The position numbers and the translations under genes were made by a program. DNA of 64,000 nucleotides. Origin: Alphaproteobacteria bacterium. Lineage in GTDB: Bacteria > Pseudomonadota > Alphaproteobacteria > Micropepsales > Micropepsaceae. Below the pieces are notes generated by a model. The model was not told the origin of the DNA. It worked only from the letters and a program-made list of their open reading frames with translations, and ran no database searches. Positions 1 to 64,000 of this stretch are shown in pieces. Position 1 is the first letter of the stretch. Each line of letters opens with the position of its first letter. The stretch lies in the NCBI GenBank assembly GCA_017983635.1, contig JAGOBA010000013.1, positions 1 to 64,000 on the forward strand. The letters run 5' to 3'.

Positions 1-930
1 GGCATCCATCGCCCCGCCGCTCGTCGCACCGGCGCCGATCACGGTATGGATCTCGTCGATAAAGAGGATCGCGCCCTTGAACTGCTCCAGTTCCTTGACG
101 ACGTTCTTCAACCGCTCCTCGAAGTCACCGCGATAGCGCGTGCCCGCGATCAGCGCCCCCATATCGAGCGCAAAGATCGTGCAGTCCTTCAACACCTCTG
201 GCACTTCGCCTTGCACAATCTTGCGCGCCAGGCCTTCGGCGATCGCCGTCTTGCCGACACCCGGATCGCCGACCAGCAGCGGATTGTTCTTCTGCCGCCG
301 GCAGAGAATCTGGATCGTCCGTTCGACCTCCGGCTCGCGCCCGATCAGCGGATCGATCTTGCCCTGACGCGACTTATTGTTGAGGTTGACGCAATAGGCC
401 TCAAGCGCCTCGGTGCCCTGCTTGACCGCCTTCTCGCCCTCTTCGCCTTCTTCATCTGCTCCGCGCACCGGCCGCGACTCCGTTGCGCCCGGGCGTTTCG
501 CGATCCCGTGGCTGATGTAGCTGACCGCGTCGTAGCGCGACATGTTCTGCTCGGACAGGAAATAGGCCGCGTGGCTCTCGCGCTCGGCAAAAATCGCGAC
601 AAGTATGTTCGCGCCCGTCACTTCTTCCCGGCCCGACGATTGTACGTGAATGACCGCACGCTGTACGACGCGCTGGAACCCAGCCGTCGGTTTCGCGTCC
701 TCGCCGTCGTCCACGACCAGTGTCGAAAGGTCCGTATCGACATAGGTCGAAAGCGTCCGCCGGAGCGCTTCGACATCCACCGTGCATGCCCGCATCACCG
801 CCGCCGCATCCTGATCGTCGATCAGCGCCAGCAACAAATGCTCGAGCGTCGCGTACTCGTGATTGCGCTCGTTCGCGAGCGCCATCGCCCGATGGAGCGT
901 GTTCTGCAGTGACTTGGAAAAACTCGCCAC
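1..930 (-). CDS. clpA: ClpA, ATP-dependent Clp protease ATP-binding subunit (3' part outside window)
   Basis: This is the first 310 codons of the AAA+ unfoldase that feeds substrates to ClpP. The Clp N-domain repeats fill residues 1 to about 145 and an acidic linker follows. The first AAA module has Walker A GDPGVGKT and Walker B ILFIDE, and the frame is still open at base 1. The chosen start is GTG at 930, preceded by AAGAAAGG at a spacing of 9, giving an N-terminus beginning [15 protein letters not shown] as in ClpA proteins. The adaptor gene clpS lies just upstream on the same strand, the usual alphaproteobacterial order. Confidence 0.96.
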
Positions 931-981
931 TATCTCATGCCTTTCTTGGGATACCGCAGCCCCAGCCTGAAGCGCATTCTA

Positions 982-1311
982 TCATTCTTTCTCAAGTGTG
1001 CACTGCAACGGGTGCTGGTGGCGCCGGGCAAAATCGATCACTTGCGCAACCTTGGTTTCCGCCACTTCGTAAGTATAAACGCCGCAAATCCCCACGCCCT
1101 GGCGATGGACCGCCAGCATGATCCGCTCCGCGTCCGACCGGCCCTTGTTGAAGAAACGCTCCAGCACGTGCACGACGAATTCCATCGGCGTGTAGTCGTC
1201 GTTCAGCATCAAGACCTTATAGAGGCTCGGACGCTTCGTTTTGGGCCGTGTTTTGGTGACGAGCCCCGTAGATGGCCCCTGCCCGTCACGGTCGCCGTTC
1301 TGCTTTGTCAT
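982..1311 (-). CDS. clpS: ClpS, ClpA adaptor of the N-end rule pathway
   Basis: A 109-residue protein that delivers N-degron substrates to ClpA. The conserved core contains [16 protein letters not shown] (the NDD substrate-pocket motif), then VLERFFNKG and the C-terminal HPLQCTLE signature. The frame is open upstream of 1311, but the ATG at 1311 gives the family length of about 110 residues, and the extra upstream residues look unlike any ClpS. It is followed after about 50 bases by clpA on the same strand, so the two are probably co-transcribed. Confidence 0.95.
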
Positions 1312-1609
1312 GGACCTATTAGATATGATCTGCCCCGCCGAAGAAAAGCTCCCGTTGGGCGCCAATCCCCGCGAAAATTCTGCCTTGACAGCCATACAAT
1401 CGAACGGGCAGCGGGCGCGGATCGGAGTCGAGTCCCGCGCGCCGCAACGAAGCGCCGAACCCAATTGAGATCCAAAGATCCGTTTGATCGGTTTTTTCGG
1501 CAGATTAGAGGCGCGATCGGCGCACCGTCAGGACTCCCGCGGACCGGCAACGCCACATCGCACCAGTCTGTGCTAACCTGCGCCATGCCCACCCGTCTGG
1601 AGACGGCGC

Positions 1610-2770
1610 ATGAGCTTAGCGACTGGGTACCCGGGCCGCATTGAGGTCGTTGAGTCGATTTACGATTGTGTGACCCGGCCAGAGCGCTGGGAGGCTACGC
1701 TTGACACAATTCGGTTGGCCGTCGGCGGACGTGTCGGCGTGATCGGCGTCGTTGACGGCGCGACACACGCCACGCGCATGACTGTCACAGCTGGCGAAAA
1801 TACGCTCGCGCGGACGCTTCTGGTCGATCACAAAGACGATATCCCGTTCCTCCTCGCCGCACCGCGTCTTGAGTACGATGAAGTCTACACCGTCGATTCC
1901 GTCTATCGCGTGCTCGACCCGGGCACCCAGGAGCGCTGGCGCGGTTCAAGAGTGACACAGGAATTTGTCATTCCAAATGCACTCGACGACTTCTTCTGGC
2001 TGACATTGGTCAAGCAGTCGGGACGCACGGGATCGATGGCGATCCTGACCGGTCGCGACAAGCAGATCGCACCCCAAGACCTCGCCTGGCTGCAAACGAT
2101 CGCGCCTCACATAAGGCGTGCAGTGACGATCAGCGACCTATTCGAGACTGATCGCGCACTTGCAATCGCGTTCAAGCGCTTGGTCGAGTCGCTGGCCTAC
2201 GCCGTGGTGATCGTTGGCGCAGATTTGCACATTCTCTACGCCAACGCCGCCGCTGAGACACTCTTGGCGGAAGAAGTGGTCGCGCGCTCCATGCGCGGCA
2301 AACTCAAGTTGCCCTTCGCACCAGCCGAACGCGCAGTCGCGCGTGCGGTTCTAGTGGGAGAACGCGATGAGGTCGCGTTGGGTGCGGCCGGCATCAACGT
2401 TCCCTTGGCCCCCGCCGCCAAGCCCGCAATTGCGCATGTCTTGCCGCTGGCACGCCGCGACACGGACGTTCGCTTCGCCGAGGCTGCAGCAGCCGCAATT
2501 TTCATCAGCGTCGCCGGCGTAACGCCCACGCCAGCTATCGAGGCCATCGCCGCGCTCTTCGGTTTGACGCCGGCCGAGGCGCGGGTGGTGACCCAAATTG
2601 CCGGCGGAAAATCGCGCAAGGAGATTGCACTCTCGCAAGGCGTATCCGACGGCACGGTCAAAACACAACTCTCAACGATCTTCGACAAAACCGGCATACA
2701 CGACCAGCGGCACCTCGAACTTCTGATACGGGAAATTTCGCCGCCGGTGTTACGCCCATCACGCCGGTAA
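1610..2770 (+). CDS. LuxR-type HTH transcriptional regulator with a PAS-like middle
   Basis: A 386-residue protein with a C-terminal LuxR helix-turn-helix at about 318-375 (GLTPAEARVVTQIAGGKS, then the recognition stretch VSDGTVKTQLSTIF). The N-terminal part is a sensor-like region, and residues about 195-245 look PAS-like (AVVIVGADLHILYANAAAE). It resembles the large class of alphaproteobacterial LuxR proteins without an acyl-homoserine-lactone domain, and the ligand cannot be told. It stands alone, divergent from clpS, and ends at a strong stem-loop. Confidence 0.85.
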   Translation: MSLATGYPGRIEVVESIYDCVTRPERWEATLDTIRLAVGGRVGVIGVVDGATHATRMTVTAGENTLARTLLVDHKDDIPFLLAAPRLEYDEVYTVDSVYRVLDPGTQERWRGSRVTQEFVIPNALDDFFWLTLVKQSGRTGSMAILTGRDKQIAPQDLAWLQTIAPHIRRAVTISDLFETDRALAIAFKRLVESLAYAVVIVGADLHILYANAAAETLLAEEVVARSMRGKLKLPFAPAERAVARAVLVGERDEVALGAAGINVPLAPAAKPAIAHVLPLARRDTDVRFAEAAAAAIFISVAGVTPTPAIEAIAALFGLTPAEARVVTQIAGGKSRKEIALSQGVSDGTVKTQLSTIFDKTGIHDQRHLELLIREISPPVLRPSRR

Positions 2771-2775
2771 GCCCT

Positions 2776-2801
2776 CCACATCCCCCACACGGGGGATGTG
2801 G
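2776..2801 (+). terminator. Stem-loop after the LuxR gene
   Basis: A perfect 11-bp inverted repeat (ccacatccccc / gggggatgtgg) with a 4-base loop begins 6 bases after the stop codon. No T-run follows, so it may stabilise the 3' end rather than terminate on its own. Confidence 0.6.
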
Positions 2802-2878
2802 CGCTGCTCTTCACCGTGCTTGGGTGATGCAACCAGCGCCACAACTCCGGCGGCTGCTGAGCTTCCGGGAGTCCTCAA

Positions 2879-3568
2879 ATGCTAATCCGAAAAGTTGCCT
2901 TGTTGGGCTTGCTGCTCTTTGCGTTTTCAAGCCGACTAGCTCTCGCGGAAGACGATGGTCTAGTCGTTCGAGATGAGGAACTCATGAAATGCGACGCAAA
3001 ACACATGTTTTGCCTCGCCGGCTGCCAATGGACCGACCCGTGCTCACGCCGGTGCGATCTGGAGCTTTTCGCATGCCAGAAAAAGGTCGACGATGAGACA
3101 GGCACTCGACGGTCCGACGCACAGATTCTCACGGGAGCGGGTCTTTGCCTGGACGTTAATGCGCCCGACCTGGGCAACGACGGCGGGCGGGTGCAAGCGT
3201 GGACCTGCAACCGCGCGCCGCAACAACGTTGGACCTACGACGCGGCCACACGCGCCGTTCGCGTCGCAAGCGGACTTTGCCTCGACGTTCACGCGCCGGA
3301 AGCCGGCACGAACGGAGGTCGCGTGCAGGTCTGGGCCTGCAACGGCCAACCTCAACAGCAGTGGACGCCGGGCGCAAACCGGTCACTGCGCAATGCGCGC
3401 GGCTTATGCCTCGACGTCCATGCGCCGGACCAAAGGAGCAACGGCGCGCGCGTCCAAGTATGGCAGTGCAACGGCTCGCAGCAACAACGCTTCCTGTCGC
3501 GCATCTTCGCCGATCCAAAGGGACAAACGTTTAGCAAACCCGGGAGCGTGAACAGCCCCGGGAACTAG
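2879..3568 (+). CDS. Secreted ricin-B-type (beta-trefoil) lectin-like protein
   Basis: A 229-residue protein with a clear signal peptide (KVALLGLLLFAFSSRLALA) and a cysteine-containing stretch at about 40-75. Three tandem ricin-B repeats follow, each opening GLCLDVxAP and closing near a QxW position. The first two keep the carbohydrate-pocket closure (QRW, QQW) while the third reads QRF. Three repeats make one trefoil, so this is probably a single periplasmic or secreted sugar-binding domain with no attached enzyme. The substrate is unknown. A small Cys-rich exported protein follows about 110 bases later. Confidence 0.8.
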   Translation: MLIRKVALLGLLLFAFSSRLALAEDDGLVVRDEELMKCDAKHMFCLAGCQWTDPCSRRCDLELFACQKKVDDETGTRRSDAQILTGAGLCLDVNAPDLGNDGGRVQAWTCNRAPQQRWTYDAATRAVRVASGLCLDVHAPEAGTNGGRVQVWACNGQPQQQWTPGANRSLRNARGLCLDVHAPDQRSNGARVQVWQCNGSQQQRFLSRIFADPKGQTFSKPGSVNSPGN

Positions 3569-3679
3569 GACAAGCGCGTGCTATCCGCGAATACAGCCGC
3601 CGCCCGTCGCCGCGTCGACCGGCAAGTGGGCAAGCCAATTCCCGCATTGCCGCCCGAAGGACTGGAAAGGAGAATAGCT

Positions 3680-4105
3680 GTGACCCTACAACGCTGGATC
3701 ATCATCGGCACCGTGCTTACAGCGGCGGCGGCCTCGTGGTTTGCGTCCGCGACGACGGTGCGCCCCGCTCCGCCGCCGACGCCGAAGTCCGTCGCTGAGG
3801 CGGCCGAGCGTTGCAACCGCATTGAAGCGGCCTGCAAGGAAGACTGCAATTTCACCACCGAAGACAAAACCAAATGCAAGACGAAGTGCGAAGGCAAGCG
3901 CGCACTGTGCTCGATGGACCGCGTTGCGCCGCCGGCAAGCACAGGACCGAATGCGCCACCCACTGGCACGCTCACGACCGGTTCGCGCACCTACGCCTGC
4001 TGCAGCCTTAGAAAATCGTCCATCTGGCTTGACCCCAACCAATGCGTGGGCCGTGGCGGTACGATCGTGCTGGCGAACAAATGTCCCGTGCCGCCCTCGC
4101 GCTGA
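3680..4105 (+). CDS. Small cysteine-rich exported protein of unknown function
   Basis: The start is GTG at 3680 because AAAGGAG lies just upstream, giving 141 residues. The frame is open farther upstream, but that part has no ribosome site. The N-terminus is one hydrophobic segment (WIIIGTVLTAAAASWFA) that could be a signal anchor. The rest has paired cysteines (CNRIEAACKEDC, CKTKCEGKRALC and a CC pair near the end), as expected of a disulphide-bonded periplasmic protein. No family is recognised. Confidence 0.6.
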   Translation: MTLQRWIIIGTVLTAAAASWFASATTVRPAPPPTPKSVAEAAERCNRIEAACKEDCNFTTEDKTKCKTKCEGKRALCSMDRVAPPASTGPNAPPTGTLTTGSRTYACCSLRKSSIWLDPNQCVGRGGTIVLANKCPVPPSR

Positions 4106-4385
4106 ACGCCGCTGTGATCGCGCTTTATCAGCAAGTGAACATCGCCACCCCGCGTTGAGTCGGCTTTCTGATCCAACGCCCCGAAGCGCACACGTTGCAC
4201 CATGAGCGCGATCAGCACACCGCAATTTCGGCGATCTCCCAATCTGGGACATACTCTTCGGCACGTTCGCGAATCCCGCAACCGTCGAAGCCGCCGCGGG
4301 TTTCGAACCCGAACGCCGCCGTCGCATCCTCGCCATGCTCGACTGCATCGACCTCAACAAAAATGAAGGCCGCGCGAAGATCTAG
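4102..4385 (+). pseudogene. Remnant of a sterol desaturase / fatty acid hydroxylase family gene
   Basis: Reading from 4102 gives LNAAVIALYQQVNIATPR, an in-frame TGA at 4156, then VGFLIQRPEAHTLHHERDQH. After a frame change near 4220 the translation continues FGDLPIWDILFGTFANP and runs to a TAG at 4383. The order TP-x-LGxLIQRPExHxxHHExD then GDLPIWDILFGTF is the C-terminal half of the membrane di-iron hydroxylase family, including its His box HHE. A stop, a frameshift and loss of the N-terminal half make it non-functional. Confidence 0.7.
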
Positions 4386-4394
4386 CTTCCGCAG

Positions 4395-4802
4395 TTACTT
4401 CGCCTTCGCCACGTCCATCAGCGCGAGCCAGGCCAGGCTCCGCCGCCGGTTCACGCCCAAATCGCTCCGCCCGTAAACCGAGCGCGAATAGAGCGCGAGG
4501 GTCGATGTCTTGCCCTTGCCCGCGATGAACTGCACCGACACGAGATCCGGAAACCGGAACAGTGCCGAGCGCACCACGAAATCGTCGTAGAGCCCGGGCT
4601 CATCCGCCAGCGAATGCGACACGCGCGGCTGCGCAATGACGGCGCCTAAGAACGCCTGCCGCAACTTCGCCGCTTCGACGGCGTAAACCGGCGGCGCCAG
4701 ATCGACCTTTGCTTCTTTGCAAAAGCCTTCGGGTGCCATGAGAAACGTGTTCGGCGAGCGCGGCCGCTTCAGCGTCGCAAAGTCTGTTCGGTGCAATGAC
4801 AT
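4395..4802 (-). CDS. DUF1499 family protein
   Basis: A 135-residue protein. The order of DFATLKRPRSPNTFLMAPEG near the N-terminus and STLALYSRSVYGRSDLGVN near the C-terminus matches DUF1499 proteins, whose function is unknown. The ATG at 4802 is preferred over an upstream ATG at 4838 because the latter's codons lie inside the terminator hairpin of the phasin gene, and the family begins near this residue. It lies downstream of the phasin gene on the same strand. Confidence 0.75.
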   Translation of the reverse strand: MSLHRTDFATLKRPRSPNTFLMAPEGFCKEAKVDLAPPVYAVEAAKLRQAFLGAVIAQPRVSHSLADEPGLYDDFVVRSALFRFPDLVSVQFIAGKGKTSTLALYSRSVYGRSDLGVNRRRSLAWLALMDVAKAK

Positions 4803-4820
4803 CGCGCCAGCCCAGCATGC

Positions 4821-4853
4821 AAAAGGGCCCGGAGGCAAGTGCCGCCGGGCCCT
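4821..4853 (-). terminator. Rho-independent terminator of the phasin gene
   Basis: On the minus strand a perfect 10-bp stem AAGGGCCCGG / CCGGGCCCTT encloses an 11-base loop and runs into TTTT, 25 bases after the phasin stop codon. Confidence 0.8.
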
Positions 4854-4877
4854 TCGCTTAGTCCATCGCGAGTACGC

Positions 4878-5348
4878 TTACTCGGCAGCGCGCGCGAACG
4901 GGTTCACCGGGCGCACGTCCTTAACCACTTCGGTCAGCGCCGAGAGGCGCGACTGGAAGGGTTCCGCCGCCTGCTTCGCCGCGTCCATAACGAGATCGTT
5001 GATCTTCGTCGCTTGCGCGATATAGGCATCGAGCGCCGCTTTCGCGAAATCGCTCTGCACTTCGAACGCTTCGTGCACGCTCTTGGCGCCGGACACGGCC
5101 TTGAACGCGGCCACGCCGTCTTCCATTTGCTGCTTCGAGAAGGCGAAGAATTCGCCGTTGATGCGCTCAAACGCCTTCGTCATCGCAGCCGCCGACTGCA
5201 TCCACGCTTCCGCGTTCTGCTTGCCGAAGCCCGCGAACTTTTCGTAGGCCTTCGTCATCGTCTCAACGCCGTTCTTCATCGCTTCGTTTCCGCTTGCCAT
5301 GACCTGCTCGACCGATTCAGCGGTCGCCTTGTTCTGAAATTTTGCCAT
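4878..5348 (-). CDS. Phasin family protein
   Basis: A 156-residue all-helical, alanine-rich protein with the phasin_2 pattern: amphipathic helices around AFERINGEFFAFSKQQMEDG and the FEVQSDFAKAALDAYIAQ region. Phasins coat polyhydroxyalkanoate granules and prevent their coalescence. The start is supported by GAGGA 10 bases upstream. It is monocistronic, with a strong terminator after it. It suggests the host makes PHA, although no synthase lies in the window. Confidence 0.85.
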   Translation of the reverse strand: MAKFQNKATAESVEQVMASGNEAMKNGVETMTKAYEKFAGFGKQNAEAWMQSAAAMTKAFERINGEFFAFSKQQMEDGVAAFKAVSGAKSVHEAFEVQSDFAKAALDAYIAQATKINDLVMDAAKQAAEPFQSRLSALTEVVKDVRPVNPFARAAE

Positions 5349-5788
5349 CGTCTTTGTCCTCTTCGCGGGCGGCTCGCCTCACCGCCGGTCCTAAGCGCAT
5401 GACGCGGATTTAACCGCCCTCGAACGCGCTTTTGCTGCAATGCAGCATGAGCAGATATGAGGCGACCGGCCACAAATGTCAAGTGAATTTTGTGCACCGC
5501 ACAATGAACAGTAGGCGATCCCTACAGTGTCTTAACCAAAAGTAAACCGGTAAACGGGCACCCTTACAACGAGCGAATCAGGCGCTAAGCGGGTTTTCGC
5601 GGTATTGGCCGGCCGACCACAGTGCCCAGCTTCCGGGAAGGTTAGTTATGTTAACACTTTCCAATCGTAGAATTTCTGACAAACTCGGCAAGTTGTTGTC
5701 GTTGTGTCAGGGGGGAAGCGACCCGATGGCTGGTCTGCTTCTTGCTCGCGAGTCCGCCGTGACTTTGGACCTGGGTTGAAGGCTCAAC
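5349..5788. other. Intergenic region between divergent phasin and carboxypeptidase genes
   Basis: About 440 bases with no credible coding frame. It must contain the divergent promoters for the phasin and dac genes. It is more AT-rich than the flanking genes around 5500-5700, but no convincing -35/-10 pair was picked. Confidence 0.5.
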
Positions 5789-7231
5789 ATGGTGTGGCGC
5801 GTGTGGCTAACAAAAGCGTTTCTGGCGATGCTAATCATCGCGGGCATTGCCTTGTCCGCGGGCGACGCCGAAGCGCGCAAACGTAAGCGCGTCCGCCACC
5901 ACGCCCCACCCGAACCCTACGTCGAGAAATACGCCGCGATCGTGATTGAGGCCAACAGCGGCCGTATTCTCTACGAGCGCATGTCGAACGAAGTCCGCTA
6001 CCCTGCGTCACTCACCAAAATGATGACGCTCTATCTGCTGTTCGAGCAGATTCAGCGCGGCAACATTTCGCTCTCGACCACGATGACGGCGTCGTCGTAC
6101 GCCGCGACCCAAGACCCGACGCGCTTAGGGCTCGATGCTGGCGATCAGGTCACGGTCGAAGACGCAATCAAAGCGATCGTCGTACGCTCCGCCAACGACG
6201 TCGCCGTCGTCATCGCCGAGCAGTTGGCTGGCACCGAATACGCTTTCGCCGCCCGCATGACGGCCAAGGCCCGCGAACTCGGCATGGCACACACCAGCTT
6301 CGTGAACGCCTCCGGCCTGCCGGACGAGCGCCAGCAATCGACCGCGACGGATCTTGTCCTGCTCAGCCGCCACCTCATCACCGACTTCCCGCAGTTCTAC
6401 CCTTACTTCCGGCTGCAAAGCTTCGTCTGGGGCGGCCGCAGCTTCGAAGGCCATAACAACCTGATGAAGTTCTTCGACGGCGCGGACGGCCTGAAGACCG
6501 GCTATACCCGCATGTCGGGTTTCAATTTGGCGAGCTCCGCCACGCGTCAGAACACACGCCTCATCGCCGTGGTGATGGGCGGCCGCTCGGCCCGCGACCG
6601 CGACATACAAACCGCGGAACTTCTGGAGAGCGAATTCACGAGACTCGGCCTTGGCCGTCCGGCCCCGGTGATCATGGCGATGTCGCCGCTGGTGCTGGAC
6701 GACGAAGAAGCCGCCGCTGCCGAAGCCGCCGACAGCGCGCAAGCGTTCCGTCCGGACGCCGCACCGGCAACCACACCGGTCGCGGCACCTGTCGTGCCAT
6801 CGCAGCCCGCGCCCGGCACGCAATCGAGCGCTCAGCCGCCGTCAGCCCCGGTCTATGCCTCGCTGCCGTCGAGTCCGAACGAGATGGGCCAGGGCGACAC
6901 CGCCGAACAAGTTCGCGCCGCGATTCCCAATCCGAAAGGCCAATGGGGCATCCAAGTCGGCGCCCACTCGACCCGCGAACGCGCGCAAGAACAGCTCAGC
7001 CAAGTCGAAACCCAGATGCGCGATCTGCTGAACGGGTCCAGAAGCGCGATCGTCCAACTCGACGTGCGCGGCGAGACCTTCTTCCGCGTCCGCTTCGGCG
7101 CCTTCACGCCGTCTAAGGCGGAGAGCCTCTGCAACCAATTGCAGAAGCGCGGCACCAGCTGCCTCGTCGTAACCGACGGCGCCTGGGACGCGGCGAACTC
7201 GCGCGCCACGCTACCGATCGCGGTGCGCTAA
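5789..7231 (+). CDS. D-alanyl-D-alanine carboxypeptidase (S11) with C-terminal SPOR domain
   Basis: A 480-residue penicillin-binding protein that trims peptidoglycan stem peptides in the periplasm. It has a signal peptide (residues about 1-29). The serine peptidase motifs are S74-L-T-K77, RSAND (SxN) near 132 and LKTGYT (KTG) near 236. A Pro/Ala-rich linker runs from about 315 to 375. A SPOR domain (WGIQVGAHSTRERAQEQL to the end) should bind denuded septal glycan and so target the enzyme to the division site. It converges on mipZ, a division-site selector, with a 4-base overlap of the two 3' ends. Confidence 0.92.
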   Translation: MVWRVWLTKAFLAMLIIAGIALSAGDAEARKRKRVRHHAPPEPYVEKYAAIVIEANSGRILYERMSNEVRYPASLTKMMTLYLLFEQIQRGNISLSTTMTASSYAATQDPTRLGLDAGDQVTVEDAIKAIVVRSANDVAVVIAEQLAGTEYAFAARMTAKARELGMAHTSFVNASGLPDERQQSTATDLVLLSRHLITDFPQFYPYFRLQSFVWGGRSFEGHNNLMKFFDGADGLKTGYTRMSGFNLASSATRQNTRLIAVVMGGRSARDRDIQTAELLESEFTRLGLGRPAPVIMAMSPLVLDDEEAAAAEAADSAQAFRPDAAPATTPVAAPVVPSQPAPGTQSSAQPPSAPVYASLPSSPNEMGQGDTAEQVRAAIPNPKGQWGIQVGAHSTRERAQEQLSQVETQMRDLLNGSRSAIVQLDVRGETFFRVRFGAFTPSKAESLCNQLQKRGTSCLVVTDGAWDAANSRATLPIAVR

Positions 7232-8064
7232 CCGGCCGCGGCAATCTTCGAAAGCTGCGGCAAGCGAAGCGCCGCGATCAACCCGCGCACTTCCGCGCGC
7301 GCCGCGACTTGGCTCATCGTGATTCCTTTGGTCTTGCCCTCAATCAGATCGATCACAGTGAGCCCCTTCGGGAACAACTCGCGATAGATCACGCGCTCAC
7401 TCAACCCAGGCGCCAAACGGAAACCAATGCGCTGCGAGAGCTTCGTCAGCGCCTCACTCACCCGCCGCTGGTTCTTCGTTTCCGTGCTCGACATGCGATT
7501 GCGCACGACCAGCCAGTCGATCGTCCGGCGCTTCTCGATCATATGACGTTTGCGGCTGTCCCACACGAACTCCGCATAGATCGAGGGCGCCTTCGCCTCG
7601 AACGTCTCCGGGTCGACGCCGGCCAGCAAATCGAAATCGACGAAACTGTCGTTCAAGGGTGTCACGATCACCGACGCGCTCGCATGCGCCGCGCGCCCAA
7701 GCGCCGTATCGGCGCCCGGGCAATCGACCACGATCACATCGCACTCCGCCGAGAGCGCCGCGATCGCCTCGCCAAGACGGCGCGCCTCTTCGCCCTCCGC
7801 CAGCGCCTTCGTCTCGCGCTCGGAAGGGTGCACCGGCGCAAGTTTCGGCAGCGGATAGTCCCGCCCCACCCGCTCCGCCCAGCGCGCCCGGTTCTCGAAG
7901 AAATGCGAAAAACTTTTCTGCCGGTGGTCGAGATCGATGCCGCCCACCCGACACCCCGCGCTCATCAAGCCGGTAACGAGATGAATGGCGACGGTCGTTT
8001 TACCCGACCCGCCCTTCTCGTTGCCCACGACAATCAAAGGCGCCGGCAAACCGGCCATACCCAA
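7228..8064 (-). CDS. mipZ: MipZ-like division-plane positioning ATPase
   Basis: A 278-residue ParA/MinD-superfamily ATPase. The deviant Walker A is KGGSGKTT at residues 17-24 after IVVGNE, Walker B is IVVDCPG, and GIDLDHRQKSFSHFFENR matches the MipZ-specific stretch. In Caulobacter MipZ follows ParB to the poles and inhibits FtsZ, placing the ring at midcell. It starts 7 bases after the putA stop codon and could be co-transcribed with it. A stand-alone ParA role is the alternative, but the C-terminal half fits MipZ. Confidence 0.9.
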   Translation of the reverse strand: MGMAGLPAPLIVVGNEKGGSGKTTVAIHLVTGLMSAGCRVGGIDLDHRQKSFSHFFENRARWAERVGRDYPLPKLAPVHPSERETKALAEGEEARRLGEAIAALSAECDVIVVDCPGADTALGRAAHASASVIVTPLNDSFVDFDLLAGVDPETFEAKAPSIYAEFVWDSRKRHMIEKRRTIDWLVVRNRMSSTETKNQRRVSEALTKLSQRIGFRLAPGLSERVIYRELFPKGLTVIDLIEGKTKGITMSQVAARAEVRGLIAALRLPQLSKIAAAG

Positions 8065-8070
8065 ACCCCA

Positions 8071-11000
8071 TCACGGCGCTGATTCGCCGAGCGAGAGGAG
8101 GCTAGCATTCCCCCCCGCAGCCGTCGTGTTGGTGCAAGCCGTCCGCTCGACGGCGAAGCGGTGCAAATAATACGGTCCGCCCGCTTTCGGGCCGGTGCCG
8201 GAGAGGCCTTCGCCGCCGAACGGCTGCACGCCGACGACCGCGCCGATCTGATTGCGATTCACATAGAGGTTCCCGACCTTGACCCGCGCACGGACTTGAT
8301 CGGCGGTCTCCTGAATGCGCGTGTGCACGCCGAGCGTGAGCCCATAGCCCGTCGCGTTGATCGCGTCGCACACTTTGTCAAGCGCGCTCGCCTCATAGCG
8401 CACCACGTGGAGGATCGGCCCAAACACCTCCCGTTCCAGCCGTCCGATCGCATCGATCTCATAAGCCTTCGGTGCGAAGAAGAACCCGTCCTTCGTCTCG
8501 TTCGAGAGCTTCGCCTCGGCGATGAACTTGCCCTCGCGCGCCATTCGCTTCGCATGCGCCTCCAGCATGGCCAGCGCCTCCGCATCGATCACCGGCCCGA
8601 TGTCGGTATCGAGCTTCACAGGATCGCCGATCTTGAGCTCCGCCATCGCACCGGCCAACAGCTTCAACACCTTGTCCGCAATGTCGCTCTGCAGGAACAA
8701 CACGCGCAACGCCGAGCACCGCTGCCCCGCGCTGTCGAACGCGGAGGCCACCGCGTCGCGCACCAACTGCTCCGGCAGCGCCGTCGAGTCCGCGATCATC
8801 GCGTTCAAGCCGCCAGTCTCCGCAATGAACGGCGGGATCGGCCCATCACGTTCGGCCAGCATCCGGTTGATCCGCCGTGCCGTATCCGTGCCGCCCGTGA
8901 AGGCAACACCGGCAACCCGCGCATCGCGCACCAACGTGCCACCGATCGTAGGCCCATCCCCGGGCAACAGGTGCAGCACGTCGCCCGGCACTCCCGCCTC
9001 ATGCAAAAGCCGCGTCGCGACGAACGCCGTCAGCGGCGTCTGCTCCGCCGGCTTCGCAACCACACAGTTGCCGGCCGCGAGTGCGCCCGCGACCTGCCCC
9101 GTGAAAATCGCCACCGGAAAGTTCCAGGGACTGATGCAAGCGAAGACGCCGCGCCCATGCAGCGACAACTCGTTCCGCTCGCCCGTCGGTCCCGGCAGCA
9201 GCTTCGGTCCGGCAAACTCCGCCCGCGCGAGGTTCGCGTAGTAGCGCAAAAAATCGATCGCCTCGCGCACATCCGAGAGCCCGTTAGCAACGGTCTTGCC
9301 CGCCTCGCGCACGCACAAGCCGATCAGTGTCGCCGCATCCCGCTCGAACAAATCCGCCGCACGCGACAGCACGTCCGCCCGCGCAGCGCCGCCAAGCGCA
9401 TCCCACGCGCCCTGCGCCTTCGCCGCAGCAACCGCGGCCTCCGCCGCCATCGAAGGCGTCGCATCGGCAACCGACCCAATCCGCCGCGATCGGAACGACG
9501 GATCGAACACGTCGCGCGCCGCCCCACCCTGCACCACGCCGCCGACAATCGCCCGCGCCTCCAGCGGCTCGGCCACCGCTGCAGCGATCGCCTTCATCAA
9601 AGGCTCGGCCCGCGCGGGATCGCTGAGCAGCACGCCGTGCGAGTTCTTGCGGTCGCCGAACAGATCGGCCGGCAACGGAATACGCGGATGCGGTTTTGGG
9701 TTCATGGCTTCGACTTGTTTGACGGGGTCCGCGATGATGGCTTCGATCGGCGCTTCGTCGTCGGCGAGCCGATTGACGAAGGACGTGTTCGCGCCGTTCT
9801 CGAGTAACCGGCGCACCAGATAAGCAAGCAAGTCCTCATGCGCACCGACCGGCGCATAGATCCGGCACTGCACGCCAAGCCGATCGGCGCCAACCGCCTG
9901 ATCGTAAAGCTCTTCGCCCATGCCGTGCAGGCGCTGAAACTCATAGTCCTCGCGATTGCCGGCAAGCGTCTTCACCGCCGCCAGCGTATGCGCATTGTGC
10001 GTCGCGAACATCGGAAAGAACGCCGTCTGATCGGCCAGCAACTGCCGCGCGCACGCGATGTAGGAGACGTCGGTCGAGGCCTTGCGCGTAAACACCGGAT
10101 AGCCGTCGAGCCCCTGCTCCTGCGCGCGTTTGATCTCGCTGTCCCAGTACGCACCCTTAACCAGCCGCACCGGAATGCGCCGCTTGTGCTCCCGCGCCAG
10201 CGCCGCGAGCCAATCGATCATGGCCGGCGTGCGCTTCTGATAGGCCTGCACCGCTAGCCCAAGCCCCTCCCAGCCGCGCAATGCCTCCGCACCGCTGAGC
10301 GCCTCGAAAATGTCGAGTTGCAGATCGAGCCGATCCGCTTCCTCCGCATCGATCGTAAAGCCGATCCCCGCCTCGCGCGCCGCGCGGCAGAGCGGCGTGA
10401 CCCGCGGCAGGATCTCCCGCAGAACGCGCGCCGAATTCACATACTCCAGCCGCGGATGAATGGCCGAGAGCTTCACCGAAATCGAATTGCCCGTGAACAC
10501 GGTGCCCGCACGCCGGTCCTCATGCGCCGCAATCGACTTGATCGCATCCGCGTACGAGCGCGCGTAGCGCTCAGCGTCCTCGTGCGTCATCGCCGCTTCG
10601 CCCAGCATATCGAACGAGAAGCGAAACCCGCGCTTGGCCGCGTCCGCGCCGCGCTTCAACGCCTCCTCGATCGTGCGCCCAAGCACGAACTGCCCGCCCA
10701 TGATCCGCATGGCGGTCGTCATTGCCTGACGGATGATCGGCTCACCCGAACGCTGCACCAACCGGCCGAAGATCGAGGTCCAGTCTTGCGACCCTTCGCC
10801 GAGCTTCACGACATGCCCGGTCAGCATCAACGCCCAGGTCGACGCGTTCACAAACACCGACGGCGATTGCCCCAAGTGCTTGTCCCAATGCGCCGAGCCG
10901 ATCTTGTCCTTGATCAGCTTGTCGGCGGTCTCCGCATCCGGCACCCGAAGCAAAGCCTCGGCCAGACACATCAGCACCACGCCCTCTTCCGTCGACAGCG

Positions 11001-11211
11001 CATACTGATGGAGAAAAGCGTCGAGCCCACCGCGCTTGCGCTGCGCCCGCACCCGCGCCACCAGATCCCGCGCCAGGGCCTCGGTCGCGGCCGCCTCGGC
11101 CGCGCTCAACCGCGCCCGCGGCAGCAGCGAGCCCACAACCTCAGTCTCATCAGCCAAATAAAGCCGAGCCATCTCGGCCCGCGCAGGATGCACCCTCATG
11201 GGGCCGGACAA
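8071..11211 (-). CDS. putA: PutA, bifunctional proline dehydrogenase / glutamate-semialdehyde dehydrogenase
   Basis: A 1046-residue enzyme oxidising proline to glutamate in two steps. The N-terminal half is the FAD-dependent proline dehydrogenase barrel (NSISVKLSAIHPRLE, FTIDAEEADRL, VRLVKGAYWDSEIK). The C-terminal half is the NAD-dependent aldehyde dehydrogenase (SPWNFPVAIFTGQ, AETGG with the general base, and catalytic Cys near 830 in GQRCSALRVL). At this length the ribbon-helix-helix repressor domain of enterobacterial PutA is absent, so it should not regulate its own gene directly. The ATG at 11211 or one four codons later may be used. Confidence 0.95.
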   Translation of the reverse strand: MSGPMRVHPARAEMARLYLADETEVVGSLLPRARLSAAEAAATEALARDLVARVRAQRKRGGLDAFLHQYALSTEEGVVLMCLAEALLRVPDAETADKLIKDKIGSAHWDKHLGQSPSVFVNASTWALMLTGHVVKLGEGSQDWTSIFGRLVQRSGEPIIRQAMTTAMRIMGGQFVLGRTIEEALKRGADAAKRGFRFSFDMLGEAAMTHEDAERYARSYADAIKSIAAHEDRRAGTVFTGNSISVKLSAIHPRLEYVNSARVLREILPRVTPLCRAAREAGIGFTIDAEEADRLDLQLDIFEALSGAEALRGWEGLGLAVQAYQKRTPAMIDWLAALAREHKRRIPVRLVKGAYWDSEIKRAQEQGLDGYPVFTRKASTDVSYIACARQLLADQTAFFPMFATHNAHTLAAVKTLAGNREDYEFQRLHGMGEELYDQAVGADRLGVQCRIYAPVGAHEDLLAYLVRRLLENGANTSFVNRLADDEAPIEAIIADPVKQVEAMNPKPHPRIPLPADLFGDRKNSHGVLLSDPARAEPLMKAIAAAVAEPLEARAIVGGVVQGGAARDVFDPSFRSRRIGSVADATPSMAAEAAVAAAKAQGAWDALGGAARADVLSRAADLFERDAATLIGLCVREAGKTVANGLSDVREAIDFLRYYANLARAEFAGPKLLPGPTGERNELSLHGRGVFACISPWNFPVAIFTGQVAGALAAGNCVVAKPAEQTPLTAFVATRLLHEAGVPGDVLHLLPGDGPTIGGTLVRDARVAGVAFTGGTDTARRINRMLAERDGPIPPFIAETGGLNAMIADSTALPEQLVRDAVASAFDSAGQRCSALRVLFLQSDIADKVLKLLAGAMAELKIGDPVKLDTDIGPVIDAEALAMLEAHAKRMAREGKFIAEAKLSNETKDGFFFAPKAYEIDAIGRLEREVFGPILHVVRYEASALDKVCDAINATGYGLTLGVHTRIQETADQVRARVKVGNLYVNRNQIGAVVGVQPFGGEGLSGTGPKAGGPYYLHRFAVERTACTNTTAAGGNASLLSLGESAP

Positions 11212-11238
11212 TCCTACGACACATCGGTTGAAACAAGT

Positions 11239-11343
11239 CCTTACTTCCTGGGACCGCGAGCATCCTTGCCCGCTTGTTCGGCATCAACGCCGCAAGACAG
11301 CGAGAAGAAAGGGAGCGCACGCCCGCGGTCCCAGGAAGTAAGG
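11239..11343. repeat. 105-bp element with perfect 20-bp inverted ends
   Basis: The left end ccttacttcctgggaccgcg (11239-11258) is repeated perfectly in inverse orientation at 11324-11343, enclosing 65 bases without a gene. It sits between putA and the toxin-antitoxin promoter. It resembles the REP/MITE-like palindromic units found in many genomes. No second copy was noticed in this window. Confidence 0.7.
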
Positions 11344-11366
11344 CCAACGCCGTCGGGAGTATTCAC

Positions 11367-11401
11367 TTGACTTATCCTACCAAGGTAGTATAGTGGTAGG
11401 A
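11367..11401 (+). promoter_or_regulatory. Promoter and operator of the toxin-antitoxin operon
   Basis: -35 TTGACT (11367-11372) is followed after 16 bases by -10 TATAGT (11389-11394). The -10 ends 6 bases before the ATG, so the transcript should be leaderless or nearly so. Overlapping it are inverted repeats TCCTACCA (11375-11382) and TGGTAGGA (11394-11401), with an extra GGTAG at 11384-11388 exactly 11 bases from the next GGTAG. That is one helical turn, as expected for cooperative ribbon-helix-helix dimers. Confidence 0.75.
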
Positions 11402-11631
11402 TGAAACAGAAGACGTCCTTAACCCTCTCGGAAGACCTGCTGGAAACGCTGGATAAAATGGCGGGTCCAGATGTGTCACGCTCCTCATTCGTCGAGAAGA
11501 TATTGCGCGATTTCGTCGACGGGCGCGCACAAGCACGGCGTGAGGCACGTGAGACGGCGGCGATTAACCGCCACGCCGCAAGACTCAACGCTGAGATGAC
11601 AGACGTCCTCGCCTTTCAGGCCGACGAGTGA
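11401..11631 (+). CDS. Ribbon-helix-helix (CopG/MazE-like) antitoxin
   Basis: A 76-residue protein. The N-terminus [19 protein letters not shown] forms the beta-strand/helix start of a ribbon-helix-helix fold, followed by [14 protein letters not shown]. The charged C-terminal tail is the part that would wrap the toxin. Its stop overlaps the toxin start by the 4 bases ATGA, implying coupled translation. It probably autorepresses from the palindromic operator immediately upstream. Confidence 0.82.
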
Positions 11632-11957
11632 AGCGCGGCGAGCTTTATCGCGTCCGCCGCCCGCCCGGAGACCCGAAGCCGGCGCGAGCCTTCGTAGTCG
11701 TTAGTCGTCAGCCGCTCGTCGACTCCAATTTCTCGACGGTAATCTGCGCACCCATCTTTTCGGAACGCTTGGGTTTGCCGACGCAAGTGTCCGTAGGCGC
11801 ACCAGAAGGGCTGAAGCACGACAGCGCCATTCTCTGCGACAGCTTGATAAGCATCGAAAAGTCCCGCCTGACCGACTTTGTCGGCGAACTCTCGCAAACC
11901 AAACTGCGGGAACTCGACTTGGCTCTCGCAAGCGCGCTCGGCATAGGGCGCGTTTGA
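11628..11957 (+). CDS. MazF/PemK-like toxin (probable endoribonuclease)
   Basis: A 109-residue protein opening [27 protein letters not shown], the usual MazF/PemK N-terminus, followed by the beta-barrel pattern with [10 protein letters not shown] and a C-terminal helix ([14 protein letters not shown]). Family members cleave mRNA at specific short sites. It is preceded by, and overlaps, its antitoxin gene, and converges with the GNAT gene 2 bases away. Confidence 0.85.
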
Positions 11958-11959
11958 CG

Positions 11960-12484
11960 CTACCGCCGAAACTGCACGGTCGGCGACCCTTTGAAGTCCG
12001 TCCGCGCGAACTCCCGATACCCGCATTTCTCCGCCACCCGAATCGAGGCCACATTGTCCAGATTGATGATGCAGGCCGTCGTCTTGCCGCCGAAATGCCG
12101 ATCGCCCCACGCGACCACCGCCTTGACCGCCTCGCTGGCCAGACCGCGCCCATGGGCGACAGGCGCGAACACCCAGCCGCCTTCTGGCATCCCGTCAAGC
12201 GAAGGCACGATGTCCCGCCGCCAATCCGCAAACCCGACGTCGCCGATCAGCCGCGCCCCGCCCTTCACTTCGACCGCCCAGTAGCCGAAGCCCAGCAACT
12301 GCCAGTGCCCGACATAGCGCATCAACCGCGCCCAGCTCTCATCGCGCGTTGAAGGCTTGCCCCCGATGAACCGCGTGACCGCCGGATCGGCCCACATCGC
12401 GGCCAGATCGTCAAAGTCGTCGAGCCGATGCCCCCGCAAGATCAGCCGCTCGGTCTCGATCACAGGCACGTCCATCGCCAACAC
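11960..12484 (-). CDS. GNAT family N-acetyltransferase (RimJ/RimL type)
   Basis: A 174-residue protein beginning with the RimJ/L pattern ETERLILRGHRLDDFDDLAAMW. The acetyl-CoA loop region contains HGRGLASEAVKAVVAWG, and INLDNVASIRVAEKCGYREF matches the conserved C-terminal part of the domain. The substrate (a protein N-terminus or a small molecule) cannot be told. Confidence 0.88.
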   Translation of the reverse strand: MLAMDVPVIETERLILRGHRLDDFDDLAAMWADPAVTRFIGGKPSTRDESWARLMRYVGHWQLLGFGYWAVEVKGGARLIGDVGFADWRRDIVPSLDGMPEGGWVFAPVAHGRGLASEAVKAVVAWGDRHFGGKTTACIINLDNVASIRVAEKCGYREFARTDFKGSPTVQFRR

Positions 12485-12534
12485 CTCAAAGCTCTGCCAT
12501 AAGAAAACACCAACACGGCTCAGGATAGATCACG

Positions 12535-14067
12535 ATGCAAAGCTTCGATGCAATTGCCAGCGCGACCGTTCAGAAGGCACCGAACCTCGAACCTGCGTTC
12601 GAACATGCCGGCCAGATCAAGGACGCCGCCAGCCGCCTCGGCGCTCACAAAAACCGTCGCAAGAAGCGCCCGAACATCTTGATCTTCCTGATGGACGATG
12701 TCGGATGGGGCGACTTCGGCTGCTATGGCGGCGGCGTCACCGTCGGCGCACCGACCCCGAACTTCGACAAGATCGCCCGCAACGGCCTGCAACTCACGTC
12801 TTGTTACTCGGAGCCCAGCTGCTCGCCGTCGCGCGCAACACTCCTGACTGGCCGCGTGCCGAACCGCCACGGCCTGCACCGCCCGCCGATGTACGGCGAG
12901 GCCGGCGGCTTGCAAGGCGAAACAACCCTCCCGGAACTGCTTGCCGCCGCAGGTTACGCCACGCAGGCCGTCGGCAAATGGCACGTCGGCGAAAACATCG
13001 CGTCGCAACCGCAGAACGTCGGCTTCGACGATTTCTACGGCTTCCTCTCCGTCTCCGACATGTACTCCGAATGGCGCGACCCGCATTACTTCCCGGAGAT
13101 CGTCTATTCCGACGCCCGCACGAAGTGGGTCGAGAACATGCCGTTCAACCGCTGTTTCGTGCATGCCAAACGCGGACAGGAGCCCACCAACGTCGAAGAG
13201 GTCACGATCCCCGTCCTCTCCGAACTCGATGAAAAATGGTGCCGCTACTCCACCGACTTCATCAAACGTATGGGCCAAAAGGATCAACCCTGGCTGCTCT
13301 ACCACTGCACCCGTGGCGCCCACTTCGACAACTACCCGCACGAAAACTTCCTGGGCAAGTCGCCCGCGCGCCACCCCTACAAGGACACGATTCTCGAACT
13401 CGACGCGATCATCGGCCGCTTGGTCGAAACACTGCGCGAGACCGGCCAGCTCGAAGACACGCTGATCTTCATCTCCTCAGACAACGGCCCGCACATGGAG
13501 ACCTGGCCGGACTCGGCCTTCACGCCGTTTCGCTGCGCCAAAGGCTCGACCTGGGAAGGCGGCGTACGCGTTCCCGGCCTCATGATGTGGCAAGGCACGA
13601 TCGAGCCTGGCCAGCAGAGCGACGGCATCTTCGACTTCAACGACATCATGCCGACGGCCTTGGGGCTCGCCGGCGAAACCGCCCGCCTCCCCGCCGACCG
13701 CTACATCGACGGCGTCGACCAGACCTCGTTCCTGCTCAGCCCGAACGGCCACTCGAACCGCAAGTTCCACTACTACTGGCTCACGACGAACTTCTCGGCG
13801 CTGCGCTGCGGCGAATACAAGATGGTCCTGACCGGCACCAGCGACGACGACACCGGACAAGCCGGCCCCGGCGGGTTCACCGGCGTGCTCGAGCGCTACA
13901 CCTATGCACGCCTCTACAATCTTTGGCTCGACCCCAAGGAGACCCACAACTACATGACGCGCAAACTAACCTACGTCGACGTCTTCCAAGCCGGCATCCG
14001 AAGCCACCTAGGCACCTTCAAACGCTTCCCGCCGAAGAAAGTATTAGGCCAAGCGGCTACGTCGTAG
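12535..14067 (+). CDS. Type I (formylglycine-dependent) sulfatase, arylsulfatase-like
   Basis: A 510-residue alkaline-phosphatase-superfamily enzyme. Metal ligands appear at DD 54-55 (FLMDDVGWGDFG) and in SSDNGPHME. Cys96 in CSPSR is the site converted to formylglycine, with the conserved TGRVPNRHG downstream. No signal peptide is visible: the N-terminus is charged and reads into RRKKRPNILIFL, so it may be cytosolic. A maturing enzyme must act on it, and no intact one lies in the window (only a degenerate FGE-like tail near 46 kb). The sulfate ester is unknown. Confidence 0.9.
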   Translation: MQSFDAIASATVQKAPNLEPAFEHAGQIKDAASRLGAHKNRRKKRPNILIFLMDDVGWGDFGCYGGGVTVGAPTPNFDKIARNGLQLTSCYSEPSCSPSRATLLTGRVPNRHGLHRPPMYGEAGGLQGETTLPELLAAAGYATQAVGKWHVGENIASQPQNVGFDDFYGFLSVSDMYSEWRDPHYFPEIVYSDARTKWVENMPFNRCFVHAKRGQEPTNVEEVTIPVLSELDEKWCRYSTDFIKRMGQKDQPWLLYHCTRGAHFDNYPHENFLGKSPARHPYKDTILELDAIIGRLVETLRETGQLEDTLIFISSDNGPHMETWPDSAFTPFRCAKGSTWEGGVRVPGLMMWQGTIEPGQQSDGIFDFNDIMPTALGLAGETARLPADRYIDGVDQTSFLLSPNGHSNRKFHYYWLTTNFSALRCGEYKMVLTGTSDDDTGQAGPGGFTGVLERYTYARLYNLWLDPKETHNYMTRKLTYVDVFQAGIRSHLGTFKRFPPKKVLGQAATS

Positions 14068-14075
14068 AAAAACAA

Positions 14076-14290
14076 CTCACGCGACGCCGCGAAGGAGAAA
14101 ATTGAACCACGAAGAACACGAAATTCACGAAGCGCTCAGGCTAGGGAGGAAGAGCTCGTTGGCGCGAAGCGCCTATTCTGCGCGTATCGCGCGCGAGTAT
14201 ATGTCGTAGCGCTGTGCGTTTCGTGTATTTTGTGTTCTTCGTGTTTGATCCTTACTTTTCTCTATTTGCGCCTTCGCGGCTTCGCGTGAG
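14076..14290. repeat. 215-bp imperfect palindrome between sulfatase and exported-protein genes
   Basis: The ends are near-identical inverted repeats (ctcacgcgacgccgcgaagg against its partner with one change). Inside them runs a second block, AACCACGAAGAACACGAAA on the left and its inverse at 14218-14252. No coding frame is present. This ACGAAGAACACGAA type of intergenic repeat occurs in many bacteria. It would fold as a long hairpin between the two convergent genes. Confidence 0.75.
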
Positions 14291-14325
14291 ACAAATCAAG
14301 CGCGCACCGCGCGCCCGGCGTCGAG

Positions 14326-15069
14326 CTATCCCCGCGCCTTCGGATAGATCACTTCAAGCGGCCCGCGGATTTTCTTGCGCGTGACGAAGACGATCATCGT
14401 GCCGCTGCGCTTCGAGCCGCGCAGCACCACTTCCATCGCAACAGCCAAATCTTCAATCCCGTCGCCGTCGAAATCTCCGCGCGCCGCCGCGTTCAACGTG
14501 AGGTCAGCATTGCGCCACGTGACCTCCATCAACCCGGTCTTGCGATCGCGAATGACAAGTTCGCCGGCCTTAGACAACTCGGCGACCGTTACGCCCGGCA
14601 ACGCCAAAGGCCCTTTGATTCCCGCCTGCTCCAGCAATCGTGCCGGCACGAGCGCCGGCCGCAGGAGATCCCGCCCGTTCGACGTCAAGAAAACCTTGCG
14701 CGCCGGCAGCGCGAACTTCAGCTGATCCAGCGTCTGGCACGTACGCTGATAGAACGCCTCGCGTTCGCGATCCTCAGCGCGCATCGCAACGCGACTAAGC
14801 GAGATTGCCCGCAACCACCGCCGGCATGTTGTAACCGTGATCTTGTCCTTAGGCTTGTCGCCGCGCATCACCAACGGCGCAGGCTTGCGCTTCCAATCGA
14901 CGACCTCGGTGTCAAGCAGCCGCTTGCGCTCCTTCGCGCCGCTCACACAGGCGTTGTCGGCGACGCCCGCCAGAAACACCTGCCCGATGAAACAAACCGG
15001 ACGCGTCGCCTCGGCCCGCGCACCGCTTGCGCATAGCAAGAGCAACGCCGCCGCGGCCAGCCGTCTCAC
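14326..15069 (-). CDS. Exported protein of unknown function with a DxDGDG calcium-like loop
   Basis: A 247-residue protein started at GTG 15069, which overlaps the DUF1489 stop (GTGA) and gives a good signal peptide (RRLAAAALLLLCASGARA). The upstream continuation of the frame lies inside the neighbouring gene. Near residue 210, ARGDFDGDGIEDLAVAME looks like an FG-GAP/dockerin-type calcium loop. No family was recognised. It is the last gene of a three-gene overlapping chain. Confidence 0.65.
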   Translation of the reverse strand: MRRLAAAALLLLCASGARAEATRPVCFIGQVFLAGVADNACVSGAKERKRLLDTEVVDWKRKPAPLVMRGDKPKDKITVTTCRRWLRAISLSRVAMRAEDREREAFYQRTCQTLDQLKFALPARKVFLTSNGRDLLRPALVPARLLEQAGIKGPLALPGVTVAELSKAGELVIRDRKTGLMEVTWRNADLTLNAAARGDFDGDGIEDLAVAMEVVLRGSKRSGTMIVFVTRKKIRGPLEVIYPKARG

Positions 15070-15494
15070 AACAATCCCAACTCCGAGAGCTCGCGCCGCA
15101 ACTTGTCCGGCAAATCCCGCGCGCTCTTCCCCATGTCGGGCGGCGCATCCTTTGCCGTGAGATAGCGCCAACCTTGAAACGCACGCCGAGGCCTAGGCTG
15201 CACCAGCACGATCTCTTTGTCGTAAACGAGATGACAGCGGGACACGCCCTCCTTGTCGACGAAGGGCCGGATGTCGAGCAGGCGCTGACGGATAGCAAGC
15301 GTGCCCTTGATCACCCAATAAAGCGAACCGCCGTCGAGAATCTCTTCGCGGCGTTTCGGCACCATACGCGTCGTATGCTTCAATTCGGGCTTCTGCCCGC
15401 GTTTCTTTAGCTGCGCCAGACGCTCCGTCTGCCACTCGCGCAGATCTTCAATCGAGTCGACGCCGACGCAAAGTTTGATCAGATGGAGCGTCAG
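15066..15494 (-). CDS. DUF1489 family protein with probable CTG start
   Basis: A 142-residue protein matching the alphaproteobacterial DUF1489 family throughout: LHLIKLCVGVDSIEDLREWQ at the N-terminus, then TTRMVPKRREEILDGGSLYWV. The first ATG lies about 37 codons inside the conserved region, so it cannot be the true start. The only position that restores the family N-terminus is CTG at 15494, which overlaps the stop of the EF-hand gene (CTGA). Translation is therefore probably coupled from a rare CTG codon. The function is unknown. Confidence 0.78.
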   Translation of the reverse strand: MTLHLIKLCVGVDSIEDLREWQTERLAQLKKRGQKPELKHTTRMVPKRREEILDGGSLYWVIKGTLAIRQRLLDIRPFVDKEGVSRCHLVYDKEIVLVQPRPRRAFQGWRYLTAKDAPPDMGKSARDLPDKLRRELSELGLL

Positions 15495-15835
15495 TTCGAG
15501 ACCCCCATCTCGCTTTGATCGAGAAAGCCGTCGCCGTTCTTGTCGACTTCGCCAAAGCCCGCCATCTGCCCGTCAATCAGTTCCTCCGGCGAGACCTTGC
15601 CGTCGCCGTTGGCATCGAGCTTCTTGCGCACGTCTTCGGGCAGCTTCATCTCGCTGTCGTCGATCGCGCCGTCGCTGTTCTTGTCAGCGCCGAAGACCGC
15701 CTTCGCGGCCTGATTGCGGAATTCTTCGCGGCTGATGCGCCCATCGCCATTGTAGTCGGCCGGATTGGCTGCCGCGAGAACCAACGAACTCGACGCGGTC
15801 AAGATTGCCACGGAGGCAAGGATGCGTTTGTGCAT
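15491..15835 (-). CDS. Exported EF-hand protein
   Basis: A 114-residue protein with a signal peptide (RILASVAILTASSSLVLAA) and then four consecutive EF-hand loops: DYNGDGRISREE, DKNSDGAIDDSE, DANGDGKVSPEE and DKNGDGFLDQSE. All keep the Asp/Asn ligand positions and the final Glu. It should be a periplasmic calcium-binding protein. Its stop codon overlaps the DUF1489 start, making it the first gene of the chain. Confidence 0.85.
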   Translation of the reverse strand: MHKRILASVAILTASSSLVLAAANPADYNGDGRISREEFRNQAAKAVFGADKNSDGAIDDSEMKLPEDVRKKLDANGDGKVSPEELIDGQMAGFGEVDKNGDGFLDQSEMGVSN

Positions 15836-15989
15836 AAGCGTTCACTCCACTGCCGTGAATTCGGCCGACCGTTCAAGCTGTGAGGGTGGACCTGAACGGG
15901 AGATGAAAGCTAGCCCGCCCAGATGGCCTCTTGCAATCCAAGTCGCGAACGCTTGTAATCGTCGCTACGCGCAAAGCCGGAGACGTGCG

Positions 15990-16682
15990 ATGACAATGAA
16001 GATCGTTTTGAAAGCAGCGATTGCAGCAACCGCCTTGAGTTTCGGCCTCGCCGGCACCACGACAACGGCGCAGGCCGCAGAGTTACGCTGCGATTCGAAT
16101 CCGGGCGGCTACAACTACTGCCGCACCAGCACGGCCGCGGGCGTGGTACTGACCGACCAGCACTCGCGCTATGGTTGCTATCAGAACGACACCTGGGGTT
16201 ATGACAGCGGCGGCATCTGGGTCGCGAACGGCTGCAGCGCCACGTTCCGTATCGGTCGCGAAGAGAAAAAGAACGACAACACCGCGGCGGCAGTCGGTCT
16301 TGGGATCTTGGCGCTCGCCATTCTCGGCGCCTCGCAAAACAACGACGATGGTTACAACCAACCACCGCCGCCGCCGCCGCAGGGCTACCCCCCGCCGGGT
16401 GGCTATCCGCAGGGCGGTTACCCACCGCCGCCGCCCCAAGGTTACCCGCAAGGCGGCTATCCGCAGCAAGGCGGCTATGACAACGACTACGAAGACGCGA
16501 CGGTCATCCCCTGCAATTCGCGCAAGAACAAGTACCAGTTCTGCCCGGCACCGGTTCGCCAGTATGTCGAACTCGTCCAACAACGCAGCAAGAGCGCCTG
16601 CCGCTTCAACAAGAGTTGGGGCTACGACAGACGCGGCGTCTGGGTCAACAAAGGCTGCCGCGCCGACTTCGCGATTTATTGA
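15990..16682 (+). CDS. Exported protein with two DUF3011 domains and a Pro/Gly/Tyr-rich middle
   Basis: A 230-residue protein started at ATG 15990, where a signal peptide begins (KIVLKAAIAATALSFGLAG); the open frame upstream has no such feature. Two DUF3011 modules flank the protein, one after the signal (LRCDSNPGGYNYC to GCSATFRIG) and one at the end (IPCNSRKNKYQFC to GCRADFAIY), each with paired cysteines and a WGYD core. Between them are a short hydrophobic stretch and repeats of the type PPPPQGYPQGGY. The function is unknown; envelope location is likely. Confidence 0.8.
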   Translation: MTMKIVLKAAIAATALSFGLAGTTTTAQAAELRCDSNPGGYNYCRTSTAAGVVLTDQHSRYGCYQNDTWGYDSGGIWVANGCSATFRIGREEKKNDNTAAAVGLGILALAILGASQNNDDGYNQPPPPPPQGYPPPGGYPQGGYPPPPPQGYPQGGYPQQGGYDNDYEDATVIPCNSRKNKYQFCPAPVRQYVELVQQRSKSACRFNKSWGYDRRGVWVNKGCRADFAIY

Positions 16683-16693
16683 AACACGCCGAA

Positions 16694-16718
16694 GCCTTCC
16701 CCCCTTGCGGGGGAAGGC
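16694..16718. terminator. Shared stem-loop between convergent genes
   Basis: GCCTTCCCCC and GGGGGAAGGC form a 10-bp stem with a short loop, in the 40-base gap between the DUF3011 gene and the carboxylase alpha gene. It could end both transcripts. Confidence 0.65.
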
Positions 16719-16722
16719 AAAA

Positions 16723-18711
16723 TCACTCTTCGAAACTTACAACCACAGCCCCTTCGCCCACCTGATCGCCTGCCCTAAACGGCACGGTCTTAACGGTCAG
16801 GTCGCCGGGCGCGGCGAGCGTGTGCTCCATCTTCATTGCTTCCAGAATGGCAAGCGCCTGCCCCTTTCGCACGCGATCGCCGGGTTTCGTCATGATTTGC
16901 ACGACTTTGCCCGGCATCGGCGCGCGCAAATCCGCGCCTGCATCGTGTACATGCTCAGCCGCCTCAAGCGGATCGTGCGGTTCGAGCGCAAAGCTGCGCC
17001 CCTGCATCAACACGACGAGGTCCCCCGACACCCGCACCACGCGCGCCTGCACGCGCCGCCCGTTCAAGCTCGCCGCAATCGACCCATCGCCTTCAAACAC
17101 AGCCTCGGCCTCAAGCGCCTGTCCATCCAACGAAAGCCGCCAGCCCTTCGCGTGATAGAGAACGCTCACCATCCGGTCTGCGTCGCGATCGGTCAGGCGC
17201 ATCGTCTCTTGCTGCCGCACGCCGCCGACGCGCCAACCGTCGAGCAGCCGCCACGGCGACGCCCCCGCCGCGCGCGCGCGCCGCTCCAGCAACAAGAACA
17301 ATGCCGCGCATAACACCGCGTCGGCGGGTGCCGGCGCCGCAGCCGGGACCAACGCTTTGCCGTGGCGCTCGATGAACCCCGTATCGATCTCGCCCGCGAT
17401 GAACGCGTCGTGCCGCAAACAGGAAATTAAGAACGCCAAGTTCGTTCGAACGCCCGCGACCTCCGCCGTCTCCAACGCACCCGCGAGCCGCGCCAGCGCC
17501 GCCGCACGCGTTTGGTCCCACGCGATGACCTTCGCGATCATCGGATCGTAGAACATCGAAACCTCGCCGCCCTCCGCGACGCCGGCATCCACGCGCACAT
17601 GCGCGTCGCCCGCCGGCAGCTTCAACCGCGCGAGCTTGCCGATCGACGGCAAGAACCCTTTCACCGGATCTTCCGCGTAGAGCCGAACCTCGACTGCATG
17701 ACCGTTGATCGAAAGCTGCTCTTGAGTGCGCGGCAGCTTCTCTCCCGCCGCAACCCGCAACTGCCACTCGACCAAATCGAGCCCCGTGATCATCTCCGTC
17801 ACCGGATGCTCGACCTGCAGCCGCGTGTTCATCTCCATGAAATAAAAGCCGTCGCTCTTCAGCCCCTTGGAGCCGTCAACGATGAACTCGACCGTACCCG
17901 CACCCTGATAGCCGATCGCCTGCGCGCACTTGACGGCCGCCGCGCCCATCATTCGGCGCACCTCGTCCGGCATGCCCGGCGCCGGCGCTTCCTCGATTAC
18001 CTTTTGATGCCGCCGCTGCAGCGAGCAATCGCGCTCGAAGAGATGCACCGCGTTGCCGTGGCCATCCGCAAACACCTGAATCTCCACATGCCGCGGCGCC
18101 GCCACGTACTTCTCGACCAGGACACGCGCGTCGCCGAACGCCGCCTGCGCCTCGCGCTGCGCACCCTCCAGCGCCTTCACGAAGTCACCGGCCTTATCGA
18201 CCCGGCGCATTCCTTTGCCGCCACCGCCCGCAACCGCCTTGATCAGAACCGGAAACCCGATCCGCTCCGCCTCTTTCGCGAGCAGCGCCGGGGTCTGATC
18301 CGCGCCGTGATAGCCCGGCACCACCGGCACGCCCGCCTTGATCATCAACGCCTTCGCGGCATCCTTCAGGCCCATCGCACGAATGGCGGCGGGCGGTGGC
18401 CCGACGAAGACCAACCCGGCCTTCGCGCAAGCCTCGGCAAATGCCGCGTTCTCGGAAAGAAATCCATACCCCGGATGCACCGCCTGCGCGCCCGCCGCCC
18501 GCGCCGCCTCGATGATGGCCTCACCGCGAAGGTAACTCTCCTTGGCAGGCGACGCCCCGATATGCACGGCAGCATCCGCCGTCCCCACATGGGGCGCCGC
18601 ACGATCCGCATCCGAGTAGACGGCAACCGTCCTCAACCCCATCCGCTTTGCCGTGCGAATAACCCGACAAGCAATCTCGCCCCGATTGGCGATCAGTAGA
18701 GAAGAAAACAT
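16723..18711 (-). CDS. Acyl-CoA carboxylase alpha subunit, probably methylcrotonyl-CoA carboxylase
   Basis: A 662-residue protein with a biotin carboxylase module: start SSLLIANRGEIACRVIRTAK, ATP-grasp glycine loop GGGGKGMR near 165, and LQVEHPVTEMITGLDLVEWQ. It ends in a biotinyl domain with the lysine in EAMKMEH near 627. It carboxylates biotin for transfer by the beta subunit encoded upstream. The neighbouring hydratase and beta subunit point to leucine/isovalerate degradation rather than propionyl-CoA, but sequence alone cannot exclude another acyl-CoA. It lies 6 bases after the hydratase stop. Confidence 0.88.
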   Translation of the reverse strand: MFSSLLIANRGEIACRVIRTAKRMGLRTVAVYSDADRAAPHVGTADAAVHIGASPAKESYLRGEAIIEAARAAGAQAVHPGYGFLSENAAFAEACAKAGLVFVGPPPAAIRAMGLKDAAKALMIKAGVPVVPGYHGADQTPALLAKEAERIGFPVLIKAVAGGGGKGMRRVDKAGDFVKALEGAQREAQAAFGDARVLVEKYVAAPRHVEIQVFADGHGNAVHLFERDCSLQRRHQKVIEEAPAPGMPDEVRRMMGAAAVKCAQAIGYQGAGTVEFIVDGSKGLKSDGFYFMEMNTRLQVEHPVTEMITGLDLVEWQLRVAAGEKLPRTQEQLSINGHAVEVRLYAEDPVKGFLPSIGKLARLKLPAGDAHVRVDAGVAEGGEVSMFYDPMIAKVIAWDQTRAAALARLAGALETAEVAGVRTNLAFLISCLRHDAFIAGEIDTGFIERHGKALVPAAAPAPADAVLCAALFLLLERRARAAGASPWRLLDGWRVGGVRQQETMRLTDRDADRMVSVLYHAKGWRLSLDGQALEAEAVFEGDGSIAASLNGRRVQARVVRVSGDLVVLMQGRSFALEPHDPLEAAEHVHDAGADLRAPMPGKVVQIMTKPGDRVRKGQALAILEAMKMEHTLAAPGDLTVKTVPFRAGDQVGEGAVVVSFEE

Positions 18712-18717
18712 GCGGCG

Positions 18718-19518
18718 CTATTCCGCCCACTTCGGCTTGCGCTTCTCCAGGAACGCGGAGAGCCCTTCTTTGGCCTCCGCGCTGGCACGCCGCTCCGCGA
18801 TCCGCCGCGAGGTGTCCGCCATGACGTGACTATCGATCGGCCGCCCGGCAACCGCCGCGATCAACTCTTTCGCCGCATGGATCGCACCAGGCGCGCAGGT
18901 GAATGCCTGCTGCACCACCCGCTCCGACTCCTGCGCCAGCGCGTTGTTGTCGTCGACCAGAATATGGATCAAGCCCAGCGCATGCGCCGTCGCCGCATCG
19001 AAGCGTTCGGCCGTCAAGAAATACCGATGCGCCGCCCGCTCCCCGATTGCGCGCAAGACATAGGGCGAGATCACCGCCGGAATAATACCAAGCCGCACTT
19101 CGGACAACGCGAACGAAGCCGTCTTTGTCGCGATCGCCACATCGCATGCCGAAACGATCCCGCACCCCCCGGCCATCGCCGCCCCATGCACGAGCGCGAT
19201 CGTCAACTGCGGCAACGTGTGCAACCGGTGCAGCATCCCCGCCATATCGCCCGCGTCCTCGCGATTGTCGGTCGCCGAGTAGTCCGCCGCCGCCCGCATC
19301 CAAGCGAGGTCCGCGCCCGCCGAGAAACTAGGCCCCGCGCCCTCAACCAGAACCACGCGCACGCCGTCGGCCGCACGCAACGTCTCGAAGATATCCGAGA
19401 GTTTCTCGATCACTTGCGGATTGAACGCGTTGTGCACCTTCGGCCGGTTCAAAGTTACGACCGCGACACCGGCCCGCGTGGTGTTCAATAGGACGACATC
19501 TTCATCGGAATCGCTCAT
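18718..19518 (-). CDS. Enoyl-CoA hydratase, probably methylglutaconyl-CoA hydratase
   Basis: A 266-residue crotonase-fold protein. The oxyanion-hole segments are SFSAGADLAWM and HGAAMAGGCGIVSACD, followed by FALSEVRLGIIPAVISPYV, which is typical of the LiuC/methylglutaconyl-CoA hydratase group. In leucine breakdown this step follows methylcrotonyl-CoA carboxylase, and both carboxylase subunits flank it here. Confidence 0.85.
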   Translation of the reverse strand: MSDSDEDVVLLNTTRAGVAVVTLNRPKVHNAFNPQVIEKLSDIFETLRAADGVRVVLVEGAGPSFSAGADLAWMRAAADYSATDNREDAGDMAGMLHRLHTLPQLTIALVHGAAMAGGCGIVSACDVAIATKTASFALSEVRLGIIPAVISPYVLRAIGERAAHRYFLTAERFDAATAHALGLIHILVDDNNALAQESERVVQQAFTCAPGAIHAAKELIAAVAGRPIDSHVMADTSRRIAERRASAEAKEGLSAFLEKRKPKWAE

Positions 19519-19582
19519 GGGTCCGCCTCCAGCGCATTGCTACGAAAGCAACTACACCAGGGCGCGCCGCGCCGCTAGGCTA

Positions 19583-19921
19583 TCAATGCCCGCCCCCGCG
19601 CAGCACCACGCGTTTCACGACATAGAGCACGCTGATCACGATCAGATACCCGGCGTAGAGGCGCAGCAAATACTTCCAATATTCGAGCTCGACCAGCGGC
19701 GGCAGACGGAACGCCCCGCCATTCGCAAGCACGGGAAGCATGACATCGAAGACCGCGTGCACGACGACCGCGCCCAGCGCGATGATGAAAATCCGGCGCC
19801 AGCTCCCCATCAGATAGGCCGCGACGGCTGCGATGATGAGCCCTTGCACCGCGTTCACGCGGTAGAAGCCGGATTGAAAATAGGCCGCCAACGTGTCGAC
19901 GATCTGCTGTGCGAATTCCAT
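19583..19921 (-). CDS. Small integral membrane protein of unknown function
   Basis: A 112-residue protein with about three hydrophobic segments (residues about 25-40, 43-62 and 90-105) and a strong ribosome site (GGGGGAG). It starts 18 bases after the RNase T2 stop and lies between catabolic genes, so it is probably co-transcribed with them. No family is recognised. Confidence 0.6.
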   Translation of the reverse strand: MEFAQQIVDTLAAYFQSGFYRVNAVQGLIIAAVAAYLMGSWRRIFIIALGAVVVHAVFDVMLPVLANGGAFRLPPLVELEYWKYLLRLYAGYLIVISVLYVVKRVVLRGGGH

Positions 19922-19939
19922 GGAACGCTCCCCCTGAAC

Positions 19940-20758
19940 CTACCGCGGCCAATCCCCGCGAACGGACAGCATCCTGACCTGCCGCCCGCCGCAATGCTTG
20001 CGCCGCACCTCCGCCGAGCATGACCGAGCGTTCAGGCTTTTGTCGAGACACACCCAGACCTCGGCCAGCTCATTACGGTTGCAGGTGGCGGAAATGCCGT
20101 CGTTCGGAAAGCCACGGTTCGCCTGCAAAAACTGCCGCCGCACCTCGTCTGCAGTCGTGACCAACGGTTTGGCGGGAGACTGATAAGCCGCCGGCACCTT
20201 GACCGTGTCCACCGCCAACGCCGCCGCCGCGAAGTAATCGTCCTGGCTGAGGCCCGAACAAACGCCGTGCTTCTCCCACTCATGCTGCACGAGTTTCTCC
20301 GATGGCGAGAGCTTCAACGCCTCACGCATGTTCGACGCCGAGACACGGCGCGCCTCGGAGGTCTCGCAAAACTCCGGCCATCCGCGCTCGTGCTGCGGCC
20401 AGAGCCCATGCAACACAAACCCAAACGGTCGCCCCGACCGGCACTGCAAGTCGTCATCCCGCCCCCGCCCGGCATCCGAAGAACAATGCGTCGGCGACCA
20501 CGACAGCACGAGCAGATAATAATCGAAGTCCCCGTCGCTCACCGGCACCGCCGACGCGCGCGGTGCGGTCGCCGCCGGCGCCACACTCTCTTCAGGCACC
20601 GTGTCAGGTTTCAACTCGGCCGTTGGCGCCGGCGTTTCACCAAGCGTCGCTGTGGGCGGCGACGATGATCCGCCACCGAGCTGCCCAAACAACGCCGCAA
20701 CCACCAAAACCACAACAGCGAGTCCGAGCCGCATCAACGTCTTTTGATCAAATTGCAT
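19940..20758 (-). CDS. RNase T2 family ribonuclease, membrane-anchored or secreted
   Basis: A 272-residue protein. Both catalytic signatures are present: CAS1 FVLHGLWPQ and CAS2 HEWEKHGVCSG, with histidines and Glu intact. The opening YYLLVLSWSPTHC is typical of the family, and several cysteines suggest disulphides. The ATG at 20758 gives a short cytosolic lead and one hydrophobic segment (LGLAVVVLVVAALFG); an alternative start at 20830 would overlap the carboxylase beta gene. These enzymes degrade RNA outside the cytoplasm. Its place inside a leucine-catabolism operon is unexplained. Confidence 0.88.
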   Translation of the reverse strand: MQFDQKTLMRLGLAVVVLVVAALFGQLGGGSSSPPTATLGETPAPTAELKPDTVPEESVAPAATAPRASAVPVSDGDFDYYLLVLSWSPTHCSSDAGRGRDDDLQCRSGRPFGFVLHGLWPQHERGWPEFCETSEARRVSASNMREALKLSPSEKLVQHEWEKHGVCSGLSQDDYFAAAALAVDTVKVPAAYQSPAKPLVTTADEVRRQFLQANRGFPNDGISATCNRNELAEVWVCLDKSLNARSCSAEVRRKHCGGRQVRMLSVRGDWPR

Positions 20759-20810
20759 CAACAAACCCCAAAGGCGGTCTCCACCCGCTTGCGGCGGAGG
20801 ACCAGCCAAA

Positions 20811-22418
20811 CTACATCCGGAACACCCCAAAATTCGTCCGCGGGATCGGCGCGTTCAATGTCGCGCTCAACGCCAGCGCCAGCACCCGCCGCGTCTCGTT
20901 CGGTGCAATGATGCCGTCGTCCCAGAGCCGCGCGGTGGCGAAGTAGGGATTGCCCTCTTCCTCATAACGCTGTCGGATCGGCGCCTTGAACGCCTCTTCC
21001 TCGGCCGCCGACCACGTCTCCTTGCGCGCCTCCATCCCGTCGCGCTTAACCTGCGCCAGCACGCTCGCCGCCTGCTCGCCGCCCATGACGGAGATGCGCG
21101 CGTTCGGCCAAGCGAACATGAAGCGCGGACTATACGCGCGCCCGCACATGCCGTAGTTCCCGGCGCCGTACGACCCGCCGATGATGAGCGTGATCTTCGG
21201 CACCTGCGCGCAGGCGACCGCCGTCACCATCTTCGCGCCGTCCTTGGCTATGCCGCCGGCTTCGTATTTTGCCCCCACCATGAAGCCCGCGATGTTCTGC
21301 AGGAACAACAGCGGGATGCCACGCTGACAGGCGAGCTCGATGAAGTGAGCCGCCTTCAGTGCGGACTCCGAAAACAAAATCCCGTTGTTCGCCAAGATCG
21401 CGACCGGCACGCCCCAGATATGCGCGAACCCGCACACCAGCGTCGTGCCGTAGAGCTTTTTGAATTCGTCGAACACCGAACCGTCGACCAGCCGCGCAAT
21501 CACCTCGCGCACATCGTATTGCGTGGCCAGAGACTGCGGCACGATCCCGTCCAGCTCAGAAATGTCGTAGAGCGGCTCGACCGGCTCGCGCATCACGACT
21601 TCCGGCCGTTTTGCGCGATTGAGCGTGGTCACGATCCGCCGCGCGAGCGCGAGCGCATGCGCATCGTCCTGCGCGTAGTGATCGGTCACGCCCGAACGCC
21701 TGGAATGCGTATCCGCCCCGCCAAGCTCCTCCGCCGTCACGACCTCGCCCGTCGCCGCCTTCACCAGCGGCGGCCCGCCCAGAAAGATCGTGCCCTGATT
21801 GCGCACAATGATCGTCTCGTCCGACATCGCGGGGACATAAGCGCCCCCCGCCGTGCACGAGCCCATGACGACGGCGATCTGCGGAATCCCCATCGCCGAC
21901 ATGTTCGCCTGATTGTAGAAGATGCGCCCGAAGTGCTCCCGGTCGGGGAATATCTCCGCCTGGTTCGGCAAGTTCGCGCCGCCCGAGTCGACCAGATAGA
22001 TGCACGGCAGCCGGTTCTCCCGCGCCACCTCCTGCGCCCGCAAATGCTTCTTCACGGTAATGGGGTAATATGTCCCCCCTTTGATCGTCGCGTCGTTGCA
22101 GACGATCACGCACTCCTGCCCCTCCACCCGCCCGATCCCGGTGATGATCGAGGCCGCATGTATGTCCCCGTCATACATACCGTTGGCCGCAAGCGGCGAA
22201 AGCTCCAAGAACGCCGTCCCCGGATCCAACAACCGGTTCACTCGCTCCCGCGGTAGCAGCTTGCCCCGCTCCACGTGCCGCTGACGCGAGCGCTCGTCCC
22301 CGCCGAGCGACGCCGCCGCAATCCGCGTCGACAGCTCCTCGGTGAGCCTGCCCATCGCGGCGGCGTTGGCTTTGAAACGGTCGTCGCGGGTGGAAATGGC
22401 AGAAGCAAGTCGGGACAT
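20811..22418 (-). CDS. Acyl-CoA carboxylase beta (carboxyltransferase) subunit, probably methylcrotonyl-CoA carboxylase
   Basis: A 535-residue carboxyltransferase with both crotonase-like halves. N-terminal landmarks are [17 protein letters not shown] and [21 protein letters not shown], and the C-terminal half contains [20 protein letters not shown]. The SGGANLPNQ stretch and overall length fit the methylcrotonyl-CoA carboxylase beta group. It is the first gene of the operon and transfers carboxyl from the biotin on the alpha subunit. An isovaleryl-CoA dehydrogenase, often adjacent, is not in this window. Confidence 0.88.
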
Positions 22419-22426
22419 AAGGGCTC

Positions 22427-22474
22427 GCGCGGGTGGTGGAAGACTCGTCCGTCTTCAGTACCACCCACCCGCGC
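22427..22474. terminator. Imperfect stem-loop between the exported CARDB-like gene and the carboxylase operon
   Basis: GCGCGGGTGG plus AAGAC on one side pairs with GTCTT plus CCACCCGCGC on the other, with a small bulge. It lies directly after the stop of the gene ending at 22498 and before the carboxylase start. Confidence 0.45.
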
Positions 22475-22497
22475 ATACAGCCAAGCGGCCCGTCGCC

Positions 22498-22944
22498 TTA
22501 CGGGACCACCTTCGTACGCACCTTCACGTTGTTGGCCTCGTTCGTCTCCGGCACGGAATTCCCGGCATCCGCCTTGACGGTGAACGCATAGGCACCCGGC
22601 GGAAACACCAAGGCGCCGAAGAACGGCAGCACGTGATTGAACGTCGCCCCCGGCGCGAGCGGTCCGACATTGACCGCAAGCACGTTCGGGAACATCGGGT
22701 TCGTGTAGTTCGGCACAAAGGCCGGCGGAATCTCGGGGCAGCCGCCACCGCCACCCGTGACCGGCGGCTTGCGCCGCTTGCAGTTGATGGTGACGACACT
22801 GATACTCGCCGGCCCATCGCCCACGTTCTTGACCATGACCGTCCCCGTCGCCGTATCGAAGTCCGGCACAAGATCGGGCCCTGCCGCCAAGGCCGGCATC
22901 GACAAAGCAACGACGGCAGCCGCGGCGAAGAATGCAGTTCTCAT
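22498..22944 (-). CDS. Exported protein with a CARDB-like domain
   Basis: A 148-residue protein started at ATG 22944, with GGGAAGGA upstream and an immediate signal peptide (FFAAAAVVALSMPALAA). The mature part is an Ig-like module: GTVMVKNVGDGPASISV, LAPGATFNHVLPFFGALV, and the closing D-x-x-N-x-V-x-E-x-N-E-x-NN signature typical of CARDB domains. A Pro/Gly linker with a cysteine pair interrupts it. It is probably a surface or periplasmic adhesion-type protein. Confidence 0.65.
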   Translation of the reverse strand: MRTAFFAAAAVVALSMPALAAGPDLVPDFDTATGTVMVKNVGDGPASISVVTINCKRRKPPVTGGGGGCPEIPPAFVPNYTNPMFPNVLAVNVGPLAPGATFNHVLPFFGALVFPPGAYAFTVKADAGNSVPETNEANNVKVRTKVVP

Positions 22945-23159
22945 ATGAAGAGGTTCCTTCCCTTTGGATGAGAGCGCTCTACGCCCATCCCCGCCGGCCG
23001 TAAGCAACGACCGTCACACCCGCAGCGAAAATGCATGATCGCAATCGCGCCCGCGCCAATTGGACGACAATCGCGCCTCTCGTTGGCCCGGAAGCACAGC
23101 CGCTACGCGATCCCGATCGGTCCGTCCAGGGGCCGCGGCCGCGCCGGCCAGCCGCTCGC

Positions 23160-23173
23160 TTGATTTACCTCAA
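23160..23173. promoter_or_regulatory. FNR/FixK-like box upstream of the HemG-like gene
   Basis: TTGATTTACCTCAA matches TTGAY-N4-RTCAA at 9 of 10 positions. Its centre is about 62 bases before the start codon at 23229. Confidence 0.5.
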
Positions 23174-23228
23174 GTCTCCCAACGCACGGTCGGTGTAGTC
23201 AAACACGGCAACCGCGAGGTTCCGGCGC

Positions 23229-23783
23229 ATGAAGATCCTGGTTCTCTACGGCACGAGCGAAGGTCAAACGCGCAAGGTCTGCTCGTTCATCGCTGAGCGG
23301 TTGCGCGCTCAAGGCGACGTTGTGACACTCGCCGACGCAACGGCGTCGGCCGGGACGATTGATCTGCACGACTATCAGGGCGCGATCATCGCGGCGTCGA
23401 TCCACATCGGCCGGTATCAAAGCGCGGTGACGGATTTTGTGCGCGCCCATCACGCGCGGCTGAACCAAATGCCGTCGGCCTTTGTCTCGGTATCGCTGTC
23501 CACCGTCGATAGCGATTCCGAAGAACAGCTGAGCCTGGCGACGATCGTGGAAAACTTTCGCGGCTACACCGGCTGGACCAACGCCGATGTTCACCACGTC
23601 GCGGGCGCCGTTCGCATCAGCGCATACGATTTTTTCAAGTATTGGACGATGCGGGCGCTCGCGTGGGAAAAGAATCTAAAGCTCGAACCCGGCAAAGATC
23701 TCGAGCTCACCGACTGGGACGCACTCGCCGCCACGGTAGACCGCCTGCGCGCCCGCTTTGCCGCAGCCGGCGACGAGTACTAG
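23229..23783 (+). CDS. Flavodoxin-domain protein, HemG-like protoporphyrinogen IX dehydrogenase
   Basis: A 184-residue protein beginning KILVLYGTSEGQTRKVCSFI, the FMN phosphate loop (T-x-E-G-x-T) of long-chain-like flavodoxins. IIAASIHIGRYQSAVTDFVR and the C-terminal YDFFKYWTMR fit HemG, which oxidises protoporphyrinogen using quinones. The insert and length agree with that group, but another flavodoxin-type reductase is possible. The FNR-like box upstream and the anaerobic hemN gene elsewhere in the window support a low-oxygen haem role. Confidence 0.72.
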   Translation: MKILVLYGTSEGQTRKVCSFIAERLRAQGDVVTLADATASAGTIDLHDYQGAIIAASIHIGRYQSAVTDFVRAHHARLNQMPSAFVSVSLSTVDSDSEEQLSLATIVENFRGYTGWTNADVHHVAGAVRISAYDFFKYWTMRALAWEKNLKLEPGKDLELTDWDALAATVDRLRARFAAAGDEY

Positions 23784-23841
23784 CGCCGCCCAAGCCTCAT
23801 GTCGCGGCCCGCGCCGCCGCCACGCACGCGCCTGCGGCCGC

Positions 23842-24912
23842 TCAAGTCACCGCATTCAAGTGCGCGCGACCCACGATCAGCGGGTCGGGCGGTGGTACGT
23901 TCTTCGTGTCCTTGCCGCTGTAATCGAGCTTGTTCAACACATAGCGCATCGCGTTCAGCCGTGCGCGCTTCTTGCAGTCCGACTTGATCACGATCCACGG
24001 CGCCTCGGACGTGTCCGTGTGAAGAAACATCGCCTCCTTGGCCTTTGAATACTCGTCCCACTTGTCGAGCGCGGCCATGTCGATGGGGCTGAGCTTCCAT
24101 TGCTTTAAGGGATGCAATTCGCGCTCGCGAAACCGGCGGTGTTGTTCTTTCTTACTGACCGAGAACCAAAACTTGAACATGTGAATGCCGCTGGCGACCA
24201 GATTGCGCTCAAGCTCCGGCGCCTGACGCATGAACGCCTGATACTCCGCGTCCGAGCAGAAGCCCATTACGCGCTCAACGCCCGCGCGGTTGTACCACGA
24301 GCGGTCGAACATCACGATTTCGCCCTTCGTCGGCAGATGTTCGATGTAGCGCTGGAAGTACCACTGCCCGCGCTCGAACTCGCTCGGCTTCTCAAGCGCA
24401 ACGACGCGCGCACCGCGCGGATTCAAATGCTCCATAAAGCGCTTAATAGTGCCGCCCTTGCCGGCGGCATCGCGCCCTTCGAACAGGACGACCACACGCT
24501 GCCCCGTCGCCTTCACCCAAGCCTGGAACTTCAAGAGTTCCACCTGTAGCCGGTATTTCTGATTCTCATAACTCTTGCGCGACAGCCGGTTCTTGTACGG
24601 GTAGGCCGCACTCCGCCAATCGTCGACGAGTTCGTCGTCGGGGCTAACCGGCATGCGCACGTCGAGTTTCTGCCAGCGCATCAAGGCCGACTTGATCGCG
24701 TTGGCATCGTCCGGCGAGGCGCCCTCGAGGATCGATTCAAGCGCCTTCAGGGCGACGGCGCCGTCGTCCGCATGCTTTGCGATGTCCTTCGCGGCGGCGA
24801 CTTGCGCACTGCGCTTCTTGCGCACGTTTTGCGTAACCGTCGCCGTTTCGAGCTGCTTGCTCGCCGCAGGCTCCGCGATTTTGATCTGCTCTTTCGACAC
24901 GCCGTTACGCAT
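23842..24912 (-). CDS. ppk2: Polyphosphate kinase 2 (PPK2)
   Basis: A 356-residue protein started at ATG 24912; the frame is open much farther upstream, but that part is the shadow of the monooxygenase gene. Residues from about 120 are a complete PPK2 domain: Walker A FEGRDAAGKGGT, FERGQWYFQRYIEHLP, MFDRSWYNRAGVERVMGFC, and the lid region. The first 115 residues are a charged helical extension. PPK2 transfers phosphate between polyphosphate and nucleotides. Two FNR/FixK boxes lie in the upstream gap shared with the divergent monooxygenase. Confidence 0.9.
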   Translation of the reverse strand: MRNGVSKEQIKIAEPAASKQLETATVTQNVRKKRSAQVAAAKDIAKHADDGAVALKALESILEGASPDDANAIKSALMRWQKLDVRMPVSPDDELVDDWRSAAYPYKNRLSRKSYENQKYRLQVELLKFQAWVKATGQRVVVLFEGRDAAGKGGTIKRFMEHLNPRGARVVALEKPSEFERGQWYFQRYIEHLPTKGEIVMFDRSWYNRAGVERVMGFCSDAEYQAFMRQAPELERNLVASGIHMFKFWFSVSKKEQHRRFRERELHPLKQWKLSPIDMAALDKWDEYSKAKEAMFLHTDTSEAPWIVIKSDCKKRARLNAMRYVLNKLDYSGKDTKNVPPPDPLIVGRAHLNAVT

Positions 24913-24990
24913 GCAACATATTCCACCCTCGGCTGCCGCGGTCGATCCGCGTCCGGTTTGCCAAACGATCACAGGGCAGCGTGCCGCGCG

Positions 24991-25004
24991 TTGACTTGCG
25001 TCAA
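24991..25004. promoter_or_regulatory. Perfect FNR/FixK box (first of a pair)
   Basis: TTGACTTGCGTCAA matches TTGAY-N4-RTCAA fully. It lies between divergent ppk2 and the flavin monooxygenase gene, centred 85 bases before the ppk2 start. Confidence 0.65.
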
Positions 25005-25018
25005 GCGGCACTCTTCGT

Positions 25019-25032
25019 TTGATTAGGATCAA
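25019..25032. promoter_or_regulatory. Perfect FNR/FixK box (second of a pair)
   Basis: TTGATTAGGATCAA is a full match, 28 bases from the first box and centred 73 bases before the monooxygenase start. Confidence 0.7.
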
Positions 25033-25098
25033 GGCAGTTTTCCGCGGAGTCGAGCGAACTAGCGCCATTCGCCATTTGCACCTGAGGGAAACTGCCCC

Positions 25099-26598
25099 AT
25101 GGCCCAGGCCGCGACCGCTGCAAAACAGAGAGCCGCAACCGCCGAGCACTTCGATGTTTTGATCGTCGGCGCCGGTATCTCCGGCGTGGGCGCGGCCTAT
25201 CACCTGACGAAACAGTGCCCCGGCACGTCGTTCGTCGTGCTTGAAATGTACGAGAACTTCGGCGGCACATGGTGGATGCATCGCTACCCCGGCATCCGCT
25301 CCGACAGCGATCTCTACACGTTCGGCTATCGCTTCAAGCCCTGGGTCGGCAATCCGATCGCTACAGCGGACGAAATCCTGAAATATATGGGCGAAGTGAT
25401 CGAGGAGAACGACCTCGGGCCACGCATCCGCTATCGCCACAAGATCACGTCGGCAACGTGGGACAGCAAGACAAACAAGTGGACGCTTCACGGCGTACGC
25501 ACCGACACGAACGGACCCATCGCGTTCACGGCGAACTTCCTTTGGATGTGCCAGGGCTACTACCGCCATGCGCAGGGTTACACGCCCGAATGGAAGGGTA
25601 TGGACAAATACAAGGGCCGTATCGTCCACCCGCAAACCTGGCCGGAGGACCTCGACCTCAAAGGCAAGAACGTCATCTGCATCGGCTCCGGCGCCACGAC
25701 CGCGACCGTCGTTCCCGCCATCGCCGCCGACTGCAACCACGTCACTGTCGTGCAACGTTCGCCGACCTACTTCATCCCGGCGCGCAACGCGAACGACCTT
25801 GCCGACATCCTGCGCCAGATCGAAGTGAAGGAAGAATGGATCCACGAAATCGTCCGCAAGAAGATCCTCTACGATCAGGCGCAGCTGACCACCCGCTCGT
25901 TCACGGAGCCCGAAGCGGTCAAGCAGGAACTCCTCGCCGCGGCCGAGTTGTTCTTGGGGCCCGAGGAGGTGAAGAAGAACTTCACCCCAAAATACCGCCC
26001 CTGGCAGCAACGCATCGCCTTCATTCCCGACGGCGATCTGTTTCAGGGCATCAAGGCCGGCAAGGCTTCCGTCATCACCGACGAAATCGAAAGCTTCACC
26101 GAAACGGGCTTGCTGCTGCGCTCCGGCAAACACGTCGACGGCGACGTCATCATCACCGCGACGGGCTTCAACTTGAGCGTCTTGGGCGACATCGCCTTCA
26201 CGATCGACGGCAAGAAGCTCGACTTCCACGACACGATCACCTATCGCGGCATGATGTTCACCGGCGTTCCGAACATGCTCTGGGTGTTCGGCTATTTCCG
26301 CGCCAGCTGGACGCTGCGCGTGGATCTGTTGGGGGATTTTGTCTGCCGGCTGCTGAACCACATGAAGGCGAAAGGCAAACGCCGCGTCAGCGTGGCGCTG
26401 CGCCCGCAAGACCAGGACATGCCGATCCTCGACTGGATGGACCCGGCGAACTTCAACCCGAACTACCTCATGCGCTCCATGCACTTGCTGCCCCGCCGCG
26501 GCAACAAGCCGGAATGGCAGCACACGCAAGACTACTGGGTCGAAAAGGACCAGATCCCGGCAATCGACCTCGACGGCAAGGAGTTCGTGTACGCGTAA
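25099..26598 (+). CDS. Flavin-containing / Baeyer-Villiger-type monooxygenase
   Basis: A 499-residue FAD/NADPH enzyme. The FAD loop GAGISGVGAAYHL comes first, then the FGGTWWMHRYPGIRSD segment typical of flavin monooxygenases, the NADPH loop GSGATTATV near 198, and IITATGFNL, the conserved ATG motif. Related enzymes convert ketones to esters or hydroxylate amines and alkanes; the substrate is unknown. The start has a plausible GAGGG-like site. It is divergent from ppk2 and the shared gap holds two FNR/FixK boxes. Confidence 0.87.
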   Translation: MAQAATAAKQRAATAEHFDVLIVGAGISGVGAAYHLTKQCPGTSFVVLEMYENFGGTWWMHRYPGIRSDSDLYTFGYRFKPWVGNPIATADEILKYMGEVIEENDLGPRIRYRHKITSATWDSKTNKWTLHGVRTDTNGPIAFTANFLWMCQGYYRHAQGYTPEWKGMDKYKGRIVHPQTWPEDLDLKGKNVICIGSGATTATVVPAIAADCNHVTVVQRSPTYFIPARNANDLADILRQIEVKEEWIHEIVRKKILYDQAQLTTRSFTEPEAVKQELLAAAELFLGPEEVKKNFTPKYRPWQQRIAFIPDGDLFQGIKAGKASVITDEIESFTETGLLLRSGKHVDGDVIITATGFNLSVLGDIAFTIDGKKLDFHDTITYRGMMFTGVPNMLWVFGYFRASWTLRVDLLGDFVCRLLNHMKAKGKRRVSVALRPQDQDMPILDWMDPANFNPNYLMRSMHLLPRRGNKPEWQHTQDYWVEKDQIPAIDLDGKEFVYA

Positions 26599-26639
26599 GG
26601 CGACGTCGAGGGGGCGGATCCGTCGCATTGGGGGCAACG

Positions 26640-26952
26640 CGAAACGGCGCGGCTTCTAAGCGCGCCGTGTGCAGAAGGAAGCGCTTCCAACCCTTCTTCG
26701 TCTTGCTTTCGACGGCGAAGTGAAAACCCTCGCCGTCGCCGTCTGTGCCCACGCGATAGAACGCAACCTCTGGATACACGCGCCCTTCGCCCAGCGCGCG
26801 TTGCGCTGCACCGCGTTATCGCCGAACGCGGAGAATTCGCGCGTGCAAGTCAACGCACTCGCCCCCGTCGCCCCGCCCGCCGGTTCGCTTACCCAGCGCC
26901 CGATAAGCGGCTTCAAGCCCCCAAGTGCACCGCGTCCCTTCTTCCAAGCCAT
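26640..26952 (-). pseudogene. Frameshifted small gene of unknown family
   Basis: From ATG 26952 the frame reads AWKKGRGALGGLKPLIGRW and continues to FGDNAVQRNARWAKG near 26785. There a one-base shift is needed to continue VYPEVAFYRVGTDGDGEGFH and FAVESKTKKGWKRFLLHTAR. The two halves read like one small soluble protein, and neither frame is sensible past the junction. It is either a real frameshift or a sequencing error, and the 3' end is uncertain. Confidence 0.5.
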
Positions 26953-27135
26953 GGGAAAGCCTCCGTCGCCGATCCGCCCACCGCACGGCCCGCATGCGTA
27001 TGGGCGGCGAAGTTTGACACGGAGCACTTTACTTGAGGGGGCGCCATTTGTGCACGCGGCGTTGATCTCCCGCTCTTCAGCGTGTGAAAGTGGCGCCGCC
27101 TATCTACTTCATACGCGCATTGGGGACCGCCAAGC

Positions 27136-27444
27136 ATGACCATCTTTGTCGTTACCTATAAGCATCCGAATGAGACGGGCTGGAGCAAACATGTTTTGCC
27201 GCACGTGCTTTATCTCCAGGACCTTCTCAAGACAGGCGCGCTAGTCGCTTCAGGACCTTTCTTGGGCGGCGACGTGAAATCGGCCATGCTGCTCATGTCG
27301 GCACCGGATAGAGAGAGTTTGATATCCGTGATCGCACAGGATCCCTTTGCTATTGAAGGCTTGATTGAGGACATGACAATCACCGAGTGGGACCCGATGT
27401 TCGGCGCATTGATGGCGCATTCCAGCCGTGCCGGAAGCGGCTAG
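27136..27444 (+). CDS. YciI family protein
   Basis: A 102-residue YCII-type protein with a ferredoxin-like fold. It has HVLYLQDLLKTGALVASGPF, then SAMLLMSAPDRESLISVIAQDPF, with the His and the Asp-Pro-Phe pattern that defines the family. The biochemical role of most members is unknown. It appears to be monocistronic. Confidence 0.8.
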   Translation: MTIFVVTYKHPNETGWSKHVLPHVLYLQDLLKTGALVASGPFLGGDVKSAMLLMSAPDRESLISVIAQDPFAIEGLIEDMTITEWDPMFGALMAHSSRAGSG

Positions 27445-27620
27445 ACCGTGTTGCTCAAAGGGCTTGCGAGCACTTCAAGGGGTGATGCATGCGCCCAACC
27501 AGCGCTGGACGGCGTGACATGCCTGGCAAGAAGCTTTGCGCATTGAAGGGGCCGCGGCCGAAAGGCGAATTGCCTGCGAAATAGGTGTCGTGCAAGGAAG
27601 CACCCAAAGGGAAAGGCGTC

Positions 27621-28052
27621 ATGGCCGTCAGCAGCGCATTCTTCGATCTTCCCCAGGCCGCAAGAGGACCGAAGCTCACCGAAGCGGATCTGAAGAACGT
27701 TGCCACTATCTTGCGCGATGCAATGCGCAGCCAAGGTTTCGATGCAGGCGACCTCCTCGGATCATCCACAAACCTATGGGGCTTCTCGATCGAATTCAGC
27801 CGTCATGACGTTCTTGTGAGCGTTTCGCCGGACAGACACGTGCTGCCGGAGCGCTGTTACGCGGAAGTGGTTCTATACCATCCGGGCTGGCTCAGCGCGA
27901 CGCGCGCGCAACGTCTAGTCGATATGAAGCGCGTTGAACGCGCGCTGCATGAAGCGCTGACCGGCGACCTTTCCGCAGCAAACGTCGAGTGGTTCACGGG
28001 CAAGGGGCGCGCGCTGGATAAACGACCGCGACCTGAGCCGGCACGGAACTGA
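27621..28052 (+). CDS. Small protein of unknown function
   Basis: A 143-residue soluble protein. ATG 27621 is chosen because AAGGGAAAGG lies 3-12 bases upstream. The middle contains NLWGFSIEFSRHDVLVSVSPDRH, suggesting an alpha/beta fold. No signal peptide, membrane segment or known motif is visible. Confidence 0.55.
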   Translation: MAVSSAFFDLPQAARGPKLTEADLKNVATILRDAMRSQGFDAGDLLGSSTNLWGFSIEFSRHDVLVSVSPDRHVLPERCYAEVVLYHPGWLSATRAQRLVDMKRVERALHEALTGDLSAANVEWFTGKGRALDKRPRPEPARN

Positions 28053-28129
28053 GAACTCCACTGATGCCCGAGCCGGCCGCCAAACCGCGGGCGTTGGGGC
28101 TATGCTTCGGCCAACGCTGAGGTGCCACG

Positions 28130-28267
28130 ATGATGACGGTTCTCAAATGGATCGTTCGGTTGTTCGCTTTCCTGCTCGTCGCGGCGGCGATTGCTTATCC
28201 GGTTGCCGACCTTATGCGCGTGCCGTCGCTGTGCCCCAGCGTTTGCTATCCACGCCCCATGAATTGA
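28130..28267 (+). pseudogene. Duplicated 5' end of the alpha/beta hydrolase gene, truncated
   Basis: The 45-codon frame starts MMTVLKWIVRLFAFLLVAAA and is colinear with the first 35 residues of the hydrolase at 31777. Similarity also covers the 30 bases before the start (GCTATGCT, CGGCCAA, GAGGTG-CAC-ATG in both). It breaks off after the DLMR-x-P residues and runs into an unrelated tail and stop. It is a partial duplication in the same orientation about 3.6 kb away. Confidence 0.75.
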
Positions 28268-28301
28268 CCGCAATGGGCTTGAATCGAGACCAACGCCAAA
28301 A

Positions 28302-28739
28302 ATGGAAGTCGCCCTGCCCTTCCTGGGTTTTCCTGTGATGTTCGCCGTGATTTGGGTCGGCGTGACGTGGCTCCTCGGGTGGATGTCGGGGTGGCACGCG
28401 CTCATGGAGCGCTACCCTGACCGGCACGAACAACCGGCGCTGGATCTTTCGTGGCAAACCGGCGCGATGGGCGTCGGCGTCAACTACAAGAACGTCTTGA
28501 AGCTTGCGGTGTGTCCGTCGGGACTGCGTATCGGCGTGATGAAGCTCTTCGGGCCGTTCGCGCGCGACTTCCTGGTACCGTGGCGCGACCTTAAAGTGAA
28601 GAGGTCACGTTGGTTCTGGACCGATGTCGCGGAACTTGCGTTCGGCGCCCACGGCAAACTCGTCGTCACCGCCGCCGTCGCCGACCAGCTTGCCGCCGCC
28701 GCCGGGAAAAACTGGCCGGAGGGCAAAAAGCGTCGCTGA
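28302..28739 (+). CDS. Membrane-anchored protein of unknown function
   Basis: A 145-residue protein. Residues about 5-28 form one transmembrane helix (FLGFPVMFAVIWVGVTWLLGW). The soluble remainder has a beta-rich pattern around NVLKLAVCPSGLRIGVMKLFG and VPWRDLKVKRSRWFWTDVAEL, reminiscent of bacterial PH-like domains, but this is only a resemblance. The 20-30 bases before it resemble the upstream region of the membrane gene at 35975 (CGCTGTGC, CGTTTGCTATCCA). Confidence 0.55.
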   Translation: MEVALPFLGFPVMFAVIWVGVTWLLGWMSGWHALMERYPDRHEQPALDLSWQTGAMGVGVNYKNVLKLAVCPSGLRIGVMKLFGPFARDFLVPWRDLKVKRSRWFWTDVAELAFGAHGKLVVTAAVADQLAAAAGKNWPEGKKRR

Positions 28740-28979
28740 AAGCGAACCGCTCAACGCCCGCAACAACCCTTCGACGGCTCTACAACGTCGCCGTCGCTCG
28801 TCGCAAGCAGCCTTTGGATCGCGTTACGGTTCGACCCGCCGCAGACCGCTTTGATCTCGGCGCATGGCGGTTCGATGCCCGCGCTCTGCCAGCGCGGCGC
28901 GAAAGGCCCTTTCCGCTTCGCCACGATGCTGCGCGGTGGTTCCGATCAGGTCCGAATACGGCGAGATCGAAGGAGGCGC

Positions 28980-29543
28980 TCACGACGCGCACGTGGGGCA
29001 CAGCGCGGCGCCGGATGCCGACGATGCCGCAATTGGATACGCGCAGCGTGTGCAGTCAAGGGATCGCTCGATCGCGTTCGGTGCGAATCCGTATTTCCGC
29101 GTGAGACTATCCATCGTCGCCACGACGATGTTGCGAACCTCGCTCGGCATCAGCCGCCGGTGCGAAGCGGCCCATCGTTTGCGCTCCGCGTACGGCGGAA
29201 AGAACGGCGCCTCACCCCACTTCCACGACGCGCTTGTCGATTGCGGGCTGCGGCCAAGCAGATGCAAATGAACCATCCGGTGCTGGCGCGCTTCCTTGTG
29301 TCCGGCAGGCGGCGCGTCATTGTTCAACGCCCAGTTTCCCGCTTCCCAATAGTTGATGCAGCCGCCTTGGAGCTGCGGCAGAGTCTGCAGCATCGCGCCA
29401 CCCGCCGCGGCCACGAGACAGGCCCACAGCCGGAGCTCTTCACCAGACAGCTCGCCGCGTTCCCAAACCTCGCGCGGCGGGTTGACGACGAGGTTTCCGC
29501 CGTCCGCGCGATCGACGAGCACCAAGTCGGCTGACGGCAACAT
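28980..29543 (-). CDS. HIT-like nucleotide-binding protein with C-terminal zinc ribbon
   Basis: Started at ATG 29543 (187 residues); an upstream ATG at 29582 has no ribosome site. The core GGNLVVNPPREVWERGELS, INYWEAGNWALNND and the histidine run VHLHLLGRS match a HIT-type fold in which His-x-His acts on nucleotide phosphates. The C-terminal tail has CTRC and CPTC separated by 15 residues, a probable zinc ribbon. The substrate is unknown. It faces the preceding membrane gene and follows the M81 peptidase gene on the same strand. Confidence 0.6.
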   Translation of the reverse strand: MLPSADLVLVDRADGGNLVVNPPREVWERGELSGEELRLWACLVAAAGGAMLQTLPQLQGGCINYWEAGNWALNNDAPPAGHKEARQHRMVHLHLLGRSPQSTSASWKWGEAPFFPPYAERKRWAASHRRLMPSEVRNIVVATMDSLTRKYGFAPNAIERSLDCTRCAYPIAASSASGAALCPTCAS

Positions 29544-29741
29544 GACCGTGCCGCCCAAACATCGCAAAATACAGTGTGGCATCGTCGGCAAACTATCCCA
29601 ACAGTCGCCGGACTGCTTGCAAGAATGTCGGACATCGATGTCGCAGGGAACGCCGCTCGCACCGCCGACGCCCGCTCACGCCGTCGGCGGCTGGCCGCCT
29701 GTTTGGGCGTAGGTCTTGTTGGTGATCTGTCGGGACGAACC

Positions 29742-31247
29742 TTACGGCACCTCGTTCCGTCCAAGACGCATGTCGGGGTCGAACGGGTAGAGCGGCCGCT
29801 TGATCTTCGTGTATTTGAACAGCTTGAGGTCCGACGCCGTGCAGCCATCGCCGTCGCACATGACGATGTGCTTTGCGATCCGCTCAAAGCCCGCGCGAAA
29901 ATGCTGACGCGACTTGATGATGACATAGCGCTTGCGGCCCGGGTCTATGCCGCAATGCGTAAAGACGCCGAGGTCGTAGGGCTCACTGCGCCTTTCCGAC
30001 ACCACGATCAGCATCCGGCCGGTGTCGAGCACAGCGGTGCGCCCGAGCCGCACGATGCTGCCCGTCGCCATCGGCCCCGTGACCTTGAACTCGCCGTCGG
30101 TGATGCACTTCACGCGGCCCGACACGGCGAGCGGCTTCCCTTTCAGGCTCATCGCCGGCATGTCGACCTTGCCGCCGAGGCTCAACGTCACCGCACCGCC
30201 GACACCCGCTTCGATCATCTGCGCGACGCTGAGGGGGTCGCAGATAGGACCGGCACACGCATCCTCAAGTCCCTGGGCGATCGCTTCTTCGATCACGCTC
30301 ATCACGTCTTGCGTGCCGCCCGACGCGGTGTTGTCGCCGTGATCGGCCATGACGATAGGCCCGCCTTTCAGCGTCTTCGCGCGCGCAACCTGATCGCGCA
30401 GCGGTTCGGCGCGGAACATGAATTCCTCGCGGCGCTCCCACGCCTGGTCGAGGATCCGGTTCATGATCAACTCGCCGTCGGCGGTGCGCCCGTCGCACAC
30501 GAACACGGACGAGAGCGCAAGATGCGGGATATCTGCCTGCGGAAAGCCGCCGAAGACGGAAGCGTTCAGCACCTGGCCACCATCCTCCGCCGCGTTGGCG
30601 ACGCCCATCAACGTCTTCATCGGCTCGCGCGAAGGCGTGTGCATCAGCGTCGAGCTCATGAGCGGGCGGCTGCCCCAGACCATCTTCGGCGCCACCTCGC
30701 CGGCCATCGCGCGCAGCAGCGTGCGCCCGGCGCGGATCGCGGTGTCGGCCATGTCGATATGCGGATAGGTTCGGTAGCCGGTGATGACGGTCGCGCCCTT
30801 CACCATCGCCTCCGTCATCTGCGCATGGAAGTCGAGCGCGACGGCGATTGGAACGTGCGGGGCCACCTTGCGAATGCGTGCGAGCAACTCGCCTTCGCCG
30901 TCGTCGTAGCTCTCTGTCACCATCGCACCGTGCAGCGCCAGCAACACCGCATCGCAACCCTTCGCAATCTCCGCGACAATCGCCGCCGTCATCTGCTCGA
31001 ACGCGGCATCGATGACAAGGCCGGAGGGGTGTGCATTCGCGGCCATCGGTAGCGTGAATTCGGCGCCGGCTTTGCGCGCGACCTCGATGAAGCCGCCGAG
31101 CGATGTGTTGGTCCCTTCCGCCTCCGCGATCGCGAGCGGCCCTTCCAGGGCGCCCTTGCGCGCAAAGGACTCGATCGGCGTCGGCAACGGCGAGAACGTA
31201 TTCGTCTCGTGCATCATCATCGCCAGCACGAATTTCTTCTTGGGCAT
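29742..31247 (-). CDS. M81 family metallopeptidase (MlrC-like)
   Basis: A 501-residue protein beginning VLAMMMHETNTFSPLPTP, the N-terminal metal-site stretch of MlrC. AVALDFHAQMT and VMADHGDNTASGG complete the conserved sites. MlrC degrades linearised microcystin in sphingomonads, but most homologues act on unknown peptides or amides, so no microcystin role is implied here. There is no signal peptide. It stands alone on the minus strand with its start near 31247. Confidence 0.88.
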   Translation of the reverse strand: MPKKKFVLAMMMHETNTFSPLPTPIESFARKGALEGPLAIAEAEGTNTSLGGFIEVARKAGAEFTLPMAANAHPSGLVIDAAFEQMTAAIVAEIAKGCDAVLLALHGAMVTESYDDGEGELLARIRKVAPHVPIAVALDFHAQMTEAMVKGATVITGYRTYPHIDMADTAIRAGRTLLRAMAGEVAPKMVWGSRPLMSSTLMHTPSREPMKTLMGVANAAEDGGQVLNASVFGGFPQADIPHLALSSVFVCDGRTADGELIMNRILDQAWERREEFMFRAEPLRDQVARAKTLKGGPIVMADHGDNTASGGTQDVMSVIEEAIAQGLEDACAGPICDPLSVAQMIEAGVGGAVTLSLGGKVDMPAMSLKGKPLAVSGRVKCITDGEFKVTGPMATGSIVRLGRTAVLDTGRMLIVVSERRSEPYDLGVFTHCGIDPGRKRYVIIKSRQHFRAGFERIAKHIVMCDGDGCTASDLKLFKYTKIKRPLYPFDPDMRLGRNEVP

Positions 31248-31318
31248 GGGCTTACTCCATCAGTTCGTGCAGGCGTCGTTTGGACCGGCGCCCACGCTAT
31301 AGGACGCGCGCGCGATTG

Positions 31319-31665
31319 TCAGGCCGCGCGGGCGATGCCTTCGAGGTAGAGGTCGCGGAGCTCGGCGCGCCGGAACAGCGTCGTACGCCCCTCGACGGGA
31401 ATGGTGCTTGCCTCTCCGCGCTCACGCGAAGGCGCCGCGATGCGGACCTTCTCGATTTTGTCGAGCAGCGCTTTGAAGCCGCGGCAGCGATGACACTCAG
31501 GCTCGCGTAGATGGGAATGCGCCACCCGCGGCGCTTGGCAATCTCGACGGGATTAACGAGCGCATCGCAGAACTCGGCGCCGCAGAATTCGATCTTCGTA
31601 TTGCTTTGCAAGAGTGTGTGGCTGACGTAGACGTATCGCCATCCATCTGGGCCACCCGTGCTCAA
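31319..31665 (-). pseudogene. Possible frameshifted small gene
   Basis: The frame from 31665 reads STGGPDGWRYVYVSHTLLQS and EFCDALVNPVEIAKRRGWR, then becomes serine/arginine-rich nonsense. The neighbouring frame reads ECHRCRGFKALLDKIEKVR and TTLFRRAELRDLYLEGIAR to a stop at 31319. Both parts look like protein and join near 31515 with a one-base shift. Family unknown; whether it is truly broken is uncertain. Confidence 0.4.
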
Positions 31666-31776
31666 CGGGATGAGCGCGAAATTCGGGCTTGGCGTCCACT
31701 ATGGCCGATTGCCAGTGACTCGCCAAACCACACGCGTTGCAGCTATGCTCCGGCCAAAGCCAATTGAGGTGTCACA

Positions 31777-32772
31777 ATGGTCACGCTTGTCCGATGGATC
31801 GTGCGCTTGTTCGTTTTTCTACTTGCGGCGGCGGCCATCGCATACCCGATCGCCGACTTGATGCGCGAACCGCTGGACGACGCGGCGCGCGCCGAGCTCA
31901 CGAAGTCTGGCAAGGCCGAGCAGTTCGTGTCCTTGTCCGGCGGCGTCATGCATGTGCGCGTGCAGGGGCCGGAAGATGGCCCGGTCGTGCTTCTGGTGCA
32001 TGGCGCGGCCACCGGCGGGTTTGTGTTTCGTCGCTGGATCAAGCCGCTGGCCGATGCGGGCTTTCGCGTGATCGTGCCGGACCTTTTGGGTTTCGGGTAT
32101 TCCGACCGGCCCACTGTGACGCACGACCAGGCGTTCTTCACCAATCAGCTTGGCGAGTTGCTCACGGAGCTGAACGTCGCGGCACCGGTTCATATCGTGG
32201 GCACGTCGCTGGGCGGCGCGATTACGAGCGACTTCGTCGCGGCAAACACGGCGCGCATCCACTCCGTCACGTTGATCGCACCGGCGGGCCTCGGCCCGGT
32301 TCCCGCCGCGAGCTCGCCGACCGTGCGCCTACTCCTCCTCCCCGTCGTTGGTGATTGGCTCGCGCGGGTGCTTGGGCCGACCGCCGCCGTGCGCGGTGTC
32401 GTCGAACAGATGAAGGCAGGGGCGGTCGAAGGGTTCGTCGATTGGATGGGCGAGCAGACGAAGTACCGCGGCTACTCGGAGGGCCAGCTCAACACCTACC
32501 GCCACTACGATTTGCAGAACCGGCTCGCGTCATATGATGCGATCGGTCGCTCCGCCCTGCCCGTGCTCGCGGTTTGGGGAACGGCTGACACGACCGTGCC
32601 CTTCGCGCATTCGGCTGAGCTTGTAAAGCGCGTGCCGCAGATGAAGCTTGTGCCGGTCGAGGGCGAGGAGCACGGCCTTCCGATGCGCAAACCGGATGAA
32701 ATGGTCGCGATCGTGCTGCCGTTTCTTCAGGCGCAGAGCGGGCGCGAAGGTGGCGCGGCGGCAGGCCCTTAG
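31777..32772 (+). CDS. Alpha/beta hydrolase, membrane-anchored
   Basis: A 331-residue protein. A single N-terminal hydrophobic helix (IVRLFVFLLAAAAIAYPI) precedes a complete alpha/beta hydrolase fold. Landmarks are the oxyanion-hole HGAATGG, nucleophile GTSLGGA with Ser near 148, acid in WGTADTTVPF and His in GEEHGLPM. The lid region is at about 175-230. The substrate is unknown (ester, lactone or haloalkane-like). A truncated copy of its 5' end lies at 28130. Confidence 0.87.
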   Translation: MVTLVRWIVRLFVFLLAAAAIAYPIADLMREPLDDAARAELTKSGKAEQFVSLSGGVMHVRVQGPEDGPVVLLVHGAATGGFVFRRWIKPLADAGFRVIVPDLLGFGYSDRPTVTHDQAFFTNQLGELLTELNVAAPVHIVGTSLGGAITSDFVAANTARIHSVTLIAPAGLGPVPAASSPTVRLLLLPVVGDWLARVLGPTAAVRGVVEQMKAGAVEGFVDWMGEQTKYRGYSEGQLNTYRHYDLQNRLASYDAIGRSALPVLAVWGTADTTVPFAHSAELVKRVPQMKLVPVEGEEHGLPMRKPDEMVAIVLPFLQAQSGREGGAAAGP

Positions 32773-32819
32773 GAACACGATTCACTCGAGTGGCCTCGGC
32801 TCCTTCAACGCTCGAAGGG

Positions 32820-33773
32820 TCAATCCGGCAATAGACGCGGGTCTCCCGCGGCATGCCTGCCGCCTTCGAGCCAGGCGGCAAGTCCGGGGGAAAATTTCTC
32901 GCGGGCCTTTGCGTCGTAGAGCGCCAAGTCACTCTCGGTGAAGACGTTGCGCCAGCGTCCGTTGGTGCCCTTGTTGAAGAAGCGCCTCGTGCCTTCTGAA
33001 AACAGTGTCTTGGCTTGCGGCATCAGATCCTCTCCCGCGGCCTGCATGGCCTCGAAGTTTGCCGCGCCGACCAACGACGGCCAGACGGACTCATCGATGG
33101 GAATGTCCAGGAACGAAGAGATACGCCGCATCTCGCCGTCGAGATCCGCCTTGAGGTCGTTGTAATGGACGAGCAAGACGTTTGCGCGATGCCTCTCCGC
33201 CCAATATCCGACTTCCAGATCGAAGAACGAGGGACCGGGTATACCCTCGGTCTGTCCGGGCACGACGGGTGTCGTGATCCAGAGTCGGAAGTACGCGGCG
33301 GCGTCGGCGGGCAAGCGCGGATATGGCTGTGCGATGACGGGATCGGCGAGGCCGATCTGATCGAAATTCTCCAATTGGCCCGGCGCAAAGCCGGTAAAGT
33401 GATTGTGCATCGACATCAGCGCGTCGCGGCCGTCGCGTGCCACGTGAATGTAGCGGACGTCGTCGTGGAGCGGCAGGCCGTCGATCGGCAGATGGGTCTT
33501 GATGAAGCGCCGGTGCGTCTGGGACTCCAAGTTCGCAAACATATCTTCGGCGAACCCGCGAAACCGTGCCTCGATCCACGGCGACACCTTTGGGATCGGG
33601 CGGGGCTTGGCATCCTGGAAGACCAGGGACGAGACGATTTGTTGAGTCCAAGTCGTACCGCATTTGGGCGCGGTGGCAATCACGATGTCGTCGGGGCGGG
33701 GTTTGTAGTCCGCCCAACGCCGGCTATCGAGGGTCCAGGTGCGATACTCCCGTCGTGCAGGTCTGATCAACAT
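32820..33773 (-). CDS. Sulfotransferase family protein
   Basis: A 317-residue protein started at ATG 33773, which has AAGGGGA upstream; the open frame extends farther but without support. The 5'-phosphosulfate loop is PKCGTTW at 36-42, and the 3'-phosphate site appears in IHVARDGRDALMS. The C-terminal FFNKGTNGRWRNVFTESD is the conserved GxxGxW-type PAPS motif of cytosolic sulfotransferases. It transfers sulfate from PAPS to an unknown acceptor. It is divergent from the GST gene. Confidence 0.9.
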   Translation of the reverse strand: MLIRPARREYRTWTLDSRRWADYKPRPDDIVIATAPKCGTTWTQQIVSSLVFQDAKPRPIPKVSPWIEARFRGFAEDMFANLESQTHRRFIKTHLPIDGLPLHDDVRYIHVARDGRDALMSMHNHFTGFAPGQLENFDQIGLADPVIAQPYPRLPADAAAYFRLWITTPVVPGQTEGIPGPSFFDLEVGYWAERHRANVLLVHYNDLKADLDGEMRRISSFLDIPIDESVWPSLVGAANFEAMQAAGEDLMPQAKTLFSEGTRRFFNKGTNGRWRNVFTESDLALYDAKAREKFSPGLAAWLEGGRHAAGDPRLLPD

Positions 33774-33868
33774 GGGCGTCCCCTTGTTCTTGTTATCGGC
33801 CTCAAGTCTAGTTGGTCGGCAAGATCGGCGCCAGGCTGGAGCCAGAGGCAATCGCTCGGGAGCACACC

Positions 33869-34501
33869 GTGAAACTCTACACGCAAAGGGTCGCGCCGAA
33901 CCCGACAAAGCTCGACCTCTATCTTGCCGAGAAGGCAGCCCAGGGGCGGGACATTCCGCTCGAGCGCGTTCTCGTCAACCTCATCAAGGGCGAACAGCAC
34001 TCACCTGCAATCGCGGCGAAAAATCCTCTTAGGCGGGTTCCTTTTTTGGAGCTCGATGACGGCACGATACTGCCGGAGTCGCTTGCCATCATCGAGTACT
34101 TCGAAGAATGCTGGCCTGAGCCTTCACTGATTGGGAGCACGCCGCAGGAACGCGCGTCGACACGTGCGCTCGAGAGGGGCATCGACATCGAAATTCTCTA
34201 CGGCGTCGCGTTGATCGTTCATTCGACCAACTCTCCGGCCGGTTATCCGAAGAACCCGGGTGTTGCGGCTTGGTTCGCGGCCTCGATGAACACTCCGCTC
34301 ACCGTACTCAATCAAAGGCTGTCGGACGGCCGCCCGTTTGTCGCCGGAACGAAGCCGACGATCGCCGACTGTTCGCTTGGAGCGGCGTTGCAGTTCGCGC
34401 GGTTCGGGAAGTTGGAGTTGCTCGGCCCCTATGACCACATCGACGCATGGGACAGGCGCTATCGCCAGCGCGACGAGGTGCGGTCGGTGTTTGTTGTTTG
34501 A
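33869..34501 (+). CDS. Glutathione S-transferase family protein
   Basis: A 210-residue protein from GTG 33869, with GGGAG 8 bases upstream, giving the usual start KLYTQRVAPNPTKLDLYLAE. The thioredoxin-like domain has NPLRRVPFLELDDGTILPES (cis-Pro and the glutathione-binding E-S pair). The helical C-terminal domain follows, with FVAGTKPTIADCSLGAALQF. Catalytic class and substrate are unclear. Confidence 0.87.
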   Translation: MKLYTQRVAPNPTKLDLYLAEKAAQGRDIPLERVLVNLIKGEQHSPAIAAKNPLRRVPFLELDDGTILPESLAIIEYFEECWPEPSLIGSTPQERASTRALERGIDIEILYGVALIVHSTNSPAGYPKNPGVAAWFAASMNTPLTVLNQRLSDGRPFVAGTKPTIADCSLGAALQFARFGKLELLGPYDHIDAWDRRYRQRDEVRSVFVV

Positions 34502-34687
34502 CGACATTCAACGAAGCGATGACCTTGGCCAGGTTGTTCGCCCGAGAGTTCTCACGCTGGTTGAGGGCGCACGACGTTTTGTCGCCCGCGACGCGAAAAG
34601 CCACGCCCGACCTCTATTTTCTCCGGTGCCGTTAGTGCGGCCGTCAAAGGTGTAAACTCTCGGATCCGTGGGAAGTGAGGGTGTGTC

Positions 34688-35902
34688 TTGGGCAACTCCG
34701 TTGCGAGACTTCTAACCGCGTTGTGTCTGTTGCTGGCGACGAGCAGCGGCGCAACCGCGCAAGCCGTCACCGACGTGCCGCTCGCGCCGAAGCAAACCGG
34801 CGGCGTGTACCCGCTCGCCCTCAACGCGGAAAATCGCAACTGCAACCAGCTGCTGGATTTTCGCTTCAGCAGTCAGGCGTCGTGGATCAAGCTGCCGCCC
34901 GATCCGGTCGCGCGCCAGATTCCGCAAGGCCAGTCGCGTCAAGTCCAAGCGTCAATCGACTTGCGTGGCACCGCACCCGGACAGCTGCAAGGCATTGTGG
35001 AGGTCGAATGCGAGAACTGCGGCTTTTTCATTTTTGCCTCGTGCAAGGTGGACAAGCAGCAGCTGAGGTTCATCGTCAATGTGTTGCCGCTCGCTGCTGC
35101 GGGTCCCGGTGGCCCCGGGGCTGGACCGCCTCAGGGCGGTGGCCAGGGCAACCCCGCCGGTGGCGCAGCGCCGCCACCCGCCGCACCGAAGGTGCAGAGC
35201 AACGATGGCTTCACGCCCCCTCCCAAACGCACGCCGCCCGTCGTCGATCCCGAAGGCCCGAACGTTCCCGAGACGATCAAGAAAAAGTGGCGGCGGGCCT
35301 GTAAGGCCGGAGACGACGCGAACGCCAAGCGCGCCAAATGCGAGGAGGAACTGCAGAAACTGCGTGATGCCGCCGACGCCGCGGCGAAGGCGGCGAAAGC
35401 TGCGCAAGACGCTTACGAAAAGTTGGCGAAAGAAACGCTGAAGGAGGCGGAGGCGGTCGATGCGCTCCACCAAATCTTCCAAGACGCCCTCGCCCGAGCC
35501 AAATCCGCGCTGGATGCGTACGACGCGGCGGCAAAGGCCTTGGGCCGCATTCCCCGCAAGAATTGGTTCATCTACCCGTCAATTGATGGGCCCGGCGAAC
35601 CCTGTCCCGAGCTTCGCGCGTTCGGGGAGGCTGAGGCGCGCCTCAAGGAAGCCGCCGACGATCTGAAGGCGGCGCAAGATGCGCATCTGAAAGCGGAGCG
35701 CGACCTCGAGGCAAAGTTCAAGAGCCTCAAAGCCGCTGAGAAAGCCGCTTCAGACGCGCAGAAGCGCGCGAACGAAGCCGAAGCTGCGGCAAAAGCGAAA
35801 GCCGATGAGTGCGGGCGGTTGAAAAAAGAAGCCGAACGCGCCGCCAAGGAAAAAGAAGAGGCAGAAGACGAAGCAGGGGAGCACTGCGGCACGCCGTACT
35901 AA
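34688..35902 (+). CDS. Exported protein with long alanine-rich coiled coil
   Basis: A 404-residue protein. TTG 34688 is used as start because GGAAGTGAGGG lies immediately upstream and the frame then opens with a signal peptide (LLTALCLLLATSSGATA). Residues about 30-135 form a globular domain with cysteine pairs (VECENCGFFIFASCK). A Pro/Gly linker follows, and residues about 200-395 are heptad-rich, alanine/lysine/glutamate coiled coil, broken by a short PCPEL insertion. No family is recognised. A membrane protein gene follows 72 bases later. Confidence 0.68.
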   Translation: MGNSVARLLTALCLLLATSSGATAQAVTDVPLAPKQTGGVYPLALNAENRNCNQLLDFRFSSQASWIKLPPDPVARQIPQGQSRQVQASIDLRGTAPGQLQGIVEVECENCGFFIFASCKVDKQQLRFIVNVLPLAAAGPGGPGAGPPQGGGQGNPAGGAAPPPAAPKVQSNDGFTPPPKRTPPVVDPEGPNVPETIKKKWRRACKAGDDANAKRAKCEEELQKLRDAADAAAKAAKAAQDAYEKLAKETLKEAEAVDALHQIFQDALARAKSALDAYDAAAKALGRIPRKNWFIYPSIDGPGEPCPELRAFGEAEARLKEAADDLKAAQDAHLKAERDLEAKFKSLKAAEKAASDAQKRANEAEAAAKAKADECGRLKKEAERAAKEKEEAEDEAGEHCGTPY

Positions 35903-35974
35903 CGGCAGACCTCTGGCCACCCGCCTTTCGCTGTGCGGCAACGTTTGCTATCCAGCCCGCGGGAGACGGTGAAC

Positions 35975-36712
35975 ATGGACTTGAAGAAGGCCGCCGAACG
36001 CGGGGCGAAAGTTTTGGCGAGGCGCTTCGTGGTAAGCCGCTTGCCGAAGTGGCCCTACCTTGTCGCGGCCGCGGCGGTGGCCGCGTTCGGCCACTGGCTT
36101 TCGACGATTGAGATCGTGGAGCCGTTGAAGCAACTCTCCGCGCAGTTGCTGGCGGACCTTCGAGTGATTTCGCCCCTGAACGTAATTGGGGCCTATTACT
36201 ACAGCCTCATCGGCTGCGACGCGGGGATCGTGGACGGCGCTGTGACCGCGAATTGCGACACGGCCGCCTCCGTCTGGCAGCAGATGGAACGCTACGGACT
36301 TGGCGGCATCAGCAAGATGTTTTGGCCCATCGTGATGCTGCTGCAAACGGCACTGCTCGTGTGGGAGACGTCGGGGTGGATGGGCCGCGTGATCTATCTG
36401 GCAACCTTGCCCGTGGGCGCGATCGGCGCGATGGCGGTCGTCGAGCGGGTCGGCGACGACCGCGATGACTGGACCATGTTCGGCTGGATCATTACGGCGG
36501 CATTGCTGCCGTTGTTCGCGGGCGCGGCCGCGCTCGTGTCGCAGTGGCTCTTGATCGCCATTCTGTGGGCCTTCGGCCAGGCGCTAGGAGCGATCGTATG
36601 GGCCGCGACAGTCGCCGCCGCTCCTTTCGCCTACTTCAAAGGCGCGCTTGGCCTCATGAAGGAAGCACGCCAACTCGAAAAGGAACACGCGGTGATCAAG
36701 GGGGAGAAGTAG
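35975..36712 (+). CDS. Polytopic membrane protein of unknown function
   Basis: A 245-residue protein from ATG 35975 (GGGAGACGG upstream). A basic N-terminal segment precedes several hydrophobic helices: about 28-43, 125-140, 150-165, 180-205 and 208-225. The C-terminus is charged. It follows the coiled-coil gene on the same strand and could be functionally paired with it. No family is recognised. Confidence 0.6.
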   Translation: MDLKKAAERGAKVLARRFVVSRLPKWPYLVAAAAVAAFGHWLSTIEIVEPLKQLSAQLLADLRVISPLNVIGAYYYSLIGCDAGIVDGAVTANCDTAASVWQQMERYGLGGISKMFWPIVMLLQTALLVWETSGWMGRVIYLATLPVGAIGAMAVVERVGDDRDDWTMFGWIITAALLPLFAGAAALVSQWLLIAILWAFGQALGAIVWAATVAAAPFAYFKGALGLMKEARQLEKEHAVIKGEK

Positions 36713-36754
36713 TCGGGGAGCGCGGCCGGGCGGCCACTGTCCAGACTGCGTACA

Positions 36755-37348
36755 CTACCGCTTCGCCTTCGCGCGCAGTTGGTTCACGATCAGCTCGACC
36801 GTGTTGGCGATGACGTCCGGGATGCGCTCCAACGGCAGGCCGTGGTCGTGCAGCGGCCAGGAAGCGTCGGCGCCGGAGAGGCTGAGGAGCATCGCGGTCG
36901 CCTCGGCGGTCGCGCGCGGCGGCGCGCCGATCGCTTTCACTGCTTGGCGGATAGCCTCCAGCCGCTTGGCACGGCGGAGCTGGCGCATCTCGCGCCACAC
37001 GCCGCGGTCCGAGGCCAACGCCCGGCTCACCGGATGCTTCAATGCCATCGCATGGATGTCGCGGAAGTAGCGCGGCAGGTCGTCCGGGCCTTGCACCAAG
37101 ACGACGCCCTTCGGATAGAGCACGCCGTCAAACCATCCGCCGAGCGCCGCGATCTGGCTCGCCTCGTTCGGGAAGTGGAAGTGCACGGTGCGCAGCGACA
37201 CGCCCGCGCGCACCGCCGCCTCGCTGGGCGAGAGGTGGTCGCGCCCGGGTTCCGAGAGCTGTTCGGCGAACGCTTCGACGATCGCCTTGCGCGTCGCCTG
37301 CGCCTGCGCGTCGCGCTTCGGACTGATGTAGCGGCGGGTTTCGGTCAC
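36755..37348 (-). CDS. TetR-type transcriptional regulator
   Basis: A 197-residue protein started at GTG 37348, whose first bases overlap the cupin stop codon (GTGA); the frame upstream is a shadow of the cupin gene. The helix-turn-helix is residues about 20-60 (AEQLSEPG, then PSEAAVRAGVSLRTVHFHFPN). The ligand-binding C-terminal half is variable. It is translationally coupled to the cupin gene and probably controls the pair through the palindromes upstream of it. Confidence 0.8.
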   Translation of the reverse strand: MTETRRYISPKRDAQAQATRKAIVEAFAEQLSEPGRDHLSPSEAAVRAGVSLRTVHFHFPNEASQIAALGGWFDGVLYPKGVVLVQGPDDLPRYFRDIHAMALKHPVSRALASDRGVWREMRQLRRAKRLEAIRQAVKAIGAPPRATAEATAMLLSLSGADASWPLHDHGLPLERIPDVIANTVELIVNQLRAKAKR

Positions 37349-37773
37349 GCGAGGAACGTGATGCCGTGGCTGGCGCCGACGCGTTTGATTTCCGGAATGT
37401 TCGGCGGGCTCATCTCCACCTCTGCGGCGACTTGCTTGAAGAACTTCGCGGCGTTGCCCCTCGTCACGATGGTGAGGAACTGCGCCTCCGTCACGTTGCG
37501 GTAACCGTGCGGCGTGTTCGCCGGCACATGCGCGAACCCGCCCGGGCCAAGGCGCTTCGTCGCGCCCGCAACCGTCACGTCGAGTTCGCCCTTCAATACG
37601 ACGTAGATCTCCTCCCACGCGTGGGTGTGGAGCGGCGGCCCGGCGTTCGCGGGCCCCGCCGTGTCGAAGATTTCAATCGATGAACCCATCGCATTCGTCA
37701 GCAGCGGGCGCAGGGTTTCGCCAAGCACAAAATGGCTTTGACCGGCTTCGGCAGCGTTGGTGGTGGCGGTCAT
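37345..37773 (-). CDS. Small single-domain cupin
   Basis: A 142-residue protein started at ATG 37773 (GGGAG upstream). The cupin motif 1 is PLHTHAWEEIYVVLKGELDV, with the two His and Glu metal ligands, and motif 2 is GGFAHVPANTPHGYRN. This is a metal-dependent beta-barrel whose reaction cannot be named. It is the first gene of the cupin-tetR operon. Confidence 0.82.
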   Translation of the reverse strand: MTATTNAAEAGQSHFVLGETLRPLLTNAMGSSIEIFDTAGPANAGPPLHTHAWEEIYVVLKGELDVTVAGATKRLGPGGFAHVPANTPHGYRNVTEAQFLTIVTRGNAAKFFKQVAAEVEMSPPNIPEIKRVGASHGITFLA

Positions 37774-37802
37774 GTCAGCGTGTCTCCCGTTCGCAGTTTT
37801 AG

Positions 37803-37818
37803 CTGCACTCACGTGCAG
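37803..37818. promoter_or_regulatory. Palindrome 1, probable TetR operator
   Basis: CTGCACTCACGTGCAG has 6-bp arms and lies about 30 bases before the cupin start. It shares the TGCACT half-site with the second palindrome. Confidence 0.55.
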
Positions 37819-37838
37819 TGAACTCTTTCTACGCTTCG

Positions 37839-37854
37839 TTGCACTTGAGTGCAA
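37839..37854. promoter_or_regulatory. Palindrome 2, probable TetR operator
   Basis: TTGCACTTGAGTGCAA has perfect 7-bp arms around a 2-base centre. It lies between the cupin operon and the divergent SLOG-like gene, so the regulator may control both. Confidence 0.6.
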
Positions 37855-37945
37855 GCAATATTTTGCGGCGTGCCGATGGAGGGCCATCGACCACCGCACC
37901 GCACTGCTGTAATGCTGCCCCACCTTTATCACCCACGCAGGTTTC

Positions 37946-39964
37946 ATGGCCGGACGACAGAGGGCGATCGCCCCGGACTTTCCGAAGCTTCGCCTTTGTC
38001 TCGGCATCGCCGGGCATCGCGCTAATCATCGAAGCTACGGCGCCAACATCACCGCCATCGTGCGGACCTTCACGCAAGTCTTGGACATCATTCAGGCAAC
38101 CGTTGACGTCGAACTTGGCGCCGGCGCCGCCGCGCGCACGCGCGTTCACACGCTGCTCGCCGACGGTGCCGACCAGCTCGCCGCCTGCGAAGCGTTGCGC
38201 CGGGGCTGGGAGGTGGTGGCCCCCCTGCCCGTCGGCGCCGCCTTGAACTGCGCGATCAACGCCAGACCCGAAAGCCCGGCCGACGCGAGGCAGATCCTCG
38301 CCGGCCACGACCCCGCCGACGGCGACGCCGCGCGGCGCGCCGCCGCCATCCGCAAACTCTACGGCGAAACGCAACTCTTCGAACTGCGCGACGCGGATGG
38401 CGAGATCGAGACCCTATTCGTCGGTGCGCTGACCTCCGATAACGCCGGCGCCCGCTCCGCATTCGATGCCGGCATCTCGGCCCGCGTGGCGCTCGCCGCG
38501 CGCATCGTGCTGGAACAGTCCGACATTGTGCTCGCCATCTGGGACGGCGTGCGCACGAGCTCCGTCGGCGGCACCGGCCACACGGTTCAAGCCGCGTTGG
38601 ACATGGGCGCGCCGGTGGTGCTGATCGACCCGGAGAACCCGGAGCAATGGCGCTTCCTGCGCGCACCAGAAGCGCTACTCCACCCCTCGGCCCCGCCGCC
38701 GGAAGGTGAGCGCCAAGAGCAACTGCGCCAGATCGTCCGCGAAGCATTGCGCCCGATCCAAGCGCAATCGAGGTCGCGCCATCACGCCTCCAAAGGCGAC
38801 AACGGACTCGCCGCCGCGCTTTCGCCCGATCACTGGCGCGCCAGCAGCAGATCGCTCTGGCACACCTACCGCCGCATCGAAGCGCTGTTCGGCGGCGGCG
38901 CATCGGCTTCCCGCTTTCGCCGCCTGAGACAAATCTACGAACCGCCGCAAGCCTACGCGAGCAGCGGCGGCGGCGCGCCGATCGTCAAAGCCTTGCAACA
39001 AGCCCCGGGCGCTGATCGAGCATTCGCCGGCCGCGTCGCCGGTCTGGTCTTGCCACGCTTCGCCTGGTCTGACGGCATCGCGTCCTACCTGTCCGACAAA
39101 TATCGCAGCGGCATGATCATCAACTTCATCCTCTCCGCCCTCGCCGTCATCGGCGGTCTAGCCTACTTGCCGCTGGTCGGGTCCGAGTTGAAGTGGACGT
39201 TTGCGGCGTTCGAGTTGGTCTTGCTCGCCGCGATCCTGGTCATCACCCATCGCGGCCAAAGCCAACGCTGGCACGGACGCTGGTTCGAAACCCGCAGGGC
39301 CGCCGAATATCTACGTCACGCCCCTATCCTGCTCGCGCTCGGTGCAGCACGCGCGCCGGGCCGCTGGCCCCGCGGCGCGGGCGCCGCCTGGCCCGAATGG
39401 TACGCGCGGCACACGCTGCGCGAAGTGGGGCTGCCCCGCTGCACCGTAACGACGGATTACCTGCGTCACTGCTTGAGCGAAATGCTCGACCATCACGTCA
39501 CACAACAACGCGACTATCACCAAGCCAAGGCGCAGCGCCTGACCAACGTACACCGCAACCTCGACCGCTTGTCCGAGAGACTGTTCCAACTCGCTGTCGC
39601 AGCCGTCGCATTGTTCCTCGTCTTCCAGATCGGCGCGTGGAGCGGTTGGGTCGGCGAACACGCGTTCAAGGACAGCACCAAGATCTTCACGTTCTTAGGC
39701 GTCGCCCTGCCCACACTCGGCGGCGCGATCGCGGGCGTGCGCTACTTCGGCGACTTCGAACGCTTCGCCGCCATCTCCGAAGTCACCGCGCAAAAACTGA
39801 ACGCCGTGCACGACCGCATCCGCCTCTTGCTCCGCGCGCCGGACGGCAAACTCGACTACACCTCCGTCGCCAACCTCGCCCACGCCGCCGACGACATCGT
39901 GGTCGGCGAAATCGAAAACTGGCAAGCCGTGTTCGGCGGCAAGCAGATCACCGTACCGGTCTAG
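37946..39964 (+). CDS. SLOG-like sensor fused to membrane segments (possible immune effector)
   Basis: A 672-residue protein. Residues about 15-110 resemble the SLOG/LOG Rossmann superfamily: LCLGIAGHRANH, HTLLADGADQLAACEALRRG and VVAPLPVG. The fold appears to resume at IVLEQSDIVLAIWDG and MGAPVVLIDP. The C-terminal half has two membrane regions, a pair at about 390-435 (MIINFILSALAVIGGLAYLP, then FELVLLAAILVI) and a pair at about 548-598, separated by an Arg-rich helical region. SLOG domains are predicted nucleotide-signal sensors, often joined to membrane-pore effectors. Here the assignment is by motif only. Confidence 0.6.
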   Translation: MAGRQRAIAPDFPKLRLCLGIAGHRANHRSYGANITAIVRTFTQVLDIIQATVDVELGAGAAARTRVHTLLADGADQLAACEALRRGWEVVAPLPVGAALNCAINARPESPADARQILAGHDPADGDAARRAAAIRKLYGETQLFELRDADGEIETLFVGALTSDNAGARSAFDAGISARVALAARIVLEQSDIVLAIWDGVRTSSVGGTGHTVQAALDMGAPVVLIDPENPEQWRFLRAPEALLHPSAPPPEGERQEQLRQIVREALRPIQAQSRSRHHASKGDNGLAAALSPDHWRASSRSLWHTYRRIEALFGGGASASRFRRLRQIYEPPQAYASSGGGAPIVKALQQAPGADRAFAGRVAGLVLPRFAWSDGIASYLSDKYRSGMIINFILSALAVIGGLAYLPLVGSELKWTFAAFELVLLAAILVITHRGQSQRWHGRWFETRRAAEYLRHAPILLALGAARAPGRWPRGAGAAWPEWYARHTLREVGLPRCTVTTDYLRHCLSEMLDHHVTQQRDYHQAKAQRLTNVHRNLDRLSERLFQLAVAAVALFLVFQIGAWSGWVGEHAFKDSTKIFTFLGVALPTLGGAIAGVRYFGDFERFAAISEVTAQKLNAVHDRIRLLLRAPDGKLDYTSVANLAHAADDIVVGEIENWQAVFGGKQITVPV

Positions 39965-39976
39965 GCACCTAATTGT

Positions 39977-39998
39977 CTCCCCCAACTTTTTGGGGGAG
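39977..39998. terminator. Stem-loop between SLOG-like gene and the paralogue array
   Basis: CTCCCCCAA and TTGGGGGAG form a perfect 9-bp stem with a 4-base loop, 13 bases after the SLOG-like stop codon, between convergent transcription units. Confidence 0.65.
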
Positions 39999-40049
39999 TA
40001 CGTGCGCCGCAAGGCGGCTGCACGGGAGGGGGGCGCCAACCTCTCCCGA

Positions 40050-40520
40050 TCAAGCCTTTTGCGCCTCGCGAATGAGGCCGTCGATGAAGGCGCGGAACTC
40101 GTCGCTGAGCGAAATCGGGTTGACGGGCCACCACGCAAGAAAACCGGGCAAGGTAACAACCCATTTCAGCGTCTTCAGCTCGGCATCGAACAGCTTCTTG
40201 TCCAATGTGCCGTTCTTGTATTGGTAGTAAAGCGTCTCGAAGATGCGCATGTTGGCGAGAAGCATGTAGTTGGCGGATACGCGTTCGTCTTCGTCCATCT
40301 CCTCCGATCCCGCCAAGGTCAGCCGCATAATGCGCGCCACCTTCGGATCGCTGAGGATGAGGTTGTTGATCGCGTTGAAGCTGTCGGTGATGGCGTGATG
40401 CGACGACGCCCTGATCGCCTTCGTATTCTGCCGGATCTGCAGACCGACGAAGATCAGCGACGCGAAAATCCCGACGACGGCGACGATCTGGGAAACGTAG
40501 TAGATGGCTTCGAGGGTCAT
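40050..40520 (-). CDS. Array member A (last gene): MTLE-type membrane-anchored paralogue
   Basis: A 156-residue protein, last of eight tandem paralogues. It starts MTLEAIYYVSQIVAVVGIFA, a single transmembrane helix shared by all members, then SLIFVGLQIRQN. The soluble part (DSFNAINNLILSDPKVAR, IFETLYYQYKNGTLDKKLF, SDEFRAFIDGLI) is closely similar to member E and only distantly to the others. Its ATG overlaps the stop of member B by ATGA. The longer open frame upstream is a shadow. The function is unknown. Confidence 0.8.
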   Translation of the reverse strand: MTLEAIYYVSQIVAVVGIFASLIFVGLQIRQNTKAIRASSHHAITDSFNAINNLILSDPKVARIMRLTLAGSEEMDEDERVSANYMLLANMRIFETLYYQYKNGTLDKKLFDAELKTLKWVVTLPGFLAWWPVNPISLSDEFRAFIDGLIREAQKA

Positions 40521-41068
40521 GGTTGCGGGCTCTGGGTTTCGGACAACGCTGGTTGGGCGAGCGCCGGGCTCGCCGCGTAGAAGTTCTGCGGGAAGGCAAT
40601 GGGTTGGTTCCGCTGCATTTCCTTGTCGACAAAGGCGACGAAGGCAGGTGAGAAGAAGGACTTGCGGGACTGCCAATATTCTTTGAAGCTCTTGCCCGCC
40701 GTCGCGGGCTCGACCCCCCGATGAATCGCCTCCCACGCGTCGTCGCCCAGCCGCCCGGCCGTGCGTTGGATGTAAGCGCGTTCGTACAAGCGCAACAAAC
40801 GCGAAACCAGAAAGACATGCGCCGCACGCCGTTCCACAGAGATCGCCTCCAAACCCCCATTGACGCCTGCAAAGTAGTCTTGCGCGGCCAACGCGTCGTT
40901 CGACCAAGCGCTCAGGATCTGGTCATAGTCCGTCAAAATCTGGTTCATGGTGCTGTAGCGCGTCTCGCGCGTCTGAGCGCGCATCTGCAGCCCAACGAAG
41001 ATCAGCGAGCAAAAGATCGCAACAACGGCGACGATCTGGGAGACGTAGTAGATCTCTTCGAGGGTCAT
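40517..41068 (-). CDS. Array member B: MTLE-type membrane-anchored paralogue
   Basis: A 183-residue protein starting MTLEEIYYVSQIVAVVAIFC with the shared membrane helix, then QMRAQTRETRYSTMNQIL. The cytosolic or periplasmic part is helical with LVSRLLRLYERAYIQ at the position where other members have their F-x-x-x-Y-x-x-K-x-G helix. It also has SFFSPAFVAFVDKEM, the counterpart of the FSxEFRAFI segment. The tail is long and Pro/Gln-rich. It overlaps neighbours at both ends by 4 bases. Confidence 0.78.
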   Translation of the reverse strand: MTLEEIYYVSQIVAVVAIFCSLIFVGLQMRAQTRETRYSTMNQILTDYDQILSAWSNDALAAQDYFAGVNGGLEAISVERRAAHVFLVSRLLRLYERAYIQRTAGRLGDDAWEAIHRGVEPATAGKSFKEYWQSRKSFFSPAFVAFVDKEMQRNQPIAFPQNFYAASPALAQPALSETQSPQP

Positions 41069-41655
41069 GACTTCGGCCCCTCGCTTAGCGGCTTCGTACC
41101 AGCAGGTAACGCGTCAACGCCGTGCAACGCGCTCACGTCCCATGGCACAACATGCGTGGTGTCGCGCGCTTTCTCGATGACGGCGACGAACTCGCCCGAC
41201 CAGATGTTCTGCGTTTTCTCGAACTCCCACCATTGCCGATAGAAGGGCAGCTTGATGACGCCCGCGGCCCAGCTGCTCCGCGCCTCCCATATCGCCTGGT
41301 CGAGGTTGCCGTATTTGTGGAGAAAATAGAGACCCTCGAGCTTCTGAAACAATGCGCGCTGGGCGAGCGTCACACGAGCCCTATCGGCTTCGGAGAAGTC
41401 GTTCCAGTTCTTTTGAGGATCGTATGTGGCGATCGCCATAAGCAGAAACTCATCCGACACATCTGCCACGATCATCTCGTTCGTCAATGCCCATGAATGC
41501 GTGCCTTCGAAAGCGGCCGACGCCTTGATCGAGCGCGTGTTGGCTTTGATCTGCTCGCTGTTCTGACGCACCTGGACGCCGACGAAAATCAGCGACGCGA
41601 AGATCGCGATCACGGCGATGATCTGGGAGATGTAGTAGAGTTCCTCGAGGGTCAT
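41065..41655 (-). CDS. Array member C: MTLE-type membrane-anchored paralogue
   Basis: A 196-residue protein starting MTLEELYYISQIIAVIAIFA with the shared helix, then VRQNSEQIKANTRSIKASAA. It has LFQKLEGLYFLHKYGNLDQA at the conserved aromatic-helix position and WSGEFVAVIEKARD in place of the FSxEFRAFI motif. The C-terminal 25 residues are unique. ATGA overlaps occur at both ends. Confidence 0.78.
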   Translation of the reverse strand: MTLEELYYISQIIAVIAIFASLIFVGVQVRQNSEQIKANTRSIKASAAFEGTHSWALTNEMIVADVSDEFLLMAIATYDPQKNWNDFSEADRARVTLAQRALFQKLEGLYFLHKYGNLDQAIWEARSSWAAGVIKLPFYRQWWEFEKTQNIWSGEFVAVIEKARDTTHVVPWDVSALHGVDALPAGTKPLSEGPKS

Positions 41656-42194
41656 GGGCGCTTCCCATCAGCGCTTAGATCCGACGAAACGAATTTCTGA
41701 GTGACAGGTGTTCCCTGATCATAGATTGGGCTCTGGACTTCCGACGGCAGGCTCTCAAACCACCGCGCAAATTCGGGCGAATGCCAATGTCTCCGGATTT
41801 TCCAGAACCTCTTCACTCCAGGCTGCGTTGCGAACGCCCGTATGTTCACTTCTACGGAATGCCAGTGCTCGGCTTCCAGAACCCCGCGTCTCCACTGAAT
41901 ACGCGATGACTCGTAGAATCGAAACACGTTGCTCATATAGACAATAAACCTCATGCGATCCTGGTCAGTCAGACCGTCAAAGTCGGATAGCGCCTGCCAA
42001 TAGATCCTCGCTATGTCGGCGTCTTCGACGAGCGGCGACGCAACCGAAGTCCACATCGTGAAATGTGTTTGAGACGTGCTCACAAGCACTGCCCGGGTAT
42101 TCTGGCGCAGCTGTATTCCGACAAAGATCAGCGACGCGAAAATCGCGATCACGGCGACGATTTGGGAAATGTAGTAGAGTTCTTCGAGGGTCAT
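41652..42194 (-). CDS. Array member D: MTLE-type membrane-anchored paralogue
   Basis: A 180-residue protein starting MTLEELYYISQIVAVIAIFA, then IQLRQNTRAVLVSTSQTHF. VYMSNVFRFYESSRIQWRRG takes the aromatic-helix position and SPEFARWFESLPSE the C-terminal motif. Codon use in the middle is slightly more AT-rich than its neighbours. ATGA overlaps occur at both ends. Confidence 0.78.
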   Translation of the reverse strand: MTLEELYYISQIVAVIAIFASLIFVGIQLRQNTRAVLVSTSQTHFTMWTSVASPLVEDADIARIYWQALSDFDGLTDQDRMRFIVYMSNVFRFYESSRIQWRRGVLEAEHWHSVEVNIRAFATQPGVKRFWKIRRHWHSPEFARWFESLPSEVQSPIYDQGTPVTQKFVSSDLSADGKRP

Positions 42195-42679
42195 GGGCGC
42201 GAGTCCGCTTCTTTCTTTGCGTCGCGAATGAGGTCGTCGATGAAGGCGCGGAACTCGGCGCTCAGCGAGATCGGATTATTGGCCCACCAAGCGCGAAAGC
42301 CCGTGTGCTCGGTGGCCGTCCATTTCAGCGTTGTCAGCTCTGCGTCAAACAACTTCTTGTCCAAGGTACCGTTTTTGTATTGGTAGTAAATCGTCTCGAA
42401 GATGCGCATGTAGGCCAGCCTCATGAAGCTGACGGATACGCGCTCGTCTTCGTCCAGCCCCTCGTCCCCCGTCAAGCTGAGCCGCCAACGCCGCGCATAC
42501 TTCGGATCATTGGCGATCATATTGTTGATCGCGTTGAAGCTGTCGGTGACGGCATGATGCGACGTCGCCTTGAGCGCCTTCGTGTTCTGGCGCACCTGGA
42601 CACCAACGAAGATCAGCGAGGCGAAGATCGCGATCACGGCGACGATCTGGGAGAAGTAGTAGAGAGTTTCGAGGGTCAT
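42191..42679 (-). CDS. Array member E: MTLE-type membrane-anchored paralogue
   Basis: A 162-residue protein starting MTLETLYYFSQIVAVIAIFA. Along its length it is the closest relative of member A (HHAVTDSFNAINNMIANDPK, MRIFETIYYQYKNGTLDKKL, SAEFRAFIDDLIRDA). This implies a recent duplication across three intervening genes, or gene conversion. It overlaps member D downstream; upstream it is separated from member F by 9 bases, the only gap in the array. Confidence 0.8.
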   Translation of the reverse strand: MTLETLYYFSQIVAVIAIFASLIFVGVQVRQNTKALKATSHHAVTDSFNAINNMIANDPKYARRWRLSLTGDEGLDEDERVSVSFMRLAYMRIFETIYYQYKNGTLDKKLFDAELTTLKWTATEHTGFRAWWANNPISLSAEFRAFIDDLIRDAKKEADSRP

Positions 42680-42688
42680 TGCGTGGTC

Positions 42689-43159
42689 CTATGCGGTGTC
42701 TTTGCGGGCGGCGAGGCTTTCCGCGTAGGCGCGGAACTCGGCGCTGAAGCCATAGGGGTTTTCGTCCCACCAGGATCGGATTCCGGGCAACGAGATCAGC
42801 GTGCGCAATCCGTCTTCTTCGGCCTTCAGGAGTTTCGCCTCGCCCACGCCGGTGCGCGTTTGGTAGTGCATCGTGTCGAACACATGGAAGTAGGACAAAC
42901 ACAACATCTCGAACTGCCACCGCTCGGTCTCATTGAGCGCCATGCGGTCTTTGACGCCGGTTAGCCAGATGCGCGAAAGCTCCGGTGATTGCGCCATCGT
43001 CGCGTTCAGATGGTTCATCGCGCCGGTGAACGACTGGTGCAACGCCGCCCGCGTGGCCGCCGTATTCTGACGCACTTGTACGCCGACAAAGATGATGGAA
43101 ACGAGGATCAACACGACGGCGATCGTCTGGCCGATGTAGTAGATTTCTTCGAGCGTCAT
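42689..43159 (-). CDS. Array member F: MTLE-type membrane-anchored paralogue
   Basis: A 156-residue protein from ATG 43159; the frame is open upstream but that part is a shadow of member G. It starts MTLEEIYYIGQTIAVVLILV, the most diverged helix of the set, then VQVRQNTAATRAALHQSF. SYFHVFDTMHYQTRTGVGEA and SAEFRAYAESLA are the counterparts of the shared C-terminal motifs. Confidence 0.78.
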   Translation of the reverse strand: MTLEEIYYIGQTIAVVLILVSIIFVGVQVRQNTAATRAALHQSFTGAMNHLNATMAQSPELSRIWLTGVKDRMALNETERWQFEMLCLSYFHVFDTMHYQTRTGVGEAKLLKAEEDGLRTLISLPGIRSWWDENPYGFSAEFRAYAESLAARKDTA

Positions 43160-43707
43160 GCGAGGTCCTTCGGCTCTGCTGCCTCGAACGGCGCGGGCGG
43201 CAGACGAAAATGCGGCACGATGTCGGTCCAGAGCGGCAACGTCGCCGCTTCCGCCACGAGGCGTGCGTTCAGGTAGGTGGCGACTTCTTTGTTCGCGGTC
43301 TTGCTGGACATCTCCCACCATGCTTGGCCTCCCGGCGTGTTCAGGATCGACAAAAAAGCCCGCGCCATGCCCTCATGAGACGAGGGACTGATGAGCTTGG
43401 AGCGGTGCTGAAAGAACGCGCCGCTGAAGATCGCTTGCATGTCTGCGGCCCAGGCGTGGAACTGCGCCTGCTGAAACCTGTCGAGGCCGTGAAAGTCATG
43501 CAGCCCTAAGCAAATGGTTTGGAACTTCTCCTCGCTCTCGACGCTCAGCGCCCACCACTCGCGCACCTGATTGAGAAATTCGCGCTGCTCATTCGCGCGC
43601 TCGAACGCGTGGTTCTGGCGCATCTGAAAATAGATCGCGAGCAGCGAGCCCAAGATCGCGACGACGGCGACGATTTGGGAGACGTAGTAGACTTCTTCGA
43701 GGGTCAT
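43156..43707 (-). CDS. Array member G: MTLE-type membrane-anchored paralogue
   Basis: A 183-residue protein starting MTLEEVYYVSQIVAVVAILG, then YFQMRQNHAFERANEQREFL. With member H it forms a subgroup marked by a short Q-M-R/Q-L-R lead, an E-R-A-x-x-Q-R block, and the LSILNTPGGQAWWEM motif (LSLLRTPGGAQWWKY in H). ATGA overlaps occur at both ends. Confidence 0.78.
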   Translation of the reverse strand: MTLEEVYYVSQIVAVVAILGSLLAIYFQMRQNHAFERANEQREFLNQVREWWALSVESEEKFQTICLGLHDFHGLDRFQQAQFHAWAADMQAIFSGAFFQHRSKLISPSSHEGMARAFLSILNTPGGQAWWEMSSKTANKEVATYLNARLVAEAATLPLWTDIVPHFRLPPAPFEAAEPKDLA

Positions 43708-44273
43708 GCGCTTGTTTTGTCCCGTGTGGTTCCTGCCGCCAGATGGTCGAGTTCCTTGAGCCGATTCAAATAGGACGGCGCAAAGTTGAGAAAGTGCGGC
43801 GTAGCGGGATCGATTTCAGGCAAGCGCTTGTTCAAGTGCTTCACAATCTCCGCGCCGATCGTATGCTCTCCGTACTTCCACCATTGCGCGCCACCGGGCG
43901 TTCGCAGCAGAGAGAGCGCCGCCCCTTCTATACCCGACCACGTGCCATCGCTAAAAAAGCCGTCTTTGCGCATGTTCAAGGCCGACTCTGCGATGAACAC
44001 GAATTCGGCGAGACATTTTTCGACCTTCATCTGGGTCAACGCATCGGCCTTTTCGTAGTCGCGCAACCCTAAGATAAATTTATCGAAGGCCCCGTTTTCG
44101 TCTTGATGGACCATCCTCAACCATTCGGCCACGCGCAGTAGTAAGTCACGCTGCGCCGCAGCCCGCTCCATCTTTTGCCCCTGCCGCAGTTGCCGTCCGA
44201 CAAAAATGAGCGAAACCAAAATCGCCAACACCGCAACGATCTGCGAGACGTAGTAGACTTCTTCGAGGGTCAT
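43704..44273 (-). CDS. Array member H (first gene): MTLE-type membrane-anchored paralogue
   Basis: A 189-residue protein from ATG 44273, first of the array and 19 bases after the stop of the AAA ATPase gene. It starts MTLEEVYYVSQIVAVLAILV, then RQLRQGQKMERAAAQRDLLL. The segment from LRDYEKADALTQMKVEK to MRKDGFFSDGTW is repeated almost unchanged in the broken copy at 45.6 kb. The upstream open frame extension lies inside the ATPase gene and is not coding. Confidence 0.8.
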   Translation of the reverse strand: MTLEEVYYVSQIVAVLAILVSLIFVGRQLRQGQKMERAAAQRDLLLRVAEWLRMVHQDENGAFDKFILGLRDYEKADALTQMKVEKCLAEFVFIAESALNMRKDGFFSDGTWSGIEGAALSLLRTPGGAQWWKYGEHTIGAEIVKHLNKRLPEIDPATPHFLNFAPSYLNRLKELDHLAAGTTRDKTSA

Positions 44274-44292
44274 GCTGCGTTCCTTAGACTGC

Positions 44293-45492
44293 TCATTTTG
44301 CGGCGCGCTTCGCGGTCTGCTTGGCCAGTTCCTCCGCGAGACCCCTGAGGCCGATCGCCTCGACGCCTTCGCCTTTCGGGTAGCGCTCGCGCCCGCCGTA
44401 AACGACGAAGGCGCGCGCCGGGCGCACGTCCTCGATGGCCGTGCGGAATCCTCTTTCGAGCTTCGGCGCGCTAGATCGCTTGATCTCGATCGCCCAGCGC
44501 TCGCCGCCTGGCATGTCGAGCACAAGATCGAGTTCGACCCCGGTCGCGGTGCGATAAAAGCTTGCCTCCGTCCGTGGGGGCGCCGCGCCGATCAACGTTT
44601 CGATCACATGGCCTTCCCAGCTTTCGCCAGCGATCGGATGGCCGAGTACGTCTTCCAACGTCTCCAGCCGCAGCAGCGAGTGAACGAGACCGCTGTCGCG
44701 AACATAGGTCTTGGGAGACTTGGTCAGCCGTTTGCCGACATTGGCGTGCAACGGCTGAAGCTTGCGAACCAAAAGTAGATCGACCATCAGATCGAGATAG
44801 CTGGCGACCGTCTTTCCATCGACCGCCAGTGCGCGTGCCAACTCCGCCGCGTTGAACGGCGCGCCTTGGCGATGGGCGAGCATGGTCCAAAATCGGCGCA
44901 GCGTCGTCGCTGGAATGCGCGGCCCGAGTTGAGGAATGTCGCGTTCCAGATAAGTCGTGATGAACGCCTCGCGCCAACTGGCGCTGGTTTCGTCCGACTT
45001 CGCCAGCAAGCTGCGCGGAAAGCCGCCACGGACCCAAAGCGCTTGGGCTTGCTTCGACGAGACCTCCGTGACGCCGATGGGCGAGAGTTCAAGGTATGCG
45101 ATCCGCCCGGCAAGGCTTTCGCTCGACTGCTTCAGGAGTTCGATCGATGCGGAGCCAAGCAGGAGAAACTGACCCGCGTCGCGCCCGGCACGAATGTTGT
45201 CATCAATGACGCCGCGAAGTATCTGGAAGAGACCAGGGGCGCGTTGCACCTCATCAATCACGACGAGGCGGCCCGCACGCGCTCTAAGGTAGGCGCCGGC
45301 ATCTTCTAGTTTCGCCTGATCCGCGGGATTTTCCAGGTCGAGATAGTCGGGCCGACGCTCCGCCCCCTTGACGTCGTGAGCGATGGCGCGCGCCAGCGTC
45401 GACTTGCCGACTTGGCGCGGGCCCAAAAGCCCCACCGCCGGAAAATCGGCAAGCCGCTGACGAACAAGGGGGGTGAGGCAACGTAGAATCAT
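44293..45492 (-). CDS. AAA ATPase with DUF4143-type C-terminal domain
   Basis: A 399-residue protein started at ATG 45492, where the family N-terminus begins (ILRCLTPLVRQRLADFPAVG). Walker A is GPRQVGKST near residue 25, Walker B RLVVIDEVQRAP, and the sensor region LLGSASIELL. The C-terminal half contains the DUF4143 pattern (YLDLMVDLLLVRKLQP, YVRDSGLVHSLL) and a nuclease-like stretch VELDLVLDMPGGERWAIEIKR. Such proteins are common, often isolated, and functionally obscure. A palindromic promoter precedes it and the eight-gene array follows at 19 bases. Confidence 0.85.
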   Translation of the reverse strand: MILRCLTPLVRQRLADFPAVGLLGPRQVGKSTLARAIAHDVKGAERRPDYLDLENPADQAKLEDAGAYLRARAGRLVVIDEVQRAPGLFQILRGVIDDNIRAGRDAGQFLLLGSASIELLKQSSESLAGRIAYLELSPIGVTEVSSKQAQALWVRGGFPRSLLAKSDETSASWREAFITTYLERDIPQLGPRIPATTLRRFWTMLAHRQGAPFNAAELARALAVDGKTVASYLDLMVDLLLVRKLQPLHANVGKRLTKSPKTYVRDSGLVHSLLRLETLEDVLGHPIAGESWEGHVIETLIGAAPPRTEASFYRTATGVELDLVLDMPGGERWAIEIKRSSAPKLERGFRTAIEDVRPARAFVVYGGRERYPKGEGVEAIGLRGLAEELAKQTAKRAAK

Positions 45493-45499
45493 GCTTGCA

Positions 45500-45522
45500 A
45501 TTATGGAGTGTAACTCCGTAAT
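45500..45522 (-). promoter_or_regulatory. Palindrome/promoter of the AAA ATPase gene
   Basis: ATTATGGAGT and ACTCCGTAAT are inverted repeats (one mismatch, 3-base centre) ending 8 bases before the ATG. On the minus strand they overlap a possible -35 TTGTAA and -10 CATAAT 16 bases apart. The layout is autoregulatory-looking, with a very short or absent leader. Confidence 0.5.
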
Positions 45523-45552
45523 TACAAGGTTAATTCCGCGTGAATGGCTCAC

Positions 45553-45777
45553 CTATTCGGCGTCCCGTTCTTCAAATCGCGCCTGAAAGACGATGGCGGC
45601 CAGCGATAGGATGACTGGTTGACGATCTCGTGCGAGCACCCCGCCCTCGTACCACGTTCCGTCGCTGAAGAAGCCGTCCTTGCACATGTTCAACGCGGAC
45701 TCGACGATGAAAACAACTTCCGAGAGGTATTTTTCGACCTTCATTTCGGCGAGAGCGTCTGCCCCTTCGTAGTCGCG
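45553..45777 (-). pseudogene. Broken ninth array copy, related to member H
   Basis: Reading from about 45774, DYEGADALAEMKVEKYLSEV, then FIVESALNMCKDGFFSDGTW, aligns with member H over about 45 residues with few changes. The shared N-terminal membrane module and the conserved end are both missing. After GTW the frame runs into unrelated residues and stops at 45553. It lies on the same strand as the array, on the far side of the ATPase gene, joined to the tail of the FGE-like gene in another frame. Confidence 0.75.
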
Positions 45778-46927
45778 CGTCGCGACGAAATGCTGGGTAG
45801 GTTGCAAGCGCGGCCATGTCCACTATGCTCCCTTTCGGCAGAGGGTCGATGCAATGCCTCATGGCGTAGAAGGGCGCGGCCGCGACGCACGCGTCCCACT
45901 GGGCGAACGTCACCTCGCTGCGTCCAATAGCTTCGAAGAACCTTGACGTGGCCATCATCTCTGGACACTCCGGGCAATCGCGGAAGGTGCGCACGTCAGG
46001 GGCCGGCTTTGACGGTTGGGGCTTCGGCGGCTCGGGCGCGGGGGTCGGTTGCGCCGCTGGCGTGCTTGGTCCGGTTGCGGTTGCGGTCTCGCCTCTCTCC
46101 CCCCGATCAGCGGATGCCCCCTCGTCCTCCTTATCCTCCGACGCGGCGGGCGGGGCGCTCTCGATCGAAGGGTCCGTCGCCAGGCGCAAGATTTCTTCGC
46201 GATCGGCCCAGATCTTGCGGGTTCGAAGATCGATCCCCGCCTTATCGAGAAGGTCCAGCGCTAGCAGAGTGTCGCGCGCTTGGATCGCGCGCGCATCGTT
46301 TCGGCCGTTGCTACTATCAGGGTATATGCGGCCGTTGGGGTAATAGCGTACGACCAGCGCGCCGAGAGCGTTGTAGCCGACGTCATCGGCGGCGATCCAA
46401 ATTGCAGCCTGGCTCGCGCCGCCTTTCGGCACCTGGTCGTATGGTCTGCTCGCTAACACCGCGATGACGCGCGCGAGATCGGTTTTCGGCTCCACCACCT
46501 TCAGTTCGTAGTCGTTGCGGAACTTGACATAACGGCCGAAAGTGTGTGCGCAGGCGGCCGGAACGCTGAACGCTCCCGAACGCTGTCGCGTCTGGGTGAA
46601 TTCCATCGGTTCCGTCGTTACCAGGTTCGTATATGCGGGCGGTGACGACGACGCCTCAACCCTCGGATCGAGAAGCGGCGGCGGCGACACAAAGAGCGTG
46701 CCAGCCGGAATGACCAGAGGCAAATCTTCATCGACCTGATTGACGATCTTCATCGTGATGCCGTCGGGGCACTTACCCCACGCCGTCACCGTGATCTTCT
46801 TTTGCGCGATCAGGACGTGAATACCGACGGCACGTGAGCTCGGCCCGACTTCGGCGTTCAAGGCATAGATCGCTATGCCCGCCACGAGCACAAGCAGAAA
46901 GGCGATCATCAAAGACCCGTGCTTCAT
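45572..46927 (-). pseudogene. Membrane-anchored protein with degenerate FGE-like C-terminus, rearranged at the 3' end
   Basis: The frame from ATG 46927 gives 451 residues. One N-terminal helix (IAFLLVLVAGIAIYAL) precedes a domain of about 270 residues of unknown family (AWGKCPDGITMKIVNQVDED), then a Pro-rich linker. The segment FRDCPECPEM followed by RSEVTFAQWDACVAA is the recognisable start of a formylglycine-generating-enzyme domain, but the intervening part of that domain is deleted. After about residue 378 the gene runs through the inverted repeat and then out of frame across the broken array copy. The N-terminal part may still be made. Confidence 0.6.
45791..45858. repeat. Inverted repeat, left copy
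   Basis: About 68 bases that match the reverse complement of 47041-47108 at roughly 83% with one gap. It covers the last recognisable part of the FGE-like gene, and its inner end contains CTTTCGGCAGAGG. Confidence 0.75.
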
Positions 46928-47046
46928 CGCGCCTCCGGCGAACGCGCTGCAGAAAAAAACATGAGTGCGCCGCCAACCGCACACCCAAGGATGCCCCACA
47001 GGAGCAAGAGGCGGGCGCTTCGGCGTTGTTCCACTCCGAGAGACAT
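46924..47046 (-). CDS. Small single-pass membrane protein
   Basis: About 40 residues from ATG 47046, with one hydrophobic helix (RLLLLWGILGCAVGGALMFF). Its stop overlaps the ATG of the FGE-like gene (ATGA), which supports it as a real coupled gene. A longer frame from 47109 would read through the inverted repeat. No family is recognised. Confidence 0.45.
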   Translation of the reverse strand: MSLGVEQRRSARLLLLWGILGCAVGGALMFFSAARSPEAR

Positions 47047-47108
47047 GGCATCGACCTCTGCCGAAAAGAAGCACCGTGGACACGGTCGCTCTTGCAAGCC
47101 ACCCAGCA
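47041..47108. repeat. Inverted repeat, right copy
   Basis: Partner of 45791-45858. Together they bracket the FGE-like gene and the small membrane protein at a distance of about 1.25 kb. Confidence 0.75.
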
Positions 47109-47113
47109 AGTCG

Positions 47114-47326
47114 TCAGACCGCTTCGCTAACTACCGACTCCCGTCCTTCTCGTACCGTTCGAGCGTCTTCAAGAAGCCTCCCTTCTGACCAAGCTCCCGC
47201 AGCGCCCTTCTTATGCGCTTGCATGCCGTCGTCGAAACCGGCGAAGGCGAGCGACGCCGCCATGCGTGAAGCGATCACAACAACAACAACCGTGGGAAAA
47301 ATCGTGCGCTTGGAATTGAACACCAA
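47114..47326 (-). CDS. Small exported ORF, possibly a Sel1/TPR-type remnant
   Basis: A 70-codon frame with a signal-like N-terminus (FPTVVVVVIASRMAASLAFA) followed by GFDDGMQAHKKGA, a sequence typical of the start of exported Sel1-repeat proteins. No repeat follows and the rest is charged and featureless; a neighbouring frame reads ALRELGQKGGFLKTLERYEK. It is probably a decayed gene fragment. Confidence 0.35.
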   Translation of the reverse strand: MVFNSKRTIFPTVVVVVIASRMAASLAFAGFDDGMQAHKKGAAGAWSEGRLLEDARTVREGRESVVSEAV

Positions 47327-47664
47327 AGGTTGTCCTTCTCAAGGTCCATCTTCGGATCGCCCGTCAATTCTATGTCCGCAACCTAGCCGCAACCTAGCCG
47401 CCATCAAGCCAAAGCACGTTCTCAGCGCCGCCGTCTTGCGGCGCAACGCCCAAGTCAACGTAACGTGAGCACAGCCTACTGAATCTGCGGTGCGAGCGTG
47501 GTCTGCAGCCGGGGTCGCTCGCGATCAAACGAGATGCGAGCCACGGGCCGCCTCCAGCGGGTGCAGGCGGCGCACCTTCCCCATCCGCGTTGTTGCATCG
47601 GCGCTTGGGTCCGGTCATGTTGCGCTGCAACGTCATTCACCGCCTATTTGAGGACCATCGCCCC
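47327..47664. other. Intergenic region, no gene recognised
   Basis: About 340 bases without a credible frame. It contains a short tandem repeat of the unit CGCAACCTAGC near 47380 and the promoter region of the alcohol dehydrogenase. Confidence 0.5.
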
Positions 47665-48792
47665 ATGCCCGTTCTGCAATATCTGACGACCACGCATTTC
47701 GATTTTGGCGCCGTGAAGGTGCTGGCCTCCGAGCTCGCGCGGCTTGGCGTCAAGAAGCCGCTGATCGCGACGGACAAGGGTGTCGTTGCCGCGGGGTTGA
47801 TCGAGCAGGTGCTGCACCCGATCACGCCCAAACCCAACTGGCCCATCTTCGACGAGACGCCGGGCAACCCGACCGAAGAGGCGACGCTGAAGGCGTTCGC
47901 GCTCTACAAGTCCGAAGGCTGCGACGGCGTCGTGTGCGTCGGCGGCGGCTCGGCGATGGACCTGGGCAAGGCAGTGGCGTTGCTCGCGGTCTCGGGCGAA
48001 CCACTGTCGCAATTCGATCCCTTGAAGGGCGGCGCGAAAAACATCAAGGGTGTCGCGCCGGTGATCGCGATCCCGACGACGGCGGGCACGGGCTCGGAAG
48101 TTTCCGTCGGCTTCGTCATCATTATGAATTCTGGCCAGAAGATGACGTTCGCCAACCCGCAGATCATTCCGAAGGTCGCGATCTGCGATCCGGACTTGAC
48201 GCTGGGCTTGCCGCCGCTGCTCACCGCCGCGACCGGCATGGATGCGATGACCCACTGCATCGAGGCCGTACTGACGCCGACCGTCAATCCGCCGGCCGAA
48301 GGCGTAGGCTATGACGGGCTGTGGCGCTCGTGGCGCTGGATCCGCCAAGCGGTGCAGAACCCGAAGGACCGCGACGCGCGCTGGCAGATGATGATGGCCT
48401 CGACCGAGGGTGCGATGGCGTTCGTGAAGGGCTTGGGCGCCGTGCACGCGATGAGCCACGCGGCGGGACGCCTGCCCGATCTCAAGCTTCATCACGGCAC
48501 GCTGAACGCGGTGTTCCTACCAACGGTGCTGCGCTATCACGACGGACACGCGGCCGAAAAATACGAACGCCTGCGCTCGTCCATGGGCCTAAACCCCAAT
48601 GCCGACCTCGCGAAGGCGATCGAAGGCCTGAACGCGGAGATCGGTTTGCCGAAAGGCCTCGGCGCGATGGGCCTCACCGAAAATCGCATTCCCGATCTCA
48701 TCCCCTACGCGCTCGGCGATCTCGCGAATTTCGGCAACCCGCGCAAAGCCGGCGCAGACGACTACGCAGCGATGTTCAAGACGGCGATGTAG
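47665..48792 (+). CDS. Iron-containing alcohol dehydrogenase
   Basis: A 375-residue protein started at ATG 47665 (TTGAGGA upstream); the open frame extends farther upstream without a site. The NAD loop GGGSAMDLGKAVALL is followed by IPTTAGTGSEVSVGFV. The iron-ligand region is DAMTHCIEAVLTPTVNPPAE and later HAMSHAAGRLPDLKLHHG. It reduces or oxidises an unidentified alcohol or aldehyde. The TIR-WD40 gene starts 26 bases after its stop codon. Confidence 0.9.
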   Translation: MPVLQYLTTTHFDFGAVKVLASELARLGVKKPLIATDKGVVAAGLIEQVLHPITPKPNWPIFDETPGNPTEEATLKAFALYKSEGCDGVVCVGGGSAMDLGKAVALLAVSGEPLSQFDPLKGGAKNIKGVAPVIAIPTTAGTGSEVSVGFVIIMNSGQKMTFANPQIIPKVAICDPDLTLGLPPLLTAATGMDAMTHCIEAVLTPTVNPPAEGVGYDGLWRSWRWIRQAVQNPKDRDARWQMMMASTEGAMAFVKGLGAVHAMSHAAGRLPDLKLHHGTLNAVFLPTVLRYHDGHAAEKYERLRSSMGLNPNADLAKAIEGLNAEIGLPKGLGAMGLTENRIPDLIPYALGDLANFGNPRKAGADDYAAMFKTAM

Positions 48793-48818
48793 GGCCTGAG
48801 CCACGCGGGAACGCACCG

Positions 48819-51701
48819 GTGGGGAGCGAAGCGTCCGATCCAACCTCGGGCCCGCACGGCGCCACGCACTATCGCGCGTTCCTCAGCTACTCCTGGCAGG
48901 ACAAGGCCTGGGGTAACCGCCTGCAGCGTTGGCTCGAGAGCTACGAGATCCCGCGCGACGTCCCGATCGATCTGGGTCCTTCGCGCCGCCTCGGGAAAAT
49001 TTTCCGCGACGAAGAAGACATGGCGGCCGCCGGCGACATCGGCACCGTCGTGCGCGGCGCGTTGAAGGCATCGGACAATCTGATCGTCGTCTGCTCGCCT
49101 CGCTCGGCGCAATCGCGCTGGGTCCAATCCGAGATCGAGCACTTCAAGCAGCGCCGCCCCGGCGGACAGATCTTCGCCGTGATCGTCGACGGCGAACCGA
49201 ACGCCCGCGATCCTGCGCTCGAGTGCTTCCCGCCCGCCTTGCGCGTCGCCTATGGCGACAGCGGCGAGATGCCGATCGAACCCGTTGGCGTCGACGTCCG
49301 CCGCGATGGCCGCGCCCGCGTCTGCGCGCGCCTGGCGGCCGGCATGCTGGGCATCGACTTCGACGATCTTTGGCACAGAGACCGCCGCCGCGCCGAAAGG
49401 CTCAACCGCATAAGGCTCGTCGTGCTCAGCGCCTTGACCGTGGCGTTCGCAGCGCTCGCGATCGCCGCCGTCGTGAACGCCAACAGAGCCCACCTCGCAC
49501 TCAGCCAATTCTTCGCCGAACGCGCCTGGGCGAAGCTCGATGTCGGCGATCCGCTGTCGGCAACGAGATACGCGCTCGCGGGTGGGCAACTCGCGCCGCA
49601 GAACGAACCGCTCTACCTGGCCGCCCTCGGCGCGATTTCACACGAAAGCAGCGACAGCCTGCCGCCGCTCTCGCACGACGATGAAGTCACCGCCGCAAAC
49701 TACTCGCCCGACGGCGCGTTTGTCGTCACTGCAAGCCGCGATCGCAGAGCAAAAATCTGGGACGCCCGCAAAAGCACCCTGGTGGCGCAGCTCGATCACA
49801 GCGGCGCCGTCAGCACGGCCGCGTTCGCCGCCGACAGCCAATCGCTCGCAACCGGCGATGCCGACGGCACCATCAAACTATGGCGGCGCGGCAACTGGTC
49901 CAAAGCGCGCAGCTTCAAAGGAACCGGCACCGCGCTGGTCAGCGCCGCCTTCCTCGGCCGCGAGCACCGCCTTCTCTGCCTCGACAAAGCGCACGCCGTC
50001 TTCGTGCTCGACACCGATACCGGCCATACCCTCACGATTTCGCCAAGCGTGAAGGAGGAGTACTTCATCTGGAACGTCGCCGGCTCCACCGACGGCAAGC
50101 GCATCGCCGTCGCCCGTGAAGATGGGGATGCACGCATCTATGACGCCGCCACCGGCGCCCAGGTGCACCACCTTCAGGGACACAGCGGCGCCGTTTGGAG
50201 CGTCGCGTTTTCGCAGGACGGCACCCGCATCGTCACCGCCAGCGCCGACCACACCGCCATCGTTTGGGACACGGTCAGCGGCAAGCGCCTCAAAACGCTC
50301 ACCGGTCACACGCTCGAACTCTATAGCGCCTCGTTTTCGCCCGATGGCAGCAGCATCGTCACCGCCGCCGCCGACCAAACCGCAAAACTATGGGACGCGC
50401 GCGCCGGCGAGTTGATCGAAACGCTGCAGGGCCACAGCAACGTCGTGACCGGCGCCTCGTTCGCGGTCGACGGCACGTTGATCGTGACGGCGAGCGCCGA
50501 TGGCGCCGCCCGCGTCTGGAACGCGCAGGGCAAGCTTATCAACACACTGCGCGGGCACGCAGCGGGCTTGAGCGCCACGCACATCGCGCCCGACGCCCGC
50601 ACGATCGTGACCGCGAGCGCCGACGGCACCGCGCGCCTCTGGCCGCTGCCGCAAAGCCGCCTTTTGGCGACACTCCCCTCGAACGCCGGCGGCTTCTCCA
50701 GCGTCGAGTTCTCGCCCGACGGCGCGCGCATCATTGCCTCGACGTTGTCAGGCGTGGTGCTGGAATGGGATGCGCAAACGCTGAGCGAGACCGCGCGCGT
50801 CGCCGCGCATGTGGGCGAAGCCTACGCCGCGACCTACGCGCCGGATGGACGGCGCTTCGTCACCGCCGGCAAAGAAGGCATCGTGCGGATATGGACCACG
50901 CGGCCCGCACGCGCGATCATGCGCATCGACGACGAGAGCGGCCCCGTCACCGCCGCCGCACTATCGCCCGACAGCCGCCTCGTCCTAATCGCTAATGAGA
51001 CGCAGAACGCGCATATCCGCGACGCGCACACCGGCGCGTTGAAATTGACGCTGAAGGGACACGGCGATCACGTCCGCAGCGCCGCCTACGCGCACAACGG
51101 CACGCTCATTGCAACCGGCAGCGAGGACCAAACCGCCAAACTATGGGACGCCGCCGGCAAGGAGCTCGCGCCATTGCAGGGACACCAACAAGGCGTCGGC
51201 GGCGTCGCCTTCTCGCGCGACGACGCCAGTTTGCTGACCACCAGCGACGACGCCACCGCGCGGGTGTGGGACACGGCAAGCCACAAGCTGCGCGCCACGC
51301 TCACCGGCCACGAAGGCCCCGTCTTCAGCGGCGCGTTTTCGCCCGACGGCCGAAGGATCGCGACCGCGAGCGACGACAAGACCGCCAAGCTCTGGGACGC
51401 CGCCGACGGCCGCCTGTTGGCGACATTGGAGGGACACGAAGCCGCCGTCTTCGGCGTCGCCTTCGCCCCGGACGGCAAACGATTGCTGACGGCCAGCGAA
51501 GACGGCACCATCCGTGTCTGGGACGTCAGCCGCCTCACCCAACCGTGGCAGGCCCTCGCGCGCGACGCCTGCACCAACCGGCTGGGCGAGAAAGCCCGCC
51601 ACTTCAGCGAAACCGAAATCGCCTCCGACCCGCTGCTGCAAAGCGAATGGCAAAGCACCAACCGCGACGTCTGCACGAACGTGCCGCTCTCACCGCGCTA
51701 A
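48819..51701 (+). CDS. TIR-like domain, transmembrane helix and WD40 propeller protein
   Basis: About 960 residues from GTG 48819 (GGGA upstream, just after the dehydrogenase stop). Residues about 18-150 are a TIR domain (YRAFLSYSWQDKAWGNRLQR, RDEEDMAAAGDI, SDNLIVVCSPRSAQSRWVQS), including a Glu in SEIEHF at the candidate catalytic position. A membrane helix follows (LVVLSALTVAFAALAIAAVV). About fifteen WD40 repeats then fill the rest, enough for two propellers. A Cys-containing helical tail closes the protein. Such TIR-WD40 proteins are candidate immune or signalling proteins. It may be co-transcribed with the dehydrogenase. Confidence 0.82.
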   Translation: MGSEASDPTSGPHGATHYRAFLSYSWQDKAWGNRLQRWLESYEIPRDVPIDLGPSRRLGKIFRDEEDMAAAGDIGTVVRGALKASDNLIVVCSPRSAQSRWVQSEIEHFKQRRPGGQIFAVIVDGEPNARDPALECFPPALRVAYGDSGEMPIEPVGVDVRRDGRARVCARLAAGMLGIDFDDLWHRDRRRAERLNRIRLVVLSALTVAFAALAIAAVVNANRAHLALSQFFAERAWAKLDVGDPLSATRYALAGGQLAPQNEPLYLAALGAISHESSDSLPPLSHDDEVTAANYSPDGAFVVTASRDRRAKIWDARKSTLVAQLDHSGAVSTAAFAADSQSLATGDADGTIKLWRRGNWSKARSFKGTGTALVSAAFLGREHRLLCLDKAHAVFVLDTDTGHTLTISPSVKEEYFIWNVAGSTDGKRIAVAREDGDARIYDAATGAQVHHLQGHSGAVWSVAFSQDGTRIVTASADHTAIVWDTVSGKRLKTLTGHTLELYSASFSPDGSSIVTAAADQTAKLWDARAGELIETLQGHSNVVTGASFAVDGTLIVTASADGAARVWNAQGKLINTLRGHAAGLSATHIAPDARTIVTASADGTARLWPLPQSRLLATLPSNAGGFSSVEFSPDGARIIASTLSGVVLEWDAQTLSETARVAAHVGEAYAATYAPDGRRFVTAGKEGIVRIWTTRPARAIMRIDDESGPVTAAALSPDSRLVLIANETQNAHIRDAHTGALKLTLKGHGDHVRSAAYAHNGTLIATGSEDQTAKLWDAAGKELAPLQGHQQGVGGVAFSRDDASLLTTSDDATARVWDTASHKLRATLTGHEGPVFSGAFSPDGRRIATASDDKTAKLWDAADGRLLATLEGHEAAVFGVAFAPDGKRLLTASEDGTIRVWDVSRLTQPWQALARDACTNRLGEKARHFSETEIASDPLLQSEWQSTNRDVCTNVPLSPR

Positions 51702-51730
51702 CAGATCAAAAGGGCGCGCAGCTAGCTAAG

Positions 51731-52621
51731 CTACCGCCCCCCGCGCGGCCGGGGTCTGCGCGTGACGCGTGCGCCGCCGGAGCCCAACTCGTCGCCGCCG
51801 GCCGAAGCGCCGCTGGCGATCTCTTGCTGTTCGCCGCTCGCGTCGCGCATCAGCCAATCGACGGCTTCGTAGCAGGCGGTGATCCGCCGCGCCGACGGGC
51901 TATAGCGAAACTCCGCCGCCCCCGTGCCGCAACTCTGCGCGACGAGCGAGATCTCGTTCGGCAGGCTCACGAACTCCGAAATATCCTCGGCCGCTTCTTC
52001 AAGAACGCGGCTCTGGATCAAAAAGTTCCGCGCCTCGGCCAACGTGCCGGCGGCCGGTTGATAATCGATGCGCACGCGCGCGCCGGGTTCCGCCGGGGGG
52101 ATCATCGCGTCGCCGAACCAGTCCTCGAGATCGTCTTTCAGGGCCGCCACTTCCTCCGTGCAATTCACCGACGCGATCGAAACCGAGAACGCCTTCGCGA
52201 TCTGCGGATAGAGCGAAGGATTCGAGCCGTAGAGATAACAGGCAATGCGCGAAGCACGCTCCGCATCGTCGGGATAGTGCGGGCTCTGCGCGACACCTTG
52301 CTGAAGCTCGGCGCCGCGCATCCACCCCTGCATCGCGGCCCAGATGTCGTCGTCCTGCTCGGGCTCGTCCTCGTCGGGCAGCATCAGCCACGTCGCAATG
52401 TCGTCCGCGTCCTCTTCCGACGCGCGCCGGTCGCCGTGCTGATCGACATCAAGCACCTGATCCAAAATCATGTGCCCGACCTCGTGATAGGTCAGAAAAA
52501 GCAGATTGCCTTCCACATAAGCGGCCTGCCCGTCGTCATTCGGATCGAACGCATCGCTATGCGCCGTCGACACCAAAAGCGCCAGAATCGCTGCAGCCGC
52601 GGCAGCAAGCTTCAATTTCAT
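51731..52621 (-). CDS. DUF4344-type exported metallopeptidase-like protein
   Basis: A 296-residue protein with a signal peptide (KLAAAAAAILALLVSTAHS). HEVGHMILD is the zinc HExxH motif. A second acidic motif is EEDADDIATWLMLP, where E-x-x-A-D is expected for the third ligand. The pattern fits the DUF4344 family of putative metallopeptidases. Several cysteines and a basic, Gly/Pro-rich tail end the protein. The substrate is unknown. Confidence 0.72.
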   Translation of the reverse strand: MKLKLAAAAAAILALLVSTAHSDAFDPNDDGQAAYVEGNLLFLTYHEVGHMILDQVLDVDQHGDRRASEEDADDIATWLMLPDEDEPEQDDDIWAAMQGWMRGAELQQGVAQSPHYPDDAERASRIACYLYGSNPSLYPQIAKAFSVSIASVNCTEEVAALKDDLEDWFGDAMIPPAEPGARVRIDYQPAAGTLAEARNFLIQSRVLEEAAEDISEFVSLPNEISLVAQSCGTGAAEFRYSPSARRITACYEAVDWLMRDASGEQQEIASGASAGGDELGSGGARVTRRPRPRGGR

Positions 52622-52920
52622 CTGAAATCCCCATCCCGTTGCTGCGACTATGCCCAGTTCCCCAAACCCCGCGCAAGTTCCGCGCTCAGCCGGACCCTGG
52701 CACCACCGAGCAGGCGCGAGGCGAACGCGCCATCACGCGCCAAGCGGCCGCGTGAAGTGGCACATGTGGCGCAGGGGTCGGGCGGGTTTCGAACTGTGCC
52801 ACTTGTGCCGTTGCGGCGCCGGCCACCCAAGCAAACGTGCTGTTGAAGGCGGACCATCCGGACAGGGGTCGTGGTCCGTGATCGTTTTCGCGGCGCTGTC
52901 CGGCAACGCCGAGCTGCGCG

Positions 52921-54267
52921 CTAAACCGCCGCCGCGTGACGCGCCGCCTGGGGCTGCAGATAAGAATCGAAGACCGCGCAAACGAGGCGCAGGCCGGCAC
53001 GCGCTTCATCGGGAATGCGCAAGCGGTATCCATCGACGTCGACCAAGCCTTCCGCTTGCAGCGCGGCAAGACGCTCCCGCTCAACCGCGAAAGCGTTTGG
53101 TCCGCAATCATAGTCCGCAGCGATGCTGCTCAAATCGACCGCGAGATCGCACATCAGGCGTTCGATGATCGCGCGCCGCACCCGATCGTCCGCCGTCACG
53201 GCCCGGCCGCGCACGGTTGCCGGTTCGCCACGGCGAATCTTGCCGCGATACCCGGCTGCATCGGTGTCGTTCTGCGCATAGCCTTGCGGGAAGGCCGAAA
53301 TCGCCGAGGCGCCGAAGCCGATCAGCGCGGCGGCAGCATCGGTCGTATAGCCCTGAAAATTCCGCGAGAGCGTCCCCGTGCGCAGCGCGACCGCCATGGG
53401 ATCGTCGGCCCGCGCAAAATGATCGAGCCCGATCGGCGCATAGCCGTAAGCGATCATCGCCGCGTTCGCGGCATCGTATTGCTGCAGGCGTTCCTCGCCC
53501 CCGGGCAAAGTGGCGGCGTCGATCAGCTGTTGATGGCGTTTCATGTCCGGCACGTGGGCATAGCCGAAGATCGCCACGCGTTGCGGCGCCAGGGTTTGAA
53601 CCTCGTCGATCGTGCGGCGCACGTCGTCGACCGTTTGATGCGGCAGACCGTACATGAGATCGACATTCAACGCCGTAATGCCGGCATCGCGCAGCCGCTC
53701 CACCGCTTCACGCGTTTGAGCCATCGGCTGCCAGCGATTGACCGCCCGCTGAACCTGCGGATTGATGTCTTGCACGCCCAAGCTGGCGCGGGTGACGCCG
53801 GCCTGGGCGAACGCATCGACGACGTCCGCGCGCAAGGTGCGCGGATCGATTTCGACCGCGAACTCGGCCGAAGGCCGCACGTCGAAGCGGCCACGGATCG
53901 CACCGGCAATGCGTGCGATGTCGCGGGGGCTCAGCATGGTGGGCGAACCGCCGCCGAAGTGAATATGCGTCACCGGCCGCCCCTGCCCCAGGACCTCGCC
54001 CACCATGTCGAATTCGCGCAGCAACACGTCGACATAGGCGGCGATCGGCACATAGGAGTTCACGACGCGCGTGTGGCAGCCGCAGAACCAACAGAGCCGG
54101 TCGCAAAACGGAATATGGAAATAGAGCGACAGCGGCGCGTCGAGCGGGAGGTCCGACAGCCAGCCGTGGACCGTCGCCCCGCCGACGCCGGCGTTGAAAT
54201 GCGGCGCCGTCGGATAGCTGGTGTAGCGCGGCACGCGCGCCGAGAGCAGTTCGGATCTTGTGACCAT
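52921..54267 (-). CDS. hemN: Oxygen-independent coproporphyrinogen III oxidase (HemN)
   Basis: A 448-residue radical SAM enzyme of haem synthesis used without oxygen. ATG 54267 gives the family N-terminus (SARVPRYTSYPTAPHF). The iron-sulfur ligands are C55, C59, C62 with C64 also present (FCDRLCWFCGCHTR). The SAM region HIHFGGGSPTMLS and SLGVQDINPQVQRAVNR follow. The C-terminal HemN domain is complete. A near-consensus FNR box precedes it and cytochrome b561 follows upstream on the same strand, fitting low-oxygen control. Confidence 0.93.
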   Translation of the reverse strand: MVTRSELLSARVPRYTSYPTAPHFNAGVGGATVHGWLSDLPLDAPLSLYFHIPFCDRLCWFCGCHTRVVNSYVPIAAYVDVLLREFDMVGEVLGQGRPVTHIHFGGGSPTMLSPRDIARIAGAIRGRFDVRPSAEFAVEIDPRTLRADVVDAFAQAGVTRASLGVQDINPQVQRAVNRWQPMAQTREAVERLRDAGITALNVDLMYGLPHQTVDDVRRTIDEVQTLAPQRVAIFGYAHVPDMKRHQQLIDAATLPGGEERLQQYDAANAAMIAYGYAPIGLDHFARADDPMAVALRTGTLSRNFQGYTTDAAAALIGFGASAISAFPQGYAQNDTDAAGYRGKIRRGEPATVRGRAVTADDRVRRAIIERLMCDLAVDLSSIAADYDCGPNAFAVERERLAALQAEGLVDVDGYRLRIPDEARAGLRLVCAVFDSYLQPQAARHAAAV

Positions 54268-54301
54268 ACGGACAACTATGCCGGCCCGTGGTGACGCAGC
54301 A

Positions 54302-54315
54302 TTGATCCAAAACAA
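54302..54315. promoter_or_regulatory. FNR-like box before hemN
   Basis: TTGATCCAAAACAA matches 9 of 10 defined positions of TTGAY-N4-RTCAA, centred about 42 bases before the hemN start. It is weaker than the other boxes in the window. Confidence 0.4.
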
Positions 54316-54333
54316 GGCGACCCGATCAGGGCG

Positions 54334-54987
54334 TCAAGTGTTCGGCCGCTTGCGCCCCGTGATCATCGACAGGACCAAGCTTTCCTTATGGCTGATGCTG
54401 GCCACGACCACGCCGGCGACGTGGAAGACGATGAGAATCAGGGTCAGATTGGCGAACAGCTCATGCACCTCGCCCAGCGCGCTGTGTTCGCCCCGCTCCC
54501 GCCCCTCCGCCGCCTCGCCGTCATCCGCGCGCGCAACATCGAGCGTGGGCGCGGGCATGCCGCGATCGAGAACCAAACTGAGCGGCCCTTCGCCGTGCGA
54601 AGAGGCGAGTTCCGCCATGCCGGTGATGACCGTGCCCGAGAGCGCCAGCAACAGCGCGAACACCATCATCGCGCCGGCCGGCGAATGACCGAGATAGCGT
54701 TCCGCCTGACCGCGGAGCAGCGCCACAAGATAGGTCGTGGCCTTCAAGGGGCTGTAGGCGAAGTCGGCGAAGCGCGCGTGCGCCGGCCCGACGACACCCC
54801 ACGCAATGCGCGCCAAAACATACGCCCCCACGATGTAGCCCGCCCATTCATGCAGCTCCAGCGCCTCATCCTCCGTCACATAGGCGACGACAAACGCGAT
54901 CACCAAGGTCCAATGGCCGATCCGAACGAACGGATCCCAAACCGGAACGGTCTGCGGCGCAGGCGGCGTAACCGCCGAGATTGCCAT
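54334..54987 (-). CDS. Cytochrome b561 family protein
   Basis: A 217-residue protein with four hydrophobic segments. VWDPFVRIGHWTLVIAFVVA carries the first haem His, EWAGYIVGAYVLARIAWGVV the second region, and the last helices include a His near the end of the Glu-rich loop (VHELFANLTLILIVFHVAG). These di-haem proteins carry electrons at the membrane, often for cytochrome c partners. A perfect FNR/FixK box lies 70 bases before the start. Confidence 0.87.
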   Translation of the reverse strand: MAISAVTPPAPQTVPVWDPFVRIGHWTLVIAFVVAYVTEDEALELHEWAGYIVGAYVLARIAWGVVGPAHARFADFAYSPLKATTYLVALLRGQAERYLGHSPAGAMMVFALLLALSGTVITGMAELASSHGEGPLSLVLDRGMPAPTLDVARADDGEAAEGRERGEHSALGEVHELFANLTLILIVFHVAGVVVASISHKESLVLSMITGRKRPNT

Positions 54988-55050
54988 GCGTGGTCGTCCT
55001 TATGAGGAGGGCGCGAATACGCATTGCACGCCACAGCGGCGGTGGCGTCG

Positions 55051-55064
55051 TTGACCAGGATCAA
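55051..55064. promoter_or_regulatory. Perfect FNR/FixK box of cytochrome b561
   Basis: TTGACCAGGATCAA matches TTGAY-N4-RTCAA fully. With the usual -41.5 activation geometry the transcript would start about 29 bases before the gene. Confidence 0.7.
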
Positions 55065-55152
55065 GGCATTGGCAGCCTGAAGCGGCACAAGGGTCGGGCA
55101 CGCATTGCAATGCGCCAGTTGCCCCGCTTTCACGTCACTTCACTTACGATCG

Positions 55153-55251
55153 TCATGGCCGGGCTTGCCGCCTTCGCTAAAGCTATAGCGGCCGAGTTAT
55201 TGCCAACGTCGCCCGCCGTAGCCTTTGGCGTAGGCGGGACCCGGCCATGAC
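55153..55251. repeat. Dispersed palindromic repeat, copy 1
   Basis: Starts TCATGGCCGGGCTTGCC and ends GGGACCCGGCCATGA, so the termini are inverted repeats. About 95 bases are matched with small differences by the inverted copy inside 56430-56528. Confidence 0.75.
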
Positions 55252-55403
55252 GAGTCAAATTGCGCCGAAGCGACAACAGGTACGCTTATACGCAGATTCC
55301 CACCCTATCCAAAATCAGCGCCGAAAATAGCTGAAAGCGCCGAAGATGAAAAGAACAAATTGCCAACCAAATTGTCGCAGAGTATAAGAGAACGTGATTT
55401 TCG

Positions 55404-55494
55404 GTCTTGGCGTTCGGTCTTGGGCTTTGGTCTTGGCCCCGAGTCTTGGCCGACGGTCTTCACCGGGAGTCTTGGCCCTAAGTCTTGGGCGGCC
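55404..55494. repeat. Tandem repeat with 13-bp period, seven units
   Basis: GTCTTGG (one unit GTCTTCA) recurs at 55404, 55417, 55430, 55443, 55456, 55469 and 55482, exactly 13 bases apart. The trailing six bases of each unit vary, often C/G-rich. It lies about 75 bases before the gene starting at 55569. Confidence 0.85.
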
Positions 55495-55568
55495 GATGGG
55501 CGGAAAACGTGAGGACACGCGCCCCGTCCAAGACCAAACATCCCCAATCCCCACAAACGGAGACGCAA

Positions 55569-56261
55569 ATGGAAATTTCCTTCGGCCCCGCGCGCGCCTT
55601 AGACGCCGGTGTTTGGGCAGGCACGCTCTCGCCGGCCGTGGCGAAACGTTTGCCCGGCGCGCCGTTGAAGAGTGCGGGACCGCATGTGTTGGTGTTGCAG
55701 CAACCGGCGTGGAACGGCACGGAGTTGAAGGCGCCGTTCGACGGTGTGAGCGTGCTAGCCATTGGCGCGGGCGAGGCCGCGATCTTTTTGAGCGCGGCGC
55801 CAAGCGCGCCGTTTGAGCCCGCCGCGCGCGCCACCACGGCACTGCCAGCAACCGCGGCGCCCCAAGCGACCGCGCCAGACCAGGCAAGCCCAGGCCACAC
55901 CGGCGACGACAGCGCGTTCGTGGCCGAGTGCGCGCAACTGGGCACCGACATGGAGCGCGTGGGCAAAGCGCTGATCGCCCGCATCCGCGCGACCACCGAC
56001 GGCGCTTTGGCCCGCCAGACGAACCCGCGTTTGTTCGTGGAGACGCCCGACAATTTCTGGAGCGTCGAGATCCAACCCCGCCGTGGCGCGATCAAACTGG
56101 TCGTGCGCACAAGCGAAACCAAACTCCTGCGCGCCGGCCTCCCCTACGAACCCGAACGCCCGCCGTCCTACTGGGCGATGAAAATCTACGGCGACCAGGA
56201 CGTCGAAACGGCGCTGCGGTTTTTGGCGGTGGAGACGAAGGCGACGGCGCAGGCGACGTAA
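55569..56261 (+). CDS. Protein of unknown function
   Basis: A 230-residue soluble protein from ATG 55569 (GGAGACG upstream). An N-terminal region with GPHVLVLQQPAWNGTELKAP is followed by an alanine/proline-rich linker at about 78-110. The C-terminal domain holds FVETPDNFWSVEIQPRRGAI and KLVVRTSETKLLRAGLPY, a compact alpha/beta pattern. No family is recognised. It lies between two copies of a dispersed repeat and just after the 13-bp tandem repeat. Confidence 0.6.
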   Translation: MEISFGPARALDAGVWAGTLSPAVAKRLPGAPLKSAGPHVLVLQQPAWNGTELKAPFDGVSVLAIGAGEAAIFLSAAPSAPFEPAARATTALPATAAPQATAPDQASPGHTGDDSAFVAECAQLGTDMERVGKALIARIRATTDGALARQTNPRLFVETPDNFWSVEIQPRRGAIKLVVRTSETKLLRAGLPYEPERPPSYWAMKIYGDQDVETALRFLAVETKATAQAT

Positions 56262-56329
56262 GCACGACGGCACGATAGCGCCATCCCCCTTGTCGTCAGG
56301 GCGTCGTTCGTCGATACAAAAAAATCGCG

Positions 56330-56528
56330 TCATGGCCGGGCAAGCGTAGCGCGACCCGGCCACCCAGTGCGCGCACGTCCGTGCGCGCCGATGACTCATG
56401 CAAATCTAAGCCGCGCTGCCGCGCGACGACTGGGTGGCCGGGTCCCGCCTACGCCAAGGCTCCGGCGGGCGACGTTCGCAATACTCGGCCGCCGTAGCTT
56501 TAGCGAAGGTGGCAAGCCCGGCCATGAC
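56330..56528. repeat. Dispersed palindromic repeat, copy 2 (composite)
   Basis: Begins TCATGGCCGGGC and ends GCCCGGCCATGAC. The right half (about 56430-56528) is the inverse of copy 1, and the left half carries a second partial unit (GCGACCCGGCCACCCAG and its partner at 56430). It ends exactly at the truncated antiporter gene. Confidence 0.7.
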
Positions 56529-56990
56529 AAATTTTGGGATTTGGTGCTCCCCACTTTAGCGCGGCGCGCGCGCCCTGAAGCTGGAAGTGCTGGACGTGAT
56601 GCTGCACCTCGCCCACCAGCAGCGACAGACCGACGATCCCGTTACAGGCGATCATGACGGCGGCATAGACGGCATCGCGCGCCAGCCCCGCCTTTGCATC
56701 GGGTTCGACCAGCATGACCGACACGATGATCGCCACTTCGATGATGGTGACGGCAACAGCCAGGATCAACGTGCCGAACGGTTCGCCCACGCGGTGGGCG
56801 ACGACCTCCGCATGATAGACCGCCGCAAACACCAAGGCGGCCAGCACGAACCCCGCAACCACGACAAGCGGCGCCGTGAGATCGACCACGAACGCAAGCC
56901 CGAGCACACAGGCGCCAACGACCGGAACAACCCAAGACCAGCACGGAAGCGCGTGTCTCGACCTTCGTTCCGTTTCCGCGCAGAGCCCGT
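56529..56990 (-). pseudogene. Truncated calcium/proton antiporter (ChaA-like)
   Basis: Only about 150 codons of the N-terminal part remain. YHAEVVAHRVGEPFGTLILA, VAVTIIEVAIIVSVML and ARDAVYAAVMIACNGIVGLS are the conserved first helices, including the acidic ion-binding Glu in the GEPFGTLILAxxVTxIE motif. The frame runs into the dispersed repeat and stops. Upstream no start codon is obvious in frame (a TGA occurs near 57000). Repeat insertion probably removed the rest. Confidence 0.8.
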
Positions 56991-57201
56991 TTAGCGGTAC
57001 GGTTCACCGCCAACAAGTGCCAAGGGCAAACACCGGCGTCGAAGAAGCCGTATCGCGGACGCGCGGATCGCCGCCCCGGGAACGTAGACCCCACCTCGGC
57101 GGCAATAGCATCAGATAGCTTTGGCCCAAACCTGTGACAGCGCATGTAGATCAGCTCGATTACGCCGCCCATCATGCCGCGCCCGCCGATACCAACTCAT
57201 C

Positions 57202-58239
57202 TTACGCCTTGAGCCAACCCTTGTCCTTCAGCGCAACGAACGCGAGTCCGACCTGACGATCAGTAAAGCGCCGTTTGTAGTCGCTCCAAGCATGAACTCT
57301 AGCGACGGCTTCTTGAGGCGAGCGCGCTCCCTCACGGGTCGCAACCCAGTGAACCGTCGCCAACAGCTCGAGACCGAAAGGCGTTTCGTAACCTGAAACC
57401 AAGTCCCCAACGCGCGCGAAGCGCGCCCGTGTTTCCGAATCGTTAGCAAGAAATGCTCCGGCCTCTTCAACTGCACCGGGCACTAGCTTCAGCTGCTTGT
57501 CAGGCGCATCGCCGCCATCAGCATACCCCGATATCAGATGGCCCTCGACCGCGCGCAAAACATGCCGCAAGTTCTCCGCATACGGACCGTAGTGCGCCTT
57601 TGAATAGCTAAGCCTCAAGCGTTGCCCTGCCTCTTGCATGAAATACATCAGCTTGTGCACTTCAAGCAGAGTCACGAACGGATCGAGAAGCCCGCCGAGG
57701 TACCGATTGATTAACTCAACAAGGGCCGCACGACCAGACGTCATCTCGGGAACAGCAGTCGAAGGAGTGATTGCAACACTTCCAGCGTGAGGTTCGAAGA
57801 CAATGATTTCGACACCCGATAGGCGCCCTAGCTCAACCTCAATGCGCTTGCGAACCTCGGTCCACTCCAATCCACCGAGTCCTGCGCCCAGAGGTGGGAG
57901 TGCTATGGATCGAATCTTGCGCGCGCCGATCTCGTGCGCCAACGCCTTCAGCCCCGACTCAATGTCTTCGATCCTGCTCTTGCCACGCCAATGGCGCTTA
58001 GTTGGAAAGTTGATAATGAATTTCGGATTAGTCATCGTGCCGGTTTCGAAGACGAACATTCGGCCAGGCTGAACCTCGCTGCGCTCGCAAGCCGCTGCGT
58101 AAGCTTTAAAATTAGCCGGAAAAATCTCTTTGAATTGCAGCGCGACGCCACGCCCCATCACACCGACGCAGTTCACCGTATTAACGAGCGCATCTGCGTC
58201 GATTGCAAAGAGATTTCCTGTCCGATAGTCGACCATCAT
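57202..58239 (-). CDS. darG: DarG-like macrodomain antitoxin (DNA ADP-ribosyl glycohydrolase)
   Basis: A 345-residue protein. Residues about 1-150 are a macrodomain with the DarG signature: ALVNTVNCVGVMGRGVALQF, then FETGTMTNPKFIINFPTKRH and ALPPLGAGLGGLEW. Residues from about 170 match the DarG C-terminal domain (LEVHKLMYFMQEAGQRLRLS, then YGPYAENLRHVL). DarG removes the ADP-ribose that DarT places on thymidine in DNA. The usual darT gene is not adjacent on either side. Its ATG overlaps the upstream MmeI-like frame (ATGA) and the pair has an SOS box. Confidence 0.9.
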   Translation of the reverse strand: MMVDYRTGNLFAIDADALVNTVNCVGVMGRGVALQFKEIFPANFKAYAAACERSEVQPGRMFVFETGTMTNPKFIINFPTKRHWRGKSRIEDIESGLKALAHEIGARKIRSIALPPLGAGLGGLEWTEVRKRIEVELGRLSGVEIIVFEPHAGSVAITPSTAVPEMTSGRAALVELINRYLGGLLDPFVTLLEVHKLMYFMQEAGQRLRLSYSKAHYGPYAENLRHVLRAVEGHLISGYADGGDAPDKQLKLVPGAVEEAGAFLANDSETRARFARVGDLVSGYETPFGLELLATVHWVATREGARSPQEAVARVHAWSDYKRRFTDRQVGLAFVALKDKGWLKA

Positions 58240-59078
58240 CGCACCTGTCTAATAGTACCAATTCTTGAGTATCTGGACAGTAGGCCGGTGCGCGGGCGCG
58301 CACTGACGGCCGTGTTCAACGTCTCAAATAACTGCGCCAAACGCGGACCCGTATCGCTACCGTCATCGCGCGTGCCGTTAACGAGAAGATCAAGGAAGAT
58401 ATCTCGCGGGTCGAAGATGCCGGTGTCATCTGCAAACAGGCAGAAGACCAGGCGAACCAAAAATTGCTCCAAGTCGTGGCCGGCGTATCCCGACTCCTCA
58501 AGCGCGTCATGCAATTCGCCCATCAACTCGGATGCTTTGATATTGACGGGGTCTTGGTCCTTGAAAACGCGCCGCTCTAGGCCACGAACGAAGTTGAATT
58601 TTTCGACATGCTTAGCCAGTTCGCGGAGCGCGAACTTCGCTTCCTTGCCTTCATCGAGGTCATAGAGCTCGAAGGACTGGAAGTCGCTCACCAACAGGTA
58701 GCGCGGCAGATCGTCGGACCTCAGCGACGGAAAATAATCGAGAGCCTGCTCCTTCGCCTTCTTCAGGCTACGGCCCGCACTCTTTTGCTCGACGAGCAAC
58801 ACACCACGCCAGAAGAGATCAAGGAACCCGCGCTTGTTACCCAGGCGCTTGACCGGTTCCTCGTAAGCGGCCACTTGTCGCCGTTTGACGCCGAACACTT
58901 CGAAGAAGTCGTTATAGAAGCTTTGCGTCTCACCTTTTTCGTACCGCGCGCTCTTCCAATCCTCTGCGAACTTCGCAGCGCGGGCTTTGACTTCGTTTGT
59001 ACTTAGCAAGTGTCCGACTCCCGGGATGAACGGAACACCGTCAGTTAGCCTGGGTATCTGTGGCGCTCCAGCGGTCAA
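58236..59078 (-). CDS. Truncated MmeI-like protein: nuclease and spacer region only
   Basis: A 280-residue protein matching the first third of MmeI-type restriction-methyltransferases (VKARAAKFAEDWKSARYEKG, SFYNDFFEVFGVKRR, FLVRLVFCLFADDTGIFDPR). The nuclease triad is intact: D87, nine residues, E97-Q-K99 (motif D-x9-ExK). The methyltransferase and target-recognition parts are absent. After about residue 255 the protein ends in an unrelated short tail, and the stop overlaps darG. It could be a decayed restriction gene or a domesticated nuclease regulated with darG. Confidence 0.82.
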   Translation of the reverse strand: MTAGAPQIPRLTDGVPFIPGVGHLLSTNEVKARAAKFAEDWKSARYEKGETQSFYNDFFEVFGVKRRQVAAYEEPVKRLGNKRGFLDLFWRGVLLVEQKSAGRSLKKAKEQALDYFPSLRSDDLPRYLLVSDFQSFELYDLDEGKEAKFALRELAKHVEKFNFVRGLERRVFKDQDPVNIKASELMGELHDALEESGYAGHDLEQFLVRLVFCLFADDTGIFDPRDIFLDLLVNGTRDDGSDTGPRLAQLFETLNTAVSARPRTGLLSRYSRIGTIRQVR

Positions 59079-59122
59079 CGGCCTGCAAGTGGCGAGGGAT
59101 CGCCTTCATGCACATCTATGAT

Positions 59123-59137
59123 GTTCTATATTTGTTC
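59123..59137. promoter_or_regulatory. SOS (LexA) box before the MmeI-like/darG pair
   Basis: GTTCTATATTTGTTC is a perfect GTTC-N7-GTTC, the alphaproteobacterial LexA site. It lies 45 bases before the nuclease start on the opposite strand. Confidence 0.75.
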
Positions 59138-59189
59138 CAAAATCAAGTCCCACTGAGCTGCTAGAAGTGGTCATAATGTGAACGTTGAA

Positions 59190-59525
59190 GAAGCCACCAG
59201 GCACAATTCGAACGCCCCATCCCGTCATCGCCTCGATCTCGAAATCGCGGCCGACCTCGCCACCCTGTGCCGAACGCTGGCGCTCGGCACGCCGCACACC
59301 GCTCACCGGCGAACGGCCGGCGAACGAGCTCATCGAAGCCTTGCAAAGATAGAGGCACTCAAACCCCGGCTCATCACATTCAACGGCCTCAGCTTCGACC
59401 GCCTGGCTGCGCTATCGCACCATGGCGCACGCCTTGCCCGCGCCGGGCATCGTGTGCCGCGCCTATTACAACGCTCAAGTTCAGGAACATGCGGCAATCT
59501 CCGGATCGCACTTGTGAGTTTGTAA
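59190..59525 (+). pseudogene. Remnant of a PolB-like 3'-5' exonuclease gene
   Basis: Pieces in different frames line up in order: HPVIASISKSRP, then GERPANELIEALQR, then LKPRLITFNGLSFD. After a shift near 59400 it continues AWLRYRTMAHALPAPGIVCR, ending at a TGA at 59525. The FNG-x-x-FD followed by LRYRxMxHxLPxPG is the exonuclease II region of the predicted PolB-like exonuclease family. At least two frameshifts make it inactive. Confidence 0.6.
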
Positions 59526-59596
59526 CGCGCCCCTGACTCAAGCTCCGGATGATCGCCCAGATGCATGTTACTCCCGCCGCCGGCACACTGGCCCCC

Positions 59597-60469
59597 CTAC
59601 AACCCCGCCAGCCTGAGCCCGGCATTCGCCGCAATGAACGCAGCCGCCCCGCCAAGGGCCGCGAGGATATTCACCCCGAACCGCCGCAATGGATCGCGTC
59701 GAAAGATCGCGCGCGCCGCCGCCTTGGCATCGCGCGCCGGGTCGTTCTCCGCCGCGATGCGCCCGCCCGTGCGCGCCTCGCGCGCCGCCTTGGCGATCAC
59801 GGCCACTGCCGCGGCCGTGGCCAGCCCCACCAGCAGCAAGAGCCCCGGCGCCGGCAGCGCGCGAACGAACGCCGTGTGGCTCACCAATATGCCCAACGCC
59901 ACCGCGCCAAACCCCACAAGCGCTAAATTGATCCCGCTGCGCGAGAACGACAGCACCTCCTCCCACCAAGTCACATCTGTCTTCACGTTCATCAGCACGC
60001 GCACGGAAAAGCGCAGCCATATGCTGTCCCCGATATCGAACAACAACACCGCGGCAATCGGAAATGCGGCGATCAAGATCGCGTCGGCCGCGCCCTCGGC
60101 CCCGGGCGCGACCGGCACCAACCCCGCGGCCAGTCCCGCCGCCAACGCCATGACGACGCCCCACACCGCATCGAACACGCGGCTGCCCTTCTCGCCACCG
60201 CTCGCGCGGGTCCACGCGCCGCAATAAAGCAAGGTCAGCAGAAAGAAATGCTTCCAGTGCGGCTGAAACGAAAGCTCAAACCCGGCAAGCGCCGCTGCAC
60301 GCTGCGCCAACGGCGCGATCCAACCGACCAAAACGCGCGTCACATCCTCATAATAGGTCAACGCCAGGTCGAGCGGCGCCGCAAACGTCCCCATGTCAAA
60401 GCCATGCTTGACCAACAGCACCAACGAAAGCGCCGCGAAAACGACGCCGAACCCATTGAACACGCCCAT
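59597..60469 (-). CDS. Polytopic membrane protein of unknown function
   Basis: About 290 residues if started at ATG 60469; a TTG at 60520 is also possible. There are six or seven hydrophobic segments, and the Arg-rich C-terminal region ends with DPLRRFGVNILAALGGAAAF as a last helix. No family was recognised. An internally deleted copy lies at 61790-62020 in the same orientation. Both copies share the region upstream of the start. Confidence 0.65.
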   Translation of the reverse strand: MGVFNGFGVVFAALSLVLLVKHGFDMGTFAAPLDLALTYYEDVTRVLVGWIAPLAQRAAALAGFELSFQPHWKHFFLLTLLYCGAWTRASGGEKGSRVFDAVWGVVMALAAGLAAGLVPVAPGAEGAADAILIAAFPIAAVLLFDIGDSIWLRFSVRVLMNVKTDVTWWEEVLSFSRSGINLALVGFGAVALGILVSHTAFVRALPAPGLLLLVGLATAAAVAVIAKAAREARTGGRIAAENDPARDAKAAARAIFRRDPLRRFGVNILAALGGAAAFIAANAGLRLAGL

Positions 60470-60821
60470 ACTGGCCAGGTTAGCAACCGCAACCGCGGCT
60501 GTCGAAACACCTTCCCTCAAAGCCTGACGCGCGGTGGCACGCCTCTCGGGACACGATTACCTGCCGCCGGATGGCACACGCGCGCTGATCAACAAAGAGG
60601 ACGTCGTCAGAGGGACCTATGTCGGTTTGGTATCCGCGAACGGCCACTCCCAGCCCTGCACCGAAGTCGATGCCATCCTTGCCCCTGAACGACCCAGCCG
60701 GCCTCGGCAAGCTTCTCGTCAATCTGGTCGCGAGCCACCTGCTCAGGATTTTGGTTCTTGCTCGCCATACTTTGTTTCGAAGCCCCATTCTTTTCTTTTC
60801 ACTTGAGCGTTCGATTGCAAT

Positions 60822-60836
60822 GTTCTATCTTTGTTC
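60822..60836. promoter_or_regulatory. SOS (LexA) box before the HicA-like module
   Basis: GTTCTATCTTTGTTC is a perfect GTTC-N7-GTTC, identical in 14 of 15 bases to the box at 59123. It lies 58 bases before the first gene; an extra GTTC sits 9 bases farther upstream. Confidence 0.75.
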
Positions 60837-60844
60837 CACGCTCA

Positions 60845-60866
60845 GACATTTGTTGACAAATGTCAA
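60845..60866 (+). promoter_or_regulatory. Palindromic operator and -35 of the HicA-like module
   Basis: GACATTTGT and ACAAATGTC are perfect 9-bp arms around TG. They contain TTGACA, which is 17 bases from TACAAG; the latter would place the transcript start just before the ATG at 60894. Confidence 0.6.
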
Positions 60867-60893
60867 CAGAGCTGCTACAAGGAACACTGATCA

Positions 60894-61130
60894 ATGGGTT
60901 CCAGGCCCACGCACCCGAACAAGGAGATCGAGGCGGCCGTAACATACGCGGAAGCAAAAGGCTGGAGATACAAGGCCGCCGGAAAGTCTGCGCACGCTTG
61001 GGGGAAATTTCTGTGTCCTTTCGCAGATCGAAGCGGCTGTCACGTATTTGTCTGGTCAACGCCGAAGCGTCCGGAAAGCCACGCAAAAGAAATCCGGCGC
61101 ACCGTGGGCAAGTGCCCGCATCAACTCTAA
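60894..61130 (+). CDS. HicA-like small protein
   Basis: A 78-residue protein. HPNKEIEAAVTYAEAKGWR and the GKSAHAWGKFLCPF core with a His resemble the HicA/YcfA double-stranded-RNA-binding toxin fold, though longer and with extra cysteines. The C-terminal SHAKEIRRTVGKCP fits a family of small proteins paired with a DNA-binding partner. AAGGA lies 9-13 bases before the ATG. It is 17 bases upstream of the partner gene and both sit behind an SOS box. Confidence 0.6.
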   Translation: MGSRPTHPNKEIEAAVTYAEAKGWRYKAAGKSAHAWGKFLCPFADRSGCHVFVWSTPKRPESHAKEIRRTVGKCPHQL

Positions 61131-61147
61131 ACAGCAGAGGACGGCAA

Positions 61148-61677
61148 TGCAGGACTTCGAGTTCGCAATCATCGCTGACGGCGTCGATACAGACGACGAG
61201 ACGTTCGTGGACCGCTTTTTCGAAGCGGGCTGCGACGACGCGCTGGTGATGATCGTCAAAGGCAACGTCGTCCTGCAATTCACGCGGGAGGCATCCAACG
61301 TGGCTGAGGCGGTCGCCTCCGCAATCCGTGACGTACATCGCGCCGGCGCACGCGTGCGGCGCATCGCGCCGGATTCCTATGTCACGATCAGCGACATCGC
61401 CGAACGCTCCGGCCTCACGCGTCAGGCGATTTCGCTTTACGCGAACGCCGAGCGTGGTGCGGGCGACTTTCCGCGGCCGCTGCTGCGCGCGAATACGGAT
61501 TCGCCGCTCTGGGACTGGCTCAGCGTCGCACGCTGGCTCGACAAGAATGGGAAGCTGCCCGACGATCAATCGCTCGAATTCGCCGAACTGGTGCACGATC
61601 TGAATTTGCATTTCGAGAATCTCGACGCGGGGCCCTCAAGCCGACGCAACGTCGCCAAGCTGCTTGAAGCCGTCTAA
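61148..61677 (+). CDS. HTH DNA-binding partner of the HicA-like protein
   Basis: A 176-residue protein from ATG 61148 (GAGGAC upstream); the frame is open farther 5' but overlaps the first gene. The N-terminal half is a small alpha/beta domain (CDDALVMIVKGNVVLQFTRE). The middle is a helix-turn-helix (VTISDIAERSGLTRQAISLY, then DSPLWDWLSVARWLDKNG). It would be the antitoxin/repressor half of a two-gene module and could bind the palindrome upstream. The exact family is uncertain. Confidence 0.65.
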
Positions 61678-61789
61678 CGCGTTATTCCGGTGACACGCAA
61701 CAACCGCGAAGCACGGCAAGTCGGGTCGCCGACCCGGATTGACCAAGCCGCACGCTCAGCCTGCCCCACCGCCTTCGCGGACTTGAGCA

Positions 61790-62020
61790 GCGTAACCCCA
61801 GCTGGCGCCCCGCCAAGTACCGCGAGGATGTTGACGCCGAACCGCCGCAACGGATCGAAAGATCGCCGCGCCTCCGCCTTTGGATCGCGCCAAAACGACG
61901 CCGACCGCGTTAAAGCTCCCATGCAGGCCAGGTAACAACCGCGACCACGGCTGGCGAAACACAATCTCCCCCAAAGGTTGACGCGCGGTGGCACTTCCCT
62001 AGGGACACGATTACCTGTCA
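61790..62020 (-). pseudogene. Internally deleted copy of the 59.6-kb membrane protein gene
   Basis: The 3' part (DPLRRFGVNILAVLGGA) and the 5' part with its upstream region (GACGCGCGGTGGCAC, GGACACGATTACCTG) match the intact gene. About 750 internal bases are missing, joined near 61900. It keeps the same orientation and lies on the other side of the SOS-boxed module. Confidence 0.75.
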
Positions 62021-62175
62021 CCGCTCAAACCGCTCAATCACTTTACTTCAGGGGACGGAGTTTGTGTATCGCCTAAGCCATATACCGGCGCCCCCCGCAC
62101 CTTTGCAATTGACGCGCCCACGGGGGCTTTGAAAACTGCCGCAGGTGTGAGCGAAGGTGGGCATGCGTTCTGGTT

Positions 62176-62433
62176 TCACAAATCCCAATCCGGACGCTCG
62201 GTCAAATACTCACAATAGTACTTGGTTTCGTTGTCGGAAGGCGGCAGCTTGGCCTTGCAGCTGGCTTCATCCACGGGGCCGCCAAGAACGATCAGTCCCA
62301 GATCGACCACGTCGACGATGAGGTACCATCCGACCCCGTTCCAGTGTTTGTCTTCGGCGGATGCGGCTGTAGCGGCGACAAGAAACAACGCAGCAGTCAG
62401 GAATGCCGCAACGGCAGATTGCTTTGGTGCCAT
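62176..62433 (-). CDS. Small exported protein, paralogue of the divergent neighbour
   Basis: An 85-residue protein from ATG 62433 (AAGGA upstream) with a signal peptide (AVAAFLTAALFLVAATAASA). The mature part has WNGVGWYLIVD, DEASCKAKLP and YYCEYLTERP, which align with the protein at 62730. Two cysteines could pair. The function is unknown. Confidence 0.65.
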   Translation of the reverse strand: MAPKQSAVAAFLTAALFLVAATAASAEDKHWNGVGWYLIVDVVDLGLIVLGGPVDEASCKAKLPPSDNETKYYCEYLTERPDWDL

Positions 62434-62729
62434 CAATTCGATCCTTCACATCAGCCCTTTCGAAGACAGTACGCTTATCCTTGTCGAATGCCAGGGTCGC
62501 ATACGCTGATTGCGGGGTTTGCCGCGCCTCGCTATCTCGTCCCGCATGGCTGGAACGTGGCGAAGTGCTGCCGCCAAAGGGCACGCCGTATCAGTTACGT
62601 GGCATACGGCGTCACGGACGAGACTGATGGTGCCGCATGGGGCATCGAGCGATGCCGGCACTCGAAAACATGCAACTTGACGAGAATGAGCTTATGTTGG
62701 GCGCCAACTTTGAAACGGAGGTACAATCC

Positions 62730-62984
62730 ATGTTGGCCAAACCATTCGTGATCGCTGCCGCATTGGCCGCCACGTTGGTTCTGTCGGGCGCTCCGAACGC
62801 ATATGCTGAAACGGTGCAATGGAACGGCGCAGGATGGTACGGCATGGACGGCAACCTGTATTGGGAGGAGTTGGTGAACGGCCCCTTCGTCAACGAAGCG
62901 ACGTGCAAAGCAAACCTGCCAGCCGATAACGACGATTCCGTTTATTTTTGTGAGTATTTGAGCGAACGCCCAAACCGCGATTGA
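62730..62984 (+). CDS. Small exported protein, paralogue of the divergent neighbour
   Basis: An 84-residue protein from ATG 62730 with a strong GGAGG site; the frame is open upstream without support. It has a signal peptide (KPFVIAAALAATLVLSGAPN), then WNGAGWYGMD, NEATCKANLP and YFCEYLSERP. It is similar along its length to the minus-strand gene at 62176 and was probably formed by an inverted duplication. The function is unknown. Confidence 0.68.
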   Translation: MLAKPFVIAAALAATLVLSGAPNAYAETVQWNGAGWYGMDGNLYWEELVNGPFVNEATCKANLPADNDDSVYFCEYLSERPNRD

Positions 62985-63086
62985 AGGTGTTGCCACCGAC
63001 GCGAAGGTCGCCTTCGGGGTCCCGGCCGCCTTCCGCCGCTACCGGCGACATGACAGTATCAAGTCCGGAAGAGGCCGTGACACGAA

Positions 63087-63632
63087 ATGCAAGATATTCT
63101 CCACCTTGCCCCCATCGACATCCTTAGCGAATTCGCTGGAAGGGTCGTCGACTCCCTCTTGGTCGGAGGGGTCGTAGCCTGGCTGCTTTCCCTCGGCCGC
63201 ATAAGAGAGAAGAACGCGGCAAAGGCTCAAATCGCAGAGCAGCTTTGTCGCGTGTTCGGTATGCGGCTATATCGAAATCCAAAGACCAACAGCTTTGCGC
63301 TGGAAGAGCTCACCGGAAAGTCGTTGCAAGGCTGGGCTTCATTGGACCGCCTGCAAACGAACCTCGATATGCACCGCGCGGACATAAGCTCCACGGAGCT
63401 GACGCTGGTTCAAGCCATTATCGAGGATCTCCTCAGAATTCGCGCCAACCAACTGACCATGGAATTACATATCCTGGACGAATATTTGCCCGCGGCCGCC
63501 AAGCGGTTCTTGCCCGGTCGATTGCGGGAACAGTTTTTGGAGCGCGCGACGTATTTTGGCCTCCCGAATTTGACCGACAGTGCGTCGATGACGGCGGTCC
63601 CGCCTCAGAACGTGAACACCTTTGGGGAGTAG
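63087..63632 (+). CDS. Membrane-anchored protein of unknown function
   Basis: A 181-residue protein with a ribosome site (GAGG) upstream. Residues about 20-36 are a transmembrane helix (VVDSLLVGGVVAWLLSLG). The rest is helical and charged, with SLDRLQTNLDMHRADIS and LTLVQAIIEDLLRIRANQLT. No family is recognised. Confidence 0.6.
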   Translation: MQDILHLAPIDILSEFAGRVVDSLLVGGVVAWLLSLGRIREKNAAKAQIAEQLCRVFGMRLYRNPKTNSFALEELTGKSLQGWASLDRLQTNLDMHRADISSTELTLVQAIIEDLLRIRANQLTMELHILDEYLPAAAKRFLPGRLREQFLERATYFGLPNLTDSASMTAVPPQNVNTFGE

Positions 63633-63678
63633 CCACCTTCGCCTTCAGAAGAAGCCGCGCCAACACATTTGGCTTCGG

Positions 63679-64000
63679 TCATCGCGCGATTGCGGAAGAC
63701 GATACGCCTTCCTTGGCGAGACCCATGGCGCCGACGCCGCCGCTCACCCGCCTCCACGTCACCTGCATCCCCACCGACACCGTGTGCGTGGTGATGTCGG
63801 GATTCAGGCTCGCGTCGTAGTCAACGAAGATCGACGCGCGGTGCGAGAGCGGCGCGGTAAGGCCTACGCCGACCAGCGCGGAATCGCGGCCGTACTTTTT
63901 CGCCCTTAATCAGGCTGGGCGCCTGCTGCTGACCCTGCACGGTGGCGAGGAACGACCCTTGGTTGTCCGAGAACTCGTGCGCCCCGCTCTGATTGGAACT
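63679..64000 (-). pseudogene. Autotransporter beta-barrel C-terminus, frameshifted, cut by window end
   Basis: On the minus strand the entering frame reads HEFSDNQGSFLATVQGQQQA. After a one-base shift near 63895 it continues RDSALVGVGLTAPLSHRASI and FVDYDASLNPDITTHTVSVG with QVTW, the last strands of an autotransporter barrel. A short extension runs to a TGA at 63679, so the usual terminal aromatic residue is not the end. Either the gene is broken or the sequence has an indel. Confidence 0.6.

Follow-up and report, generated by a model that had tools for sequence, protein, structure and literature searches.

Organization of the gene array

The window, by which we mean the whole stretch of 64,000 nucleotides analyzed here from an alphaproteobacterial genome (G000), carries on its minus strand a tandem array of eight genes encoding small membrane-anchored paralogs (H to A, in the order of reading). 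An ATPase gene lies upstream of the array, and beyond it a fragment of a further copy. The features are as follows:

45652..45792, minus strand: decayed ninth member, an H-like fragment covering profile positions 65-111 (E 6.4e-5 in the genome search, E 6.4e-7 among ORFs)
44293..45552, minus strand: AAA_14/DUF4143 ATPase (Pfam E 1.5e-43 and 2.2e-23), 19 bases upstream of H
43704..44273, minus strand: member H, ORF of 189 aa, first gene of the array; AlphaFold pLDDT 94.3
43156..43707, minus strand: member G, ORF of 183 aa; ATGA overlap with H
42689..43159, minus strand: member F, ORF of 156 aa; ATGA overlap with G
42191..42679, minus strand: member E, ORF of 162 aa, 74% identical to A; 9-base gap after F
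41652..42194, minus strand: member D, ORF of 180 aa; ATGA overlap with E
41065..41655, minus strand: member C, ORF of 196 aa; ATGA overlap with D
40517..41068, minus strand: member B, ORF of 183 aa; ATGA overlap with C
40050..40520, minus strand: member A, 156 aa, last gene; ATGA overlap with B; AlphaFold pLDDT 95.9

The coordinates and lengths of the eight genes, the MTLE-x-x-YY-x-x-Q motif with which every N-terminus begins, and the junctions (an ATGA overlap at six, a 9-base gap between F and E) all reproduce those given in the initial annotation of this DNA. Its description of nearly the same DNA over the first 90 bases was correct as to the existence of a shared module and overstated as to degree, the pairwise identity over these 90 nt being 64-88%. 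Over codons 1-32 (hereafter the 5′ module), the eight paralogs share on average 72% of amino acids and 76% of nucleotides, whereas from residue 46 onward the means are 23% and 41%, respectively, and the soluble halves do differ as strongly as had been described. The transition is gradual and without a sharp edge across the first 135 bases, identity per 15-nt block from the start being 0.88, 0.83, 0.83, 0.66, 0.77, 0.65, 0.49, 0.43, and 0.34. Of the two closer pairs proposed earlier, A/E holds (74%), but G/H (37.5%) falls below both F/E and F/A (40-41%). The family in this genome extends beyond the eight genes described at first, to the decayed ninth copy and to seven further relatives located on two other contigs.

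The ninth copy is, by reading, nearest to H. A long ORF at 45572-47083, which has no Pfam match, seems to run at its C-terminal end out of frame into this copy, and it appears to have been cut short when a rearrangement brought the array to this place. On the other flank, a large plus-strand protein convergent with the array (37946-39961) has a weak match to DUF4231 (E 0.0048) and on reading resembles SLOG/SLATT-type proteins, a putative assignment. Farther away, a WD40-repeat protein (48723-51698) shows a partial match to the PADLOC profile HEAT-ARM_XIII, probably due to its repeats, and its N-terminus reads like a putative TIR domain.

Identity of the family

None of the window members scored above the cut-off of any Pfam or NCBIfam model. 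The only recurrent Pfam match among 73 relatives was DUF6082 (PF19560), found in 10 of them at E values up to 0.5 (best 1e-4) and in one copy from the window genome at 1.2e-4; the similarity in profile extends over both the helix and the domain. The window members scored 10.1 and 12.1 bits and the best copy elsewhere in the genome 23.1 bits, all below the gathering cut-off of 26.7 bits. DUF6082 is thus a sub-threshold relative of window members and own-genome copy alike, and no known family fits the array. A literature search found no paper naming DUF6082 or describing the array family. Among the other collections, PHROGs gave one weak holin match (E 0.012), the PADLOC defense profiles gave none at E 0.01 among the seven of eight members scanned, families of immunity proteins gave none above chance, and a sequence search of the PDB gave nothing convincing. 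In a Foldseek search there was no match with E <1 and no clear structural match; the best fold match (VIA, Z 5.9) lies inside the range common for helical bundles, and the lack of a match does not by itself make the fold a new one. The array family is new and uncharacterized, with no curated family model.

Predicted fold and topology

The AlphaFold models of A and H (pLDDT 95.9 and 94.3) have the same order of helices despite an identity of about 25%. The helices span residues 3-57, 59-70, 77-102, 108-121, 125-133, and 140-155 in A, and 3-56, 59-71, 78-103, 109-123, 126-135, and 141-153 in H, which has one extra C-terminal helix. Both models begin with a helix of about 55 residues, within which the membrane span lies, and continue into a compact helical bundle. 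The mean charge is -1.5 over residues 1-8 and +2.1 over residues 29-45, and these charges before and after the membrane helix, read with the positive-inside rule, indicate an external N-terminus and a cytoplasmic variable domain. The members are therefore predicted to have an N-out/C-in orientation in the inner membrane. The most conserved residues of the anchor recur at a spacing of three to four (Y7, Q11, A14, I18, S21, V25, Q28), and among the seven heptad phases this face scores best, with a p value of 0.02 for the periodicity; the signal is modest, and it suggests that the conserved face may serve helix packing. Seven of the eight anchors contain no cysteine, and the single cysteine of B lies inside the membrane helix without a lipobox.

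Distribution among relatives

Within the genus, 8 of 11 genomes have members, with 3 to 19 matches each, so that copy number, for which variation in close relatives had been suggested as a check, varies strongly (0 to 19 overall). The largest array, in the genome G004, consists of about 17 tandem genes and lies, by reading, beside the same alcohol-dehydrogenase-like gene as that of the window. Every gene of the window array is matched in G004 by a single reciprocal best partner, with 56-98% identity in the C-terminal part (95% for F), and the order of the genes is changed. When a tree is built from the variable parts, every member except G pairs with its own G004 copy; G groups with copies of G004 and of a further genome, G006. 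In G004, a gene that reads like an FGGY kinase separates the array from the alcohol-dehydrogenase-like gene; the window genome has a similar kinase on another contig, together with two array-type members. From this reading (L049, G000 C24, 7080-13192; L044 15705-17261), the ancestral locus seems to have been split.

Across the order, a member was found in 20 of 64 genomes that are at least 90% complete. Tandem arrays are also present in Robiginitomaculum, Erythrobacter, and Parvularculaceae, and smaller sets elsewhere. The variable parts form types common to several bacterial families; the A/E type, for example, occurs in three (in the window's genus, Parvularcula, and Robiginitomaculum). Single unlinked copies, which the initial annotation regarded as counting against its reading, do exist, but in these lone relatives the N-terminal module is often another one (for example, MSLSDLAxxGSF). 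No phage relative matched and the only plasmid relative is a distant one, and carriage by phages or plasmids was rejected as a description of the family. Some arrays contain, or begin with, further small multi-helix membrane proteins that have no clear Pfam identity (L067:9491-9985, L071:4107-4601, L073:13403-13972, L072:10567-11136, L045:3498-4022); one of them recurs within Robiginitomaculum and another within Erythrobacter.

The ATPase gene next to the window array matches the PADLOC candidate PDC-S01 (E 3.6e-87). It is present in 2 of the 11 genus members, is absent from G004, the genome with the largest array, and was not found in 9 of the 11, and is thus not a core part of the array. Of the eight DUF4143 genes that the genus carries, four are situated no more than about 2.5 kb from a member of the array family, including a copy inside the G006 array (L045:1700-2914) and others near single members in G000 (L051) and G006 (L097). 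The ATPase may mark variable regions that both kinds of genes share, rather than a joint function, and no partner gene common to the arrays was found in the flanks that were read. At the G006 locus L097 (C201, 1-10004), the family member lies amid several similar tandem genes that read like class III cyclases, one of which overlaps its open frame.

Separate evolution of the 5′ module and the variable domains

At residues shared between paralogs, the module uses the same codon at a frequency of 0.663, against 0.42 ± 0.027 for random synonymous codons. This share is 66% among paralogs and 72% among orthologs in the module, and 45% and 74%, respectively, in the variable parts. In the comparison of G000 with G004, purifying selection acts on every one of the eight variable parts (omega 0.04-0.39). 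The ortholog modules have a dS of 0.32-1.01, which in five of the eight genes is higher than the dS of the variable part; the clearest case is B, with a dS of 1.01 in the module and 0.28 beyond it. Since the synonymous divergence of ortholog modules is not reduced, slow synonymous change does not explain the similarity of the modules.

In Robiginitomaculum, exchange is directly visible in a chimeric gene (L068_723), the module of which matches L079_11009 (nucleotide identity 0.98/0.89) and the remainder of which matches L079_9950 (about 0.9). The module data reject the grouping of L068_723 with L079_9950 (AU test, p 5.9e-5), and module swapping in this lineage is thus statistically shown. In the window's genus, the AU test on the 96-nt module did not reject the ortholog grouping in any set tried (p 0.45-0.67), so that here we infer module exchange from the codon argument. 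The initial annotation proposed repeated duplication, with conversion or selection acting on the 5′ module; repeated duplication is supported, and so is a module homogenized or exchanged by recombination, in view of the codon sharing and the Robiginitomaculum chimera.

Even across genera, certain codons close to the start remain conserved. This conservation is weak and scattered (0.45 against 0.356), and a nucleotide-level recombination site or signal was rejected. RNA structure in the module was likewise rejected, folding energies being not consistently different from those of synonymous-codon shuffles, and a promoter scan gave no more than chance. Truncated members in several arrays (L079:11512-11682, L085:11189-11344, L045:3991-4140) point to ongoing loss; in L079 and L085, the truncated modules resemble what a deletion leaves behind and not the terminal spare module of cassette arrays. 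Taken together, the array grows, shrinks, reorders, and shuffles its modules, and its variable domains represent old lineages, each conserved in its own right.

Comparison with known tandem arrays

The closest known kind of system is the tandem paralog array that recombines at homology blocks, with which the array family agrees in dynamics and differs in protein family, topology, and gene overlap. In the type VII secretion (T7SS) immunity arrays esaG of S. aureus and tipC of Streptococcus, homology blocks drive recombination, loss, and expansion (PMC9484751). The high-identity blocks of esaG measure about 55-100 nt with a divergent remainder, and recombination changes copy number and makes chimeras (PMC9484751). 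Strings of tandem, non-identical paralogs with homology blocks are seen here as well, and so is recombination between paralogs at the block, in the Robiginitomaculum chimera (AU p 5.9e-5), although the test is not significant in the window's genus. By contrast, the proteins and the phylum are different, no toxin or T7SS partner was recognized, the block is single and lies at the 5′ end, the genes overlap by ATGA, and the domain types are conserved across families. The DUF443 membrane immunity proteins of S. aureus (tsaI), for which little recombination is reported, also form a tandem series of membrane-protein paralogs, and their single block of high similarity covers roughly the first 75 residues (PMC9484751); no TspA-like toxin was recognized here in the flanks that were read. 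The S. aureus lpl genes likewise encode tandem membrane-anchored paralogs whose copy number changes through recombination in a conserved stretch (discussed in PMC9484751; PMC4470592). However, they are lipoproteins with a central conserved stretch, whereas the members described here combine an N-terminal transmembrane helix with a domain predicted to be cytoplasmic, and their anchors lack the lipobox signal peptide (seven without any cysteine, B with one outside a lipobox).

Possible roles of the array

We tentatively favor, at somewhat below even confidence, a model in which the anchor is a shared transmembrane assembly interface for members that are made together, each cytoplasmic domain having its own partner. 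The common helix would pack through the conserved face formed by Y7, Q11, A14, I18, S21, V25, and Q28; members produced from one mRNA would form homo- or hetero-oligomers; and each cytoplasmic domain would have its own binding partner or ligand. Through recombination at the 5′ module, the anchors would stay compatible and domain types could be gained, lost, or shuffled. It is tempting to extend this to a “mix-and-match” membrane scaffold, in which recurrent cytoplasmic domain types are combined, in each lineage, with a transmembrane module homogenized by recombination and yield variable hetero-oligomers, but we consider this wider form rather doubtful.

The initial annotation suggested recognition or competition as the reason for the diversity. 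No positive evidence for this was found, and the predicted cytoplasmic location of the domain, the purifying selection, and the persistence of domain types across families speak against it. In a rival view, the array would be an orphan immunity array that stores many specificities, each member neutralizing one variant of a competitor toxin acting at the membrane or in the cytoplasm. The anatomy and dynamics fit those of the esaG and tipC arrays, with their homology blocks driving recombination, loss, and expansion (PMC9484751), copy number varies strongly, and Rhs-repeat proteins are present in both G000 and G004. However, these Rhs matches sit on contigs other than those of the arrays, no toxin gene was recognized beside the arrays in the flanks read, no immunity family matches above chance, and marker genes were not found for T6SS in the genus or for TPS/CDI in G000 and G004, the genomes with the largest arrays. 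With the selection and the family-spanning domain types added, we regard an immunity role as unlikely.

A repertoire of inner-membrane effectors or sensors, triggered from the cytoplasm by phage or stress and housed in a defense-rich variable region, is less probable still. The scattered occurrence in the order (20 of 64 genomes) and the proximity of DUF4143 genes, a PADLOC candidate, to members in four of eight cases would fit such a role, but the seven members scanned have no PADLOC match, the ATPase is missing from the largest array (G004), and there is no phage relative, only one weak PHROG match and one distant plasmid relative. Equally improbable is that plain purifying selection on the protein sequence of the anchor keeps the N-termini alike without conversion; the anchor is indeed conserved between genera, some codons included, and the ortholog groupings of the module were unrejected in the window's genus, but paralog modules share synonymous codons at a rate well beyond chance (0.663 against 0.42), the dS of ortholog modules is not low, and Robiginitomaculum provides a direct chimera. 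A near-neutral array, in which unequal crossing-over at the repeated 5′ module changes copy number without selective meaning, would account for the truncated members and the decayed copy at 45652-45792, but is very improbable given an omega of at most 0.39 in all eight variable parts and domain types that persist across families.

The arrays thus represent an undescribed family of membrane proteins, which several alphaproteobacterial groups carry in tandem sets with as many as about 17 genes. Anchor and variable domain evolve separately within the same protein: anchors are exchanged among array mates, and domain types span families. If the anchor is truly a shared assembly interface, as in the model that we favor, the family would be a natural system for hetero-oligomer diversity and for recombination-driven modularity at the inner membrane.

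Follow-up and report, generated by a model that had tools for sequence, protein, structure and literature searches.

Gene pair and genomic surroundings

The window, i.e. the whole 64,000-nucleotide stretch of alphaproteobacterial DNA analysed here, contains two small genes on its forward strand, preceded by a LexA-type (SOS) box and a palindrome. Gene A (60894–61130) encodes 78 amino acids and gene B (61147–61677) encodes 176. A sequence-only reading of this DNA had described them as coupled; they are adjacent, 16 nt apart, but do not overlap. Both matched PADLOC profiles near full length (PDC-M06A, E = 3.8e-26; PDC-M06B, E = 2.4e-33), PDC-M06 being a two-gene phage-defence candidate of PADLOC. 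Among the PHROG families, A corresponded to phrog_5923 and B was best matched by phrog_2620, while searches of A and B against Pfam, NCBIfam and PDB sequences returned nothing at significance or cut-off. The locus thus shares with PDC-M06 two adjacent genes matching both profiles. PDC-M06 is a pair of profiles only, and what is said here about operator and LexA box comes from the present comparison. A search of open PMC full text yielded no paper naming PDC-M06. In the following, A is treated as a candidate toxin and B as a candidate antitoxin and repressor.

Upstream of the pair, the open reading frame list contained a reverse-strand gene of 307 amino acids (59597–60520) with no match in the family search. 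A decayed, internally deleted copy of this gene flanks the pair at its other end (61806–62023); the two terminal parts are 80% and 84% identical. The A–B pair is thus placed as if between tandem duplicates (59645–60569 and 61806–62023). A first LexA-type box (GTTCTATATTTGTTC, 59123–59137, forward strand) belongs to a separate unit and its target gene is uncertain. It may serve a unit made up of a DarG antitoxin gene (57202–58239, reverse strand; NCBIfam NF048014, E = 1.8e-135) and a short MmeI-type restriction gene (58236–59078), the latter having MmeI_N and MmeI_hel domains only and being overlapped by the DarG start by 4 bases. On the 3′ side of the same box lies a remnant-like frame (59178–59525, forward strand), which by eye we take to be like a PolB-type 3′–5′ exonuclease (LKPRLITFNGLSFD).

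Distribution of the pair

Of 50,697 phage records, three carried a relative of A and three a relative of B (two of the latter representing the same phage, SSU5); the corresponding numbers among 72,556 plasmid records were 233 and 280, the matching records being mostly enterobacterial. A preceded B in SSU5 and Cyrano, both phage-plasmids, as well as on plasmids from cyanobacteria, Polymorphobacter, Cupriavidus and Pantoea, and this order was retained at all loci where both genes were placed, including those of other alphaproteobacteria. Of 385 genomes of the class, 13 carried A (one of them by a weak and partial match). PDC-M06B was detected in 12 out of 289, where four matches were confined to the HTH part and one to the N-terminal part, and in none of 14 control genomes. 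B was found in 5/60 genomes of the family and in 3/11 of the genus, the genome under study included. Scans of viral contigs with P0002 and with the A protein of locus L028 gave no match. This patchy spread is the pattern of a mobile cassette, as judged by these comparisons. In SSU5 and Cyrano the pair is situated between recombination-type genes and the gene for DNA polymerase III alpha, and similar neighbours were seen in three plasmids (L190, L191 and L195) from E. coli and Enterobacter.

In Cyrano, the genes CYRAN_51 and CYRAN_50, which are HicA and HicB by annotation only, proved to be homologues of A and B and share the operator described below. Neither a GTTCN7GTTC nor a CTGTN8ACAG box was present within 200 bp of the Cyrano pair, which the available text of PMC9928086 lists among prophage 'morons'.

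A conserved palindrome upstream of gene A

The sequence-only reading had pointed to a perfect 9-bp palindrome with TTGACA and had named 60845–60866 as the stretch on which to test binding of the HTH protein. The palindrome is present (GACATTTGT-TG-ACAAATGTC, 60845–60864), and TTGACA occupies 60853–60858. Comparison across loci revealed a different, overlapping element as the conserved unit, namely GTTGACAAATGTCAAC (60852–60867), which follows the plan GTTG-N8-CAAC and takes the form GTTGACA-AA-TGTCAAC in the window. The palindrome first pointed to overlaps the conserved unit, as does the stretch named for binding, but is not itself that unit. From 73 loci with gene A we derived 41 non-redundant ones (80% identity over 90 bp upstream). 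All eight fixed bases of GTTG-N8-CAAC were found in 24 of the 41 and seven of eight in a further 6, compared with an estimated 0.05 or so perfect sites expected in total if all bases are taken as equally frequent. Because these loci share ancestry, they do not amount to 41 independent trials. In 27 of the 30 loci with a site, the operator started 29–54 nt upstream of the start of A. The best match in each of the remaining 11 loci was no better than in shuffled sequence. Several of them look by eye like operator variants, e.g., GTTGACAGATGTTCAC in L004. A plasmid of Mycobacterium intracellulare (L193), from another phylum, has the 16-bp sites GTTGCGTACTCGCAAC and GTTGTATACTCACAAC of the GTTG-N8-CAAC plan before a broken A and a whole B.

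Two forms of the inner operator occurred, ACA-NN-TGT and TCAATTGA, and TTGACA was kept in both. Inspection by eye showed a −10-like hexamer 17 bp after TTGACA in Cyrano (TAGAAT) and Pantoea (TACAAT), and in SSU5 TATTAT stands 17 bp after TTGACT. The window has TACAAG at this distance from the operator TTGACA. Since TTGACA lies inside the operator with a −10-like hexamer at 17 bp, the site would overlap the −35 element of a possible promoter, which is the usual position of an antitoxin's own operator. GTTG-N8-CAAC is probably the operator of protein B. We refer to the putative proximal promoter as P2 (60853–60881, forward strand; TTGACA at 60853–60858, 17 bp, TACAAG at 60876–60881). Its geometry was seen by eye in relatives, and its −35 is located inside the operator. 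A putative distal promoter, P1 (60803–60831, forward strand), consists of TTGAGC (60803–60808), 17 bp and TATCTT (60826–60831), agrees with 8/12 consensus bases and has its −10 inside the LexA box. Both are weak by consensus: a strict scan of 60700–61750 (9/12 consensus bases) returned no promoter and missed P1 as well as P2. A terminator scan of the same interval also returned none.

LexA-type boxes in the window and in the genome

The box upstream of the pair, GTTCTATCTTTGTTC (60822–60836, forward strand), differs from the first box, GTTCTATATTTGTTC, by a single base, in agreement with what had been read from the sequence. The Caulobacter LexA consensus is given as (T/A)TGTTC-N6-TGTTC in the available text of PMC13384398. 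Together with the preceding AT (60820–60821), the 60822 box is a full match to WTGTTC-N6-TGTTC (60820–60836), and the 59123 box with its preceding bases fits this consensus as well.

Within the window, GTTCN7GTTC was not enriched (3 occurrences vs. 2.53 expected from shuffles). Across the whole 4.59-Mb genome, the pattern GTTCTNTNTTTGTTC occurred 47 times with at most one mismatch (24 + 23; 19 exact), whereas the reversed pattern was absent (0 + 0). The weight given to this class of boxes stems from the whole-genome count (47 vs. 0) and not from that in the window. The genome contained one lexA-type and one recA match above the family cut-offs, and both genes were preceded by related boxes. 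With distances measured from start codons assigned in this analysis, lexA had GAACN7GAAC on the coding strand 62 nt before its presumed start and GTTCN7GTTC at 36 nt, and recA had GAACN7GAAC on the coding strand 134 nt before its presumed start. When the box centre was taken as a −10 element, a −35 element matching at least 4/6 bases was found 15–18 bp before it in 24 of the 47 boxes, whereas 200 rounds of shuffling gave 6.4 on average and 13 at most; the same geometry on the other side of the boxes was seen in 3/47. The box at 60822 displays this arrangement (TTGAGC-N17-TATCTT, with 4/6 bases in both the −35 and the −10), and the −35 at the 59123 box reaches merely 3/6.

The idea that both window boxes go back to one ancestral promoter was tested by alignment. 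The 60 bp downstream of the two boxes aligned with a score of 30 (P = 0.0036 against shuffles; P = 0.0020 when compared with 60-mers drawn at random from the window), but the best of the 45 other genome boxes scored 27.5 against each of them. This weak likeness stems partly from the common GAGCTGCTA, and the 60 bp upstream did not match (P = 0.68). A common origin of the two promoters is not established by these comparisons and is put forward as a lead rather than a result.

Conservation of the box across the family was rejected: GTTCN7GTTC was found within 150 bp upstream of A in 3 of the 41 loci, namely the window, L004 and L006. The latter two are sister loci with identical boxes and differing spacers behind them; as read from their open reading frames, their pair lies in a prophage head module, behind a portal-like and ahead of a capsid-like gene. 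In the nearest congener (L030, B 66% identical), TTGCAA-N17-TATACT takes the same place, and only the first half of the box is kept. Because most relatives, including this congener, have no box, capture of the locus by LexA, which the sequence-only reading had also considered, is a better fit than an ancestral box. By this comparison, the LexA box is a local addition.

A dispersed element associated with some boxes

Twelve of the 47 genome boxes were followed by one repeat motif, so that not every box counts as a LexA target of its own. These belong to a dispersed noncoding element of the genome (G000), in which a LexA-type box and a TTGA(C)-like −35 are followed by about 25–36 nt, often a hairpin by eye, and then by CGGCTGCAACTTGAA (examples outside the window: L131, L139, L158, L162, L171 and L175). 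CGGCTGCAACTTGAA had 11 exact copies in the genome, and 14 copies of the element were aligned. A sequence-only model built from 12 copies of this genome found 16 matches in it and also matched nine of the 11 genus genomes. Scanning 18 loci against Rfam at the gathering score left the element without a match and detected one tRNA elsewhere; a sub-threshold mir-250 hit overlapped the L184 copy. No consensus fold was predicted. The element is a candidate for an SOS-driven multicopy small RNA family. Behind another group of boxes, repeats such as CGTTACAAGTTACGGC or AACGGATTCATAACGG were seen by eye (L123, L134, L138, L159, L167, L168, L169 and L173).

Predicted folds of proteins A and B

Protein A was modelled as a helix, three strands and a helix (pLDDT 87). 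Foldseek searches of A and B against the PDB gave no match below E = 0.001, and dsRNA-binding domains were among the weak matches of A. Re-ranking of the Foldseek candidates for A with VIA-align (198 chains) placed HicA toxins (dsRBD-like fold) from four HicAB complexes in the first four positions (Z = 5.1, 4.9, 4.3 and 4.2; 54–60 residues aligned). Unrelated chains followed closely (Z = 4.0, 3.8 and 3.6), so that the lower HicA matches are tied with them, and the HicA likeness appeared with VIA-align only. Trp24, His34, Cys41, Thr56, Pro57, Ala64 and Cys74 were invariant in all 18 aligned A proteins, none of which matched the Pfam HicA family (PF07927). A profile comparison with ten HicA proteins (hhalign) yielded a probability of 3.5%, which is not significant, in the expected register; eight column-shuffled controls and one reversed control ranged from 0.04 to 0.91%. 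In this alignment, of 3.5% probability, His34 falls into the HicA register. A is thus predicted to have a HicA-like fold (alpha-beta3-alpha) without detectable sequence homology. Given a structure list headed by HicA together with a non-significant profile match, we think that A may work like HicA, but we do not file it as HicA.

Protein B was modelled (pLDDT 89) as a ferredoxin-like domain (residues 1–75; beta-alpha-beta-beta-alpha-beta) followed by an HTH domain. The ferredoxin-like domain, with the invariant residues Gly28 and Asp31, had metallochaperones and Lrp-type regulatory domains as its best structural matches. Residues ~75–135 resembled the HTH of MerR/BldC/AlpA-type proteins in the structural list and, weakly, by sequence. 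HicB was absent from the five Pfam families of the window protein and from the 25 families listed, out of 28, for 18 B proteins, and a comparison with the HicB profile (hhalign) gave a probability of 1%. Nor did it appear in the structural list for B, an absence that does not rule out the RNase-H-like HicB fold.

The available text of PMC2701414 describes HicAB as a small toxin with a larger partner of DNA-binding type, spread on plasmids and phages. The present pair resembles HicAB (PF07927/PF15919) in having a small first protein (here with a conserved His and a predicted alpha-beta3-alpha fold), a larger second protein of DNA-binding type, and an occurrence on plasmids and in phages. In contrast to HicAB, no sequence homology was detected for either protein, A has additional invariant Cys residues, and B is predicted to consist of other domains.

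Asymmetric loss of A and B

If A were a toxin and B its antitoxin, disruption of A with retention of B would be expected more readily than the reverse. Among 84 loci, redundant copies included, five had a disrupted A and a whole B: A contained an in-frame stop in L030 (L047 being the same gene) and a stop in L066, was frameshifted in L026, was split across two frames in L193, and had suffered an internal replacement in L195, where the operator was kept. The one candidate for the reverse was L025, in which A was whole and B was recognisable in its N-terminal part only. Several loci were left apart from the count of broken A and whole B: L190 and L191, where A is gone and the start of B is replaced; L044 and L045, where A is whole and B matched the profile up to position 115 only; L009 and L019, which overlap within a single genome and contain two B-type genes but lack A; and L014–L018 and L198, with no A and a partial B. 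The asymmetry of loss is as expected of a toxin (A) and an antitoxin (B), judging from the reading frames, and it would also fit B having a use of its own.

Interpretation of the locus

The sequence-only reading had proposed a damage-responsive toxin–antitoxin-like module, which our sequence comparisons and models support as an interpretation, because the pair is conserved, its promoter palindrome is conserved, the model of A suggests a HicA-like fold, A is lost with B kept, and the LexA-type box is able to serve as a −10 element. We consider it likely that the locus is a type II toxin–antitoxin-like module of the PDC-M06 family with its own operator and an added DNA-damage control. Several results stand against this assignment. 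The strict scan of 60700–61750 yielded no promoter, the LexA box occurs in only 3/41 loci, with half of it left in the nearest congener, and 12/47 genome boxes belong to the repeat family. Operator matches at 11/41 loci do not exceed those of shuffles, A lacks a Pfam HicA match, neither protein has a Foldseek match below E = 0.001, B is unlike HicB in sequence, and in L025 it is A that is whole. The sequences themselves, the conserved pair with its operator, the box class in the genome and the unequal loss of the two genes are shown directly, and the folds of A and B are predicted by the models.

From here we infer how the promoters, toxicity, RNase activity, binding partners and damage response might fit together. 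A would be an RNA-cleaving toxin, as its predicted fold suggests, and B an antitoxin that represses P2 by binding GTTG-N8-CAAC over the −35. Without damage, LexA would close P1, and B or an A–B complex would close P2. Upon damage, RecA would trigger cleavage of LexA, P1 would open and A and B would be made. A might then be freed if B were limiting or degraded, the outcome being set by the stability of B, and free A would slow growth during damage or phage attack. A comparable arrangement is known from higBA of Caulobacter crescentus, which, according to the available text of PMC13384398, is repressed by both LexA and its own antitoxin, the LexA site being specific to one lineage. Both cases concern an alphaproteobacterial toxin–antitoxin promoter region with a LexA site, restricted to a lineage, as well as an antitoxin site, presumed in the present case. 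The toxin and antitoxin families are different, however, and LexA and HigA act there on one promoter, whereas two putative promoters are proposed here.

Among the alternatives, a phage-derived regulatory pair fares best, although we rate it as rather improbable. B would then be an excisionase- or AlpA-like regulator of its own and perhaps other operators, and A a non-toxic partner that modulates B or binds RNA. Such a role would agree with the annotation of phrog_2620 ('excisionase and transcriptional regulator'), with the AlpA-like annotation of B in SSU5, with the likeness of its HTH half to MerR/BldC/AlpA-type proteins (structural list; weak by sequence) and with the persistence of B without A in the plasmids L190, L191 and L195. 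It does not readily account for A and B being kept together in unrelated neighbourhoods and on plasmids of several phyla, nor for the invariant residues in the N-terminal domain of B (Gly28, Asp31) and in A (His, Cys).

Somewhat less probable still, in our view, is a LexA box that is irrelevant to the pair, being one of many scattered SOS-type promoters that came to lie upstream by chance. That 12/47 boxes sit in a dispersed repeat element, that most relatives have no box and that P1, with 8/12 consensus bases, escaped the strict scan would all be in line with such an accident. Yet the downstream motif of the repeat is missing at 60822, no terminator-like site was found in 60700–61750, and L004/L006, a separate lineage, likewise carry a box in this region; moreover, the chance of one of 47 boxes in 4.59 Mb falling within a given 150 bp is an estimated ~0.15%. 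A true HicAB system, in which A would be a HicA of the usual kind and B a HicB that has diverged, is the least probable, because the predicted fold of A and the annotation of the Cyrano genes as 'HicA toxin protein' and 'putative antitoxin HicB' (in the available text of PMC9928086) are opposed by the absence of a Pfam HicA match for A, of HicB among the Pfam families listed for B and of a profile match for either, and by the predicted ferredoxin-like and MerR-like make-up of B.

Returning to the toxin–antitoxin-like module, a broader proposal is possible, which we advance tentatively and with less confidence than the assignment of the locus itself. The family might constitute a toxin–antitoxin class of its own, in which a HicA-fold toxin with extra invariant cysteines is paired with an antitoxin of ferredoxin-like and MerR/AlpA-like HTH domains. 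This class would range over plasmids of cyanobacteria and mycobacteria as well as phage-plasmids, would for the most part use one GTTG-N8-CAAC operator, and would apparently have been wired to LexA twice in alphaproteobacteria (in this chromosome and in the L004/L006 lineage), forming a damage- or phage-triggered growth-arrest switch.

Conclusions

PDC-M06 was already known as a catalogued candidate, and the Cyrano pair had been annotated as HicA/HicB (PMC9928086, in its available text). The present analysis adds a probable operator, a predicted domain composition for B, an asymmetry in gene loss and a likely link to the SOS response. Taken together, these turn a nameless two-profile defence candidate into a testable system with a proposed toxin identity, a repressor site and a possible trigger. 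As the pair lies beside recombination genes in SSU5 and Cyrano, it can be tested in common laboratory bacteria. If the interpretation is true, a HicA-like toxin fold would have been paired with an unrelated antitoxin. In that case, a mobile toxin–antitoxin cassette would also have gained SOS control by one upstream box while keeping its own operator.
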